Positions 1 through 64,000 of a stretch of 64,000 nt of DNA are shown here, in pieces. Under the pieces are notes generated by a model. The model had not been told where the DNA came from. It did not search any database and saw only the letters and a list, made by a program, of their open reading frames with translations. Each line of letters begins with the position of its first letter. The stretch's first letter is position 1. The translations under genes and the position numbers were made by a program. Source of the DNA: Aquila chrysaetos chrysaetos (Eukaryota > Chordata > Aves > Accipitriformes > Accipitridae); contig NC_044004.1 in assembly GCF_900496995.4 (NCBI RefSeq), forward strand, positions 1,426,001 through 1,490,000. Reading direction: 5' to 3'.

Positions 1-879
1 AGCACTTTTTTCTCTCTCTCTTTTTTTTTTTTTTTACTAAAAAAATGTCATTTTGCACATGCCGGAGCTGCCCTCAGCCTGGAGGACCTGTTTGGAGAGA
101 GGATCTGGCCTCCTTGCCACCCTCCAGCCAGCATCCCCCGGGGTACCCTCCATCCCCGAGCACCTCCTGCCACCTCCAGCCGTGTCACCGGCGCTGGAGG
201 GGACACCTCGGCTGGGTGGGATGGATCCCAGCTCCACACTGGCCCGGGCCGCTCAGCACAGGGAAAGGTCGGGGGGTGTTTGCACGGGGGCCGGGGGGGG
301 CTCGTTGGGGCCGCAGCGAGGAGGAGGAGGAGCAGCCCAGTGAATAATTAGCACTGGCTTATTCGTTTTGCTCTATTCCTCCAACTCCTAAACCCTCCCC
401 GCAACAAAGAGGCGGCCGGGCTGAAAAGCCGAGGATTTAGGACAAAGAAGGGAACGGGGCGGCCGAGGGCGCGATGCAGCTTCGGGGCAGAGCGGGATGC
501 AGACCCCGCCGCTGCCCGATGCCCGCCCGGGCGGTGATGCCCATCGCCTGGTGCCAAGCGCTCCATCCCTAACTTTTCAAATTCAAGGGATGCTTCTTTT
601 CCCCCTTTCCAGCCCAGCAGCTTCCCGGTGCCCGGCGTGGTTTCTTCACATCCAGAAACCCTAAAAAGCTGAAAACACCATGAAATATTTTCTGCCGGTG
701 GGGAGGGGAGCGGGCGGCTATTATCCTCAACCAAACCAAACCCGAAATGTTGGGGTCACTCCGCCTTTGAAATCTCCCGCGGCCTTTCTTCCCATTAAAC
801 CATCTCCCAGCTCAGCTCAGAAGTTTCTTCCCCCCCCCCCCCCCCTTTTTTTTTAATTTAATAATAAAGCATCTCAGAT
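1..879. other. Upstream flank, no gene recognised
   Basis: GC-rich sequence with a pyrimidine/T run at the very start and a C16-T9 run at 830-854. Short open frames are present on both strands, but none resembles a known protein. Confidence 0.6.
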
Positions 880-1115
880 CTCCGAGTTGCAACTCATCTC
901 ACACCTAAGCGAGATTGCGTTTTGCACAAGCCTTTCAGCTGTTTTCTCAATCTCTCCTCTGTCTCATTCTCAATTCAGGCAGTTGCTATAGGTATGTTTT
1001 AATCCCCAGCATGGTAGATTTTAATTAGTCTTTGTACAGATGGCCAATTAACATTCATTACTTTTGCCTTGAGCGATTAATTATGAGTTTGGATAGAATG
1101 GGAGATGGAGACAGA
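880..1115. promoter_or_regulatory. Candidate upstream enhancer block A
   Basis: This AT-rich, non-repetitive island in a GC-rich flank contains an E-box CAGCTG (936-941) and several homeodomain-type sites: TTTTAATTAG, CCAATTAACATTCATTA and GATTAATTATGAG. Such clustering is typical of conserved developmental enhancers. No conservation data were available, so the call rests on composition and motifs. Confidence 0.4.
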
Positions 1116-2900
1116 GGAAAGATGGGCAGGTGAATAAAAAAAGGGATTTTAATCAGAGTTTGGGATTTTTTTTTTTCTTCTTATTTATATATATACACAC
1201 ACACGCAGAAAGAGGAGGGAAGAGAAAAGCGGCAACACGGTGCGAGTTACGCTCCCGCTGAACCGCTTCCAGTCCCGAAGCCACGGGGATGGGCTCCGAC
1301 GGGGTCTCCGATGCTGCGGGGCTCAGGGGCTGCGGTCCAGCCAAGCCCCATCGTAGGAACGGGGAAACTGAGGCAGGGAGCGCTGGGGTGGCACGCAGCT
1401 GCCCGGGCACGGCCGGGCGCCCGGTCTGGAAATCGGCACCCCGGGCCCGATTTGGGTGCCTGGGCATCACGGTTTTGGGGTTGTAACGGTGCCGGGGACG
1501 GTGGGGACGGCCGAGGGAGCGGTGACACACGGCCACGCTCCCCTGGGTGAACCCGCGGAGCGGCGTGCGGGATGGGGCCCGTAATTCTCCCCGCGCAACA
1601 CCCGTTGACACGTCGCTAATTCTTCCTAATTGATTTTTCACGCTGGCGGGAGGGAGACGGTGACATCCAACAACAGAGCCCTGATGTCGCGGCTTTCTCC
1701 TCCATGAAAGGGGCCGGCACCCTCCCCCCGGAGCCGACATACTTCTCCCTGGCCCGGGTAGCCATGGTGAGACGTTGCCCAAATCCTTTCACCGCCGTGC
1801 CGCTGGAAGCTGGCGATGCTCCTTGCCGCCCGTGCCAGCCCGCTCGCCGCAGCTATTTTCGGGCACGCAGGCAAGCCGGCAGGAAAAATTAAAATAGCAA
1901 AAACCCTCCCAGGGCCGTATCCTGCCCCGGTTCCTTGGCGGAGGGGCCGCATCCACGCTCGGTGCCATCCCGGCACGTGGGAACCGGCAGCGGGTTCTGG
2001 ATTCGGCGTTTCTGGGTTATTTCGGAGGCGGGCACCCGGCGCGGAGCGAGCAGGGGAAGGAGATGGGGAAGGGCCCGATCCTGCTCGCTTCTGGGGAGCT
2101 TCCCTCGACGGCAGGCGGGCACAGAAAAGGGGAGTAGCGTAAGGATGCGGAATCCGGCCCGCGGGACTTGGAGGGCTCCTGCCGGCGCCGCTGGCTGGGC
2201 TTTTACACCTGTTCGGTTGAAATCTGGGGATTTCTTTTTTAGCACGTTTTACATTTTGGCCCCAGCCCTCTCGAGCTTGGCACTTCACCGCAGCACAACT
2301 TTTCTTAAATCAGCAGCTCAGGCGGAGGCAGGGGGTGGGGGGGGTGTCCACATCCCTCCCGCCGTGGCAGGGATGAGGCCGCCGTGTCCCGTACCCACGG
2401 CGTGGATGCTGGACGTGCCGCCTGCATCCCGGCACGGTCCCTGGATGGATGCCCACCCCGGGATTGGGATTGACCCCCGACGACGCTTGAGCACTGACTC
2501 CGCTCATCACACCTGTAGGCTGCTGAGACTGCACAGAGCTCTGGGGAACAAGTGGGTGCCCCGGAGCATCAAAACGATGCTGGGCACCCACCCCAAGGGA
2601 CCCCCCCCCTCCTTGCTGCAAAAACCTCCGTCTCCACGCTCGTCAGCTGGATCCGGCCTCTGTGCCCTGCGGGGACGGAGCGCGGCCTCGGCCAGACCAT
2701 CCCCGGCAAATCCCCAATTTTGTAGGTTTTTTTTTTTTTTTGCAGATGGGACATTCAGGAGGCGACGGTCCCCGCTGCCTCCGAGGGTAACCGAAACCCC
2801 CTGCGCCGGCTCGAGGCTTCCTCTCGGGTGAGGAAGAGGAGGCCGGGAGCGCGGGTGCCTCCGTACGGCACCGTCCCCACCTGCAGAGCGGTGGCAGGGT
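1116..2900. other. Upstream flank, no gene recognised
   Basis: GC-rich DNA with scattered CpGs, a short AC/TA run near 1183-1205, and T or C runs. The long open frames here (the longest is at 1935-2831) have Pro/Arg/Gly-rich composition, no domain-like features and heavy overlap with frames on the other strand, so I treat them as chance. Confidence 0.6.
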
Positions 2901-3080
2901 ATGGCCCTCTCTAAGTATACGCCATTGAAATGTGCACATTTCCTAAAAGCAATATGGAACAGCTAAATATACTGCTCACAAATCTGTTTACACTAATAAT
3001 GGCTGGGAGCCTGCCATCCATATGACTGCAAGGAACCATTGATTCAACATAAATTAACTGAAAATTACTTGCGAGAGGGA
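2901..3080. promoter_or_regulatory. Candidate upstream enhancer block B
   Basis: A second AT-rich non-repetitive island. It has TTGAAATG, AACAGCTAAATATA, TGTTTACACTAATAATGG (forkhead-like plus TAAT), CCATATGA (E-box CATATG) and AACATAAATTAACTG. The evidence is motif clustering only. Confidence 0.35.
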
Positions 3081-3505
3081 GAAACTCACGGCATTTTATA
3101 TTTAATTTTTTTTTTTTTCCCCCTTGTCATTCCCCCCCCCCATCCCTGTCGGGGAAGGGGGAAACGAGGAGACATTGGCACCTCTGCTACCGACAGCCTT
3201 GGCTGTGTTTGGCAGCGGCTCTGCTCTTTCCTCGCCGGCCCTTCCCGGCCACAGCGATGGGGACCAGGATAGCCGGCAAGCCGGGATTTTTCATCCCAGC
3301 GCCGGGGACTCGAGCTGCCACCAAAGCTAAACGAATACAATATTTACCCATTTTCCAAGAAACGGCAACGGAGACGGAAGGGTCCAAGTCATTATTTTGG
3401 CGCGGGCAGATTGCTAACTTGTTTAAATTTTTTTCAAAAAGGGGAAAAAAAAGAAGAAAAAAACCCACCACAATTGGCAGCTCCTCGCGTATTAGTCGAA
3501 ATGCT

Positions 3506-3761
3506 GCAGACTTGGCTCCCGCTCACCTCCGCAACATAATGTTAAATGGCATCAAGACAGTATATCAGTCATTTACATATGTTGCTTATAGACGCCAAAC
3601 TTATTAACACAATAAAACTGCTGCTAAGAAGCTTTCCTGCCTATTTTTCTCCTGGAGAATGTCAGTGTTGGAAGCACCTAGCCGCCTCGTATGGAAACAC
3701 CCGGGGTTGCCTTTCATATGGCACCCTGGAAAATAAATACATGAATCAGCCAGGGTCCCCC
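3506..3761 (+). repeat. Left arm of a large inverted duplication upstream of EMX1
   Basis: The 256-base arm is about 93% identical to the reverse complement of 4021-4277, with roughly 18 substitutions and one 1-base indel counted by eye. The centre, 3573-3642, is identical for 70 bases. It contains CATATG E-boxes (ACATATGT and TCATATGG), TTATTAACACAATAAA (homeodomain- and SOX-like) and AAATAAATACATGAATCAG. It does not look like CR1 or another familiar repeat. Confidence 0.93.
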
Positions 3762-4020
3762 TCCGACCACTTTCAAAGCAAAGCCAGAGGACGATTCATT
3801 GATTCAGAGCATTCTGCACCAGAGGAGCCAGCCAGCACCCAGACCACCCAGCAGCACCCCGTGAGCCCCAGCATCCCCCCCGAGGCACGCCGCCTCCCCG
3901 GGCAGGCACCCGGGCAGGATGGGACCCCAAGCTTCACCCCAGGACTGGCTTTAAACCCCCCCCTGCTTTGAGGTGTCCCCAACTCCCTGCCCTCACAGCC
4001 GAGGTCTGAAAACACTGGAA
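3762..4020. other. Spacer between the inverted arms
   Basis: This 259-base unique sequence becomes C-rich towards its right end. It contains CATTGATTCAGAGCATTC and shows no sign of a transposase or terminal repeats. Its length is nearly the same as an arm. Confidence 0.7.
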
Positions 4021-4277
4021 GGGGGACCCTGGCTGATTCATGTATTTATTTTCCCGGGTGCCATATGAAAAGCAACCCCGGGTGTTTCCATATGAGGCGG
4101 CTAGGTGCTTCCAACACTGATGCTCTCCACGCGGGAAAGGAGGCAGGAAAGCTTCTTAGCAGCAGTTTTATTGTGTTAATAAGTTTGGCGTCTATAAGCA
4201 ACATATGTAAGCGGCTGATACACTGTCTTGATGCCATTTAACGGTATGTTGCGGAGGTGAGGGGGAGCCAAGTCTGC
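4021..4277 (-). repeat. Right arm of the large inverted duplication
   Basis: Reverse-complement partner of 3506-3761, separated from it by a 259-base spacer. The third CATATG is intact here but is CGTATG in the left arm. Most differences are transitions and fall outside the 70-base identical core. Weak similarity may run on outward to about 4293 (left partner about 3490). Confidence 0.93.
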
Positions 4278-6519
4278 CGATCTCCCCTAATATAACTCCA
4301 CGCAGTCCCCACGGGGTTTTGGGGGGACTCTCCCAGCACATCTGAGCGGGGATGGCACCTCTCCCCGTGGCTTCTTTGCCCCTGCAACGGTGTAATCTTG
4401 CAGGGGATCTCGCTTTCTTAGCTGCTGGAGCAAAGCCGGCACGAGCCCCGGGGGGATGCTGACGTGGGGGTCACGCTCCGGTGCCATCCGAGGGAGCACC
4501 CAAACCCTCCCCAGGGCTGGACGCGTAATTTCCTGTGTCAAAATTTCCTGAGCTCTCCTAGAAAGACATTTTTGCCAACCCTGCCGTGCACGGAAAAGCA
4601 TTTCTAAGGGACATCCTACAGCCCTGGAGAAAGGTGCATGGTGGGCCATTAGCTGGGAGACCAGTCTTCCCCCCCAAAACCAGTGCGGAGGGCTGGCTGA
4701 ACCCAAACACCGCGGCTGAGCTCTTCTTCGTGCTGTCAGTGGTATAAACCCTCAAAACCATCCCCAGGCGTCACAGTGCTAAAGCACGGAGCTCCTGATC
4801 GCAGCACCCTGAGGAGGTTTAAAGGCTGGGATGGGGGATGAGGGAGAGATCCGCTCCTGGCTGGGGCACAGCGATGCCACGCACCCGCCGCTGCTGCCAC
4901 CCCAGGGACCACGATGACAAACCAGGGACAGCGGTTTGGGTTTGCTCCCAGTGGCTGGGGGGGGGGGGGGGCTGGGTTGCACCCCGGGGACCGCCGGGAC
5001 CCCCACAGCTCTGCCCCCCGATGCCGTACCCGCCGTCACCCCAGCAGGTCCCCAAGGATGCCGCCCGCGGTGCCGTGTGTGCTGCTGGTGCCCGCGGCAT
5101 CGGCGCCGCGCTGACAAGTCGTGTCACAAGCAGGTGATGCAGATGCTGCCCAAAAACCCGTGTGTTTCAGTGCTGCTGCCCTCCGTGGGCCCCGGCGTGG
5201 GTGAACCGGCTCATCGCCTCACTCAACCCGTGGGCAAAACAGGAGACGTGGGGTCCCCAAGGTCAGGCACAAGGTCAGGGGAAAGGTCCCCAAGCACCCG
5301 ACCTCTGCACAGCACTTTCAACTAATGAGTCGCAACCACTTTCCCCAAAACCGTGGTCCTGTGGGACCACCTTGCTGAGCAGAAATGACCGGAGCAATCT
5401 CTGTCCCGGGTGTGGGTGCAGCCTCAGTGCCAGGATGACCATTGCCACCAATGGCCGAGGGTCCCGCAGCTTTCTGAAAGGCTTTATCAAGGCTACAGGC
5501 ACCTGCACGATCATCTCGAGATGTTTCAAGGGACGGAGACGATCCTTTCAGGAGCTGGGGGTTTCAATGTCTACAAGGAGCTGGGTGCAAAATCCTGTTT
5601 GCTTTGCAAGCGCAAAATTCCCATTCATGACACCTGGCTGCAACCACACCAAACGGCCTTCAAGATCTTCCACCTCTGAGTATGTCTGAAGCCCACCAGG
5701 ACCCATCACACCAGAGCCCACATCCGTGCAGGGTTTCTGTACCGACGTACCAGTCAGGCCATGCCGGAGAGGTGAGGGTGGATGCGGCCCCCATGGAAAA
5801 GCCAGAGTGACCATCGCGTAGGTGGGTGAAGACCCAGCAGCATCTTTCCTTGCTGGACTCACCTCTTCCAGCCCATAGCTATGTGACCAGGGCAGCTTCC
5901 CCTTCCCGGGCTCGGTGGTGGGATCCTTTCTCAATATCAGCCTGACTCCATAGACTAAAGCTCTCTCCCGTCCATCCATATCAATGTACACATCTACCAC
6001 CGTCCCCACCATCCCCATGCCATCTCCATCCATCCATCCATCCACTATCAATGGACCAGTTGACAAAACCACCTTAAAAAAGGGAGACTGAGGGAGGTGA
6101 GGTGAATAACCCGCTGAAGCCCACCGGGTTGTGTCAGGTCAGTTTATTCCCATCCAGCATATCCCTGAACCAAATGAAATAATAAAAAAAAAAAAAAAAG
6201 CTGAAGCAGCAGCCCAGGACAGACAGGCTCCAGACCTCCTTAGCCCCCCCAACCCAAAATACAGCCCCATTCCTCCCTTCTTCACTTTGGGACCGCGCTT
6301 GGAGGCTGACGGGAAGAAATCCGGGCAGGGTAAGGAGCTGTGCCCATGGGAAGAGCAGGTGGGAGAGGTTAGGAGGAAACAATCCAGCACTTTGAAGTCT
6401 GGTCAACTTTTAACATCCCGGCAAGCTGCGCCCGTGGCCACGCTCCGAGGCCCGGGGCCTGATTTTCCACATTCTGCCCTTTGATGCTGGAGGCCGATGC
6501 GTTATAGATTAACGAGACC

Positions 6520-6538
6520 GGGGGGGGGGGGGGGGGGG
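6520..6538 (+). repeat. G19 homopolymer
   Basis: Nineteen consecutive G. It has G-quadruplex potential, and the length is likely uncertain in assembly. Confidence 0.9.
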
Positions 6539-7870
6539 TACGGGGATGACGGACTGCACCTGCTGGCAGCGTGCCGGATCCGGCCCCGGCAAAACCTGCC
6601 TGCTAGGGCTGCTGCGGAGGGAGGAAGGGGTACGGGCAGGGATTTGAGTCCAGGCAGGCGAGCGGTGGCCAGGGCTGGGGGATACGGATGGATGGGGATG
6701 GACGGGGAAGGACGGGGATGGACCCGCTGCCCGCCTGCCCATCGCCAGGCACCCCCGGACCTGCCCCTCTACCCCCAACCCCAAGGCCAGTTTTTGGTGC
6801 CTGTCCTGTCTCCCTCTCCTCCTCCATCGCTCCTCTTTCGTTTGCTCCTTGGGAAAAGCCTCACTGTTATATTTTAACAAGCAGCAGACCCGACAATCCC
6901 CCCCCCCCCCCATTTCCCCCACACCGGCACCCCCTAATCCCGGTGCTGCACCCCCCCCGCCCAGCCCTGCCTGCCCACCGCCGCTGCCGGCCGCGTCCCT
7001 CCGCTGCGCTGGCACGCTCTGCCGCTCTTTCGTTAAAAAAGAAAATGTCTTTCTCTTCCACCCAGAGCTCCTCCTGGCCAGAAATCCAGCGGGAAGGCAG
7101 GCTGCTCCCGGATCACCTCCTCCCCGGGATGCAGGGGCTAAAGTTTTCCGCTTAATAAACTGGGGACAGCGGGGGCCGGAGCAAGGCACCCGCCTGGGGG
7201 GGGTCTGCATTTTATTCCAGTTGGGGATAAAGATCCTGCCTGAATTATCCTGGAGGTGGGAGCAGGCCTGGGAGCAGCAGGGGGAAAAAGAAATGTAAAG
7301 GTAAATTTGGGGCTCTCGCCTGGTTTCAGCTTAGCAGCTTCCCAGCTCCCTTCGGAGCAGCCAGGGAGCCTTGCCTGGACACCGAGCCGGGACTGAAAAC
7401 CACCTGGGGCGAATAGGGAAAAAAAAAAAATCAATTTAAAGGTTTATAATTTTCCAAGACGGCGATTTATCCCCCAAACTAAAGCAGCTCCCCCCAAAAA
7501 AGGTTCCTGTGGAGACGGGGCGCGGAGGGGAGATGCTGCCGGCGGGGATTCCCGCGGTGAGCAGCAAGCGCTCGGCCGGCTTTTTCTTTTTCCCCCGCAG
7601 AAGATGCTGAATGCCGGCGAGATCCACACAGAACGAAATCCCGGCCCCACGCAGCTCCCAAGGGGTGGCTGTGGGAAGGCAGGGGTGGAGGGTCTGCACC
7701 CCCACCTCACCGACCCCCAGTCTGGCCCAGGGTGGGTAAAGAAAAGAGTGAGGGAAAAAAAAATTAAATTAAATTTAACTATCTATTAAATTGTTTTAAA
7801 TTAAATTCCACGAATGGTCCGGAGCTGGGCACAGCTCCTGTGTCTGAGCCGAGCGCTGTCCCCGCATCCC

Positions 7871-8030
7871 CCTTCCCTTCCCTTCCCTTCCCTTCCCTTC
7901 CCTTCCCTTCCCTTCCCTTCCCTTCCCTTCCCTTCCCTTCCCCTTTCTCCTTCCCCTTCTCCTTCTCCTTCCCTTTCCCCTTCCCCTTCTCTTTCCCTTT
8001 CCCCTTCCCCTTCTCCTTCCCCTTCCCCAT
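7871..8030 (+). repeat. (CCTTC)n polypyrimidine tract
   Basis: About 70 bases of perfect CCTTC repeats are followed by about 90 bases of degenerate CCTTTCC/CCTTCT repeats, all C/T on the + strand. Confidence 0.95.
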
Positions 8031-8859
8031 CCCTCCGTGGGTGCGCCCCACTCCGTGCCCGGCTGCCCTCTCCGCCAGCCCCGCTTCTTTATTTCCAGTT
8101 TTTAATATAAATACATATTTTAAATCTAGATTATTTTTTCGCTCTCTCTTCCAGAAATATAAAAATAAAAATCCCTTTGCCGACGTGCTCACTCCATTTT
8201 TAGGCTTTAATTTCTGTGGGGTTTCATGGTTGTTTTTTTTTTCTCTCCCCCCCCCCCCGCGCCTTCCCCGCAGCCTTTTGCGGGAGTGGGTCCGCGGAAA
8301 GCCCGCGGGCGCGCAGCAGCGGTCTCCTCTCCGCGGGGAGGGGGGAAGGATCCGCGGAGTATTTCAGTCCAGCCAAGTGGAAAATAGACTTTCAACCCCC
8401 TTTGTGCGGGAGGGGAGGGCTGGCCCCCGCCTCCGCGGGCCAACAAAACTCCGAGCAGAGTCAAACTGCGGAGTGAACTCGGGACTGGCCCGCGTAGGGG
8501 CTGCGCACCCCGCGCATCCCCCCACACACACATCCGCGCCGGCGTAAAACCAGCCAAATCCGCGAGTTATTGGGTTGTTTGGTGGGTTGTTTTTTTTTTT
8601 TTTTTTAAATTATTTTTATTTTTTTTATTCCCAGCGCAGGATCGGACCCGTGGGAAGAGCGGGCTTTTGTCCGGGGGTGGTGGTGGGGGGGAAGGTCCTG
8701 CCTTTGGAGGAGGAGGGGGGGGTTACGCGGAGGGGAGCGGAGCTTGCGCGGGAGGCGGGGAGCCGCGGTGGGGCGCGGGGGAGGGCTTCACCTCCCCTCC
8801 CTCCCTCCCACCCGGCCGGCAGCAACCCGAGCCGCGGAGTTCCAAACGGCCGCTGCGGC

Positions 8860-8870
8860 TATATATATAG
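8860..8870 (+). promoter_or_regulatory. Possible TATA element of EMX1
   Basis: TATATATATAG lies directly after a GC-rich segment, about 640 bases before the start codon. A TATA box here would imply a long A/T-rich 5'UTR. It may simply be part of the A/T-rich insert, so the call is weak. Confidence 0.3.
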
Positions 8871-9040
8871 ATATAGACATTTATTTAGTATTATTTTTTT
8901 AAATTTAAAAAGCGAAAAAAAGGACCAAAAAAAAAAAAAAGAGGGGAAAGAAAAAAAAAAAGGAGGATTTTTTTTAAGATAATTTTTTTTCTTTAATTTT
9001 TTTTTTTTTTTTAAAGAAGAAGGAAAAAAAAAAACCCACC
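8871..9040 (+). repeat. A/T homopolymer-rich insert in the CpG-rich region
   Basis: Alternating A runs and T runs lie between the candidate TATA element and a C-rich segment, probably within the EMX1 5'UTR or proximal promoter. Confidence 0.6.
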
Positions 9041-9503
9041 CCGCAGCCGGAGCCCCTCTACCACAACTTCGCGACGCGCCTGCGGGAGCTGCTCCAGTCC
9101 AGTTTTTCGGGCGCTCCCTCCCTCCCCCTGCCTCCCACCCCCCCCATCATCCCCCTTTACCCCCTCCCACCCCCCACCCACCCCCTTTACCCCCCCCCGA
9201 CCCCCGGCCCCGACCCGAGCAGGTGAAGCCGCCCCCTCCTCCCAGCCCCGCCAGGTACCGGCCGTATTTGTACCGGCTGCCCGGGGCTTTGCGGGTTGCG
9301 TGGGCGCCCGCGGGTGGGCGACGGGGCGTGTGTGCTTGTCGGGGGGGGGGGGTGTTTCTTGCACAGACACACACACGCAGAGGGAAAGAAGCGCACACCC
9401 GGGAGGAACAACCCCGCTCCGGGCCCCCCCCCCCCCCCAAACCCCCCCCCTCCCTCCCCTTTCCCTCCCCAACCCCTCCCCGCCCTTTTCCCGGCTCCAA
9501 ACC

Positions 9504-9873
9504 ATGTTCCAGCCGTCTGCGAAGCGCTGCTTCACCATCGAGTCCCTGGTGGGCAAGGACACCCACCTCAGCCCCGAGGACCCCCCGCGTCCCGCCGCCC
9601 TCGGTTACCCCGGACCCGCCGACGCCGCCGCCGCCGCCGCCGCTTTCCCCCCCGGTTTCCAGGGCGCCGCAGCCGCCGGTCGAGCCCTCTACGGCAGCAC
9701 CGAGCTCGTTTTTCCCGAGGCCGTGGGGCACCCGGGGTTACCCGTCGGGCCCCATCAGTTGGGGGGGTCGGGGCTGCCGCCCCCCCATTCTTTTTTCGGG
9801 CCGCAACACCGCGACCCGCTCAACTTCTATCCCTGGGTGCTGCGGAACCGCTTCTTCGGGCATCGCTTCCAAG
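9504..9873 (+). CDS. EMX1: EMX1 coding exon 1 (N-terminal domain)
   Basis: This exon encodes residues 1-123 plus the first base of codon 124. It carries the Eh1-like motif (residues 10-16), a run of seven alanines, the conserved PHSFFG and QHRDPL stretches, and the [16 protein letters not shown] block that ends exon 1 in EMX genes. The ATG at 9504 was chosen because MFQPSAKR is the conserved EMX start and position -3 is A. The frame stays open upstream to another ATG at 9300, so a longer N terminus cannot be excluded. The exon ends at a GTGAGC donor at 9874. Confidence 0.95.
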
Positions 9874-12800
9874 GTGAGCTGGAGGCATCGCCCACCCGGG
9901 GCTACCGGGACGCGGGTGGGGTGGGGGGGGGACGGGACGTGGGGCCCCTTAAGCGGCGGGGCCGAGGGGGTCCCGGGGGCAAAAAAAAACCAAACCTGTT
10001 GCTGCGGTGCCTGCGCGCCCAGCCGGTGTGCTGCGGGGGTTTGCACCCCCCGGTGCTCAGTGCGTTCGCACACCTGGTGTCAGAGTGCGTTTGCACACCC
10101 CGGGGTCTAGTGCGTTTGCACGCACAGGGTCTAGTGCACTTGCACACCCGGTGCCTAGTGCATTTGCACCCCCCCCCCGGTGCTCAGTGCCTTCGCACAC
10201 CCGGCGCTTAGTGCCTTTGCACACCGGTGCCGAGTGCGTTTGCACACTCCGGTGCTTAGTGCATTTACACACCGGTGTCGGAGTGAGTTTGCACGCCCCG
10301 GCGCTCAGTGCTTTTGCACACTCCGGTGTCGGAGTGCCTTTGCAAACCCCGGTGCGCTCCCGCAGCCCCGGAGCCGGCGTGCGGCGGCCTCGGTGCCGGT
10401 ACCGGTGGGCGGGCGGGGGGGGGGGGGGGGGGGGGGGGGCCGGGCAGCCCCTCGGCAGCTCCGCCTCGGCCGCCGCGGCCGGAGCGGGGGTCCCGGCCGG
10501 GCATCGCGGGGCTCCCGGGGCGGCCCCGCGGCCGGCGGAGCCGGGAGTTTGGGTTTCTCCTTCTCGGGAATGAAGGGGAAGATTGCGGTGGATCTCGGCT
10601 GGCCAGCGAGATTTTGTTTGATCTTACAGCTTGTCTCTCTCTTCCTTCTTTTTCTTTCCTTCTTTCTTTCTTTCCTTCTTTCTTTCTTTCCTTCTTTCTT
10701 TCTTTCTCTTTCTTTTCTTTCCTTCTTTCTTTCCTTCTTTTCTTTCCTTCTTTCTTTCTCTGTCTTTTCCTTCTTTCTTCTTCTCTGACTCTGTCTCCCT
10801 TTCCTTTACCTTTCTTTTCTTTCTCTCCTTTTCTGTCTCTCCCTTTCTTAGTTCCTCTTTCTATTCCATTCTCTGTATCCTTTTCCTTTCCTTTCCTTTC
10901 CTTTCCTTTCCTTTCCTTTCCTTTCCTTTCCTTTCCTTTCCTTTCCTTTCCTTTCCTTTCCTTTCCTCTCCTTTCCTTTCCTCTCCTCTCCTTTCCTCTC
11001 CTCTCCTCTCCTCTCCTTTCCCTTTTCCCCTCTCCTTTTCCCTCTCCTTTTCCCCTCTCCTTTTTCCCTTTCCTCTCCCTCCCCGGCCCCTCGCTGTCCC
11101 CCCCCGGGGGCCGGCCCGAAGCCCCCAGAAGGGTTCCCAACCTGGGTTATCAGCTCTCCGCGTTATCCATCCGTTCCCCACCAACCCCTCGCCTGGCTCC
11201 GGCGGCTCCGCCGGCGATTGCGGCCGCTGCCGGCGGCTCCCGGGGGCACCGGCCCGGCCCCCACCGCCCCCCCCGGTCCCGGTCCCGGTCCCGGTCCCGT
11301 CCCGGGAGCGGCCCCGGCCGGGGCTGCCCGCTCCGGCCCCGCTCCCCCCCGCCGCCCCCCGGCTCCGCTGCCTGCGCCGCCCCCGGCCCTTCCACCTGCC
11401 CGGCCTCCGAGCCGTCTCCCTTCCTGGCCTTTTCTTTCTTTTTCTTTTCTTTCGTTCTTTCGTTTCTTTCTGCCTTTTCTGTCTCTCTCTCTTTCTTTCC
11501 TCCCTCCCTCCCTCCCTCCTTTCTTTTTTCTTTCTTGCTTTCCCACTTTCCTCCTCTCTCACTTTCCTTCTCCCTTTCACTCTTTCTTTTCCTTCTTGTC
11601 TTTCTGTCTTCCTTTTCTTTCTTTCTCGCTTCTCCCTTTCTGTCTCTTTTCCCCCCTGACACTTTCTTAGGCTGTCTCCTCTTGTTTATCTTCTTTTTTC
11701 TCTCTTTCTCTCTGTTTTTTCCCTGCCTCCCCCCTTCTCTCTCTCTTTCTTTCCTCTTCCTCCTGCTCTCCCCATCCATCCCTTCTCCCTCTTTCCTTCT
11801 CTCCTTTCCCTTCCCCCTGTCCAACCCCACCATGGGACCGCAGGCAGCCGGGGAGGGAGCATGGCCACGGGTGCCGCGGTGCTCGGGAGCAGGGAAGGTG
11901 CCCAGGACCCCCCCAAGACCCCCTTGTCCATCCTTCCCGTGTCACAGGACGAGAGGGTCTCCCCAACATCCCCCCCCCAACCCTGGTCCCACAGAGGGGG
12001 AGCTGGGGGGGGGTGCCGGCGCGGGACCCTAACCTGGCTTTCTGTCCGCAGGGAGCGAGGTGTCCCAGGAAAGCCTGCTCCTCCACGGCCCCTTCGCCCG
12101 GAAACCCAAGCGCATCCGCACCGCCTTCTCGCCGTCGCAGCTCCTGCGGCTGGAGCGAGCCTTCGAGAAGAACCACTACGTGGTGGGCGCCGAACGCAAG
12201 CAGCTGGCCAGCAGCCTCAGCCTCTCCGAGACCCAGGTACCCGCTCGCCCGCCCCGCAGCCGTCGGTCCCACCGTCCGTCTGTCCCCTCCGCCGGTGGGA
12301 ACGGCTCGGCATCGGGCGGCCGACGCCGAACCCGCGCGGGGCTCGGGCTGCGCTCTGCCAAATCCCAGCTGGGTTTGTCCAGGAATCCCGCGTGGAAACG
12401 GCGGCCGAACCGTGCGGGTTCGCGTGGGCTCGGGGTTGGTTGGGGTTTTTTTTTGCCACGGTGTTCGGTCGGTACGGTCATCCCCGGCGGGGCTCGAGGC
12501 TGGGAATGCAGGTCTCGCGTCGTGCCACGCTCCGGAGTGGTTTTCCGGTGTTATTTCTTACTTGCTTGGGGTGTTTTTCCCAAGAGCAATATATGGTTTT
12601 AAAAATCCAGTTAAAAAAAGAACAGCAGTGTGAGACCCTTCCCCGCAGAGCTGCAAAAAAGCGCCTCAGTTGTGCGGCTTTGGTTCCGTACACAAACACC
12701 GCCGTGCCCGAAAGTCAGGATGGGTGCAAAGACGGGTGCCTGCCAAAGGGCATTTATTTCAGCTGCAACTTTGTGATTTTTAGAAAAGACATTTCACGGG

Positions 12801-14134
12801 CGCTTAAAAATGATGAGACCCAGGAGGGCCGTAGGGCAGCAAAGGGAATGGAAAAGTGTAGGGTGCCGGGGGAAAACGGGGGAGTCGGGGCTGAGCATCT
12901 CTGTGCTTGTCCAAGCTCGGTGTCCTAGCTAACAGCTATTCCCAAACACTCTGGGCGAAGGTACGCTATTTCCCATAATATTCAGTAACTGAGTTGATGG
13001 AGAAAGTTTTCTCCAAATTCTGGCTAGGTAGTTTGGCCTATATTCTGAAATAATTCAATTTTTATCCTTTAATTTAATTGGAAAATAAAGCTGGAGCTGT
13101 GGGTGTTCCCGGCACCCGCCTGGCTCATCCTCGCCCAGGCTCTGCCAAGCAAAACCTCCAAATGCAGCTCTGCGAGAGGGAAGGTACCGGGAAGAAAATG
13201 TCACAGGGACGGCGGGAAACGGCAGGTTCGGATATCGGAGAGGATGGACCGAGCCCACAAAATCCAGAGGCTGTTTGTATCCTGATGCTGATGCTATCCC
13301 GACCCCCCCCAGCCCTGCGGCTCGCAGGGCATGGCAGTAGCTGGCACCCGGGCTCGGGTCCTTTCCTTGCTGCTTCTGTCACCTCTCCGGGCTGAAAATG
13401 ATGTTAAAGGAAAAAAAAAAAAAAACCAAAAAAACAAACAAACCCTGAAAGGTCAAAGAACAAACAGCAACTTGTCCGGGCGGAAAGGGCAGCTGCGGGG
13501 TGCCCGAGGGGGAGCTCAGTGAGTCCCTCGGATTTTACATCATTGCCCCGAGCCTGAATGCAATAATGCAATTTATTGGGGAATAAGCAGAGGCATCTGT
13601 CCCTAAATCCGGGTGGAGATTTAGAAATGGCAAGAGGCAATATAGATTTTTTTTTTTTTTTTTTTTTTTAATGCACTGCAGCTTATTTTGTAGTATGGTA
13701 TTTCCATGTTTTTGGAAAGCTGCTGCAGCCGCTCGGCGCAGGGTAATTCATCACCTGCGGGCAGGGAGCGAGTGCGGGTCAGGGCGGGAGGTGTTTGTGG
13801 GGGCCTGGGGCTGGTTCCCGGCGGGAAAGAGCATCAGGCCCGGCACGGGGGGATGGCAGCGAGTGTTGGCAAAGCGTCCCCAAAGGCAGCAGCAGTTGGC
13901 AGGGGGACCTGCGGGGCGGCAGGGAAGACTTTTTCCCTTTTGGCTTTGTGGCTTTAGAAAAAGAATCTTTAAAAAAAAATAAAAATCTTCTTTTAATGAC
14001 CTGGAGGGAAATAACCCCAATGGGCAGAGGGATGTGACATGGGATGGGTTTCAAATACCAGGACTGGCAGGGTGGGAGAGCCAGCCTGACCGGTGGCCGT
14101 GCCAAAAGCAGGGATTATTATTATTATTATTATT

Positions 14135-14179
<45 letters not shown>

Positions 14180-17100
14180 ATAATATATCCAGTGATGAAT
14201 CCTACACACACACAAACCTCCTGTGGAAAACCACCCCCCGACCTCGGTGACACGCATTCCCGGTGCGACACAGGTGTGTTTTCACCCACTGCAAACACCC
14301 AGCCCCACGTCCAAACCCACGGGTGGATGTGTTTTATTATTCCCCAGTGGATTTAGCTGTTCCGAGAAGGGGCTGCCGGTTATGGCTGTGCCTGGCCCTA
14401 TTTCCCAGCTGCTTTTCCTCCTGGAAAAGGGAGTTTTGCCCTTTGGGCTGTGCCCGCTCCTGGTCCCGCAGCCAGGGAGCAGAGCAACACCTGGAGCAGC
14501 CCAGGGGGAAGGTGAAAAGGGTACGGATACCTGCCCAGCATCAGGAAATGCCTTGGGATATAGGGTGGGGAAGGGCGGGGGTGTTTAACCCCTTCTCACC
14601 CTTTCTCCTACCAAGGAGCTGTATTAGTCTGGGATAAGACAGGCCCGTGCAACAACAACAACAACAAAAAAGGGAACGGGAGAAAATCCAGCAGCAGCAC
14701 AGAGTCCCGAAGGAAACGCCAAGTGTTCAATAAGTGGGATGAGGCTGGAAGATGCGTAGGGATGGCTCGGGGCGGGGGGGGGGGATGCAGGGTGGCCTGT
14801 GCGAGAGGAGCCCTGCGTGTTGGGATGACGCGGAGGGGGGGGACACGGGACACGACTCGGTGCGTGTGAGCCGGATGGCACAATGATGATGGTCGTCATG
14901 CCGCGGGGGTGCCAGGCAGCGTGGGTGCACCGGGGCTGGCGTGCCGGGGGTGGGATTCGTGTGCCGGGTAGATGGGGAGCGGGGAGCAGGAGGAGGAGGA
15001 GGAGGAAGGGGGGGGGGGTACCACGCTGCGTGCTGCGGTCCTGCCGGGCTGGCCGACACGGGCGGTCACGCTGCCGTGCCCATCGCCGGTGGCGTTGGGT
15101 CGCTTCACCTCCCCGGGGGGGGCGCGCCGGGCTGGGAAAGAACTTCCCTGAGTTAATTTTGCACGACGCAACCTGGCCGTCCGGGCAGAGCTTCTCCATC
15201 CCCGGCAGCGCGTGGTGCTAACCCCGCTCGGGGGGTCTCCAATCTGTCTTCCCAAAGCAAAGGCCTCACCCTGGCTCCTGCCAGGAGATTATGGAGATTA
15301 TGGAGATGCCGTATAGCCCAGTATCCACAGCAGCCCCGGCCGGTGGGTCGGGGCAGCCGGGCATCGAAGCCGCTCTGGCAGCAGCGGTAATAATTAACCG
15401 AGCGAATGCCTGGGAGTTAAGGGAGGAGAAAGATGCACGTCCCAGATACAGCCGGAGAGCAGCCGCACTGCAAAGCCTGGGGCTGGCAGTGGTCTGTCCA
15501 CCCCCTTCCAAGGACCGTCCCCAAACCCAAGCTTTTAAAAGTTTTGGGGTGTTTTCAGAAGAAAAGTCCCAGCTGGGACTACAGGCGTAGGCGAGGGTGC
15601 AGCTTGGGGAGCTCTGCTGCCCTTCGAGGCGGTGGCACATTCGGGTGACAGCACGGCACGAGCGGTGTCACCGTGTCTGGCCCCGAGCGATGACGGGGCT
15701 GGTCCCTCTCGGTCACCATCCAGACCCATCCCGGTGCTCTCAGCCCTCGGCAGGGTTTGGGTCATCGTCCAGGGGAGCTGCACATGAAGCCACCGGCTGT
15801 TAATTGTCCCCAGTTCGGTGACGGCAACGTCACCTTTCGGCCAGAGCTGATTCTCTGGGTGCTGTCGGCATCCCCGGAGCAGAGCGTGATTTCTTGGTGG
15901 ACGCGATGGCCCACAGGGTGTTGTTGCACGGGTGGGAGCGCATCGCGCGTGCAGGCGAAGCAGTGGACGGGAGCTGTGTTACGGAGGCGGGACCGGGATG
16001 CAGGAGCCGTCTGGGGACCGTCCCCATCCCGCAGCAGGAGCACGGGGACGGTGGTGACACCGGAGAGCAGGGCCAGTCCCGGGGAGCGGCTGGGCAGGGA
16101 CCCCGGGAGCATCACACCGGTCGGATGCACAAACACCCGGCATGACAACGGTTAATGCGGCGAGGGTTTGGGAAGGGATAAAACCCCCTGAGCTTGGGGG
16201 TTTAAACCAATTACTCTTGGAGTCAGGATGAGGCATCGTAGGGGGCAGCTTATCCCCCAGTTGCCCACTGTGAGGTTCTCACACTTCTCTCATTGTGGCT
16301 TCTGGCCTGTTGGAGCGAGGGATAACGGTATCGGAGTGGTCAGGGAGCCCATCCAGCCTGGAAACATCCCCGTTCCCGCAGCTGAAACAGTCGGGAAGCG
16401 CAGGGGAGCCTCATCCCGCAGGAGACGGCCGTACCCGGCTGGGTTTCTCCGAGCTGAACAGAGCTGGAGAGGAAAGGCTTTACGGGAGCCGCTTCACACC
16501 CACCCCTGATTTCCACAGAGCCTCACTCAAGCATCTTAATTGCTTTATGCCTTAGTTTCCCCTTCTATAATTTAGGGATAAGGCAACTTCCCTGCTCCCA
16601 GAGGGCTGAGAGCTTTAATTAAAGTTTGCAAAGTGCTTTGCAGTCGTTGAATGAAAGGCGCCAGCTCCGTATTGTTCCAGAAATGCCCCAAAGCTAGGAA
16701 AGCAAATGGTTTGAGTCCAGGGCGGTGGGGGGGGGGGGGGTTTATAATATATACCGGTGCCATAAAGCAGCTGTTTCAATAGACTAAGCATGCCTTGAAG
16801 TCAAGGGCTCGTACTGTGCTGGCTGCGCGGCACTCGGCAAGGGTTTGGCTCACCTGGGGAATGCGGCGAGGTGTGAACGCTGGCCTTCGCCTCGCTGCGA
16901 AAGGCTCCAGAGCAGCGAGCAAGCGTTGCCTGCAATTAATGCTGAAGGAGAAGGGGGGAAAAGGGGCGATGGGGGATGAGGTGCGGGTAAAGGCTTCAGC
17001 CTGGCCGGTAGCGAGCTGGCAGCGGCGGCCGAGCAGCGGCACCTAGTGTCTTGCGGGGCCTGGGAAGCCGGGCAGCATCCTGCACCGCTGCCTGCAGCAT

Positions 17101-18270
17101 CCCACATCCCATCTCCAGCATCCCGCATCCCATCTGCAGCATCCTGCACCGCTGCCTGCAGCATCCCGCATCCCATCTAGAGCATCCCGCACCGCTGCCT
17201 GCAGCATCCCGCATCCCCGGATGCAGCATCCCGCACCGCTGCCTCTGGCATCCCTCATCCCTCGCTGCAGCATCCCGCATCCCCGGCCGCACGGCATCCC
17301 ACACCACCGACCGCCTGGGCGCTTTCAGCATCCCAAACCGACCGCCGTGTCCGTGGTGCCGTGCTCCCGGCGCTGGCATCGAGGGCGTGCGGGGTCGGAG
17401 CAGGATGCTCGGGGCCTCGGGCAGGCGAGGAGGGCGTCATCTCCAAGGATGGAGACCCCGCTGCCCCTCCTGGGACAGCGTTTGACCACCATCACGGTGG
17501 AAAAGGTTTCCTGAAACCTAAATGTGGTAAATTAATTATCTATAATTGTAATTATAATCTATCTAGAATTAGCTACCTGGTTACATACAGGCCAGCCCAA
17601 GCGTAACGATGCCACCCTGGCCCTGGACACAGTTTCACGCTGGAGGAGTGGGGACGGCTCCGCGTGCCGTCCCACGTGGCCGTCGCAGACCTCGCCGCTG
17701 TGCGCAGCCCAGACACCGGGGTGATGGGCACCGGGTTGCGCTGCTGTAAGGGGGGTCCCGTGTGCCCGCTGGCCCCGCGTCTGAGGTGGGATTGAGTGTC
17801 CTTCACCCGTCTTGGGTTTCTCCAAGGCTGGGACGTGCAGCGAAGCGGAGCTGAGAGGCGGCAGCACCCCGCATCCTGCAACGTGCCGTGTTTGTCCCCC
17901 CCCCCCGTCCCACCTTGCCGCGGGCAGAGGGGAAACCGAGGCAGGGCAGGGTGGCCGTGGGAGCGCTCCTGGAGGGACGGGGACTTCTTTTTTTAGCGGT
18001 GTCCGAGGAAAACTGAGCTTGCTGCCCGGTTGCAGCACCGTCCCTCGCCGGGGCCGGCTGTGCCGGGACCCCCGCGAGCGCCCGTCTCTCCCTCTCGCCC
18101 AGGTAAAAGTGTGGTTCCAGAACAGGCGGACGAAATACAAACGTCAGAAGCTGGAGGAGGAAGGACCCGATTCGGATCAGAAGAAGAAAGGTTCCCACCA
18201 CATCAACCGATGGCGCCTCGCCACCAAGCAGTCGAGCGGAGAAGACATCGACGTCACCTCCAACGACTAA
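9504..18270 (+). CDS. EMX1: EMX1 homeobox transcription factor, spliced coding region (three exons)
   Basis: The spliced reading frame joins 9504-9873, 12052-12236 and 18103-18270 and gives 240 residues ending in the EMX signature DIDVTSND. Seen in the protein: an Eh1-like repressor motif FTIESLV at residues 10-16, an Ala-rich stretch around residues 40-60, a hexapeptide-like FYPWV motif at 108-112, and a 60-residue homeodomain at about 142-201. The homeodomain has the invariant W48, F49 and N51 equivalents at W189, F190 and N192, and Gln at position 50 (Q191). EMX1 is a nuclear DNA-binding factor of the dorsal telencephalon and cortical neurons (established for the family). EMX1 is preferred over EMX2 because the N terminus and [10 protein letters not shown] context match EMX1 and SFXN5 lies next door, as in mammals. 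The protein is somewhat shorter than the 257-residue mammalian form because the N-terminal Gly/Ala-rich insert is missing. All splice sites are canonical and the frame is intact. Confidence 0.97.
10036..10355 (+). repeat. Minisatellite in EMX1 intron 1 with hairpin-forming unit
   Basis: Roughly 11-12 imperfect copies of a 24-30 base unit of the form CCGGTGCTTAGTGCGTTTGCACACC. Each unit contains GTGC-N4-GCAC, a self-complementary 4-base stem. Units vary at the CTTA/GTCGG/CTCA position. Confidence 0.9.
10415..10439 (+). repeat. G25 homopolymer in EMX1 intron 1
   Basis: Twenty-five consecutive G, preceded by GGGCGGGC. It could form G-quadruplexes and is prone to sequencing error. Confidence 0.9.
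10630..11095 (+). repeat. Long polypyrimidine tract, (CTTT)n then (CCTTT)n then (CCTCT)n
   Basis: About 465 bases that are almost pure C/T on the sense strand, including about 100 bases of CCTTT repeats around 10881-10975. Long mirror-symmetric stretches can form H-DNA triplexes (established property of such tracts). Confidence 0.95.
11425..11830 (+). repeat. Second long polypyrimidine tract in EMX1 intron 1
   Basis: About 400 bases dominated by C/T with imperfect CTTT, CCCT and CTCT repeats. It ends about 220 bases before the exon 2 acceptor. Confidence 0.93.
12052..12236 (+). CDS. EMX1: EMX1 coding exon 2 (first two thirds of the homeodomain)
   Basis: The exon is preceded by a CCGCAG acceptor and followed by CAG|GTACCC. 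It encodes residues 124-185: the linker [17 protein letters not shown] and homeodomain positions 1-44 (PKRIRTAF through SLSETQ). The exon ends after homeodomain residue 44, the classical homeobox intron position. Its 185 bases restore frame exactly with the single leftover base of exon 1. Confidence 0.97.
14114..14179 (+). repeat. (TTA)n(TTG)n compound microsatellite
   Basis: About eight TTA units pass directly into about fourteen TTG units, in EMX1 intron 2. Confidence 0.95.
16727..16740 (+). repeat. G14 homopolymer
   Basis: Fourteen consecutive G in EMX1 intron 2. Confidence 0.85.
17071..17340 (+). repeat. GCATCC minisatellite in EMX1 intron 2
   Basis: About 12 units alternate between a 22-base form (CAGCATCCYGCACCGCTGCC) and a 20-base form (CAGCATCCCGCATCCCATCT). 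The last units are degenerate. It produces long open frames on both strands that should not be taken as genes. Confidence 0.9.
17525..17585 (+). promoter_or_regulatory. Short TAATTA-rich patch in EMX1 intron 2
   Basis: AAATTAATTATC, TAATTGTAATTATAATC and AGAATTAGC lie in 60 bases, about 520 bases before exon 3. These are homeodomain-type cores; autoregulation is possible but untested. Confidence 0.25.
18103..18270 (+). CDS. EMX1: EMX1 coding exon 3 (recognition helix and C-terminus)
   Basis: After a pyrimidine-rich GCCCAG acceptor the exon reads [21 protein letters not shown], the third (recognition) helix of the homeodomain. The acidic and basic tail follows, with [17 protein letters not shown] and the terminal [13 protein letters not shown] is at 18268-18270. 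The tail differs from the mammalian one only by conservative changes (for example SDQ for SEQ and SSGED for ANGED, from memory of the human protein). Confidence 0.97.
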
Positions 18271-18613
18271 GGCAGGGACAGGCTCCTGGTGCAGCCACCA
18301 TGGAGAGGAACCCGGGGGACGAAGGGGGGACACAGGCGGCATCACCGAACGAACTCTAAGGGACGTCACCCGAGCCGCCGCCGCCGCCGCTGCCTTTCCT
18401 CCGGGGTGCCCGGCCTGACCGGGGACCCACACCCCGTGTGTCCCCCCCCCCGCCCCCCCCCCAGTCACCCGGGGTATCCCTCGGAGGTGCTTTTCGGGAA
18501 GCTCCCGCCGCCAAGCCGAGGAGGAAGAGGAGGCTGCCAGGGCGCCCGCGGCCCCGGGGACGCGACCGCGCATCCTCCTCCGCGCTGGAAGCCGTCCGTC
18601 AGCCATGAGATCA

Positions 18614-18619
18614 AATAAA
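18614..18619 (+). terminator. Proximal EMX1 polyadenylation signal AATAAA
   Basis: Canonical AATAAA 344 bases after the stop codon. It is followed within about 40 bases by a T-rich region, which would give a short 3'UTR form. Confidence 0.45.
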
Positions 18620-18876
18620 AACGTCCTACCTAGAAGCTCAGTGTACCCAACCCCTTTTTCATTTTTCCTTCTTATTGTTATTTTTCGCCTTTTTTTTTTT
18701 TTTTTTCACCTCCCTCCTTTTCTCCATCCTTTTGGTTTTTTGTTTTTTTTTTGTTTTGTTTTTTTTTTTTTTTTTTTACACTGCTTTATTTTAATTTATT
18801 CTTTTATTTTTGTGCCTGTGTGCGTGCGTTCCCCGTCGTAGGTAGTCAGCAGCTGTAGTGTGTGTTACTGCGTGGT

Positions 18877-18882
18877 AATAAA
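18877..18882 (+). terminator. Distal EMX1 polyadenylation signal AATAAA
   Basis: Canonical AATAAA followed within about 25-50 bases by a GT-rich downstream element (CTGTCTGGTTGCC, then GGTGGAGGTGG). This is the stronger of the two candidate gene ends. Confidence 0.6.
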
Positions 18883-18905
18883 AAAGCAAAATGCGCTGGA
18901 AACCT

Positions 18906-20990
18906 GTCTGGTTGCCTCGGTGGAGGTGGGGGGGGTACGACAAGGGGACCGTCCCCCTCTCGCATCGCCGGCCGAACGGCCGCGGGGGACGGGGAGGGCT
19001 GGGTCCCACGGGAGCGATGGAGCCAGGAGAGTCGGTGGCCGCGGCGTGGTGGGCGCCGGGGAGGACGAGGATGGCCGTGAGGATGGGGGTGTCCCTCGGG
19101 GGTCCCCAGCGGAGCGGGGCCACCGGCGGGGTGGCCGCAGGTATGAGAGGTATGCGGCGGCTTCGGGGCCGGCAACTTCACACCTGCGCCGGGGATTGAA
19201 TGTCGGGGAGAGGTTCCGAACAGCTCTGCTTCCCTCCCGTCTTCCCCTGGGAATATCGCCCTCCCCTGCCCGGGGATACCCCCGAGACACGGGGCTGGCG
19301 AAGGGACCTCCTGGGACGCCCCCCCGGCAATGAGGGACTTGGGTGGGGGGTCAAGGGGGACAAAGGTTGGGCATCCTTCCCACGTCTCGCTGGAGTTTGG
19401 GGGAAAGGACACTTATAATAACTATATATATAAAAAAAATATTAAAATATATATACATACAAATATAATAATTATATATAAGTTATACCATACATACACA
19501 CATATACACACACTTATATATACATACACACACTATATACACATGTATATGTGTATATAATGTGTATATATATTGTATTTTATAATGTGTATTTTATGTA
19601 TATTATTATATTTTAATCGTATATATACACACAATATAATTTGTGTATATATATTGTATTTTATAATGTATATTATATATAACTATAATTACATATTTTA
19701 TAATATATATTTGCGTATATATTTTATGATATATAACCGATTATAGTTATATATAATATTATATATAAACACACACACACACAAATGTAATAATTCCTGC
19801 TGGGGGGAAAGCCCCCTCCCCGCGTCCCCTCCCGCTGCAGGGAGAAGCCCCATCCCCGGCAGCTTCTCCCTTGTCAAACCAGCCCGTAAGAAACTCGTCT
19901 TTTCCGACGAGACCTTTAAACCCCGACACCCGCCTCACCCTTCACACCAAACGGCCGCCCGGAGGTTGGACCACACCGCCAAGTCTTCAAACGCTTTTAT
20001 TCCAGACAGGTCCGAGTGTTACACAAAGTGTCGCGGTCGGTAACTCGATCGAGAAGGTTAAAAAGAGCCGGCGCGCGCGGCAGGGTGCCCGAGGGCGGCG
20101 GGGGTCCGTCCGCCCGCGGAGGTCCGGCGAAGGGACCGCTGGAAGACGTGCCGGTGCCGGCGGGCGACGACAACCCCACAGCCCCCCCCTCCTCCTCCGC
20201 TGCGTCCCAAGGGACTTGCCACTGACGCGGTTATAAGGTGCATTCAGATCGGGTGCCGGAGGGCGAGCGCGTGAGAAGGGGCAGCTGAGGATGTCGGGTG
20301 ACAAAATAAGCCAGAAAAAAAAGGGGAAAAAAAACCAAAAGTGGACGTTTCCTAAAGCGACCCGGGGAGATTCCCGGGGCTGGGGGTATCTACCACCACC
20401 AGGACCACTTCAAGCCTCTGCCATCTGCACACCCGACACCGGGAAGGCTCTCGGAGCCAGGCCGGCTTCTCGGGTGAGCTTATTTGTACCCCAAAAACCA
20501 TTGCTCAAAGGCTGTCGGGGTCTCGCCAGCAGCCCCCGCGCTCCCCCCCGCGCTCCCAAAGGGCATCCCAGGCTCCGGATCTCCATCACAGCCCTTCCAG
20601 AGGAGCCGACCGAAGCGGTCCGGGGTGGGGGGGGTGACACGCACCTACACGTCTCAGCTCCATGGCATCGGTATAACCCTGAGATCGACCAGCATCGCGT
20701 GTCCCAGGGTGGCAGGGTCCGGCATCTGCCGGGTCATCCCGCATCCCAACGATGCGCGGCGCTGGCACGGGCAGCAAACGGGGCGACCTTGCCGCCTGTC
20801 CTGCCGGGACCTGGGCGTCTGCCCGCAGGCAGGGATGCAGAGCAGAAAAATGAGCAACGAGGAAAAATGGAAGGAGCCGAGCTGCGCCCAAGCTTAAAGG
20901 TGGGTTCAGGACACGGGTGATACAACCCCGGGGTTGTCCCCCAGCCGGCTCGGGGAGCAGCCAATAGACACATCTTCCAGGAGGGACTCA
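18906..20990. other. Downstream flank of EMX1, no gene recognised
   Basis: CpG-rich sequence surrounds the AT tract at 19418-19790. Open frames at 18800-19420 and 20290-20920 overlap on both strands and are Pro/Arg/Gly-rich, which is typical of chance frames in GC-rich DNA. Confidence 0.55.
19418..19790 (+). repeat. AT-rich dinucleotide block downstream of EMX1
   Basis: About 370 bases of degenerate (TA)n with CA/TG interspersions, ending in an ACACAC run. It has many self-complementary TATATA segments and sits abruptly inside CpG-rich DNA. Confidence 0.9.
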
Positions 20991-20999
20991 AAACTTCTT

Positions 21000-21400
21000 G
21001 CTGGCACCTTTTGCTGCAACCTGGTCCTCATTATTTCTTAATTAACATATCCAAGAAATCAATTAACTGCGACATTTCTAATTAAATACTACAGGAGATG
21101 ATCATCTCATTATTATTATCTGCTGAGGTGAACAACTTGATGTGTGTGGTGGGTTTTTCGCTCCCCATTTCTTCCACTTCCCCAATTATAGGAAATAAGA
21201 AATGCAAATGGTTGGGTTGTTCTCGCAAACCGAAGGCTCCTTTTTGTACATTAGGAAAGTCAAAGAGATTAATTAGCTATTAAGTGAATGTGCACAATGT
21301 TATCATTAGCTGTTGTGTGTAGTCTTTTCTGGCACAATTTGCTGTCCTAATAAACAGTACTAATGTGCTACCACTTTCCCAGCTCCATGCTTTTACTTTC
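21000..21400. promoter_or_regulatory. Candidate enhancer block between EMX1 and SFXN5
   Basis: AT-rich non-repetitive island with clustered homeodomain cores (TTCTTAATTAACAT, ATCAATTAACTG, TCTAATTAAATAC, AGATTAATTAGCTATTAAG) and a perfect POU octamer ATGCAAAT at 21202-21209. Lack of coding potential plus dense motifs suggests a conserved enhancer. Conservation was not tested. Confidence 0.45.
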
Positions 21401-22159
21401 TAACGCTGTAGGAAGAGTTGAGCGTGGTATTTTGGTGCTCGCCGGCGGTCCCACCACGGATGGCAGCAACCATGCTGAGCCGGCGCCGGAACCGCTGCAC
21501 GAGGGACCCCAACCTCGAGCTGCCTGCGAGTGAAACGGTCTTTTAAGATCTGTAAGGGCGAGGTTTGTGTCTGCTGAGCCATTCTGCTGCTTTTAAATAA
21601 AAATTCATCTCAACACCCTTGCGTTGGGATGGTGGTGACTCAAAAGCTGAACCGCATCCGCTGCCTTCGGTGTCTCAGCGTGGGGACACCGTGGTCTCAT
21701 TTTTTCCCAAGATTTGGGACCATGGGGCCACCAAAACGTGATCCTCGTACCTACACCTCATCCTGGTCGCCACCAAGCCAGGGGACAACGAGGGGAAGGC
21801 AGCAGAGATGGGTCTGCACCATCCTCACTGTCCAGAGGAAGGGGACGCATATGGGTTTGGGAGATGTGGGGTCAAGTCCTTGGGTCTTCAACCTCACGGG
21901 TATCGCTGATGCAAGCGCTACCTTGCAACACAAGACCTGCAGATGCTTTCAGAAGAGGTTAGGAAAGGGAACTGGACCCCGTGAGGTGGTGGGTGTCCCT
22001 TCCCAGCTCCAAGCAGGAGCATCTTCCCAGTGCTTTGGGCGGGGGGCACAACATTTTGAGTTGCATTTGAAGAAAATTTGAAAGCAAACGTTGTTGCCAA
22101 CCTGCCAGAGGCTGCGATCGGCTCTTAGAGATAAACACCGGCAAATGCCTGACTCAGGA

Positions 22160-22545
22160 CCCCGGAATGTATTTATTTATCAGCACAAACTCTGCCGAGT
22201 TGACTGAGACCCATTTTCATGACACATAAAGTGAAACAAGTTTGACGGGGTTTGTACGGGAAGACGATAAATCCAGACTCATTTAGACCGTTTGATTGTC
22301 ACTTGTTCGACTGTGCAGCTGCTTTCGAGCCGAGCCATAATCTCGCAGCGTGGCTCCTCTGACATCCCTCAAGCTGGTCCTCACCCCCTCGAGCAGGATC
22401 AGGCCCTTGTGATTCAGAGGAGCCGCGTGGCTTAATAAGTGCTAAGTCTATTCTCCTCCAAACCAACACAGTTCTTACTGAGCATCACTGGATTAACGTG
22501 ATGAGCATCCCCTGCTAATTAACGACCTGCGCAGCCAAAACTCTG
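22160..22545. promoter_or_regulatory. Second candidate enhancer block between EMX1 and SFXN5
   Basis: Non-repetitive block with GTTTGATTGTCACTTG, an E-box CAGCTG, GAGCCATAATCTCG, GCTTAATAAGTGC, CTGGATTAACGTGATG and CTAATTAACGACC. These are mixed homeodomain and bHLH sites of the type seen in forebrain enhancers. The evidence is motif clustering only. Confidence 0.35.
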
Positions 22546-24535
22546 CAGGTGATGTGTGTGCAGGGAAAGCACCCATACTTGCTTCCCATCATGGAGAAAA
22601 TTGGGAGTTGGCTCTTTTCCCGAGGCAGAACTTGCTCAATCCGTGCTTTTCCTTGGGTGTCTCCTAAAGAAATACAGCAAGCAAAGCCCTGACTCCTTTC
22701 TTCCGCTGCAAATTCCTCACTCCATCTGCGGGCCCGGCAGGTAGCCGGAGCTCACAGCCACCGAAATCTTTGATCGGTGATCACGATGCATAACCAAATC
22801 ACCGTGTCCCTCCTTGCTCCACCTCTCCGAAACCTCACGGTAAAGTGCAGTCTCCATCGCTTCTCCCCCCCCCTGCCCCCCCCCCCCCCCCAAAAAAAAA
22901 AACCCCTTGGGATGAACAAGCTTTGCAGCAGAATGGTTCAGGCAGCGACAAAACCCATCGGGGAAGGGGAAATGATCCACCCAGACAGACACCGGAGCCA
23001 GGAGGCTTCTCCCTGTCAACACAAGAGGCTGTTTCTGTCTCAGCCTCGCATTTCCATTCAGGAGGAGGAAGAAGGCAAGTTGTGCCTCTGTGCAAAACGA
23101 TGCGGCTTGGCTCCTAACTTCTGCGGGCTCAGCGGAGCCGTCAAGTGAAGTTTTAGGCTCAGAGTAGCTTTTTCCCTGCTGCACGCACATGTGGATGTGT
23201 GTGCAAGGGGGTACCTGTACCCCCAGCATCCAACAGCAGTCCTCACCTCCTCCCACACCCTGCAGCACTGGAAAGGGCCCTTTTTTGGGCACACAGCTCA
23301 TCCCAAGGCTCTCCGAAGCCTTGCCGCTGCGGTTCCCATCAGCAAGTTGATTGCAAGTATCTCTGCTCCCCTCTTTCACCACTGCGGGGAGTTAATCGTT
23401 CCCAGGGCAAAATACAGGGCCCAATTCTGCACTGTGCTGCCTGTAGGACAGATGCCCATGAAAACGTCCATAGGACAGATGCCACCTCTCTGCAGCCTCT
23501 CCAAATCCCACCCGGAGCGGATGGGGTGGCCTCGCTTCCTTCGGAGCGTACATTCATCTCATCTAGTGCATTAGAAGAACTCTACTGGGTCAAATCCAGC
23601 TGTCCCTTACCCTGGTGTAAATCCAGAATAGCTCCATGAGTATAACTGGACCCACTCTGCATTTCCACCAGTGTCAGGGACCAGGAGCTGGCCCATCAAC
23701 AGCAGCTATGGAGAGCCCGGAGCCGGCCTCTCCTCCCCTGCACACTGGCGTGTAAATCCACATAATTGATTTGTTTTGTGCAATTATTTCTGATTTACAC
23801 CAGCACAGGGACAGAATCAGTCTTCCTGAGCTGGCCCAACCGTTGCATGACTCCAGTTCCTACTGGAGTCCAGACCATTCTAGGTCTGACTCCAGCGGGG
23901 AGCAAGAGCAGCCAACGCTGGAGGAGCACACGGCGGGGCTCAGGCCTCCCGATTTCAGGCATTGCAATAAATCCTTCGAATACATTCTGCGTCAGTGGCG
24001 ATTTGGTTTCCCCTGCTCCCCCCACCCTCCCCAAAACCCCCAACAAATTGGCATTTGAAGGATGACAGCATGTGCGTTCGGCCATGCCCATCACCACCAC
24101 AGCTCCATCCCTACAACGATCCCAGAGGCAGATCTCGTTGTTGGCACAGTCTTCTGCTGGTGACCATGTTCAAAATGTGCATTAACTCCTCTGGTCCTCA
24201 GGGAGTCACTCGGGGTTTACTCTTGGGTACAAGATACCAGAAAGCCAAATTATGGCCCCAAACCCATGTGAGGGCAGGATTTGGTGCAGTGCTGGGGGGA
24301 CTGGCCCCACTTAATTTAAGCACCCCAAACTGGAACACTTGAAGAGACAGACAGACAAGACAGCCATCTCCAGAGGGCAGTGCCCCCCTCTGAGGTTGCA
24401 GTCTCATGAAGCCATCAGCTTGGCACGGCTGCCAGGTGAAGCCGTCCTGCCCACCAGTTTCTGCTTTGGGTCCTCCTCTACACTAGCACAAGGCTTTGGG
24501 CAGCATTGGCTTTGCTGGCTGAAAGTGTTGGCAAA
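22546..24535. other. Intergenic stretch, no gene recognised
   Basis: Mixed composition with a C/A homopolymer junction near 22865-22904. Segments at about 23585-23650 and 23795-23900 contain paired GGTGTAAATCC- and TTTACACCAG-like motifs reminiscent of an old sauropsid repeat, but the match is too degenerate to name. Confidence 0.45.
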
Positions 24536-24716
24536 AATAGAGAAGAAGAGGAAGAAGAAGAAAAGGAAGAGGAAGAGGAAGAGAAGAGGAGAGGAGAGGA
24601 GAGGAGAGGAGAGGAGAGGAGAGAAGAGAAGAGAAGAGAAGAGAAGAGAAGAGAAGAGAAGAGAAGAGAAGAGAAGAGAAGAGAAGAGAAGAGAAGAGAA
24701 GAGAAGAGAAAAGAGG
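24536..24716 (+). repeat. (GAAGA)n/(GAGAG)n polypurine tract
   Basis: About 180 bases of pure A/G on the + strand, mostly GAGAA repeats with GAGGA units at the left. It abuts a CR1 fragment on its right side. Confidence 0.95.
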
Positions 24717-24800
24717 AGTTCAGTTGGAAGGGACCTACAACGATCATCTAGTCCAACTGCCTGACCACTTAAGGGCTGACCAAAAGTTAAAGAATAGTCT
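24717..24800 (-). mobile_element. CR1 LINE fragment
   Basis: The + strand reads TTGGAAGGGACCTACAACG, ATCATCTAGTCCAACTGCC, then TGACCACTTAAGGGCTGACC. This is the familiar reverse complement of the CR1 3' region, so the element lies on the - strand. It is 5'-truncated and has no coding part. The polypurine tract borders the 3' end side. Confidence 0.75.
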
Positions 24801-25720
24801 GTCCTTAGACAACTAGCTTAGCAAAGCATGGCTTAGCCAATTAGCTAGCTTAACAACCTTACTTTCAGAGGGTCTATGTTAGGCGGGACAAATCCCATCC
24901 TTCATGTCCGTGCAAAGGAAAAGAGCAGATCGATCGCATTTTTGCTGTAAGAGCCCTTCCTACTCGACGTGTGGGCATGTTGGCTTTCCAGTATCTTGAA
25001 CCCCGGGCAAAAGCCTTTGCGGATATGCCCGCCGGTAGGCTCCTGTGACACAAAGTCTTGCAAGGGCAATGAATGGCAGGATGCCACCAGGACCGTCTGC
25101 AGAAGAAGGAGGGAGGGATGGACGGACAGCGCACAGGCTATGACCTTCGCTGTGCTAACGGAGCGTTGCACGTCGAACCATGGAAGGCTGCTTTTGAGCA
25201 TGATCCGTGGGGCAGGATCGGCATGAAACCGATACAGGACACTTATCAAACACCCTATCAAGTGCTTCACATTCATGCACCCGTTGATCTCTATGGAATT
25301 ATTTTTGTGCAGCATCAGTGTGGAAATTTAATTTGCATCGAAAACAAAATTTGCTCAGTGAAGCCTACTTTCATGTAGTTAGGTATAACCACGTAAACAC
25401 ACCGTTAAACATCCCTCCATGCAGTGCTATTAAGTTCTGAGATTCTTCTTTAGCTAGTTCTCTAAAGTGTTTGAATGTGATTTTTTTGTTGCTGCTCCTG
25501 TTGCTAATTTAAAACTTTTAATATTAATCTTTTTGACTGGTGTGAGGTGTCAGTTCTCTGCAAGTGTTAATTTACTCCCAGTTCGCTGGGAGCAGTAATA
25601 CGTTACTATCGCTGAGCTCTATTATTTGTTTTCTCTTGTTATTTTCTTTTTCCCAGTCGGGATCTCAAGTTTCCCCCTTTCCCTCCCCAGATCTTCTGGG
25701 CTGAGATGGTCCGCTTCCAC
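24801..25720 (-). other. SFXN5: Probable SFXN5 3' untranslated region and flank
   Basis: This sequence follows the SFXN5 stop codon on the - strand. No AATAAA was found on the - strand close to the stop; ATTAAA variants lie at 25517-25522 and 25327-25332. The AT-rich part at about 25250-25680 is non-repetitive and looks conserved in style. The transcript end cannot be fixed from sequence. Confidence 0.4.
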
Positions 25721-25798
25721 TTACAGTCCTTTATTGTAGACTACAGTCTTACTGGTAGTGGCCAATGCGATTTCTGGCTCCAGCCGAGATGTCTCAAT
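25721..25798 (-). CDS. SFXN5: SFXN5 last coding exon
   Basis: After a TTTCACAG acceptor the exon encodes [20 protein letters not shown] and YNKGL, then TAA (25721-25723 on the + strand as TTA). The C terminus VVYNKGL is identical to the mammalian one as I recall it. It begins in phase 0. Confidence 0.96.
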   Translation of the reverse strand: METSRLEPEIALATTSKTVVYNKGL

Positions 25799-28700
25799 CT
25801 GTGAAATCAAAGAGGAGGCAAGATCAGAATTGGTATTGCATTCTTGTGCTGCAGCAGGAGCTTGATGGATCAATAAATTAATGTGGAGAAGTATAATATG
25901 TAAATAATACAATGCCTTTTCCGTGTCATTTTAATGTGCTTTACTCTGCTCGAGTCTCAAACAACCTTGTTTGGATTGACTTATATTACATGAAATGATG
26001 CACGCGCGCTGCCTTGCAATATTCAGTGAATTACAGAGTGTCTCTGAGAATCAAACGGATCCCACCCAGCATTTTCCAGAAGACATTCCTTCCTTTTCCC
26101 GCAGCCAAGGTCCCCTCGCATGGTGCTAGAAGGAATCCAGTCCCCGAAGCCGGGGTTTGCACCCGTAGGGACCCGTCAAAGCCAAGGGCTGCCTGGTGAC
26201 ACGAGGGGACAGCTCACCCTCATTCGGCTTGTGGACCAGGGCTCGATATCCTCCAACAGGGATGGATCACAGCTAAAATCTACCTACCCCTTTCTCTGTC
26301 TCCATAAAATCTCCAGCCCTTTCCTAATTTATTCCTTCTGCTGGCTTCGCAAGAAGCTTTCCCTTGCTCTGAAATCACTCCGAACCTTTGCATCCCTGGG
26401 AGGGATCCGTGGTGCTCCCGGTTCCCACGGCAAACAAAGAACCCGGCTCCCAACTGGGACAGGGCACCTTGCAAGACCAGACTTTTAGAAATCCTATACA
26501 TTGAATTGATGCTGTTGCTGACACAATGCTAGGAACCCACGTTAAAATCGAAATGCTTTTGAAAATGTTTAACCTAGTTAGACAAATTAGCAAAAATTTG
26601 TGCAAAACAATTTAGGTATTTAAAATATTCAATGTTTTTAAAAACTGGAAAAACTGTTCTTAGCTTTCAGCTGCAAAAACCCAACAAAATATAACATCAA
26701 AGCAATCTTAACATGAGGTGCAACATAACCCTTCAGCAAAGCTGTTAAACAGCTACTGAAGCATCATGGGAAATAGCACTTCATTTATTCAAATGCACAT
26801 ATGTCAGGTTTTTGCACCATATGTCATTCCAAGCTATTTACAGTAATAATTAAATCTTAATCAACGTTTAACCTCTGTAAAATGTTTGAAGGGATCTAAT
26901 CACCCTTCAGACTGCACTAATGAAGGAGAAATATATAAACATAAAAAGAAAATGATGCATAGATAGCACACCAGAAAGAACAGTAATTGCAAAATTGTAT
27001 TTCTTTCAAATATAATCAGCAAATTATGTAAAGTAAGCCAACGAGTATTTTAAGTGAAGACATCTTGGGTGTCAGAGGTGTGATCAGCTAATTTTGTACT
27101 GCTATCCATAACAGATGTAGCATATTTTCTTTTAGTGCCATTATTAGCAACTTCACCATTTCTCTCTGTGCTGAAACACAAAGTGAAGCATTGTGCCGGG
27201 GAGAGTACCCAGCAAAGGTGCAGGAGAGGCAATTCTCACGTACACCGGCACTGACGGGATCCATTTTGAGGGAGGATTAACTCCGATCTGCCTGGCTCTG
27301 ACGCAGCTTTTCTTCCTATTGTTTTCTTATTTTTCTTCCAGAGACAGAAAGAAAAGCTTTGAGGCATCGCGACTGGGCGGTTTCACCCACGGGTATGAAA
27401 ATATCAAGGTGGGAAGTGCTTTAAAATGACCTGAAATTGGGTGGTCCAACCCTGACCGTCCATGCTAGTGTCGGTAGGGCTTGGGGATGTGGGGCAGCTC
27501 GGACAGAGCAAAACCCAACCTACTACTGGGACATCTCCTCAGAAAGCTAACGGAGAGCCACCACAGTCCCTTCCTCTCCAATGGGGGCTGGAGAGGTGGG
27601 AGCTCCAAGGAAAGTCACATCTGCCTTGGTGGACCCCAGATTAGTGGTCTGAAAGCAAGACCCATGGGGAAACGTTGAGGACTTGGAAGTGCTGAGTGTA
27701 GAAGAGAGAAGTTCAAGGGAGGCACGGTGGTATTTGCGTGTGCAAGAGGGTACAGCACAGAAGAAAGGAGTAATGTTTTGTTCACACTCTCTTGGGACAC
27801 AATTCAAAAAGCATCGAGTAAGATCCAAGCTGAACAGCAGGAAGAGTATCCTAGTGGGAAGGAGTAAAGTATTGCAACCAAATGCTTGGGGAAGGTGTGG
27901 TGTCTCTGTGGTGGGAAGTTTTCAGCACAAATTAGATGAAACCCATCAAGAATAGTTTAAGCAGAATTCAGCTTGTCTTGGTGGAAGGAGACAGATGAGA
28001 CAACTGCTTGTAGGTCCTTTCAGCTTCCTTCCCGTGGGTCCAGGAGGGAAGCGGCCTCCTTTCCCTGCATGGCTGAGCTCTTCATTCATGGCAAGGCTGT
28101 ACACAAGGCTGGTAGATGGGATGGGATTTAGGCTGTTAGATTTAGGAGGGACAGGATTGAGGTGTGATAGTTCAGAGACAGATTATGGTGTCTGAGCAGA
28201 AGGACAGGGGAATGAATGCCTAATGCAAGATGGACATATGGTCAGGGACTCTTTTGAAGATCTTGAAAGAAGATACAGGCATTGGTTTCGAGCTGCATAT
28301 TACTGAACTCACTTAAGTCCCTCTCTGAAGCCTGGAAAGATGTGAAATAAATTTGCTGGGGGGTGACTGGTTGAACTGGAGCAATCTCAGCAGACCTCTT
28401 TCTGGCTGGCTTTAATAAAGCAGATATCAAAAACTGCTCTAGAGCCTCAGCTACAGGAGCTCCAAGGGGTGCGTCTGCACCAAGGAGGCAGGTACAGGAG
28501 GGATGTACTCCACAGCAGCACTGGTAAAGCCGTTCAGAAATGCATCAGGATTAACTTACTCCTCTCACTGGGAAATCAAATGCAGAAGATCAGGGAGAAG
28601 CATTCAGGTGGTAGACTAGAGATATTAAGACAACATTAAGACACAACGTTATTGTGTACCAGTTCAGTCTTTGAATCCCTCAGAGGTTTTTGTTGGAAAG

Positions 28701-31700
28701 TGTAATTTCACCTATTTTGGTGTAGACTGCTGTTCTAGCTGTCCAGCATCCTGGACCTGCTCGGCCAACCTTCCACTGGACATGGCATTGTGAAATGGAT
28801 CTGGAGACCACAGAGTTTCTTGTCAAGTTTCTTGTATCTCAGCTTCAAAGAAGACCCCCAGCAGGGTCCTTCTTGGCCATGGTCATGCTGGGAACCCCTC
28901 TAACAAGAAACGCCTGCCATGGAGGGTGTTCTGAGGAACTGGTTCAACCCTGTTGGGATTACACTGATGGGACCTGCCCCAACCCATATCGGGTGACTTT
29001 GTCCTTCCAAACTGAGTGCCCACCATGGGACTGGGTTTGAATTGTGTCCATCCTCTTCCTCCCAATGGGGTAGATCTACTTGTGCTGAGGCAAAGGGTCT
29101 TCAACAATGAATCCAGGAGAAGACAAGTCCAGGAGGGATGCAAGGTCACAACCAGCACTCAAGGAAGCATGGTGTACAAGCACCACTCCTAGAGAGTCCT
29201 ACGAGGTTTGGGGGAAAAAAGACAGGCTTTCAGGCTGATGGCTGCACAAGCATCAGTGCAGTGTCGACCACTCGGTATCCTGACGTACCAGCACGGGAGA
29301 CACTATAACGAGGCAGTGGGAAAAGGGGGAATTGCTTCACCCCACTATGAGGCTACTGGAAGCTTTGCTGTAGATGCAGGGAGATCCTCGCTGGGGACAC
29401 GGCCAAGGTGCATCAGCCCGTCGCAACACCTGGGAGCCGGTGCAGGCTGAGGACGCTCCTCTTTCTTCTAGCACATAGCTGAGTGCATGAAGAAAAAAGG
29501 GAAAAAACCCAAGAAACGGTGTCCCCTGACCTTATTCAAGCAACTGTTTATAAACCGGCATCACCCAGGTAATGCAGGCGGGATGACAGCGCTGGCTTTT
29601 TAGCGGTGCTCCTGACCCGGTGAAATCTATCCCTCCCAGGGAACAAAGCCGCTGTAAAGGGAATCGCCTTTCACGGTGCCCACCGCGCACCAGCTCTCTT
29701 CCCCCCGTCTCTGCCTTGCAGTGGAAGCCTCTCTCCTCTCATCAGCACAGACAAGGCTAATTGGGGTGATAAAGAACTGGCTCCGAGTGCTGGCGTGGGC
29801 TGGAGGAACAAATGGTGCGGTGGTCACAGCTGGTGCTGCGGAGACGGAGAGGGAGAGGGTGTGAGGCAGGCTCCCGGCGCCCAAAGTTTCGTCAGCCCAT
29901 GTTGGATGCGGGGCGGCGAGGTGGGGGGTTGTGTGTGTTTTGCATTCGCTGCTGACACGAGTGTAGCGTACATGCGCGTCCGGTGAAGCAGAAGCAGGCA
30001 GAAAGCAGATGCTTTTTGTTTGGGGTTGATACTCATTTCTATCCCAGCTCGGGAAAAGGTGTAGAAAGGAATGTGCTCCTAAGAGTGCAGGGAGAGAGAT
30101 AGGTCTAGGCTCGCTGCCAGGGATCCTGTAATGATATGGAAGGCAGCTAGGGGAGACAGGAGCAGATGGATTTGGCATACAGCTCATCACTCAGCCAAAA
30201 AAAGGGAGGGGGGGGGGGAAGAAGGAAGAAAGCAGCCAATTTTGGTAGGGGGAGGGTCATGCGGACTGACGGATGCTGCACCGGGAGGTGGGGGAAGGGA
30301 GGATCAGGCTGGTCACCGCATCTTCTGCTGCTGCCTTGGCAGTGCCAGCGAGGAGGCTCGGTGGTAGCCCCGGTTCGGAGCCTGGGAGGGCTCTCCCGGC
30401 CCTTCCAGCAGCCCTCTCCCATCTCCTCCCGGGCCATTAGACATCAGGGCAAGGGCCGAGGGCAGTGCCAAGCTAACCGAGCGCTAGTGAAGCTCGGTGA
30501 GGTGTAACAAGGACCACGGTTAATAAATGGCACCATGAGGCACCGCGTAGGACCGGCAGCTGCTGCTACCACGGTGGTGGGCTCTGTGCACAGCTAGATG
30601 GAGAGGTGGGGCACATCCAGCACCTCTAAGAGACTCTGCTCTCCGAGGGTGTCCTCGGTGAAAAAAGAACATGTTTTTCCTGGGATAGATGAGCTACTGC
30701 TCATCAGCCACGCCACGGTCACCAGGCACCTCTGCTTGTAGCTTGGTGCAACCATGGTGTGAAAGCATCTCTGTACAGGTCTACCGAGGCTTTCTTTTAC
30801 CTTCAGCCCCTGGTCACCTAATGCAATTCTGCTGAGAAGCAGAACCTTATTAAATTTGGTTTAACACACTTACTTAGGGTCAAAAACCAATTTGATGGGG
30901 TTTTCGATGGTCTTGTTCCCACGGTAAGACTGCCTAAATGTTCTTCTTTCAGATATTTCAGATCTTCTTTTCTTCGTTTAATTGACAGTAGCTGAAAGAA
31001 TGCTGATGGGGCCAAAATCACAAATCTGAACCCGTGCTTAATTTTATAAGGCTTTCCAAAATTGGAAAACGTATACTGAATGATTTAAAGACAGCAAGAT
31101 TTTTTCCTCCTCTGTTCCGATAAACTCTTTCCAAAGCTTTTCCCAGACATCAAAAGTTAAAGTGCTCTCCACAGATCCACTCACTAAGGAATGAGATGAG
31201 GAAATCAGTGTTTGCTAAGGAGTGTTTCTTGGAAATGCTACGGAACTACGGCCAACTGAAGGTGATCTAACAGGTGAGAGAATTCAGGAAATGCACGTCT
31301 CACCCAAAAACTTTTTGATTAAATCACAGAAGATGTTTTTCAAAAGATATCCAGCCTCTGGTCAAGGAGTCCAAGCAACAGCAGAGCTACAAGGTCTCTC
31401 AGTATCCTGCTTCAAAGAGCACCAGCCATCCCATGGTTTGCATTTTTCTAAATTCAGACTTTCAGCTTTGCATTTATCTATTTGCTGCACTAAGGAGCTC
31501 TCTCCTGCCAGAAATCTTCTTCCCATGAAAGTATTCAAAGACTATTAAATCACCTTTCTTAAAATTTATAGACAAAACTCATGCTTCTTCTCTGCAAGGC
31601 AGATTATTGTTTGAAATACTGGTGTTAAAGCTCTTTCCTGATCACTTCTCAGTTTTTCTACATAGTTAAAAAACCCCTGTGTACCCCAAAACTGGACACA

Positions 31701-34700
31701 CTGGTTGAGAGATGGTCTCATGACTAATGTACATGATAACAAATAACTTCATAAATAATTGATACTCAGCTTGCTGGCCAAATCACACAGCTGGGGGGAA
31801 ATGATTTTGAGATAAACCCGAACTTTGTTAGGTTTTCCTTCAAATTAATAATAAAAATTGAACTTAAGAGTTGACTAGTACAGTTCTCTTCATTTTTTGT
31901 TTCTCTCAAGTCTTTTAGACCCCCCTCTTTTAAAGAAACATTCCATTTTCATAAGAAAAAACATCATATCTAGTCAAAATGTTTTTCTCAAAAACATGGA
32001 AACAAGTTATTTGACACCATTTCTATCCCTAACGCTGGCTAAGGTGTTAACAAAATGTGACCAGAGCCTGGGAAGCCGCCACTCGCAGCCCAGCAGCCGG
32101 GTGTCCCTCCACCCATCCCTGGTCGCAACATGTCGGAATCCGGCCCCACCTGGGATGCAAGAGCCCCGTGGCTCGGCGGGAGCCCGCTCACAGGTTTGAC
32201 ACCATGCACCTTCCCCAAAAAGTGCCCACTTTGGGGTCGGTGCGGGGAGGGAGGGCTGGACCCCCCGAAATACAGGGATCAAAGTGCTGCGCACCTGCTG
32301 GTGCGGCGGCACCAAGCACTTCCCCGGTGAGGATTTAGAACCGCCTTTCTCACCATCCCTGCTTTGATCATCTCCTTTTGTTTGACACGCCAAGGTATGC
32401 AACTGCACCCGGGGAATGACATTCCCTAAGAGCCTTCGCGACGCTCCCCGGTCACCACGCTGCAAGGAGCAGGGCTGACGTGCTTTTCCAGCCTGGGCTG
32501 TGCCGAGGAAGCAGCCTCGCCGGTCGGGCAGAGCCCCTGCACGCTGCAAGCAGAGCGCTGTGAAGGTTGTGCATCCGCACGGCACGTCCACACAACCTGG
32601 GGTGTGCAACGGTGTGGTCCAGGGCAGAGAAGAGCTCACCAGAAGACGTTCTGGGAAGGTAGCGGCTTTGGAAGGAGAAGACAGCTGGGAGCTGCTGCAC
32701 AAGCAAATAGATTAAACCCCCCTGGTGCTCTGGACCCATCTATTTAGGAAAAAGATTAAAATTTTGTCACGTACACCTGCATCAAGACAACCACTACCAT
32801 TAGTGCCTGGCTTATATTTCTAATGAAGTCATGGCACAGCCTCACCCAAGTGATCAGAGCCTACAACCGTGGATACAACTAAACCCCTGAAGCATCACGC
32901 TGGGAGGGCAGACACACTCATGGAGCAAGAGGTTCCTCTCTTACATGCTTGGAAGTAAAGCAAAGCCAGTAGCAGATAAGGACAGCCCAGGAATAACAAG
33001 TAGATAAGAACAAGCTCAGGAGTGCATTTGGTTTATACTACCCTTTCACTGCCATGTACGTGGATTCACATGTAATTCAGCATATATGTAAAGTAAGGAA
33101 CTACCAGGCAGCCTGGGTAATTTGCAAAGTTTCTTGTTTGACTGCAAATCTGGAACTACTGCTGTGTGTCTAGCAGGTGGCTAACCTGTTAAATCCCTGC
33201 AATGTAGTAGTTTTGTGGAGGATTTCACATAAACAGCTCTGAATTCAGAGTGCTGTTTCCAAACAGTAAGTTTTTAGGGATATATCATTTCTCTGCAGAC
33301 AGTGAACCAGGCTTACACTGAAGTGCAAGAGAGAAATGCATTGCCTCTGACAGGACATCTGGCCAGCACATTTACACCAAAGATGTATCTCAGTGCTGCT
33401 GTCTAACCTCCGGCTGGACATACCTAGAACTAGCATTACAAAGGACCCTTGCTTGAAATTAATTTTATCTCCATTTTCTCTCCCCTCCTTGAAACAATAA
33501 AAAGGAGGAAAGTTGGAATATATGGCTGGTGTGGCTCTTGAGGGTTATCCATTTCAGAAGAATTTTCTGGGTTTTGCCATGGATGCTTTGACCACCAGCA
33601 TCCACCTCCAGCTGCCTGTAGGACTGAGCAGAAAACAGAGGTTCATCTCAGACCTGGCTGGAAAGGGTCTGAATGTGGCACCACGCATACCCCACTATGA
33701 CATGTGTTAGATATAAAGTATGTCAGTGATGGTGTTAGCACTACAAGCTATTCACACTCTATCACATCTGCTGACACCTCTGCACCGTCCCCTGAAAACG
33801 TCACTGCTTTTAGCAAAGCACGAAATGCAAAGTGTCAGCAGCACCTTGGGTGCCATCAGGTTTCTGTATCGAGATGAGCAGGAATATTCCTCATGCTCGA
33901 CAGATGTTTGGCTAGAGATGTGTAATCGCTTTTGAGACAGCTACAAGGCTTAAGATGTTACTGCCCTCACCTTAAATGGGAACAATTGACTCTGCCCTGA
34001 AGCAGAGCAGAAGAGTTTGCAGAATTTATGGGTCAGTTATGGGACAGCAACTTCCACCACTTCCTTGGTGGGCTTGGCAGTGTTAGGTTAATGGTTGGAT
34101 TTTATGATCTTACAGGTCTTTTCCAACCTAAATGATTCTATGATCAAGGGTGGGAGTTTTTAACTTCAGCTTCAGGAGTTGCAAATTAGTGTATCACAGC
34201 TTCTCTAAAGAAAAATAATATGCATATCAAAAAACCCCAACACTTTAATCAGATGGGAAGAAGAAAAACATGGCATTTTAGGTTACTCCCCAACCAAACG
34301 GGAACAGAGCACAATTGCCCATGTGGCAACGAGCTCCCCTCACCCAGTGGCACGTTTGTTTCTGGTGCTCTAGAAATGACTGATGATAACAGTGTCAGCA
34401 GATGGGATAATAATATACGACAGCAGGCACCTAAGGCTGCAAGGTAGCTTCAACTACTCGGGGTGTCCCTACCTGTCCTGTAGCAGAGCAGTTCAACAGC
34501 CGTGTTTCACTCCTGTGCTCCGGCTCCCATGTTTGTTCGCTGCCCCAAACCAGCCCACCAGTAAGGTACCAGCTCTAACCTTCCAGTTCCCCATGGGAAC
34601 CCTTCTGGTGTCTCAAGATGACATCAATGATGCACAGACATGGTGAGATGAATGAAAGCCACTCCTAGGAGCTGAGTTTGGTTAGCACTGGGCTCACACG

Positions 34701-37700
34701 GCTCTCAGACCCTCTCAAGCCTTCCAGCTTTATAAACAGATTGAAAGGTCAACCCGCCCCACATCACAATGTTTCCAAGTCATTGCAAAATTGTGGATTT
34801 GAGTCTTCTGGGAAAGAAGAGCATTGCCCACAGCACCAGAAACCTCAAGTATTTAAAACACAAAACAAAACAAATAAAAGCTTTGAAACCATAAGGTTTC
34901 AAACCATACCGTTTCAAATAGCAAGGTAAAAAACAAAAGTTCTTTCTGTCTGTCTTCCGGAGAAAAGAGACATTTCCATTTCTCTCTAGCAATCCAGGAA
35001 GGTGAAGGGCTTTCCTTCCTTTCACACAGTCACTGCTATCCAGGAGGTGCCAGCCTGTGTCCCTGGTGAGCACGGCACCTTGTTCTGCAATGCTTTGCAA
35101 GGGATCAAGGGGTAAGACACAAGTAACACAAACTTACCACCCATACAGAGAAATGTAGAAGCTCAAGCACAAGACTGAACGAAGAATTGAAGCTGTGATG
35201 GAGGGAAGCTAAGACCATCGCATAAGGTGTCTGCCATGAAGCAAAGAACCACACAAAAGGCCTCTGCAGGAGCTAAGATGCCTTTCCTCCTTCACTCTGG
35301 AGAAGAAGATCTGTTCATGCGTAGGAGGTAAGTGCTCATGAGGTAAACTCTCAGTTTGCCACACTGAATTAATTTCTACAGGAGCTCTGGAGAGGTGGAT
35401 GTCTTAGGCTGGTACCACAGCAGAAACAGGTGTTCTGACCTCAGGTCACCCAGCTTCATGGGGTAAGGACCCTTCTTCAGGAAAGGACTTTCTCCCAAAA
35501 CTGTGCATGGCATTCAGTCTATAGCGTGTAGGGCAAAAGAAACTTCTGCCTGGCCTCAAGGAAGAAAACTCACATTACATGATGTAGGCTTTGTGGGGGA
35601 ATATTCAAGCCAACTGAATGTTGGGTGGAAAAGTCATCAACCCACCTAAAATATGATCTTAAGAACCCCCAAAATTGCAGAGTTTAGGGTCACTGCTCCT
35701 TGCTGGAATGAAAGGCATTCACAAAAAGAGTTAGAAGCATCTCTCCTCTTTTGGAAGAAAAAAATCCTACTTTTGAATATGGACATTATGAATGTAGCAG
35801 GTTTCCCTTTTGATGAAAATGAGCTATTAGGTCCATTCTGGTAAGAATCCCTCCAGCGGTTCTGTTGAGGAAGAGAGCATTTGTTGCTATTTAGTGAGAA
35901 CATCAAACCCTGCAATTCTCCTGCTATTAAGAAGGAAGAGCATGATGAGTATTGCAGGATTTAGGGATGTCCTCGTTGCTTTAAAGCTAAGCAAGTTCCT
36001 CAGGATCCCAACCTCCATCACATTTCCTCTTCTTGAAGGACCGACAGCCTCACTAGAAACAGGCTGCTAGGTCCAAATGATTTAAAAAGCAATTACAGAT
36101 AATTATATATACCTGTGCTTGGAAACGTGATTAATAAGGCATTCTTGCTTACAGCAGGCAAGTCTGGACAACTGGCTGCCTTCCTTAGCTCATATCCTTA
36201 ACGTCTCACTTGGAGTAGCCTGAGCTACGGGTGCTTCAGATGAGCTAAACCAACTGTCTCTGAGTATGCAGAAAAGGACATCTCCAACACTATGCAAAAA
36301 GAGAGGGGTAAGCCAGGCAACAGCCGGGGAAGAGCCGGGGACAAACCCAGTTGCACCAAATAAAGAGGCTGATGGCAACCAAGAAAGGGGACTGAGTTTT
36401 CAAGGTGGGCTGGCAGCAAGAGAGGAAAGGTCTTGGCTTTCAGGCCAAGGAGAAACCAACAAAACCAAGGACCTGCAGGAGGACTGCACAGGGCAGGAGG
36501 AGACGGGGATGGCCATCTCTGCAGGCTCCCCAGGGAGCAGGGCAGGAATCCGTGGGGGAAGTGCTTCGGGAGGAGCCGGTCTGTTTACTGTAGGTGCTGC
36601 TGAAAGGTGTCCTGAAGAAAGACAGCAATTAACAGGCCTGGAAAAAAAATGGCTTCTTTCCACAAAGTGCCTTTTAAGTATGTTTTTTGAGCCACTTTAA
36701 GGGTTAATGTTTAGCTGTTTATCCGGAGTTGTCGGATGTCAGCTCTTTCTTTTGACTCCTAATGGCTTATAGCCATCAGGAGGTGAAGACTCCTCAAAAG
36801 AGATGGTGTCAGGAATGTTTTTTTATGCCCACTAGCACCCACACACCTGCAGCAGCCTGTGCTTGCAGGATAGATAGTTTACATACTTGAACCTGTATCC
36901 CAGGGACAGAGATATAAACATGAAACCAGATCCTGTCTGACACCGCTGCTGAAGCCCCTGGGCAGTACAAAGGGGTCCCTTCTCCCACACCCACCTCGAA
37001 TGACCACAAATAACAGTTCACTTCAAGCTGTCGCTTCCCAGCAAGAAAAAGCTCTGCTGGTCCACATTATGATATTAGGGCCAGATCCTGTAAAATTTTC
37101 AGCACCTTTGAATCCCATGAATGCTGGTTGTGAAACAAAGGACCACTCTCAACGAGCAGACTTCAAAAACCAGCTTGGTAACAAATCAAAGCCTCTCGGA
37201 CAGGGAACGCGAGAACAAAGACACAGGCTCCAAATCAATCAGAGCACTGCTCACTCGTGACCCTCCCCAGACAAGAGATGTCATTGAGCCTAATAATTAC
37301 ACCGCGAGGTGCAAACAGGCTGAGCACTTGTAAATCTAACCACCCCAATGTTTCCTATGGGCTTGTAAAGAGTGATGGTGGAGCTGATGCCCCTGAATAC
37401 CAGATCCTTCCTCCTCCTCTTGGAAAGAAGGACATTTGCTCCCAGAAGAAGTGACTGAGACCTCCCAATCCATTAGGGAGCGAGTAGGCATGGGAAATGC
37501 TTTGATTTTGAGAAAGACATGGGGGAAAAAAGAACATGGAAAGGGGAGATGTCCTGATCCAGAAATATTCTTCACTTTGTGCAAGTGGTTCCTTCTTTCC
37601 TGGTCATGTCTCAAGTAAGCATCCCCACAGCAAGAGGAGTTTCAGTCATGCCAGGACATGAATCAAAAGGGCACTGCAACAAATTATGCTGTGAGTTTGG

Positions 37701-40700
37701 GAAATGGGAGGTGGCCCTGCAATGAGGCAGATGCTGCGTCTGTCAGATTATCACCTATGGATTTGCATCTGGAACTGCTGCTGCATCCAGCCAGACGAGG
37801 GCAGAAGGAAATTACTGTGCCACAACATCTTCCCTATCCTCCTGCTACAGACCCAGAAAAAGAACTTGAGAGAGCATCACACAGTAGCAGTGTGGAAGCA
37901 CTGTGGAGTAGCAGTGGGGAGTTACGATACAATAGTGAGAATTTGGGGGTTTTCGTGACCTGAGGGGGGAAAACAAGGACGTCACAGTCAGGTAGAATTT
38001 GGAACTTTGGGTCTATTTGATTTTTAGGAGCTCTCTGCAGAAGCATCAACCTGTATTGAAGCCCTCCCTGAAGCAGGAGGGGGCTTGCGGCTGTTGGTTC
38101 AGCAACTCAGGCTAAAGCACCACTGGAAGCGGAGGAGAGGACTACCAAGCTTGAAGTGTCCCCATGTGTTTAGGAATACCTTCACCTGGGAGATGTGCTC
38201 GAGAAGGGGTTTTAGAGCATGTGAGCCTGCCTACGTCCTTGGCCTGAATACGCCTGAGGTCCCCAAAAAGCTCTGCTGTCACTTTGGCTTGGAAGTTTAT
38301 AGTATGGAGAGTGGGTCTGGCCTTGCAAGCTCTAAAGCAAATACGGTGAAAGCTCCAGGCTTCTTTCTGTCTGTGTCACACTGGAGACGATGGCAGAGAG
38401 AGAGACTCAAGGTGGGAGCAGGAACTAGCGCAGATCTCTGCAGCCAAGTGCAAGTCATAGAACCATAGAATAGAATCATAGAATGGTTTGGGTTGGAAGG
38501 GACCTTAAAGTTCATCTAGTTCCAACCCCCCTGCCATGGGCAGGGACACCTTCCACTAGATAGATTGCTCCTGACAGAAGAACCTGTGTAGGAGGCCTAC
38601 AATGGGTTGGGAACAGTCCATGGGCATCTACAGAGCACAGGAATAACACCGACAATTACTGAGGCAGTTAATGATAACAGCTCATCATCACCCTCTGGGG
38701 AGACCCTTCCAGCTCCTGGCGCATCTCTCTGCAAGGCTAAGCACAACCACGAACCCAGCCAAACCATCTCAGGCCACCTAAATACTTTCAGTAATGCACA
38801 GACTCCTCCGTGCCAGCGGGCTCCTGGGCAGCAGCTTTCCTGCGCGACGCAATTAGAAGGAAACTAAAAGTTGTTAAGTGAATTGAGGGAATCTACAGCA
38901 CAGGAAACAAGCTACTGTGATTTTTTTTTTTTTTCCTGGTTGCTTTGACAGAAAAGGTGTTCTGCAGATGCCAGGCTGCTGAGGGGGGCGAAGGGGGAGA
39001 GCAGTGGAGGTGTAAAGGGAAAGCCAAAGGGTAGGGCCAAGGGGAAGCGGTGTGTGAAGTCTGGCTCCTCAGGAAACACACGCCGGGTCTGCAAACCCTG
39101 CCCCGACAGCTGGCGCAGGTGAAGGAAAACCTGAGCTAGGGGCTGAGAAGGGGGGCTAAGCCGGGAACACATCGTCTCCTCTTCTGCTTGACGCTCTTAA
39201 CGAGAGAGGGCTGGTGAGAGCAGGGAGGGAAAGGAGATGTCAGAGAAGCAAATGGTAAAAGCACTCCTGTCTCAAACCAAGGGAGATTGAAACCTTTCCA
39301 AAAACATTGGCTGTTTAGTCCAGAGTCAGGTTCAAGTTCACTGCTCACCCCTCAGCGAGAAGCCTCAGGGCAACTTCTCCTGTTCAGCAGACTGCAGTTA
39401 CTGCACGGTCACCTTCGTGAGACGTACAGGTGACTCCTGCTGTGCTGCGTGACTAAGGTCCCATCTCTCTGCATGAGCTACTGAGACAGCAGAATTGAGT
39501 ACTGGAGGCTGGTCCCACGGTGCTTTGAGCTGCTCTGGTGACTTCATGAAGATTCACGGCCAAGGTTGTAATTTGATTTGGAGCAGGGAAGGATTTGTCA
39601 CAAAAAAAGCTGGTGACAAACACTTCAGTCACCAGACTGACAGCAAGGGTAGGCTCCACCAGAAATACGGGAGGACAGATGTACCCTTCGCTTTGTGTGC
39701 AAGTCTCAGGCACTTAAAGCAAAGGTTGAAGAGATCTTTGCCTTTCCACTGCTCAGTTGAGGCATGGTCCTGTCATGGCGCAGGAAGACATGACTCTCCT
39801 GTAATGCAAGATTAAGGCCATGGTCCTCTAATGTCAAAACTCAGCTCAGATAAGCCCTATAAATCATAAATCAAATTAACCTAGAGAGGTCCCATACTAA
39901 AATTACCGCACCACAACTTCCTGAATACTTGCAACGGGACAGGCAGGGCTACAGCTGCATGAAACAGCATGAACCAGAATCCAGTCTCAGGCTCGGGGAC
40001 AACTGGTATGGCACAGTTTGCATCCATACGGCCAAACTCTTCCCCCAAAGAGGGAAGTTTTATTCCTTGGGAGCAGTCCCTGGGTGGGCTCCCCTCTAGC
40101 ATTAGCTGCAAAGCCAAAACTGATCCAGAGAAGACGCATACAATTAACCTGGCTGGACACCATGGGCCTGTGACCCAGCTTCTGCTCAGACCCTCCTGGG
40201 TTTAGAAGGATAGACGTAATTTATGATTTCCTTAGGCTACTATTTCTTACCAAAGATGGGCTAGCAACTTACATTTGAGTTTTGTGCAACCATGTCTGGC
40301 CTTTGTGTGTAGTCATGGCAGCATCATTCTGCTGTTCCCCAAACATCACCTCCTCTCCAATCACCTTGCCCTTCCAGGCGCAGGACTGTGCTCTGGAAGT
40401 GGTCGCTGATTTGTCCTCCAACCTCTGACAGAACGAGTCCATCCTTACCAAAGATCACCAGATGCAAACCTTGCTAAGCACCATCCTTCTTCTGAAGGCC
40501 AGAACATTTCCAAATACCATAGGTTTTCTCTCCAGCCCTACCTGAACCACATCAGTATTCAACCACCCAGTATCATATAAATCCTGGGAGTTTCTGCTCA
40601 AGTAAAAAGTTTCATGGGCATTAAAGAAGCTCACAGATCACCTCTCCATTTTAAGTTCATGTGGAAAATAAAGATACTCTTGCCTATGTCAACAGTTACT

Positions 40701-43700
40701 TTGCCAGAAGAGGAACTGGATCAGTACATAGGAGAGGAACCTCAGATGAATCTCAATGCTTCAGAAGTCAACGATGGCGCATTGCCTGTGTGTCAGTATG
40801 AAACCAAACCTTCGGGGCACGGCTTGAATCTTCTGCAGTCTTTGGGAGACACATACCACTGTGCTTCCAGCCTCCTGCCAGTCCTTAAGGACCTTGTGCC
40901 CCTTCTTTTCTAAGAGGAGTTCCTTCCAAGACCAACCTCCATCCCAAGGGTAGACTTTGGCCAGCACACTCAGGTTACCACACTCTCACGAAACCGTTCC
41001 TCAGACCCAGAAGCAAAGAAATACCACAGAACTTCTCACTTCTCAAAAATTTTTCCCCATGGCAGCTGGCAAATCCTTTCCTTTGCTTCTCATCCAAGTT
41101 GGACAAAATTACTGCAGAGAATCCCTCCTGCTCCCCTCCCCCCGTGCAATGTAATCCTAAGGGAGAAATGGTTTCATGGGGACCCCCTGCTGTCTTGCAT
41201 CTGATTTCCCTCCTAAGTATGGTATAGGGAAGCGTCTCGAGGGCTATGGCTGTGACCTCCATACAGCTCTTTTGTCAAGTGCCATTTCATTAAAAAATCA
41301 GCCTTTTAACTGTGGACACATTTCAACCTCACCAAATCTGCTAATTATTGACAGTTGGTGAAGAGGAGATTTCACTTGTTCCTCCTGTTAAACTGCATCT
41401 AATTAGTAATTACTGGTTCACTGTCATCTTTACTGCAATAATCCCACTGCACATTGGCTCATTAACCTTTTGCTTTTCTAAAGCAGCCTGCCAACAAGAT
41501 GAAGGCTAAAACAGATTGGAAAACAATAGCTCAGCCTTGGATTTTAGGCTGTTTATTCCCCTTGTCCTGGAGATCCAAAAGGAAGATTATTTTTAAGAAA
41601 AGGCTTTCAGCTGAAACCAGCCTAATTCCGGAAGATGGCTTGTTTTGCCCTAACCAGCAACCGAGGCCCTTTAAACTTAACCCACGGTGAGGGCATGTGT
41701 ATTATAGCTAGTGGAAGGGTTTCTCTGCCATCAGCTCTTGCTTCAGCTCCGTTTCTCACCTGGGTTTATCCTTCTTTATCAGTACGATCCAGCACACTGG
41801 GCATGGGATGAGGCAAGTTTTGGTGGGTTTGCAGCACCCTGGAAGCTCAATAGCATCCTCTTGGATGCTGAAAAATGAATGATCTGGATGAGCAGGGACC
41901 AAAGGGTGGAAAATCAGTGGAGCAACCCCATGGTTATTTCTTTTGCTGCTACACTGAATTTCATTTGCACAAGTCCCATTTTCAGTTTGGAACTGTCACA
42001 GCTGTTTCTATTGGCAGTGCATAGCTGAGTAGGAGTTGTCAGTGGGGATGCTGTAGGATAGGCGGTTAGAAAAGAGATTCCCCGGGGGGCATGGGAGGCA
42101 GTTGGAGGTTGTGGGCTAAATGCATTAACTAGATGTTTCTCCTAAACTTAACAGCAGTGAATTACTTAATGCATATTGATGCATTTAGGTACTGGATTTA
42201 ACACTATACTGGGATGAAAAGTGTATTTCTCAGCATCTTAAGTGTGCTTAGTCGCAAGGACCCATGTCTTTATGGCTGACACTAGGGTTTTATTTTTATA
42301 AGGTGATCTTCAAAACCATAACATCTAGAAACAAGCTGTAATTCTGGAGCACTGTTGCAGACATCAAAGTGGATTCCATCTGTACAAAATCAACGTGTAA
42401 GGCCTTAGCTAGACTAAATACCGACCCAGGAGAAGATCTGGATGTGTTATCCTTCCCAGCACACGAAGGTTGTTCAGCTCCAGAATTTTCATTTACCTAA
42501 TATTGGTGTTTCTGTATGCAACCAGAGCTGAATTCTGATTTCTCTTATGTTATTTTAAAACAGGTATAATTCTGAAACAGCTACAGCTGATGTGATAAGG
42601 TGGCTGCATTTATCTAGCACATCTATTAAATCTATTGCAAGGCTTCAATTCTGCTTGAAAACTAATTGTAAGTTTGAGGCCCTTTAGAAGAGTGGATCAA
42701 AGGTGGCCAGTCAAGCTCCCATGCTAAAACAAGCGCTCAGTAACACATCAGCTTCTGTGTTTGCTCTCTGACTGAAGAAAAAGGACTGTGAATGTGTGAC
42801 TAAGGGCAGAATTTGGCTCATTTACAATTCCTGAAAGGGTTGCTGCTCAGACCATAATCATATTTTTGGAACAGAACACGCCTATTACAACTTGTTGTTA
42901 ATAATTTACTCCCTGGGTAACGCTCATTACAACAGCATCATCTCAGTCATGTTATGTTCATAGCTGCTTCAGCTACTGCAGTTATGGGAAAAAGCAAATA
43001 CACACATGCATACATATATACACATGCATATACATATAGAGAGAGGTCAATGTTCAAACACTCAAAGTCTATTAACTTAGTTATCCGACAAGTTCATGGA
43101 CCAGTGATGAGTGACCAAGAAATCACCCATTCTGAGAAACACTCTTTGCAAGGAAACTCAGATTTCCTATCCAAGACTGTGAAGAAACAGCTCTGGAGAG
43201 ATTGTTGCAGATAAATCACTTGCTCTGCTCACTTGAGCAGCCCCACAGCCACCACCAATGAGATTTTGCAGAATGGAAGGAACGCCCTTTACACACACAC
43301 TCACACACATTTATAATGAATGCAGACATAACTGGAAGACTGATCGGACCAGGCTGCTATGGAGAATCTGATTCCTTTGCATCAACAGATGTGAGGTCCA
43401 GCTGTGTGCATGGAGCTAACTCCAGTTGAGCATAGCTGAGATCCCAGTAGGTAATGAGCTATACCAGCAGCTGTAATGGTTTCTTTTCATTGACATGAAG
43501 CGTGGGCAGAGAGCACGTCATTCTGTTTGATCTACTAATCAGCGCTGATTCATGTTTACACTGCAGATAGCATTTCATCTGCTTTTAGAAGGTCATTTTC
43601 AAGTGATGCTGTATGGTTTCAGTATTGCCTGATGCCTGCAATTTTAATATCCTCTGAGGGAAGCCAGATCTTAATTTTCCTCGTGGGCTACAATTCATTC

Positions 43701-46700
43701 AGCTCTTAGCATCAACACCGTATTTCATGCTGTAATATCAGATACTATACATTATAAATTATCTGTCACCCATAAAGCTAAAATACAAAAGGCAAAAAGA
43801 CCTTGAGGGCTTAATTTTTAGATAAAGGAACTAAGGCAATGAATAATTATTTTTGTAGAGCCCAAAGTGTTTAACTCTGAATGCCTCAGATTCTGGTACC
43901 AAAACTTTAGTTCCCACTGACCTTAGTAGGCACTTACTATTTTGGAGAAGTCCATGCTAAGCAATGCCTACAAAAAATACTGGAAATGTACAAAATGATG
44001 AATTTCAAAAGAGAATTGTGGGGTGAATTTCCTGTCTATGTTGAAAGAATGGTTTGGTTTGGCCAATGCTATTAAACATGTGTGTCATCAGTAAGAAGGG
44101 AGAAAATACACCATGACTGCCACTTAAGGCTTGAGATGAGACAAAGTCTGGGAAAGTGGTAAGTAATTAAGAGCCCAGGTCACTGATACAGAGACCTCTG
44201 GATCACATGGTGATCTGTGGAAAAGAAGTCAATGTGTATCAGGCTATGGTCAAACACAAAATTGCCTCTGGGCACAAAGAGTGTATGTACCTATGGCATG
44301 GGGCACCATTTTGGGGGAACGGTGGCAATGTAACCTTTGGGTAAATGAAGTTGAGGTCTTGCTTCCCTGATTATCTTGAAAAGAGACCTCCCAGGAAAGG
44401 CCATGGCTACCTTCTGGTGGGGGAAGCTCCTTTCCCTGGAAATAGGAGCATAAGCGATGCTCTATGTCCAAGTCTCCTTCCAACAGGAACTTTGGACATC
44501 CTCTGGGCATGTACCTTGAATGGGTGCGAGACCCAGAAATACTCCTCAGTCTTTCATAACCAAAACCTCTGAGCAGAACTTGGCATCACAGCAAAAACCT
44601 GACGGACAGGGAGCTAATGTTGAGCTCATGCCAAAATGATTAACACGCTCTGTGGATGTACGAATTCAAGTAGAAGCAGGCAAATCACATTGCTCCTGCA
44701 ACTGGTACTTGTGCAACTTCTTACTGGAATACTGTGTCTGGTTCTTATGGAAGTGCTCCAAAAAGGATGTTGACTAATTAGAAAAAGTTTAAGGAAGAGC
44801 CATATGAATCATTAAAGCTTCAGAAAACATGTCTTTTAGCAAGAGACTCCAAGATTGAGCTATATTCAGTTTCTTAAAGAGAAGATTAAGGGACAGTTTT
44901 ATCTCAGCCTGTAAACAGCTAGAAGGACAACAAAAAATTTGTAACACGTTTTTCAGTCTAGCAGACAAGTGTACAACAAGATTCCCTGGCTAGAAGTCAT
45001 GGATAAACCCATCCAGACCGAAAAAAGTGAATTAACCAGTAGAGACTGTGACAGCAATTTCTGATCAACTGTTCTACTTGACACAAAAAGAACTCCAGCG
45101 AAGTCCTTTGCTCTGTTTGATAGAGGTTTTATCACTTTATAATAGTGACCCTCCCTGTAAATGTACAAATTTACAATCTGCAAATCTATAAGCTCCAAAC
45201 ACCAAATGGTCAATATTAATGACTTACAAATAAATACACCCTAGCAATTTGTTCAACTTAGGTACGAGTGATTTCATTAGTCATTCTGCCTGTTCCTTGG
45301 CTAGTTTTCCTCTGTTCACTCCCAGGTTGTGTCTTCCCAGAGCCAGGCTAGAAGATGAAAAGGCAGAAACCCTCAAAGAAGCTCTGGGAAAGTACATCCA
45401 CATCAAACGTATATCCCAGGCTCTTTACTTAATGGGCAAAAACTTGTTTTCACTAGGTTAGCACCGAGGAAACACCACTGTCATGGGAGAGGGTGAGCCA
45501 AGCCATGTTCTCCCTGGTGCAGCTCAGCTCTGACTAAGCTCACGTCCCCAGACAAGACAGGATGAACCCAGCTGGAGTCTCAGAGCAGAAGTCATCAGTC
45601 AGAAACACCAACATCCCTTGACTTGTGATCTGATCAGACTTCACCTAGGTATCACTAAAGAGGGACAGGATACCCACTGTGCTAGCTGAGACACTCCTCT
45701 GACTGGCGATCAAGTAGGCAGAACGTTATCCTCATACATTTAAAGAAACACCCTATTCCAACCTGGTTGTCCCCCTGATCCCTGGTGTTTTGATTACTAA
45801 ATGTCCTCCACATGGGAGAGGCCTGGAGCAGACCATCCCTGTGGGAGAACAACGGATGCGATGGAAGGGAGGAGGATCACACAGGACCATCCTTGCCTGT
45901 AAAAGATGCGTTTGCTGGGTGGAACTAAGGTTTCTCCCACCACAGGATCCAAACACTGGTTAGAAGTATGGAAAGCCACGTGATATTGATCTGTGCTACG
46001 CTAGCATGCCCTAACAGGAGGGACTAACATAACCATCATCTGCCCGGTGAATCTACAGTTGTTCAAGTGAAGACAGCAACCGACTTCATCCAAAAATGGA
46101 GGAGGCCCCATAGGAATGAGACTATTATCCAGGAAGGCAAAACAAGCAGTGGCATTGGTAAGCCCCTCTGAGATATCCCACCACAGTGACCAAACATGTA
46201 CTGACCTCGGACATCTGCGGGAAGAGACTGATGGCCAAGGGAAGGGCCAGGCCAAAGGCAGCGAGGCACACAAGGCTTTGGACTGGGAGAATCATCCGGG
46301 GACGGGATCTCAGGAGTGATGTTCTGGAAAGGAAAGGGTTTGTTAGACCATTTCATAGACCAGGTAAGCGCATGCCATCATCAGCACAGACACTGGTGTT
46401 CACCTAGACCCACTGGTCTCCCTCTCCCTAACTGGTCTAGGTTTCTTCTTAGTAGGTCATCAACAAGTTCACCCACAAAAGATCCCGAGTCCTGCACACT
46501 GTGCTTTTGCATTTGCTGTGGTTACACAGCCCACACCAACCTAAGTGCTCGGATCTAAATCAAAACAGGATCACTTCACACATGCTTCCCCCATTTCAAA
46601 CCATCTCGCACTGGAGTAAATGGCACACGACATAATCTGGCTGCATGCAGGTGTCACCTGCATTAAGACTCTGGAGACTAAGTTGAGTGAGCAGAAAGAA

Positions 46701-49700
46701 ATTAGGTTCTTGAGAGATACTGTGAACTTTGTCTGCTTTATCATGTGGTGGTACTCAAAAAGGCACATGACTCTGTTAATGGGGTAATAAAGTAGTAAAC
46801 TCAACAATAACTTAATTTGTTAAAAATCAAACATCTGCAGAGTGGGTGATAAAGATGGTTTAACAGTTGCTGTCCCCAGGGGATATTTATGAGTTCAGGA
46901 CTTGTTAACAGCAAACACTTTAAGATACCTGCAAGGTCAGGTTCTGATAATGACCCATTAAGTGACCCTTCTGATGCAATTAACACCAAATGACAGGGAC
47001 AACATTTAGCTGGTAGAAGGTGGCATGTTAAGTATATTGCAGGATACAGGACCTCAGACAGTTTATAAATGTTAAGGGGAAAAATGTAATTCTTGAGGGG
47101 TTTGTTCTGGAGCTATTTACACCAAAAGGACACCTGTCATTCAACTTTCTTCTACCAATCTGAAACAACTGGCAATATAAACCAGCAACCTGGTAGTGAG
47201 TTTTGTTTGAACATTCAGTGTATATTAGCAATGTAGAGAGTGAGCAGATTCGCTGCTGGGTCATCAGCTATGGCCTTAGTCCCAGTATGCATCTGTCCCG
47301 TGTCCATCCTGATCTCGAGGATGCCAATGCCTCACGGCGTCCTGCCATCAAACATTGGCAAAGATTTGCTAGTTAATGCCTTTCCACTGGGGTGATAACA
47401 CAGGAGCTCTCTTTTGGTCAAGGAAGATTACACTAACTGCTAAACATCACTGCGGTTACCATCACCAGGCTTTTAAAAAGCATTTCTAATCCAGTGCGCA
47501 CCATTCACAAGGTGCCCACCAAAACCAAGCCAAGCAACCCTTCCCACATCAGGGCATGCTGCTAGCCTGCTTTGGCACACCCACAAGTGATTTTGCAGGC
47601 ACATCTTCCCAGGCAGCCCGTGCCTGCAGCCAATGCAAGATAACAGATTACCTCAACCCCCGTCTACTCCACGTTTACTGCAGGCTACAAACACGCACCT
47701 GATGAATTATAACGGAGCAGCTGATGTGTGGGAACTTGTTACCCTGCTGTACGTTGTCTGTGTGTCTGAACATTCAGACTCTTCGCCCTTTGCTAATGAT
47801 GCTTGCTGAAAGCTGTCTTCATCTTGAGAAGGTTTGGGGGAAGTGGGGAAGGAAAACAAGATCCAGAGTCTTAACTCCTCCAATATCTCAGCTCCTCACT
47901 AATAAGCTATCGAGACGGAGTTGATCCTATCAGTTTGTGCTGTGAAAGCCAAGCTTCTGTTCTCCAATATTTAGCTACCTTGTTTTGCATAGAGCATGAT
48001 CTAGCCTAAGGCTCCTGCAGAAGTCCACAAGGATTTTGTCCGAGTCAGGAAAGCAGGTTACCTTGCTCCACGCTTTTTAACAAATGCAACTTTCAAGAAT
48101 TGCCATCAATAAGCTGTGATAACTAGTCCCTGTGATGCAGAGGGGCAACTCCTGGAAGTGATTTATTCTCCTGCTTAAGCTGTTGTGATCCATGAGAGCC
48201 CTTGCTGAGAAAATCATATGAACAGCATCCTTCAAGCCTCCCTCAAGTACAGTTTAGAACCAAGACATCACTGCTTATACCACCCCTGACATCTTAATTT
48301 GGAAGCTGCACCCTCTTTAATTACTACCCTGTTGGGGACCTTATAATCACCCAAGTAAAAACTCAACCAATTTAAAATGATCCCCAGTACAGCCCCCAGG
48401 TGTGATTTCCAGGAGTGCTTCAACTCAGGCCAGTTCAAATTACAATGGCTAACCTCCTAATTAAGAAGAGTTATGCCTTGATTTAAAAAGGAGAGGGGAC
48501 TAATTAACACATGTAGTGTAATGTCTTAATTGGGATTCAGATTCTAAAATTTGTGTGGTTCAGAATAAATGACTCATAATTAGTCGAAAGGTCCACTTTT
48601 CTTCTGTACCTAGCATCTTTGCTCTCGACACCAATCTCAGAAGAATATTAAATATTGCATGCTGCATTTTGTTAGCTGTCAAATGCAATCAAAACCCCTC
48701 TTTTCACCCATTAGCCCCCCATCGGAAGTGAAAGATTAGATGTTTCCAGAGGGTTTAACTGCAGTGTATTATAGCAGATTAAAAATAAATAATATTAATA
48801 TCCATTTGTTGAAGAGTGAATTAGTTTACAACACTGTCCTGTGTGCTCTGCCAAGGGGTTCAATCAGGGAGGTGGAAGTCTGGACTTTTAGATCCCCTTG
48901 ACAGCCCAACTTTGCCATTGGCATCTTCTGAAGCAGACTGCTATAATCACAACAGCAAATATCGTCTTACCCTACCAGTAATTCTGCAGAAGTACTTGAA
49001 GCTATTCTCATATGAGAACAGTAGATTTACAGACTGTCATCATGCACACAGGACAGGACTGGCCAGGCTCTGGTGAACTAAACCTTGGCGCTCAGATTAG
49101 ACAATATGGGATTGAAAAGTTTGCACCAAGAGAAGGTCTCACATTGGAAATCTGCAGGAAGACAGTAATATGTATGTTTTATTGTTCCCAATTTTAGAAG
49201 CCAAATTTTTAGCACCAGTGGTCTGCCTCACTAGTGTAAGTGATCCACGTTTATACATGAACCTTTGGATGGCAAAGAACGTGCATTTTTGCAATACTGC
49301 CCTCCTCCTCTCTCTTTTTTCTTCTTCTTTTTTTTAAAGATTTGTTTCTTTACTCCCCTTCGAAGCCCCCTAATGCCTATTCTTTCTGCAATTTGCCGTC
49401 ACAAAATTTGCCTAGCAGGTATTAAAAAGGCAATAACACACTGGGGAGCTTCTGGCTTACTGATCCTAGGTAGCGCTTACTGTTAACAGATATACCTAAA
49501 CCAGCTAGACCTTACGGATATCATTTCAATATGCATGAGTGTGCATGTACGTAGGTATATACACAGACACACGCATACTTGTACAGACAGTACATCTGCT
49601 CCGCAGAGACAGTGTGTTGTAGATCTTGTAAATACACCTTCATTCAACTTTCATCACATTGTTCATTAGTGGTTTAAATTTTGCATAATTTGGCAGCTGC

Positions 49701-52700
49701 CTCTGGCATTTTTCAAGAGGTACTGTAATTTATTCCATATGGAAGTCAGTTGCTGTACTAAAAAGGAGTTATCAGGTTCAGTGAACCAGAGCTGTATTTG
49801 TCTAGAAGGAGGTGTCAGATGCTAAACTAAATATGACAGGAGTTAACCAAAGTCTCCCAGCTGACAGATTCTGTGGGGTTTCTGTAGTGTTTGGTATAAA
49901 CAGGTTCAAAGCTAATACATACATCGCAAGACGCCGAGGATGCCGGCGGGGTAAGAAAAGCGCTGGAGGCTGAAGCCTTGGGTATACCGAGGCATCCCAG
50001 GCTCCTCAGAGCCCAGGATTCAAAACACCCCTCTGATGTGCAAACAAACCTTGGGGTGGTTGTCTGACCCCAGATCCCAGTTCTGCTGAGAACCTCCCAG
50101 AGCCAGCACCATATCACGTCTCTGCTTCAGAGAGCCTGTCAGGTCTTTCTGCTATCTGCAGAGGGTGTTTCTGAGCTTTTCTCACTCATTTGGGGTCATT
50201 TGGGGAATGCTGAGCTCTTCTACCAATGAGTAGCTCTATCTGCTGTCCTCTCCAGCCAGGCCACCGCTGTCCTTGCCAAGCACCATCTCCTGCTTTTGGC
50301 TGTAGCCCCAGTGCCCCCTCCAGAGGACACAGCAGAAGCAAACAGAGTGAGGTTGGGGGATTTTTGTGCTTGATTGACATAATTAAAGGAGCAGTTTCAA
50401 TGTTTACTCTGGAAACAGCCACAGCAGTTTAAGGTGTCACTGCTGGCAGCTGTTTAGTTTAAACAAACTTCAGCGGGGGTTTAGCTGGACGGAGAGACTT
50501 TGCACATCAGAGGAGGAAGAGCACCTGTAGGAAACATTCTGCACACACTGTCAGAAGGAGAATATCTCTAGCAAAAGGTCATGAACACGAGGTCCAGGAG
50601 GGCCTCCTACCTCACACACATTTCTGCAGTGAAAAACTTGGTTTAAGCTGCAGAAAACTCCTTTCCAGCATCACAGAATCATGGCCTGAGCACTGGCTAT
50701 CCATCAAGGGAATCCATTTTTCATGGTTAGACCAACTTAGCTAAGCCAGAGTAGTTCTGTAATGTTGATCCAGCCTGGGAGCATCCTAATTTTATGAGCT
50801 TTACAGGAAAACAGCCCTGACAACTGCTGCATGAGGATGCTGACATGTGTGGCAGCTCTGCCACAAGATCAGGATGATGTGGAGATGAAGAAAGAGTAGA
50901 AACGCTCCTCTTACATGGACACAACTATTCTGCTTCCCACTTCTCTCTCAGCTCTTGCCCATTGCCAACAGTTCCAGCTTTCTCTCTCCTCCATAAACAC
51001 TGCACAGTCAGCTCTCGGGCCTCCTCTTGTCTAGCCTGACATACATGAGCTCCTGGAGCCCATCCTCAGACCTTCTGCTGAGCTTCAGACCCTCGGAGGT
51101 TGCTTGTACTATGAGGCAGAGAAGAGGCTTTAGGATAAAGAGATAAGAAGAGCTTACATTCTTCAATCTCCACTGCCAGCTATTAGCTGAAAGTGTCCGC
51201 AGCAGACATTGCTGGTGGACTGAGCTTGTCCGCTACTTGTCCAGGCCACATGAACTGGATTTAGGCTCTCCCACCACAGAGCTCAGCCTACAGGGGAGCC
51301 TGAGGTTGCACTTACACACAGACCTGGATGGTCTATGCATAGACCAGCTGTGTGATGGGCTTCAAGTCTGCAAGGAGTCGGAAGCTGGACAAAAACTACT
51401 GGAGAAGTCTTGGATGATGGCTGGGAGAAACCTGCACCATTTCCCAAATTTCGTCATAACTACCAGACAAAAGGATTCACAGAAGCATCTGAATAAAGAG
51501 AAATGTCTGAGGGACTAGAAGTCCAACTTAATGCAGTGGATGTAGTTGTCCCCACACATCCGTGACATGGAGGTACCAATGAAGTTTCCACTGTCTGCTC
51601 TAAAGTCAGCTACATCCCATAGATGAGTCGTCTTCGTCTCATAGACAATGTGAAACCAATATTTTTCCGTATTAAAGTTGCCAACGCGGATATTATTTAT
51701 AAAACTTAAATGAGAATACATCTGCACAAAATAACTGACACCGTGTTCCCCGCATGGCATATGTAGTCTCAAAATAAACATTGATTCTATATGTTAGCTG
51801 CTTCAACAGAGCGTCCAAGCAGCAGGAAATGCATGAAACATGGGGAAAGAATGGCGCGCTGCGGAGCTCAGCAGTGGGAGGTAACATTGAATTACTTGGA
51901 GAGCAGAGAAGGCGGCCCTGGGAGTTAAAATACACAGCAGGCAAAGAGACGAGAGAAGCCAAGAGAGCTGAAAAAAATGGCACAAGAGACGAGAGAGGCA
52001 GCTGGGGGAGTTAAAACATGCAGATGGAGAGATGGCTGAGAGAGAGGAAAGACCTGGATCCAAGTGGAAAGACGACGACCAGAAACTGGCCAGTTAAAAT
52101 AAACTTTTGGAATACCGAGACGAAAACGAGGGAGCAAGTTTTCCATGAACCTGAAAACCGCTGCTGGGAGCACGTAGCTTGCTCCCGGGGTGGTGCAACT
52201 CCCACCCAACTGCAGCAGTCACCCACTTCCACCCGGACTTAAACACAAGGCAGGAGAATCGCTCTCCTCCTTCGCCACAACCCCAAATGCAAATGACTTA
52301 GTAAAGGATCCAGATTGTGACTTCTGATTCCAGATCTCCAGCCTCCAAATAATAAGCCGTCACTCTCGTCTTTCTCATTTATAGACACTGTAAGGATTTC
52401 TATAAATAAATTGATAATGCATGCCTTGATATGAGTCCCATTAAAAACACCCTAGTCTAGCTAAAATTCTACTAAATTAAAAAAATTAAACTTTTCAGCG
52501 AATGCTCCAAGTGTTTTTCCAAAATGAGGTTTCACCTCTGACTGTGTCCTTCGGTAACCACTTTAAAAGATCTCTGAGTTGACACCTGGACTGCAAATCC
52601 CTCAGCTATGGAAAGGAATGGTCTCCATGTCAGGTGGATGCTTCCATGTCCTAGAGTGATACCACCACCTCTAGCTGCATGGCCAAACCGCACCCCACTC

Positions 52701-55700
52701 CTATCCCTGCTGTTTCTCACTCACAGGCTTCCAGGAATCCAAAGATATTTGATGGAAAAGTGAAACAGTAGGCACAAAGCTCTAAGGAGAATTTAGGCAA
52801 GCAAAAGCAGTGCCCAGATATTTTTATATCTACAGAGTTTCATTTGGGGGTGGTGGGAAGGAAAGTATTCTCTCACAAACCTGAATTAAGTCTTTCTATT
52901 AGTTAAAATGACTTTTTGAAGACAATCTCCTGTATGTCCACATTTGCTTGACAGATAAAATTAGTTTCAGTAAGTCTTGCACGGAGCACAGGCGCATTTA
53001 GTAAAACTCTTATCAATACAAGAAGTTATGATGCCCCCAAGTACGAAGCAAATTTTACTATTAGTTTTATTTAAGCTTGTGGATGCTTAGCAAGACCTAT
53101 GATGGTCCTCAGTGTTTCCTACTGGACACAATCATTGACAGACCAGTTTTCTACAAACCTTGAATTTTTGCACATAAAGATTTTTGTCTGTTCCTGTTGA
53201 TAACCAGAATAGCAAAGATCCTCTGAAATACAGCAACAAAATAGTTTGTCCTCTGGGGTAATCTTTCTTGGATGAGCTAATCACCAAGATAGGGTTAGAC
53301 TGGAACCAGTGCCCGTGTTAAGCCAGCGGTAACACACGCAGCAACTTCAGTGCAAAGCCTCAGTGTGACAGAAAGGCGAAAAGAAAGAGCTCTGTAGTAA
53401 GAACATCACAAATCGGTGGCATTTCTGAAGTGTCTGGCATGTGGACAGATGAAAACAGAAGTCCTCTCAACTGACAACAGCAAAGCAGCTTTGATGAGAT
53501 TATAAAGGCTAGAATCACGCGTCTGAATATGAAGCAGGGAAGCTGCCAAGACGCTGGGGTACAAAGATAAGTGACAGTCCCTGTTCTTCTTACACATGAT
53601 TTTGAGCAAGCCCTGAGTAAGGTACTCCAGAGTAAGACACGGTCGCTCCTGAGCACCTCCCCAGCAGACCCTGTGGGTAGATCATGGACTGGGGGACTGT
53701 GTGGGTGACACGGGGTCTTGGAGCAGGAAAGAGGCTGCAGAGCTTTTGTCAAGGAGGAGCATGAAGTGACAATCAAACCCTTTGCACAAAATTAAGGGGA
53801 CTGGAATCTACCCCTTGTCCTTGTGTGTCCCCAGCAGCCATCTCCAAACAATGGCTTGCAGCAAGTGTTAGCAAGACTGTGCCCTGCCACAGGGAACCAC
53901 CACAGTCCTTTTGAAAAAGAAAGGAAAACAGTATATTTTGGCTGAAGAGGGCTGAAAGAACTTACTTTAGAGTTCCCAAAACAGAGTTTGTTCCCCTGTT
54001 TCTCCCCACGCTCAGGCCATGGGAGGAACCAATCTTGGTGAGAGCCTCTAGGTGCTAGAGGGGTACCAGCCTATATCTATATTTTTAAGTTTAGATGTTA
54101 AAAATCAGTCTCCAAATTTACAGAAGCAGCCCTGACCCTTCTGTTAAGGAGAGAAAATTGCCCAGGGGTGTTTCTACAAGAGTAAACAAGGCTAGCCAAA
54201 GCTATGGGTCAATCCCTAATCGTACTAATTACTATTTACTTTGTCAGTGGAGTGCTTTAGAGCAGCCATTATCAACAGATTTGTTTAAAGAGTGCTTCCA
54301 GCTTGGCTGTCTCAACAAAGGTAGCAAGCCCTTTAGCACCCCCATCTTTCAATGCACTAATCAGTCGCCAGAGGTTGGCAAGGTGATCCCCACCCCACGG
54401 ATCATTCACACCAAATGAGCTGCTGATGGGTGTCCTACGAGCCATAGGCACCCAACAGCTCCAAAGAGGCTCACAGCATCTAGGGGCAGAAGAAAAAGCG
54501 GAGGTGTTGGAAAGCAAGGTGGGAGAATGGCCAATGGACAGGGCAGTTTGGGTTTCTTTTGCTATTAAGAACTCTGCGAGGAGATAATTGGACATGAAAT
54601 AATAACCCTGCCCTTTCCTGCCAACTCTCCTAGCACTGAGGCTCCACAGAGACATCTGCCAGGAGAGATTCTGGCTTAAACAGTAATGGAAAGCAAATCT
54701 CTGCAGGGTATGTGAACCACATAATCTTCTGGGGAAGTCCAAGCCACAGGATGTTTTTGAAAGAAAGTACAAGTGAGTTCAAACAGGGCATAAGCAAGTC
54801 CAACAGTGGCCAAGGTGGTCTGGATGCAGCGTGTGGTCAACAAGTCCCTATACTCACTATCGCTGGCCCAGATCTTTAGTCTGACCCCAGGTGGCAGCTC
54901 TAATGTTTGCTAAGTGGAGGACTGAAAACTTATGGACACTTTTCCACTGAATTCAGAGAGTTTTGGCTCACACTGACCCTACAGTATAGGGTTATTCAAA
55001 CCGCTGGGGTCTCAGAAAGATAATTTAAAATAACCATATCAATATAACACTTTAACAGCCTACAACAATGGTCAAAAATGATGAAACATGAAAATTTTAA
55101 TAAGAAAAAAAGTCTTTGATGGACCAATGCTAAGAAATACCAATGAATAACACCTACTGAGGATCTTTTCTCCCTTCCCCTTGAAAAGCCCCACTTTTGT
55201 ATTACCCAACACTTACTTTTCCAGTATGGACATAATAATTGGAGGTAGAACCAGTATAGGCATTGGCAGGACCACTCTAGTCAGAGCCGTTTCTAGCAGT
55301 GCCTGAAAAGGAAAAACAAACAAAGCCAAGACATGTAAAACAAATCTCAGGATGTACCTGCACTGAGCAATCAACACGTGGGCACAGAAATGGTTTGGCT
55401 GGCCTTTCTTCTGTTGCATATGTGAATGAATGTATCAACACACGCTTTCAACTTTGCTATCAGCTATTTGTATACAACCTATTTTTACTCTGTTGCTCCA
55501 AACGATGGGCTGCAGCCCATGCTTGGTCACAATGGAATAAACAGAGACACCTGATAGCTTCCCTGATTTCACTTTATGTGACCAAAAGCACTCCAACATC
55601 TCATCATATTCTTACGCAAACATGTAAGGAAGAGAGGCAAAACAGCTGCCTGGAAGATGTTGTAAGGTGAAATATCTGAGTATGGGCTAAGCAGCAGCTT

Positions 55701-58700
55701 CAACACTTCCTCTCTCAACTGAGTTTCAACTTCAATTACGTGCTGGGGGAATGCAGCACCTTATTGCCTGCTCCAAGACTTGTTTCTGCTCTTTAATCAC
55801 TGGTGGTTTACTGCAAAGCATCGTAACACACTGGGCTCTCCTCTCCCAGGAAGACGCCCAACTGTGAAGCTACGGTTGTCCCTCCGCTGGTGCTTTCTCT
55901 CTGGCAAGATTCACCAGGAAGCAGCAAACAGAACAGCTTGGCAGCATGATATATATAAATTACCCCGAGATGAGACCTAGAGAAGATCATGGGTGCTCTA
56001 GCAAGGTGTTTAAGTACCACTGTGCCTTCATTTACCTCTTCCAACCACCTTTGCCAGCACCTACCTGGGATGCTCCAAGCACTGCGACCATGCGTGGGGC
56101 TTCAGCAGACCTAGGCAGAGGATACTGTAGATTTTGGATGGAAATGCTGAAACTTATACATACGGCCAGCCTTGGGAGCACTCAATCCTTCCAAACTGGG
56201 AGAAGGTCTCAGAGAGGCGCAGATGTGTTACACTAAGGATCTGCCAAATTTTCCATGACAAAACCCAGTACTAAGCTATTCAGGAAGAAGCACTGGGATT
56301 AGATGGCAGCTGAGCAGTTCTCAGAAGTCCCAAATTTGATGTTTAAACTCCACCTAAATCACATTTACAGTACCTTCACTTTTAATATTTATTTTCTATG
56401 TTGTCTGTCTTCCCCTCGACCATTAGGATGGAGAGGGGAAGCTGGGTCCTGAAGCCAGTTAATGTAAGTGAGGAAAACTGGCTCAAATAAGTATCTCCGA
56501 GCCCTTCAACAGATTGTTTTAATCTCCGTGTTAAACAGCAATATGGAGAGATATTAGAGATCTCCCATTTCTTGCCGAGGACTGTAAATCTGTACATTAA
56601 TTGCTGTCTATGAAGTGCCTTAAGAGCCTTGGACAGAAGGAGCGAGAGAAATGCCAAGCATTATATTATTAACTCCTCTGCCTGGGCGTGTGCTTTGGTA
56701 CATGCTTTACATTTCAGATTAAAGCCCACTTGGAAACAACATGCCTCAGACAATCAGATGATGCTCGGAAGACAAAACTATGTAAGAAGGGAAGAAAAGG
56801 GAATAATTGCAGGCAGATGGCAGAGAGTAGGTTACAGGGGAAAACAAATCAGGTGTTAGGATGAGGATAAAAACATCTGGCTACCCTCACAAAGCTTTGA
56901 TTGGCAATTGTTAATGCAGCTTTGACACGGGAAGGGTTAAAAAGCCACTCAGCTTGAAAATTAAGTCTTCCTAATTTAGAAAAAGGTGTAAGTTATCTTT
57001 GCTTCCTATTCAACATGAACTGCTTACAAGTTTCCACAAAGAAATCCTAAGGCTGTGAAAGCATCAGGGTAGTACAGGATCTTCCTGATGTCAGTCTGTG
57101 CCCTTCCAAACCATCAAGGTCAGTCACCAAATTTGCCTGCATGACAAGAGCCTGTGTCCACCAGCACAATCAGTTTTGTGGCTACTCAACTGCACATGTG
57201 GGTACAGCGCAGGCATTAAGTTTTGCCGCTTCACTCTTCCTGCATGATAGGTAAAGCTCATCTATTTCTAGCTCTTTCAAGTCATCAATTCCTACGGCTG
57301 TGGGATTTGTTGAGCCTGAAGGCCAGTTGTGTACAAGCTCACCCAAGCGCTTGCCAGGAACATCACAGGTACATACGTGTTTTGCAGCAATTCTGGAAGA
57401 CCCGACAATGTTTCCGTTATTGTCCAAAACATCAATTCCTTCTTCCAGCTCTGTGTGCCTCATCAGGACAACATTGCAGATATTGGCACTAGCTGAGGAT
57501 GAGAAAAGCACGATGATTAGCAACGCAGCCCTGGTCAGTACCAAATGGCAGGCTTCTGTTCGCCATGACAGCCCTTCAGCTTTGCTTGCATCAATCTGCC
57601 AAGAAGTTTCTGCAAGTCAAGGAGCCACTCTTATACCAAGACAAAGATGTGATTCTTAAGAGGAGATAATAACCAAGATAATTTTCTTTTACTTGCAAAG
57701 GGATCTGCTGCCACAATCAGAAATGTATTGATGCAAAGAAATACCAGCATTTCCAGATATTGGTGTTCACACATGCTCCCACCCTCCATAGTGATCTTTC
57801 ACCCGACATCTCGACCTACTAAGTCAAAACAGGTCCTTGCACTCGGCTGCCAGTTGGTCTTGGCCAATCAGGCACTGCTGATTGACAGCTGCCTCTTCTG
57901 ACCACTCCAGAGCTGGTCTTAACTCCCTTTACTAAGCCAGCAGACAAACTCTTCTTAAATAACAGATTTTAGCAGATATGATGGAAAGACACTGCAAGGG
58001 ATTTCACTGAGCTATGAAGGACAGCTTAGATCTGAGCTCTTAAGAAGACAGAATTTTTATTCCTTTAAATCAAATAAGACAAGGTTGGGTTGCTTCCATC
58101 AACATGTATCCCATTAGTGAGGGTCCTGCTGACTATTTGCCCGTTTCACATGTTTTAGGGGATAAATGGCTCTGTGGGCTTATTTTCTAGAGTTAGAGAC
58201 CCGTTTCTTCACTTTAACAGTATTTTTCTGAACTATGACACAAACCAGCAGCGCTTTGGACAGCTCTGGTTCCCAAACGACATTTCCCAGATCTCAGCCC
58301 TGCATTCACGGCAGAGGTGGGAGCAGGTCTGGGACCCTTTCTGACAACTCCCCCCTTGCCCAGCCTGTGGTTTTTGTAACCTTCTTGAGATGACCCCAAA
58401 TTCTGCTCCTCAAGTAACATGTTAAGAGCTGGGATTGAGAAACATCCTTCCCAGGTGCAGCTCCTCTCTGGGGCCCAGGCACTTCTTAAATTTTTCCAAG
58501 GAAAAGCTGCTAATTCCTAAAAAAGTTTTGGTTTTGATAAACTGGCATTTTCCAGCAACCCCCCCACACATTTTGTTGCAAACTTTCCAACCAGAACTAA
58601 CACAAACCCACTGTTGCTGCAAGTACCACTGCTTCCAAAAATGTGTTTCTGTACTGCCTGATGGGTTAATATTTGCTAATTAATCTCAATTCATGTCATA

Positions 58701-61700
58701 TAACAAATGTCTAATTTTTTGAGGGTGGTGGGTGGGTGAGCCCTATACGAATGCAGCTTTCTGCAATCAAGGATGATTTGTGGTGACAAATGCTCCTTAC
58801 ACTCGAGAATAAGAGGAACATACACACACGCACACTCTGTCTCTCTCTTTAATATTCGAACTACTGGACCACTCTTCCCATCTATCAAAATATCTGTGTT
58901 ACCAACCCTTCAGCTCCTTAATCGAAGATAAAAAAGAAAACAGGCATTTCATTTAAAGCAAGTTTAGCCCCCCTTTTTTTTCTAACACTCACATGCCCTG
59001 TCCTTCTAGCTATCAGTCAAGACTGAACACATAAAAACACGCCAGCAGAGATGCTCTGGCCAGGCCAGGATGCACCAGCACAAGGCTCTTGCGAGACTCA
59101 TGATGGGGTGTCCAGACCTGAAGCTCCCACCACAGCTAGATGCTTCTCCAAGTCTCTGGATCCTATTAGGGCTTCATTGATTGACTAGGTCCCAAATTCA
59201 AAACCTGATTCTAGCCTGTTTGTCTGAGACAAGCAACTGTCTTAGCTGCTCCTGTTCTGCTTTCTGAGAAAGCAGAAAATGCTGTTAATTATGGGTAAAC
59301 TTGGATTTCATGGATGTCTCAAATACAGAGGGGAATGAGAAATAAATAAATATATGTGTAGACAACTTGATTTTCAGAATTTGGAAAGAAATTGTGATAA
59401 TATAGCCTGGAAACTAATTCTGTGAAAACACTTAGTGACACATTGGAAACTGAGTTCAGATACAAAAGCAATCCATTACCCTACTTCTGTATGTGTGTAA
59501 ATATATCCTTTCTAAACCAGGGTGCTCTCCACACACTAAATACATCCTTGTGCACCACCTAAACACATTTAACAATTTTAACCCAACCCACAAAAAACCA
59601 AGAAGCCCAAGGAGAAGAAATCCTTCCTCTTCCTCACCTCCCTTCTCTCCAATGGGTATCTTTCTACCAGCTTTAACTTCCTTCAGAACAGGTTTGGGAT
59701 GCAACCTTTGGGATTTTCTGTGGATTTTTTAGCCACGTGCAACTCCAGTATAAAGCATGCCATCACCAGTGACACCCCTTACCTTCGTGACAGCTATCCA
59801 CACCCAGTGCTTGGGAAGAAGCGGGTAAACTGGGTTCCTTGCAATAACCCTGGGTGTTGGTATCCTTCACTACCTACATCTCCAAGAAAGGGTCAAGCCC
59901 CTTCATGCTCAAATCTGGGAATCACGGCTCTCAGGAACACAGCGCTGACACACTCCTTCCCTTCTCTGTACTGAAAACCTTCATGGAGTACAACTTCACC
60001 ACCCAGATCATGCTCCAGAGTGGCCAACAGCAAGCACGAACCCCTTTTACACCAAGCCAGCCACTGGCTATGCAGAGCCTTGGCCATTTCCATGAGCTGT
60101 TCCACCTGGGCTGGTTTCCTGGATCCGTCCCCTGGGGCTGGGGAGGATTTGTTGGACAACTTGTGATTTTCAGCTACTACAAATTACCTTTGGCGGAGGG
60201 TGAGGGCGCAGCCTGACCTCCCGGCTCCCTGCTCCAGTGCCACCACTGGCCGCGACATGGGGATCGGAGCAATCGGAGCCTGCACTAGTCACCTGGGTGC
60301 TTTCCTAACTGCCCGCATTCTGTGTTATCACAAGTGAGGTCTGCGGGCACCCTGCAGATACATCCCCATGCCCCGCACTCATCTCAGGGTCTCACGGTGA
60401 AAGTGGAATTTCAAGGAGGAACCACTTCTGTTAAATATGCCCTAAAAGCAGCATTTCTGCAGATATGGTTTAGTTTATCGGGCAAAGACAACTGTTACAT
60501 GACCCAGAGAAGACAGACACAACATGTAGAGCATCTCTGAGGGCAGTAAGACCCAGAGACTGGCTTTCCCAGTGCGTACCCCAGCTTCTCAAAGCTTTGC
60601 AAGAGTCTTTATGAACATCTCTGCTAGGAGTCTGGTCACCTTCCACCCAAGCAATAGCTGCACTTCCCCGAGTCTCCATCTCTCATGACCCCTTGGGATT
60701 AGAGACCATAAAGCTTTGATGCATACCTCCAGTTTTCCAGCTGCTATCAACCAGCACATCTCAGCCGAGGTTGCTGGGAGAGGGAGGCAAGGAAAGGCCA
60801 GGAGAAAACTGCTTACTGGTAGTGGAGCAAGAGCTTTACACCAGTGTCTGGCTTTTCACATACAAAAAGTGAAATTCTGCCCTTTTGCTGGGGGCTGGTG
60901 GTTCAAAAGCAGTGGGAAGACACATCTTAATTAAACAGTTTGTCCAGGTCTGCAAACCAGTAACTTGCAGCTTTCAGAACCACAAAACGGCAATTAGTGG
61001 GAGGATTCCTGATGTCCTGGCACATAACGAAGCATGACAGTACACAAATAAAATAAGAACTAGAGAATTAATTACGGGCTAAACAAATTAATTATGGGTC
61101 CTCAATCAATGCCGACACAAGCGTAACCTCTTTCTCCTTACACCTTGGTATGAAAATAGAGCAAGCTGGCAGCAAAGACTTCCCACGTGCATCTCTGACT
61201 CAAACCCAGCCTTGGAGCTGCCTCCTGGGTCTTGCACTCACCTCTAGAGCCCTCCTGGTTATAAAAATCAAAAGAAAGCTGAAACCCACTAAAAATATAT
61301 TCCAGGAAAGTTCAAAGAAAACAATGATAATGTCCACAGATGCCCCCTGTACAAGCAAAGTGCTCAGAAACAAGATCGAGTGCAACCTAAAGACCACAAT
61401 CTCCATCACCCCCTGCTCTGCAGACAGGGCAAGTGGCTGTTTTTCTGGCAGAAAAGGGCAAAAAAAACCCTGGCAACTTGGGAACTGAAGGCTGGAGGGT
61501 CTGAGCAACCAGCTCTTTGTAAAAAAAGGAGCAGAAAGAGCAAAGAAACTGAGAGCAACACCTAGGTAAAGAGTCTCGGCATCCTCAAGTGAAGCTCTGA
61601 GGACATGGCCCTTGAACAGCAAAGGAAAAAGCTTAAAGGAATGTTTTGCACTAACACAGTTGAAAAGAGACCTGCCACAGTGAGCAAAACCCCTTTGTTT

Positions 61701-62506
61701 ACTGATTTCCTCCATGCTTGAACAATTTCTTTAAAAATAAATAAGCTTATATAAAAAAATTACCCTAACGCCACTGGCAATTTCTTCACAGCTAAAATAA
61801 CTCATCATTTGCTGAACGTTGTAACCACAGGCTTCAGCAAAGGCTGAGTCCAGTGCGTCCCTTCTCTCAAACACTGAGCAGTTAGCTGATAAAATGCAGA
61901 AGGGTTTATTCTGTGCTCCAACAAGCCAGCAGCAGCCTTAATTCTTCACATAAGTTGGTCTTTTTTTAATCAGTGGCTCTTAGAAATCTGTATATTCAGA
62001 GTAGGAGCATTTCATTGCATTTTTATTGTAAAAAACCCCTAATGCTACCGCTTATTTGAAGATTCAATTTGACATGATTCAAATCAGATCTTACAAATTA
62101 AATGCTCTCGAATTTGGACAGTCAAGGACCAGTCAACACCAATCCTTTTTTAAACTGCTTGAGAGTGGAAAGTACAGCTTGACAAAGCCTCGTGAGTTGT
62201 GTCCACCAGCAGCTTTGCATCGTTTTCCCACCGAAATGCTGCTTTGCACCATCCTGTTGCTGTTTGCACCAACTCAGGCACCCACCACCGAGGGGACATG
62301 GCAGCGACAGCATAAAGCAGGAAGGCAGGAGTTAGGTGTCCATCCCAGTGGCTTTTAGCCACCGGTAGGTTTACAGCCCACACTGTGAATATAGAGAAAA
62401 GGTGTTATTTCTTACCGACAGCAGGGAATGGCACAAACCTCTGGATCAAGAGACGAGTGGCGGGGGTAAACTTGTTTGCTCTCTGAACCAGAACATTAAG
62501 GCCCAC
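25721..62506 (-). CDS. SFXN5: SFXN5 (sideroflexin-5), partial coding region: last five coding exons
   Basis: Five - strand exons join in frame (62506-62416, 57492-57377, 55302-55217, 46323-46206, 25798-25721). They encode 162 residues from [13 protein letters not shown] to the terminal [10 protein letters not shown]. Human SFXN5 has about 340 residues, so this is roughly the C-terminal half. Sideroflexins are multi-pass mitochondrial inner-membrane carriers; SFXN1 and SFXN3 import serine, and SFXN5 has been linked to citrate transport. Seen: the [17 protein letters not shown] family core, two hydrophobic segments ([18 protein letters not shown] and [18 protein letters not shown]), and a soluble tail [11 protein letters not shown]. 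All junctions have GT-AG sites and matching phases, with no stops, so the gene appears intact. It is convergent with EMX1; the first exons lie beyond the right edge. Confidence 0.97.
26560..27030. promoter_or_regulatory. AT-rich non-repetitive block in SFXN5 last intron
   Basis: Contains ACATATGTC and CATATGTC E-boxes, CAGTAATAATTAAATC, CTTAATCAACG, ATCTAATCACCC and CAGTAATTGC. It looks like a conserved non-coding element by style only. Confidence 0.3.
27660..28035 (+). mobile_element. Old CR1/L3-like LINE 3' remnant
   Basis: The order of motifs matches degenerate CR1/L3 3' ends as I recall them: GAGGACTTGGAAGTGCTGAG, then a GGAGTAATGTTTTGTTCACA-like segment, AGGTGTGGTGTCTCTG, TTTTCAGCACAAATTAGATG, GGTGGAAGGAGACAGATGAG and GTAGGTCCTTTCAGC. 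It is heavily diverged and has no coding part. Boundaries are approximate. Confidence 0.5.
31500..31760 (-). mobile_element. Possible old CR1/L3-like remnant
   Basis: The segments ATTAAATCACCTTTCTTAAA, GCTCTTTCCTGATCA and CCCCAAAACTGGACACAC, then GATGGTCTCATGAC, follow the order of the reverse complement of CR1/L3 elements. Divergence is strong, so the call is tentative. Confidence 0.4.
34064..34146 (+). mobile_element. CR1 3' end fragment
   Basis: Reads GGTGGGCTTGGCAGTGTTAG, GTTAATGGTTGGATT, ATGATCTTACAGGTC and TTTTCCAACCTAAATGATTC, ending in TATGAT. This is the characteristic CR1 3' terminus in sense orientation. It is 5'-truncated, as is usual for CR1. Confidence 0.75.
38455..38565 (-). 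mobile_element. CR1 3' end fragment
   Basis: The + strand begins with tandem ATAGAATCATAGAATGG, then TTTGGGTTGGAAGGGACC, CATCTAGTTCCAACCCCCC and TGCCATGGGCAGGGACACC. This is the reverse complement of the classic avian CR1 3' end. It is among the least diverged repeats in the window. Confidence 0.88.
41280..41480. promoter_or_regulatory. TAAT-rich block in SFXN5 last intron
   Basis: Contains GCTAATTATTGACAG (homeodomain plus a TALE-like TGACAG core), CATCTAATTAGTAATTACTG, GCAATAATCC and CTCATTAACC. It is a non-repetitive candidate enhancer; the basis is motifs only. Confidence 0.35.
43000..43045 (+). repeat. CACATGCATACATATA-type microsatellite
   Basis: Imperfect ACACATGCATACATAT repeats, about 45 bases. 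Confidence 0.7.
43470..43840. promoter_or_regulatory. Candidate regulatory block with a 14-base palindrome
   Basis: Non-repetitive AT-rich segment containing a perfect palindrome AATCAGCGCTGATT (43537-43550), CATTGACATGAAG, TGTTTACAC, GCAATTTTAATATCC and AATTATCTGTCACCC. It is a candidate conserved element. Confidence 0.35.
44690..45230 (+). mobile_element. Old CR1/L3-like LINE remnant
   Basis: Collinear with degenerate CR1/L3 3' regions: ACTGTGTCTGGTTCTTATGG, AAAAAGGATGTTGACTAATT, GGAAGAGCCATATGAATCAT, AGAAAACATGTCTTTTAGC, GAGACTCCAAGATTGAGC, AAAGAGAAGATTAAGGGACA, TTTTTCAGTCTAGCAGACAA and ACAACAAGATTCCCTGGCT. No intact coding region. Confidence 0.6.
46206..46323 (-). CDS. SFXN5: SFXN5 coding exon with the last hydrophobic segment
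   Basis: Acceptor TTTCCAG and donor GAG|GTCAGT. The exon completes the split Lys codon and then encodes [19 protein letters not shown] and [20 protein letters not shown], the last transmembrane-like segment of the carrier. Its 118 bases are in the correct phase with both neighbours. Confidence 0.96.
48260..48830. promoter_or_regulatory. Strong candidate enhancer block in an SFXN5 intron
   Basis: About 570 bases of non-repetitive AT-rich sequence. It has homeodomain cores (CTTTAATTACTACC, CCTAATTAAGAAG, GACTAATTAACACATG, TCTTAATTGG, CATAATTAGTCG), a T-box-like AGGTGTGA at 48398-48405, and TAGCTGTCAAATGCAATC. Motif density is the highest in the AT-rich half. No conservation test was possible. 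Confidence 0.45.
49635..49790. promoter_or_regulatory. Candidate regulatory block
   Basis: Contains GTTCATTAGTGG, TTTTGCATAATTTGG, a palindromic GGCAGCTGCC E-box and TCCATATGGA (palindromic E-box). The basis is motifs only. Confidence 0.3.
55217..55302 (-). CDS. SFXN5: SFXN5 coding exon, [14 protein letters not shown] segment
   Basis: Acceptor CTTTTCAG and donor GTAAGT. The exon encodes [19 protein letters not shown] and PPIIMSILE plus two bases of a Lys codon. The hydrophobic Pro-containing segment is typical of sideroflexins. Confidence 0.96.
55303..57376 (-). other. SFXN5: SFXN5 intron (2.1 kb)
   Basis: Ordinary intronic sequence. I see no repeat of note and no open frame worth reporting. 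Confidence 0.8.
57377..57492 (-). CDS. SFXN5: SFXN5 coding exon, [12 protein letters not shown] segment
   Basis: Acceptor ATCCTCAG and donor CAC|GTATGT. The exon completes the split Ala codon and encodes [38 protein letters not shown]. The mammalian protein has YGELEEG and DSDGNLVGSSK here (from memory), so the changes are conservative apart from HT for YG. Confidence 0.96.
57493..62415 (-). other. SFXN5: SFXN5 intron (4.9 kb)
   Basis: Mostly unremarkable. A TAATTA-rich patch lies at 60960-61140. Short A- and T-rich stretches and an ACACACG patch near 58820 are the only other structure. Confidence 0.8.
60960..61140. promoter_or_regulatory. TTAATTA-rich patch in an SFXN5 intron
   Basis: Two near-repeated homeodomain-type sites, GAATTAATTACGGGCTA and AAATTAATTATGGGTCC, lie about 20 bases apart, preceded by GGCAATTAGTGGG. 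A paired-site arrangement suggests regulation; it is untested. Confidence 0.3.
62416..62506 (-). CDS. SFXN5: SFXN5 coding exon, VGLNVLVQ to FPAV segment
   Basis: Acceptor TTCAAAG and donor G|GTAAGA. The exon encodes [20 protein letters not shown] and [10 protein letters not shown] plus the first base of an Ala codon. It is nearly identical to mammalian SFXN5. The preceding exon is not in the window. Confidence 0.96.
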
Positions 62507-62699
62507 CTTTGAATAGAAAAAAAAAAAAAAACAAAACAGAGAAGCATAAAGATTTAGCTACAAGGAGCAGGGCAGATGCCACAGGCTGCAGACAGCAGCA
62601 GAGCTCTTCAGGGGCACAGATGGGGGTCTCTCCCCATGCAGAAGTGTTTGAGAACTAAACCCCCCACACACTGCAGGGTTTAGCTGTGTTGGGTTCAGG

Positions 62700-62850
62700 C
62701 CTTTATTCAACAAAGGGTTGAACCAAACCATTGGGTTGAACCCAACCATTGGGTTTAAAGGAAGGGTTGAACCTAATAATTGGATTTAAATGAAAGGTTG
62801 AACCCAACTGTTGTGTTGAACCCAACCATTGGGTTTAAACCCTTTCTAGC
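62700..62850 (+). repeat. Tandem GGGTTGAACCC repeat
   Basis: About five imperfect copies of GGGTTGAACCCAACCATT with GGGTTTAAA linkers. The unit is nearly self-complementary (GGGTT...AACCC), so the array could fold into hairpins. Confidence 0.85.
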
Positions 62851-63603
62851 TAAAAGACAAGCTATGCACAAGCCACTGCAATGCCATTCAGTCCTTCTGG
62901 AAATGCCCCTAGCTGCATTTTTACCCAGTTCACTGGCATTTTCCCCACCCAGCACAAAATAATTTGCGCCGGGAGTCCTCACCCAGCTAGGAAAAAGCCA
63001 ATTATCAGTGGTGGTGGTTGGCCCAACACAATTCATTGCTCCTCCCAGGGTCTGTGCAAACTACACCACCCAACTCCAATGCAAACATTTGGGCTATAAA
63101 GGAGCTATTAATGGAAACAAGAGATAGCAAGCAGTTTATTATAACCATGGATCATTTTTTTGTTGCCTCCTCCAACACTTGAATAATGCAGAGCTCTCCA
63201 CAGTTTTGCAGGGATCTAAGCCATTGCATATGTTAATATAAACAGCACGGAGGAGAGTCGCTGCCTCATCAGCCTCAGCGTGGTTGGATAGTAGTGATAG
63301 TCAGAGAACTTCCACCAAAATTTGTTTCAAGCAGAACTGGGTTATTAATTAAACAAACCTATTCACAGGGAATGACTTCTGTCTTCAAATTATTCTCCCT
63401 CACAATATTTTCTCTTTTTCATCCAAAAAACCCCAAACGCGCAAACAAAACTCAACAGCCCCAAACCAGGAATTTTAGGCTGAAAATGGAAGTCTTTAGC
63501 AATGCCTGGCCAAAAAGTTTTCAGCCAAAAATGCAGCAAAATTAAAAAAAAAAATTCAGCCAAAGCCAAAAACCTGCCAGCAAATAGTGATTTAGGGGCT
63601 TTT

Positions 63604-63648
63604 AAAAAAAAAAAAAAAAAAAAAAGGAAAAGAAAAGAAAAGAAAAGC
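63604..63648 (+). repeat. A-rich tract (A23 then AAAAG repeats)
   Basis: A long A run followed by GGAAAAGAAAAGAAAAG. It could be a retroelement tail, but no element body was recognised beside it. Confidence 0.85.
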
Positions 63649-64000
63649 ATGGGAGAACATATTTTGCAAGCTGCTACATTATACATGCATCCGCAGTGCA
63701 TCTCGTCTTTTTGGAGGCTGAGAGGAAGATGTTGAGAAGCGCAACTGCTGGGTAAGCCCTGCATAAGCAGAGTGCTGGTTTTCAAAACCCATGCAGCATG
63801 TCCAGAGCCCCATGAGGTTTTCACCAGGACCCCACGTAGGAACCCTTCCTGCTCTCCTCGAGTGCTGAGCCCAAGAGAGCCATGGCGGTTCTTCTCAGTC
63901 TGGGCAAGGATGAGGGTTTTGTCTTAATCTTCTTCCCCCTCAAAAATGACTGAATGATATTTTTTTTACATTTTCCAAGTGCTGGGATGCCTATTTGCAA

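Follow-up and report, generated by a model that had tools for sequence, protein, structure and literature searches.

Upstream of the homeobox gene EMX1, the 64,000-nucleotide stretch of golden eagle (Aquila chrysaetos chrysaetos) DNA analysed here, referred to below as the window, carries a real inverted repeat. On balance, we favour the view that it arose through one local, lineage-restricted inverted duplication, in which a single-copy 273-base noncoding segment of the interval between SPR and EMX1 would have been copied by template switching, and that the duplicated segment is a candidate regulatory element.

In a local alignment, the two arms, which lie in opposite orientation (Table 1), agree at 250 of 274 columns (91.2%), with a score of 424 compared with a maximum of 29 among 500 Markov-shuffled pairs. 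This confirms the inverted duplication first proposed from inspection of the letters (hereafter the original prediction). The differences comprise 22 substitutions (13 transitions and 9 transversions) and two single-base gaps, i.e. a divergence of ~9% (K2P distance 0.086). An identity of ~93% had been given, in good agreement with the 92.6% (239 of 258 columns) measured from position 3506 inward, i.e. over 3506–4277. The arm length of 256–257 bases that accompanied it is right for that section, but beyond it the full match takes in another 16 bases on the left and 15 on the right, where identity is lower. The spacer, put at 259 bases in the original prediction, measures 257, while the 70 identical bases reported for 3573–3642 proved exact.

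Table 1. Features of the inverted repeat and of the neighbouring EMX1 gene (window coordinates)
Feature	Coordinates	Strand	Basis or properties
Arm A, probably the original copy	3490–3762	+	GC 45% over 3506–3762; within a wider low-GC stretch, ~3341–3820
70-base run identical between the arms	3573–3642	+	Arm alignment
Difference-rich patch	3643–3665	+	9 of 23 columns differ; arm A stem TTCTCC-T-GGAGAA, without counterpart in arm B
Spacer, 257 bases	3763–4019	.	GC 63%; halves without detectable symmetry
Arm B, inverted copy, 91.2% identical to arm A	4020–4292	-	GC 49% over 4020–4277; low-GC island in GC-richer surroundings
EMX1 coding exon 1, start	9504–9545	+	Translation, ATG at 9504; no Pfam match
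EMX1 exon 2, homeobox part	12108–12185	+	Translation; Pfam homeodomain match
EMX1 exon 3, homeobox end to C terminus	18103–18267	+	Translation, ends DIDVTSND at 18267

The neighbouring gene had been named as EMX1, rightly so given the ATG at 9504 and the homeobox parts starting at 12108 and 18103. The first of these exons is the one that we take to be EMX1 exon 1, and the exon 3 piece scores 21.7 bits against the Pfam homeodomain, just below the curated cut-off of 22.9. Downstream, a minus-strand piece near 57.4 kb has a sideroflexin Pfam match. Upstream of the window, a human SPR query matches three stretches (98 residues at 71%, 64 at 67% and 101 at 52%), the last of which ends at window position -7025, 10.5 kb before arm A. 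Human chromosome 2 has the same order SPR, EMX1, SFXN5, which favours EMX1 over EMX2 as the identity of the gene; all three gene names are presumptive assignments, based in part on these Pfam, translation and SPR-query matches. The arms lie 5.2–6.0 kb before the EMX1 ATG, and the earlier placement of the predicted arms ~5.5 kb upstream agrees with their ends at 5.7 and 5.2 kb.

The EMX1 introns contain repeats of their own. Intron 1 holds a degenerate minisatellite with units of ~25 and 48 bases in 6–13 copies (10039–10355), followed by ~1 kb in which pyrimidine arrays (TTCCT, TTTC and similar) abound, with GC-rich interruptions (10642–11626); the skews for 10001–12000 are -0.66 (AT) and -0.31 (GC), and these arrays could adopt a triplex structure or cause polymerases to stall. 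A purine array of 34 AGAAG copies at 24544–24718 is an inverted 71% match to the pyrimidine tract at 10886–11038. In intron 2, a minisatellite with 22-, 43- and 64-base units (17072–17283) lies ~0.8 kb before exon 3.

The boundaries of the duplication are well defined. The inner boundary is sharp: 35 identical columns, past which (3763 inward) the match has no significant extension (P 0.23). On the outer side, the match runs on from 3505 to ~3490 (P 0.007); a search for a longer, decayed duplication found nothing more from 3489 outward (P 1.0), and no similarity was detected between the outer flanks (P 0.70) or between the inner halves (P 0.53). From the outer to the inner end, the differences number 5 in 16 columns at the outer edge, 7 in 67, none in the 70-base core, 9 in the 23 of the adjacent patch and 3 in the 98 of the inner end. 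Substitutions had been described as clustering at the edges and in one stretch, which is correct for the outer edge and the patch but not for the inner edge, sharp as it is and with only those 3 of 98 columns differing.

Long inverted arms around a unique middle could also represent the single surviving copy of a mobile element with long terminal inverted repeats, be it fold-back or MITE-like. The outermost six bases do agree between the arms, giving outer ends of TATTAG/CTAATA with a possible TA at each end. We nevertheless consider such an element very unlikely. Searching the source genome (1,233,704,830 bases in 144 contigs, with the window at C1:1426001–1490000) with a 1001-base query covering the locus returned nothing but the locus and its two arms, and a query with arm A at E-values up to 10 returned only the two arms. 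This search, which skips very common words and scores only the best candidates, thus produced no further copy in 1.23 Gb, and within these same bounds it bears out the earlier statement that the arms resemble no common repeat. Within the window, neither arm has another copy: the short matches are 11–19 bases for arm A and up to 23 for arm B, all with E of at least 0.59. Outside the patch, the arms differ most at their outer ends, on which a transposase would depend; the immediate flanks show by eye no clear target-site duplication beyond the possible TA, and the one open frame tested at the locus has no Pfam match. A transposon was set aside because no further copies or clear target duplication were found and the outer ends match poorly. 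As expected, exact 57-base and 40-base patterns from the core gave no matches in viral and prokaryotic contigs.

To gauge local rarity, 264 kb of contiguous sequence around the locus were scanned for inverted matches at most 3 kb apart with E up to 0.001. With simple sequence masked, four were found, namely the EMX1 pair and three self-overlapping palindromes (30, 37 and 119 columns at 93, 86 and 76%), making the EMX1 pair the sole one with separated arms in this small control. Leaving simple sequence unmasked added four AT-rich palindromes at 19.4–19.8 kb of the window, the longest of 270 columns at 69%, and a listing without the E-value limit adds low-complexity pairs of 40–47 bases within 3 kb, such as 9403–9449/10407–10453 at 70%. 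The 119-column, 76% match is an imperfect self-palindrome at window coordinates 104223–104336 (C1:1530223–1530336), i.e. beyond the window.

Chimeric reads can give rise to spurious inverted copies at short distance, and the arms do lie close together. An assembly fold-back is nonetheless the least probable of the explanations considered here: 24 of 274 columns differ, many of them clustered, which a fold-back join should not produce, and contiguity is high, with 144 contigs in the assembly and C1 alone at 85 Mb. The original prediction had itself taken the divergence to speak against an artefact, and ~9% does weigh against a fold-back, which should leave the arms near-identical.

More weight is due to the possibility that the arms are an old duplicated enhancer pair, kept alike by purifying selection and/or by gene conversion or arm-to-arm template switching. 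If sites are taken as independent, the pattern of differences favours this reading, with P values over the full arm of 0.015 for the identical run, 0.02 for the uneven spread and 0.00005 for close pairs; the same three tests over 3506–4277 give 0.038, 0.004 and 0.0018. The low GC content and the enrichment of CATATG described below point the same way, and template switching has been found to homogenise the arms of inverted repeats in yeast, according to the accessible part of the source (PMC8604942). Yet neighbouring differences may come from single events. When differences within 1, 2, 3 or 5 columns of each other are merged, 17, 13, 11 or 10 events remain, and the run becomes ordinary (P 0.07, 0.19, 0.29 and 0.35, respectively). 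The 70-base core is therefore unremarkable if each cluster of differences is counted as one mutational event, and by itself it is not evidence of selection. The directional GC difference between the arms likewise argues for unequal evolution, not homogenisation. We accordingly see no support for the original prediction that the element has been ‘held constant by selection or gene conversion’, considering the merged-run P values of 0.07–0.35, the 16 versus 3 directional sites set out below and the ~9% divergence, which would be that of an unconstrained duplication of moderate age; the explanation itself seems unlikely, though less so than a mobile element.

The most likely origin is instead an inverted duplication of ordinary replicative kind. 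The patch next to the core looks like a short template-switch event: arm A contains a perfect 6-base stem that is not present in arm B, and a comparable stem occurs in 1.7% of 3000 random 28-base stretches from the window. The change may have taken place on the arm A side. Template switching is known to leave clustered multi-base differences with a perfect stem, and it is the resemblance of the patch, with its stem in arm A only, to this footprint that suggests the mechanism (PMC8794818, PMC8604942; both as far as the accessible parts go). A replication fork or repair synthesis would have switched to the opposite strand, such that arm A was copied backwards and the copy placed ~260 bases away. 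The locus thus shares with the described template-switch inverted duplications a reverse-complement copy near its source, clustered differences and a perfect stem. The described cases, in the parts of the two papers available, concern RNA-gene stems and short inverted repeats in yeast coding DNA (PMC8794818, PMC8604942); the EMX1 locus, in contrast, has a 273-base arm in noncoding vertebrate DNA and an event that is inferred rather than reconstructed. A second parallel is offered by the HoxD clusters of caecilian and coelacanth, where inverted repeats, many of them outside known transposons, likewise lie among developmental homeobox genes. There, as the accessible part of that paper reports, repeats are many and go along with Hox gene loss, and with cluster expansion in the caecilian (PMC3091776), unlike the one isolated pair seen here, beside an EMX1 gene that still has its coding parts in the window. 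No published description of the present inverted repeat was found among the literature matches listed, a search of titles and the starts of abstracts that leaves most subscription papers uncovered.

As for the direction of copying, arm A is probably the original and arm B a copy drifting toward the local GC content, since arm A is embedded in a wider low-GC stretch and arm B forms a low-GC island that has shifted toward its surroundings. The 60-base bins across 3341–3820, around arm A, have GC contents of 32–53%, compared with 62% and 67% for the bins flanking arm B. At 19 sites, one arm has A or T and the other G or C; A/T is in arm A at 16 and in arm B at 3 (two-sided P 0.004 under site independence, the true P being larger because of dependence within clusters). 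Arm A need not carry the ancestral state at every site: the three informative sites just mentioned reverse the trend, the stem patch may have changed on its side, and at 4089 arm B keeps CATATG where arm A reads CGTATG. At avian neutral rates of 2–3 substitutions per site and lineage per billion years, the duplication would be roughly 14–22 million years old if unconstrained, and older if constrained or converted. We infer its lineage restriction from the divergence alone, and its polarity and age from the two arms and their surroundings rather than from an outgroup comparison.

Two arms of this length would also pair in a transcript, raising the prospect that the locus encodes a hairpin RNA, be it a structured RNA, a small-RNA precursor or an RNA-editing substrate. 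The predicted stem is very long (-543 kcal/mol versus a mean of -248 for 20 shuffles), as it would be for any inverted repeat. Against such a role, Rfam returned no match in the whole window at gathering scores, and arm A on its own folds only slightly better than shuffled sequence (z -1.17, with 25 of 200 at least as good). Likewise, of 22 substituted pairs, only 8 are G–U in a plus-strand transcript and 5 in a minus-strand one; the other 14 and 17, respectively, break pairing. There is no sign that selection preserved RNA pairing between the arms, and we deem an RNA function highly improbable. The original prediction had further noted that the spacing would allow a cruciform, which holds in principle; a 257-base loop, however, makes spontaneous extrusion unlikely.

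Under the favoured duplication by template switching, it is plausible, judging by low GC, CATATG enrichment and position, that the duplicated segment is a cis-regulatory element of EMX1. CATATG is bound by bHLH proteins. The E-boxes of this type that had been noticed earlier are indeed present, two in arm A (P 0.001) and three in arm B (P 0.00002) against a background of 0.05 per arm; since the motif had been named beforehand, the test was not blind and these P values are optimistic. Another motif, TGATTCA, occurs on either strand at 3040, 3742, 3800 and 4034, i.e. four times in ~1 kb out of nine in the window, two of the four being the same site in both arms. Arm A would thus be part of a candidate EMX1 element bound by bHLH and other factors, and arm B, after its shift toward local GC, a partly redundant second copy adding binding sites, with no hairpin or cruciform required.

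In mouse, the Emx1 promoter contacts distal elements including VISTA hs1025, which is active in the forebrain of embryos, and risk variants in the human counterparts of Emx1 forebrain enhancers have been assigned to Sfxn5 by proximity (PMC11919700). The accessible part of that study describes no SPR-side element among these mammalian enhancers, setting them apart from the locus studied here (PMC11919700), and nothing on an upstream Emx1 element was found in the accessible part of PMC9081933.

A bolder and rather doubtful extension is that the template switch created a second, opposite-facing pallial enhancer of EMX1 that was kept in one lineage, its arms now diverging, one conserved and the other drifting to new sites. 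Such a lineage-specific enhancer doubling, if true, would amount to a natural experiment in enhancer gain at a pallium-patterning gene. If arm A is not an enhancer, what remains is an inverted duplication of ordinary kind and moderate age, and one that warns against taking stretches shared identically by two copies as a sign of selection. If it truly is an EMX1 enhancer, the locus would provide a clean case of a regulatory element doubled by one mutation next to a gene that patterns the forebrain, with two arms that can be compared directly.
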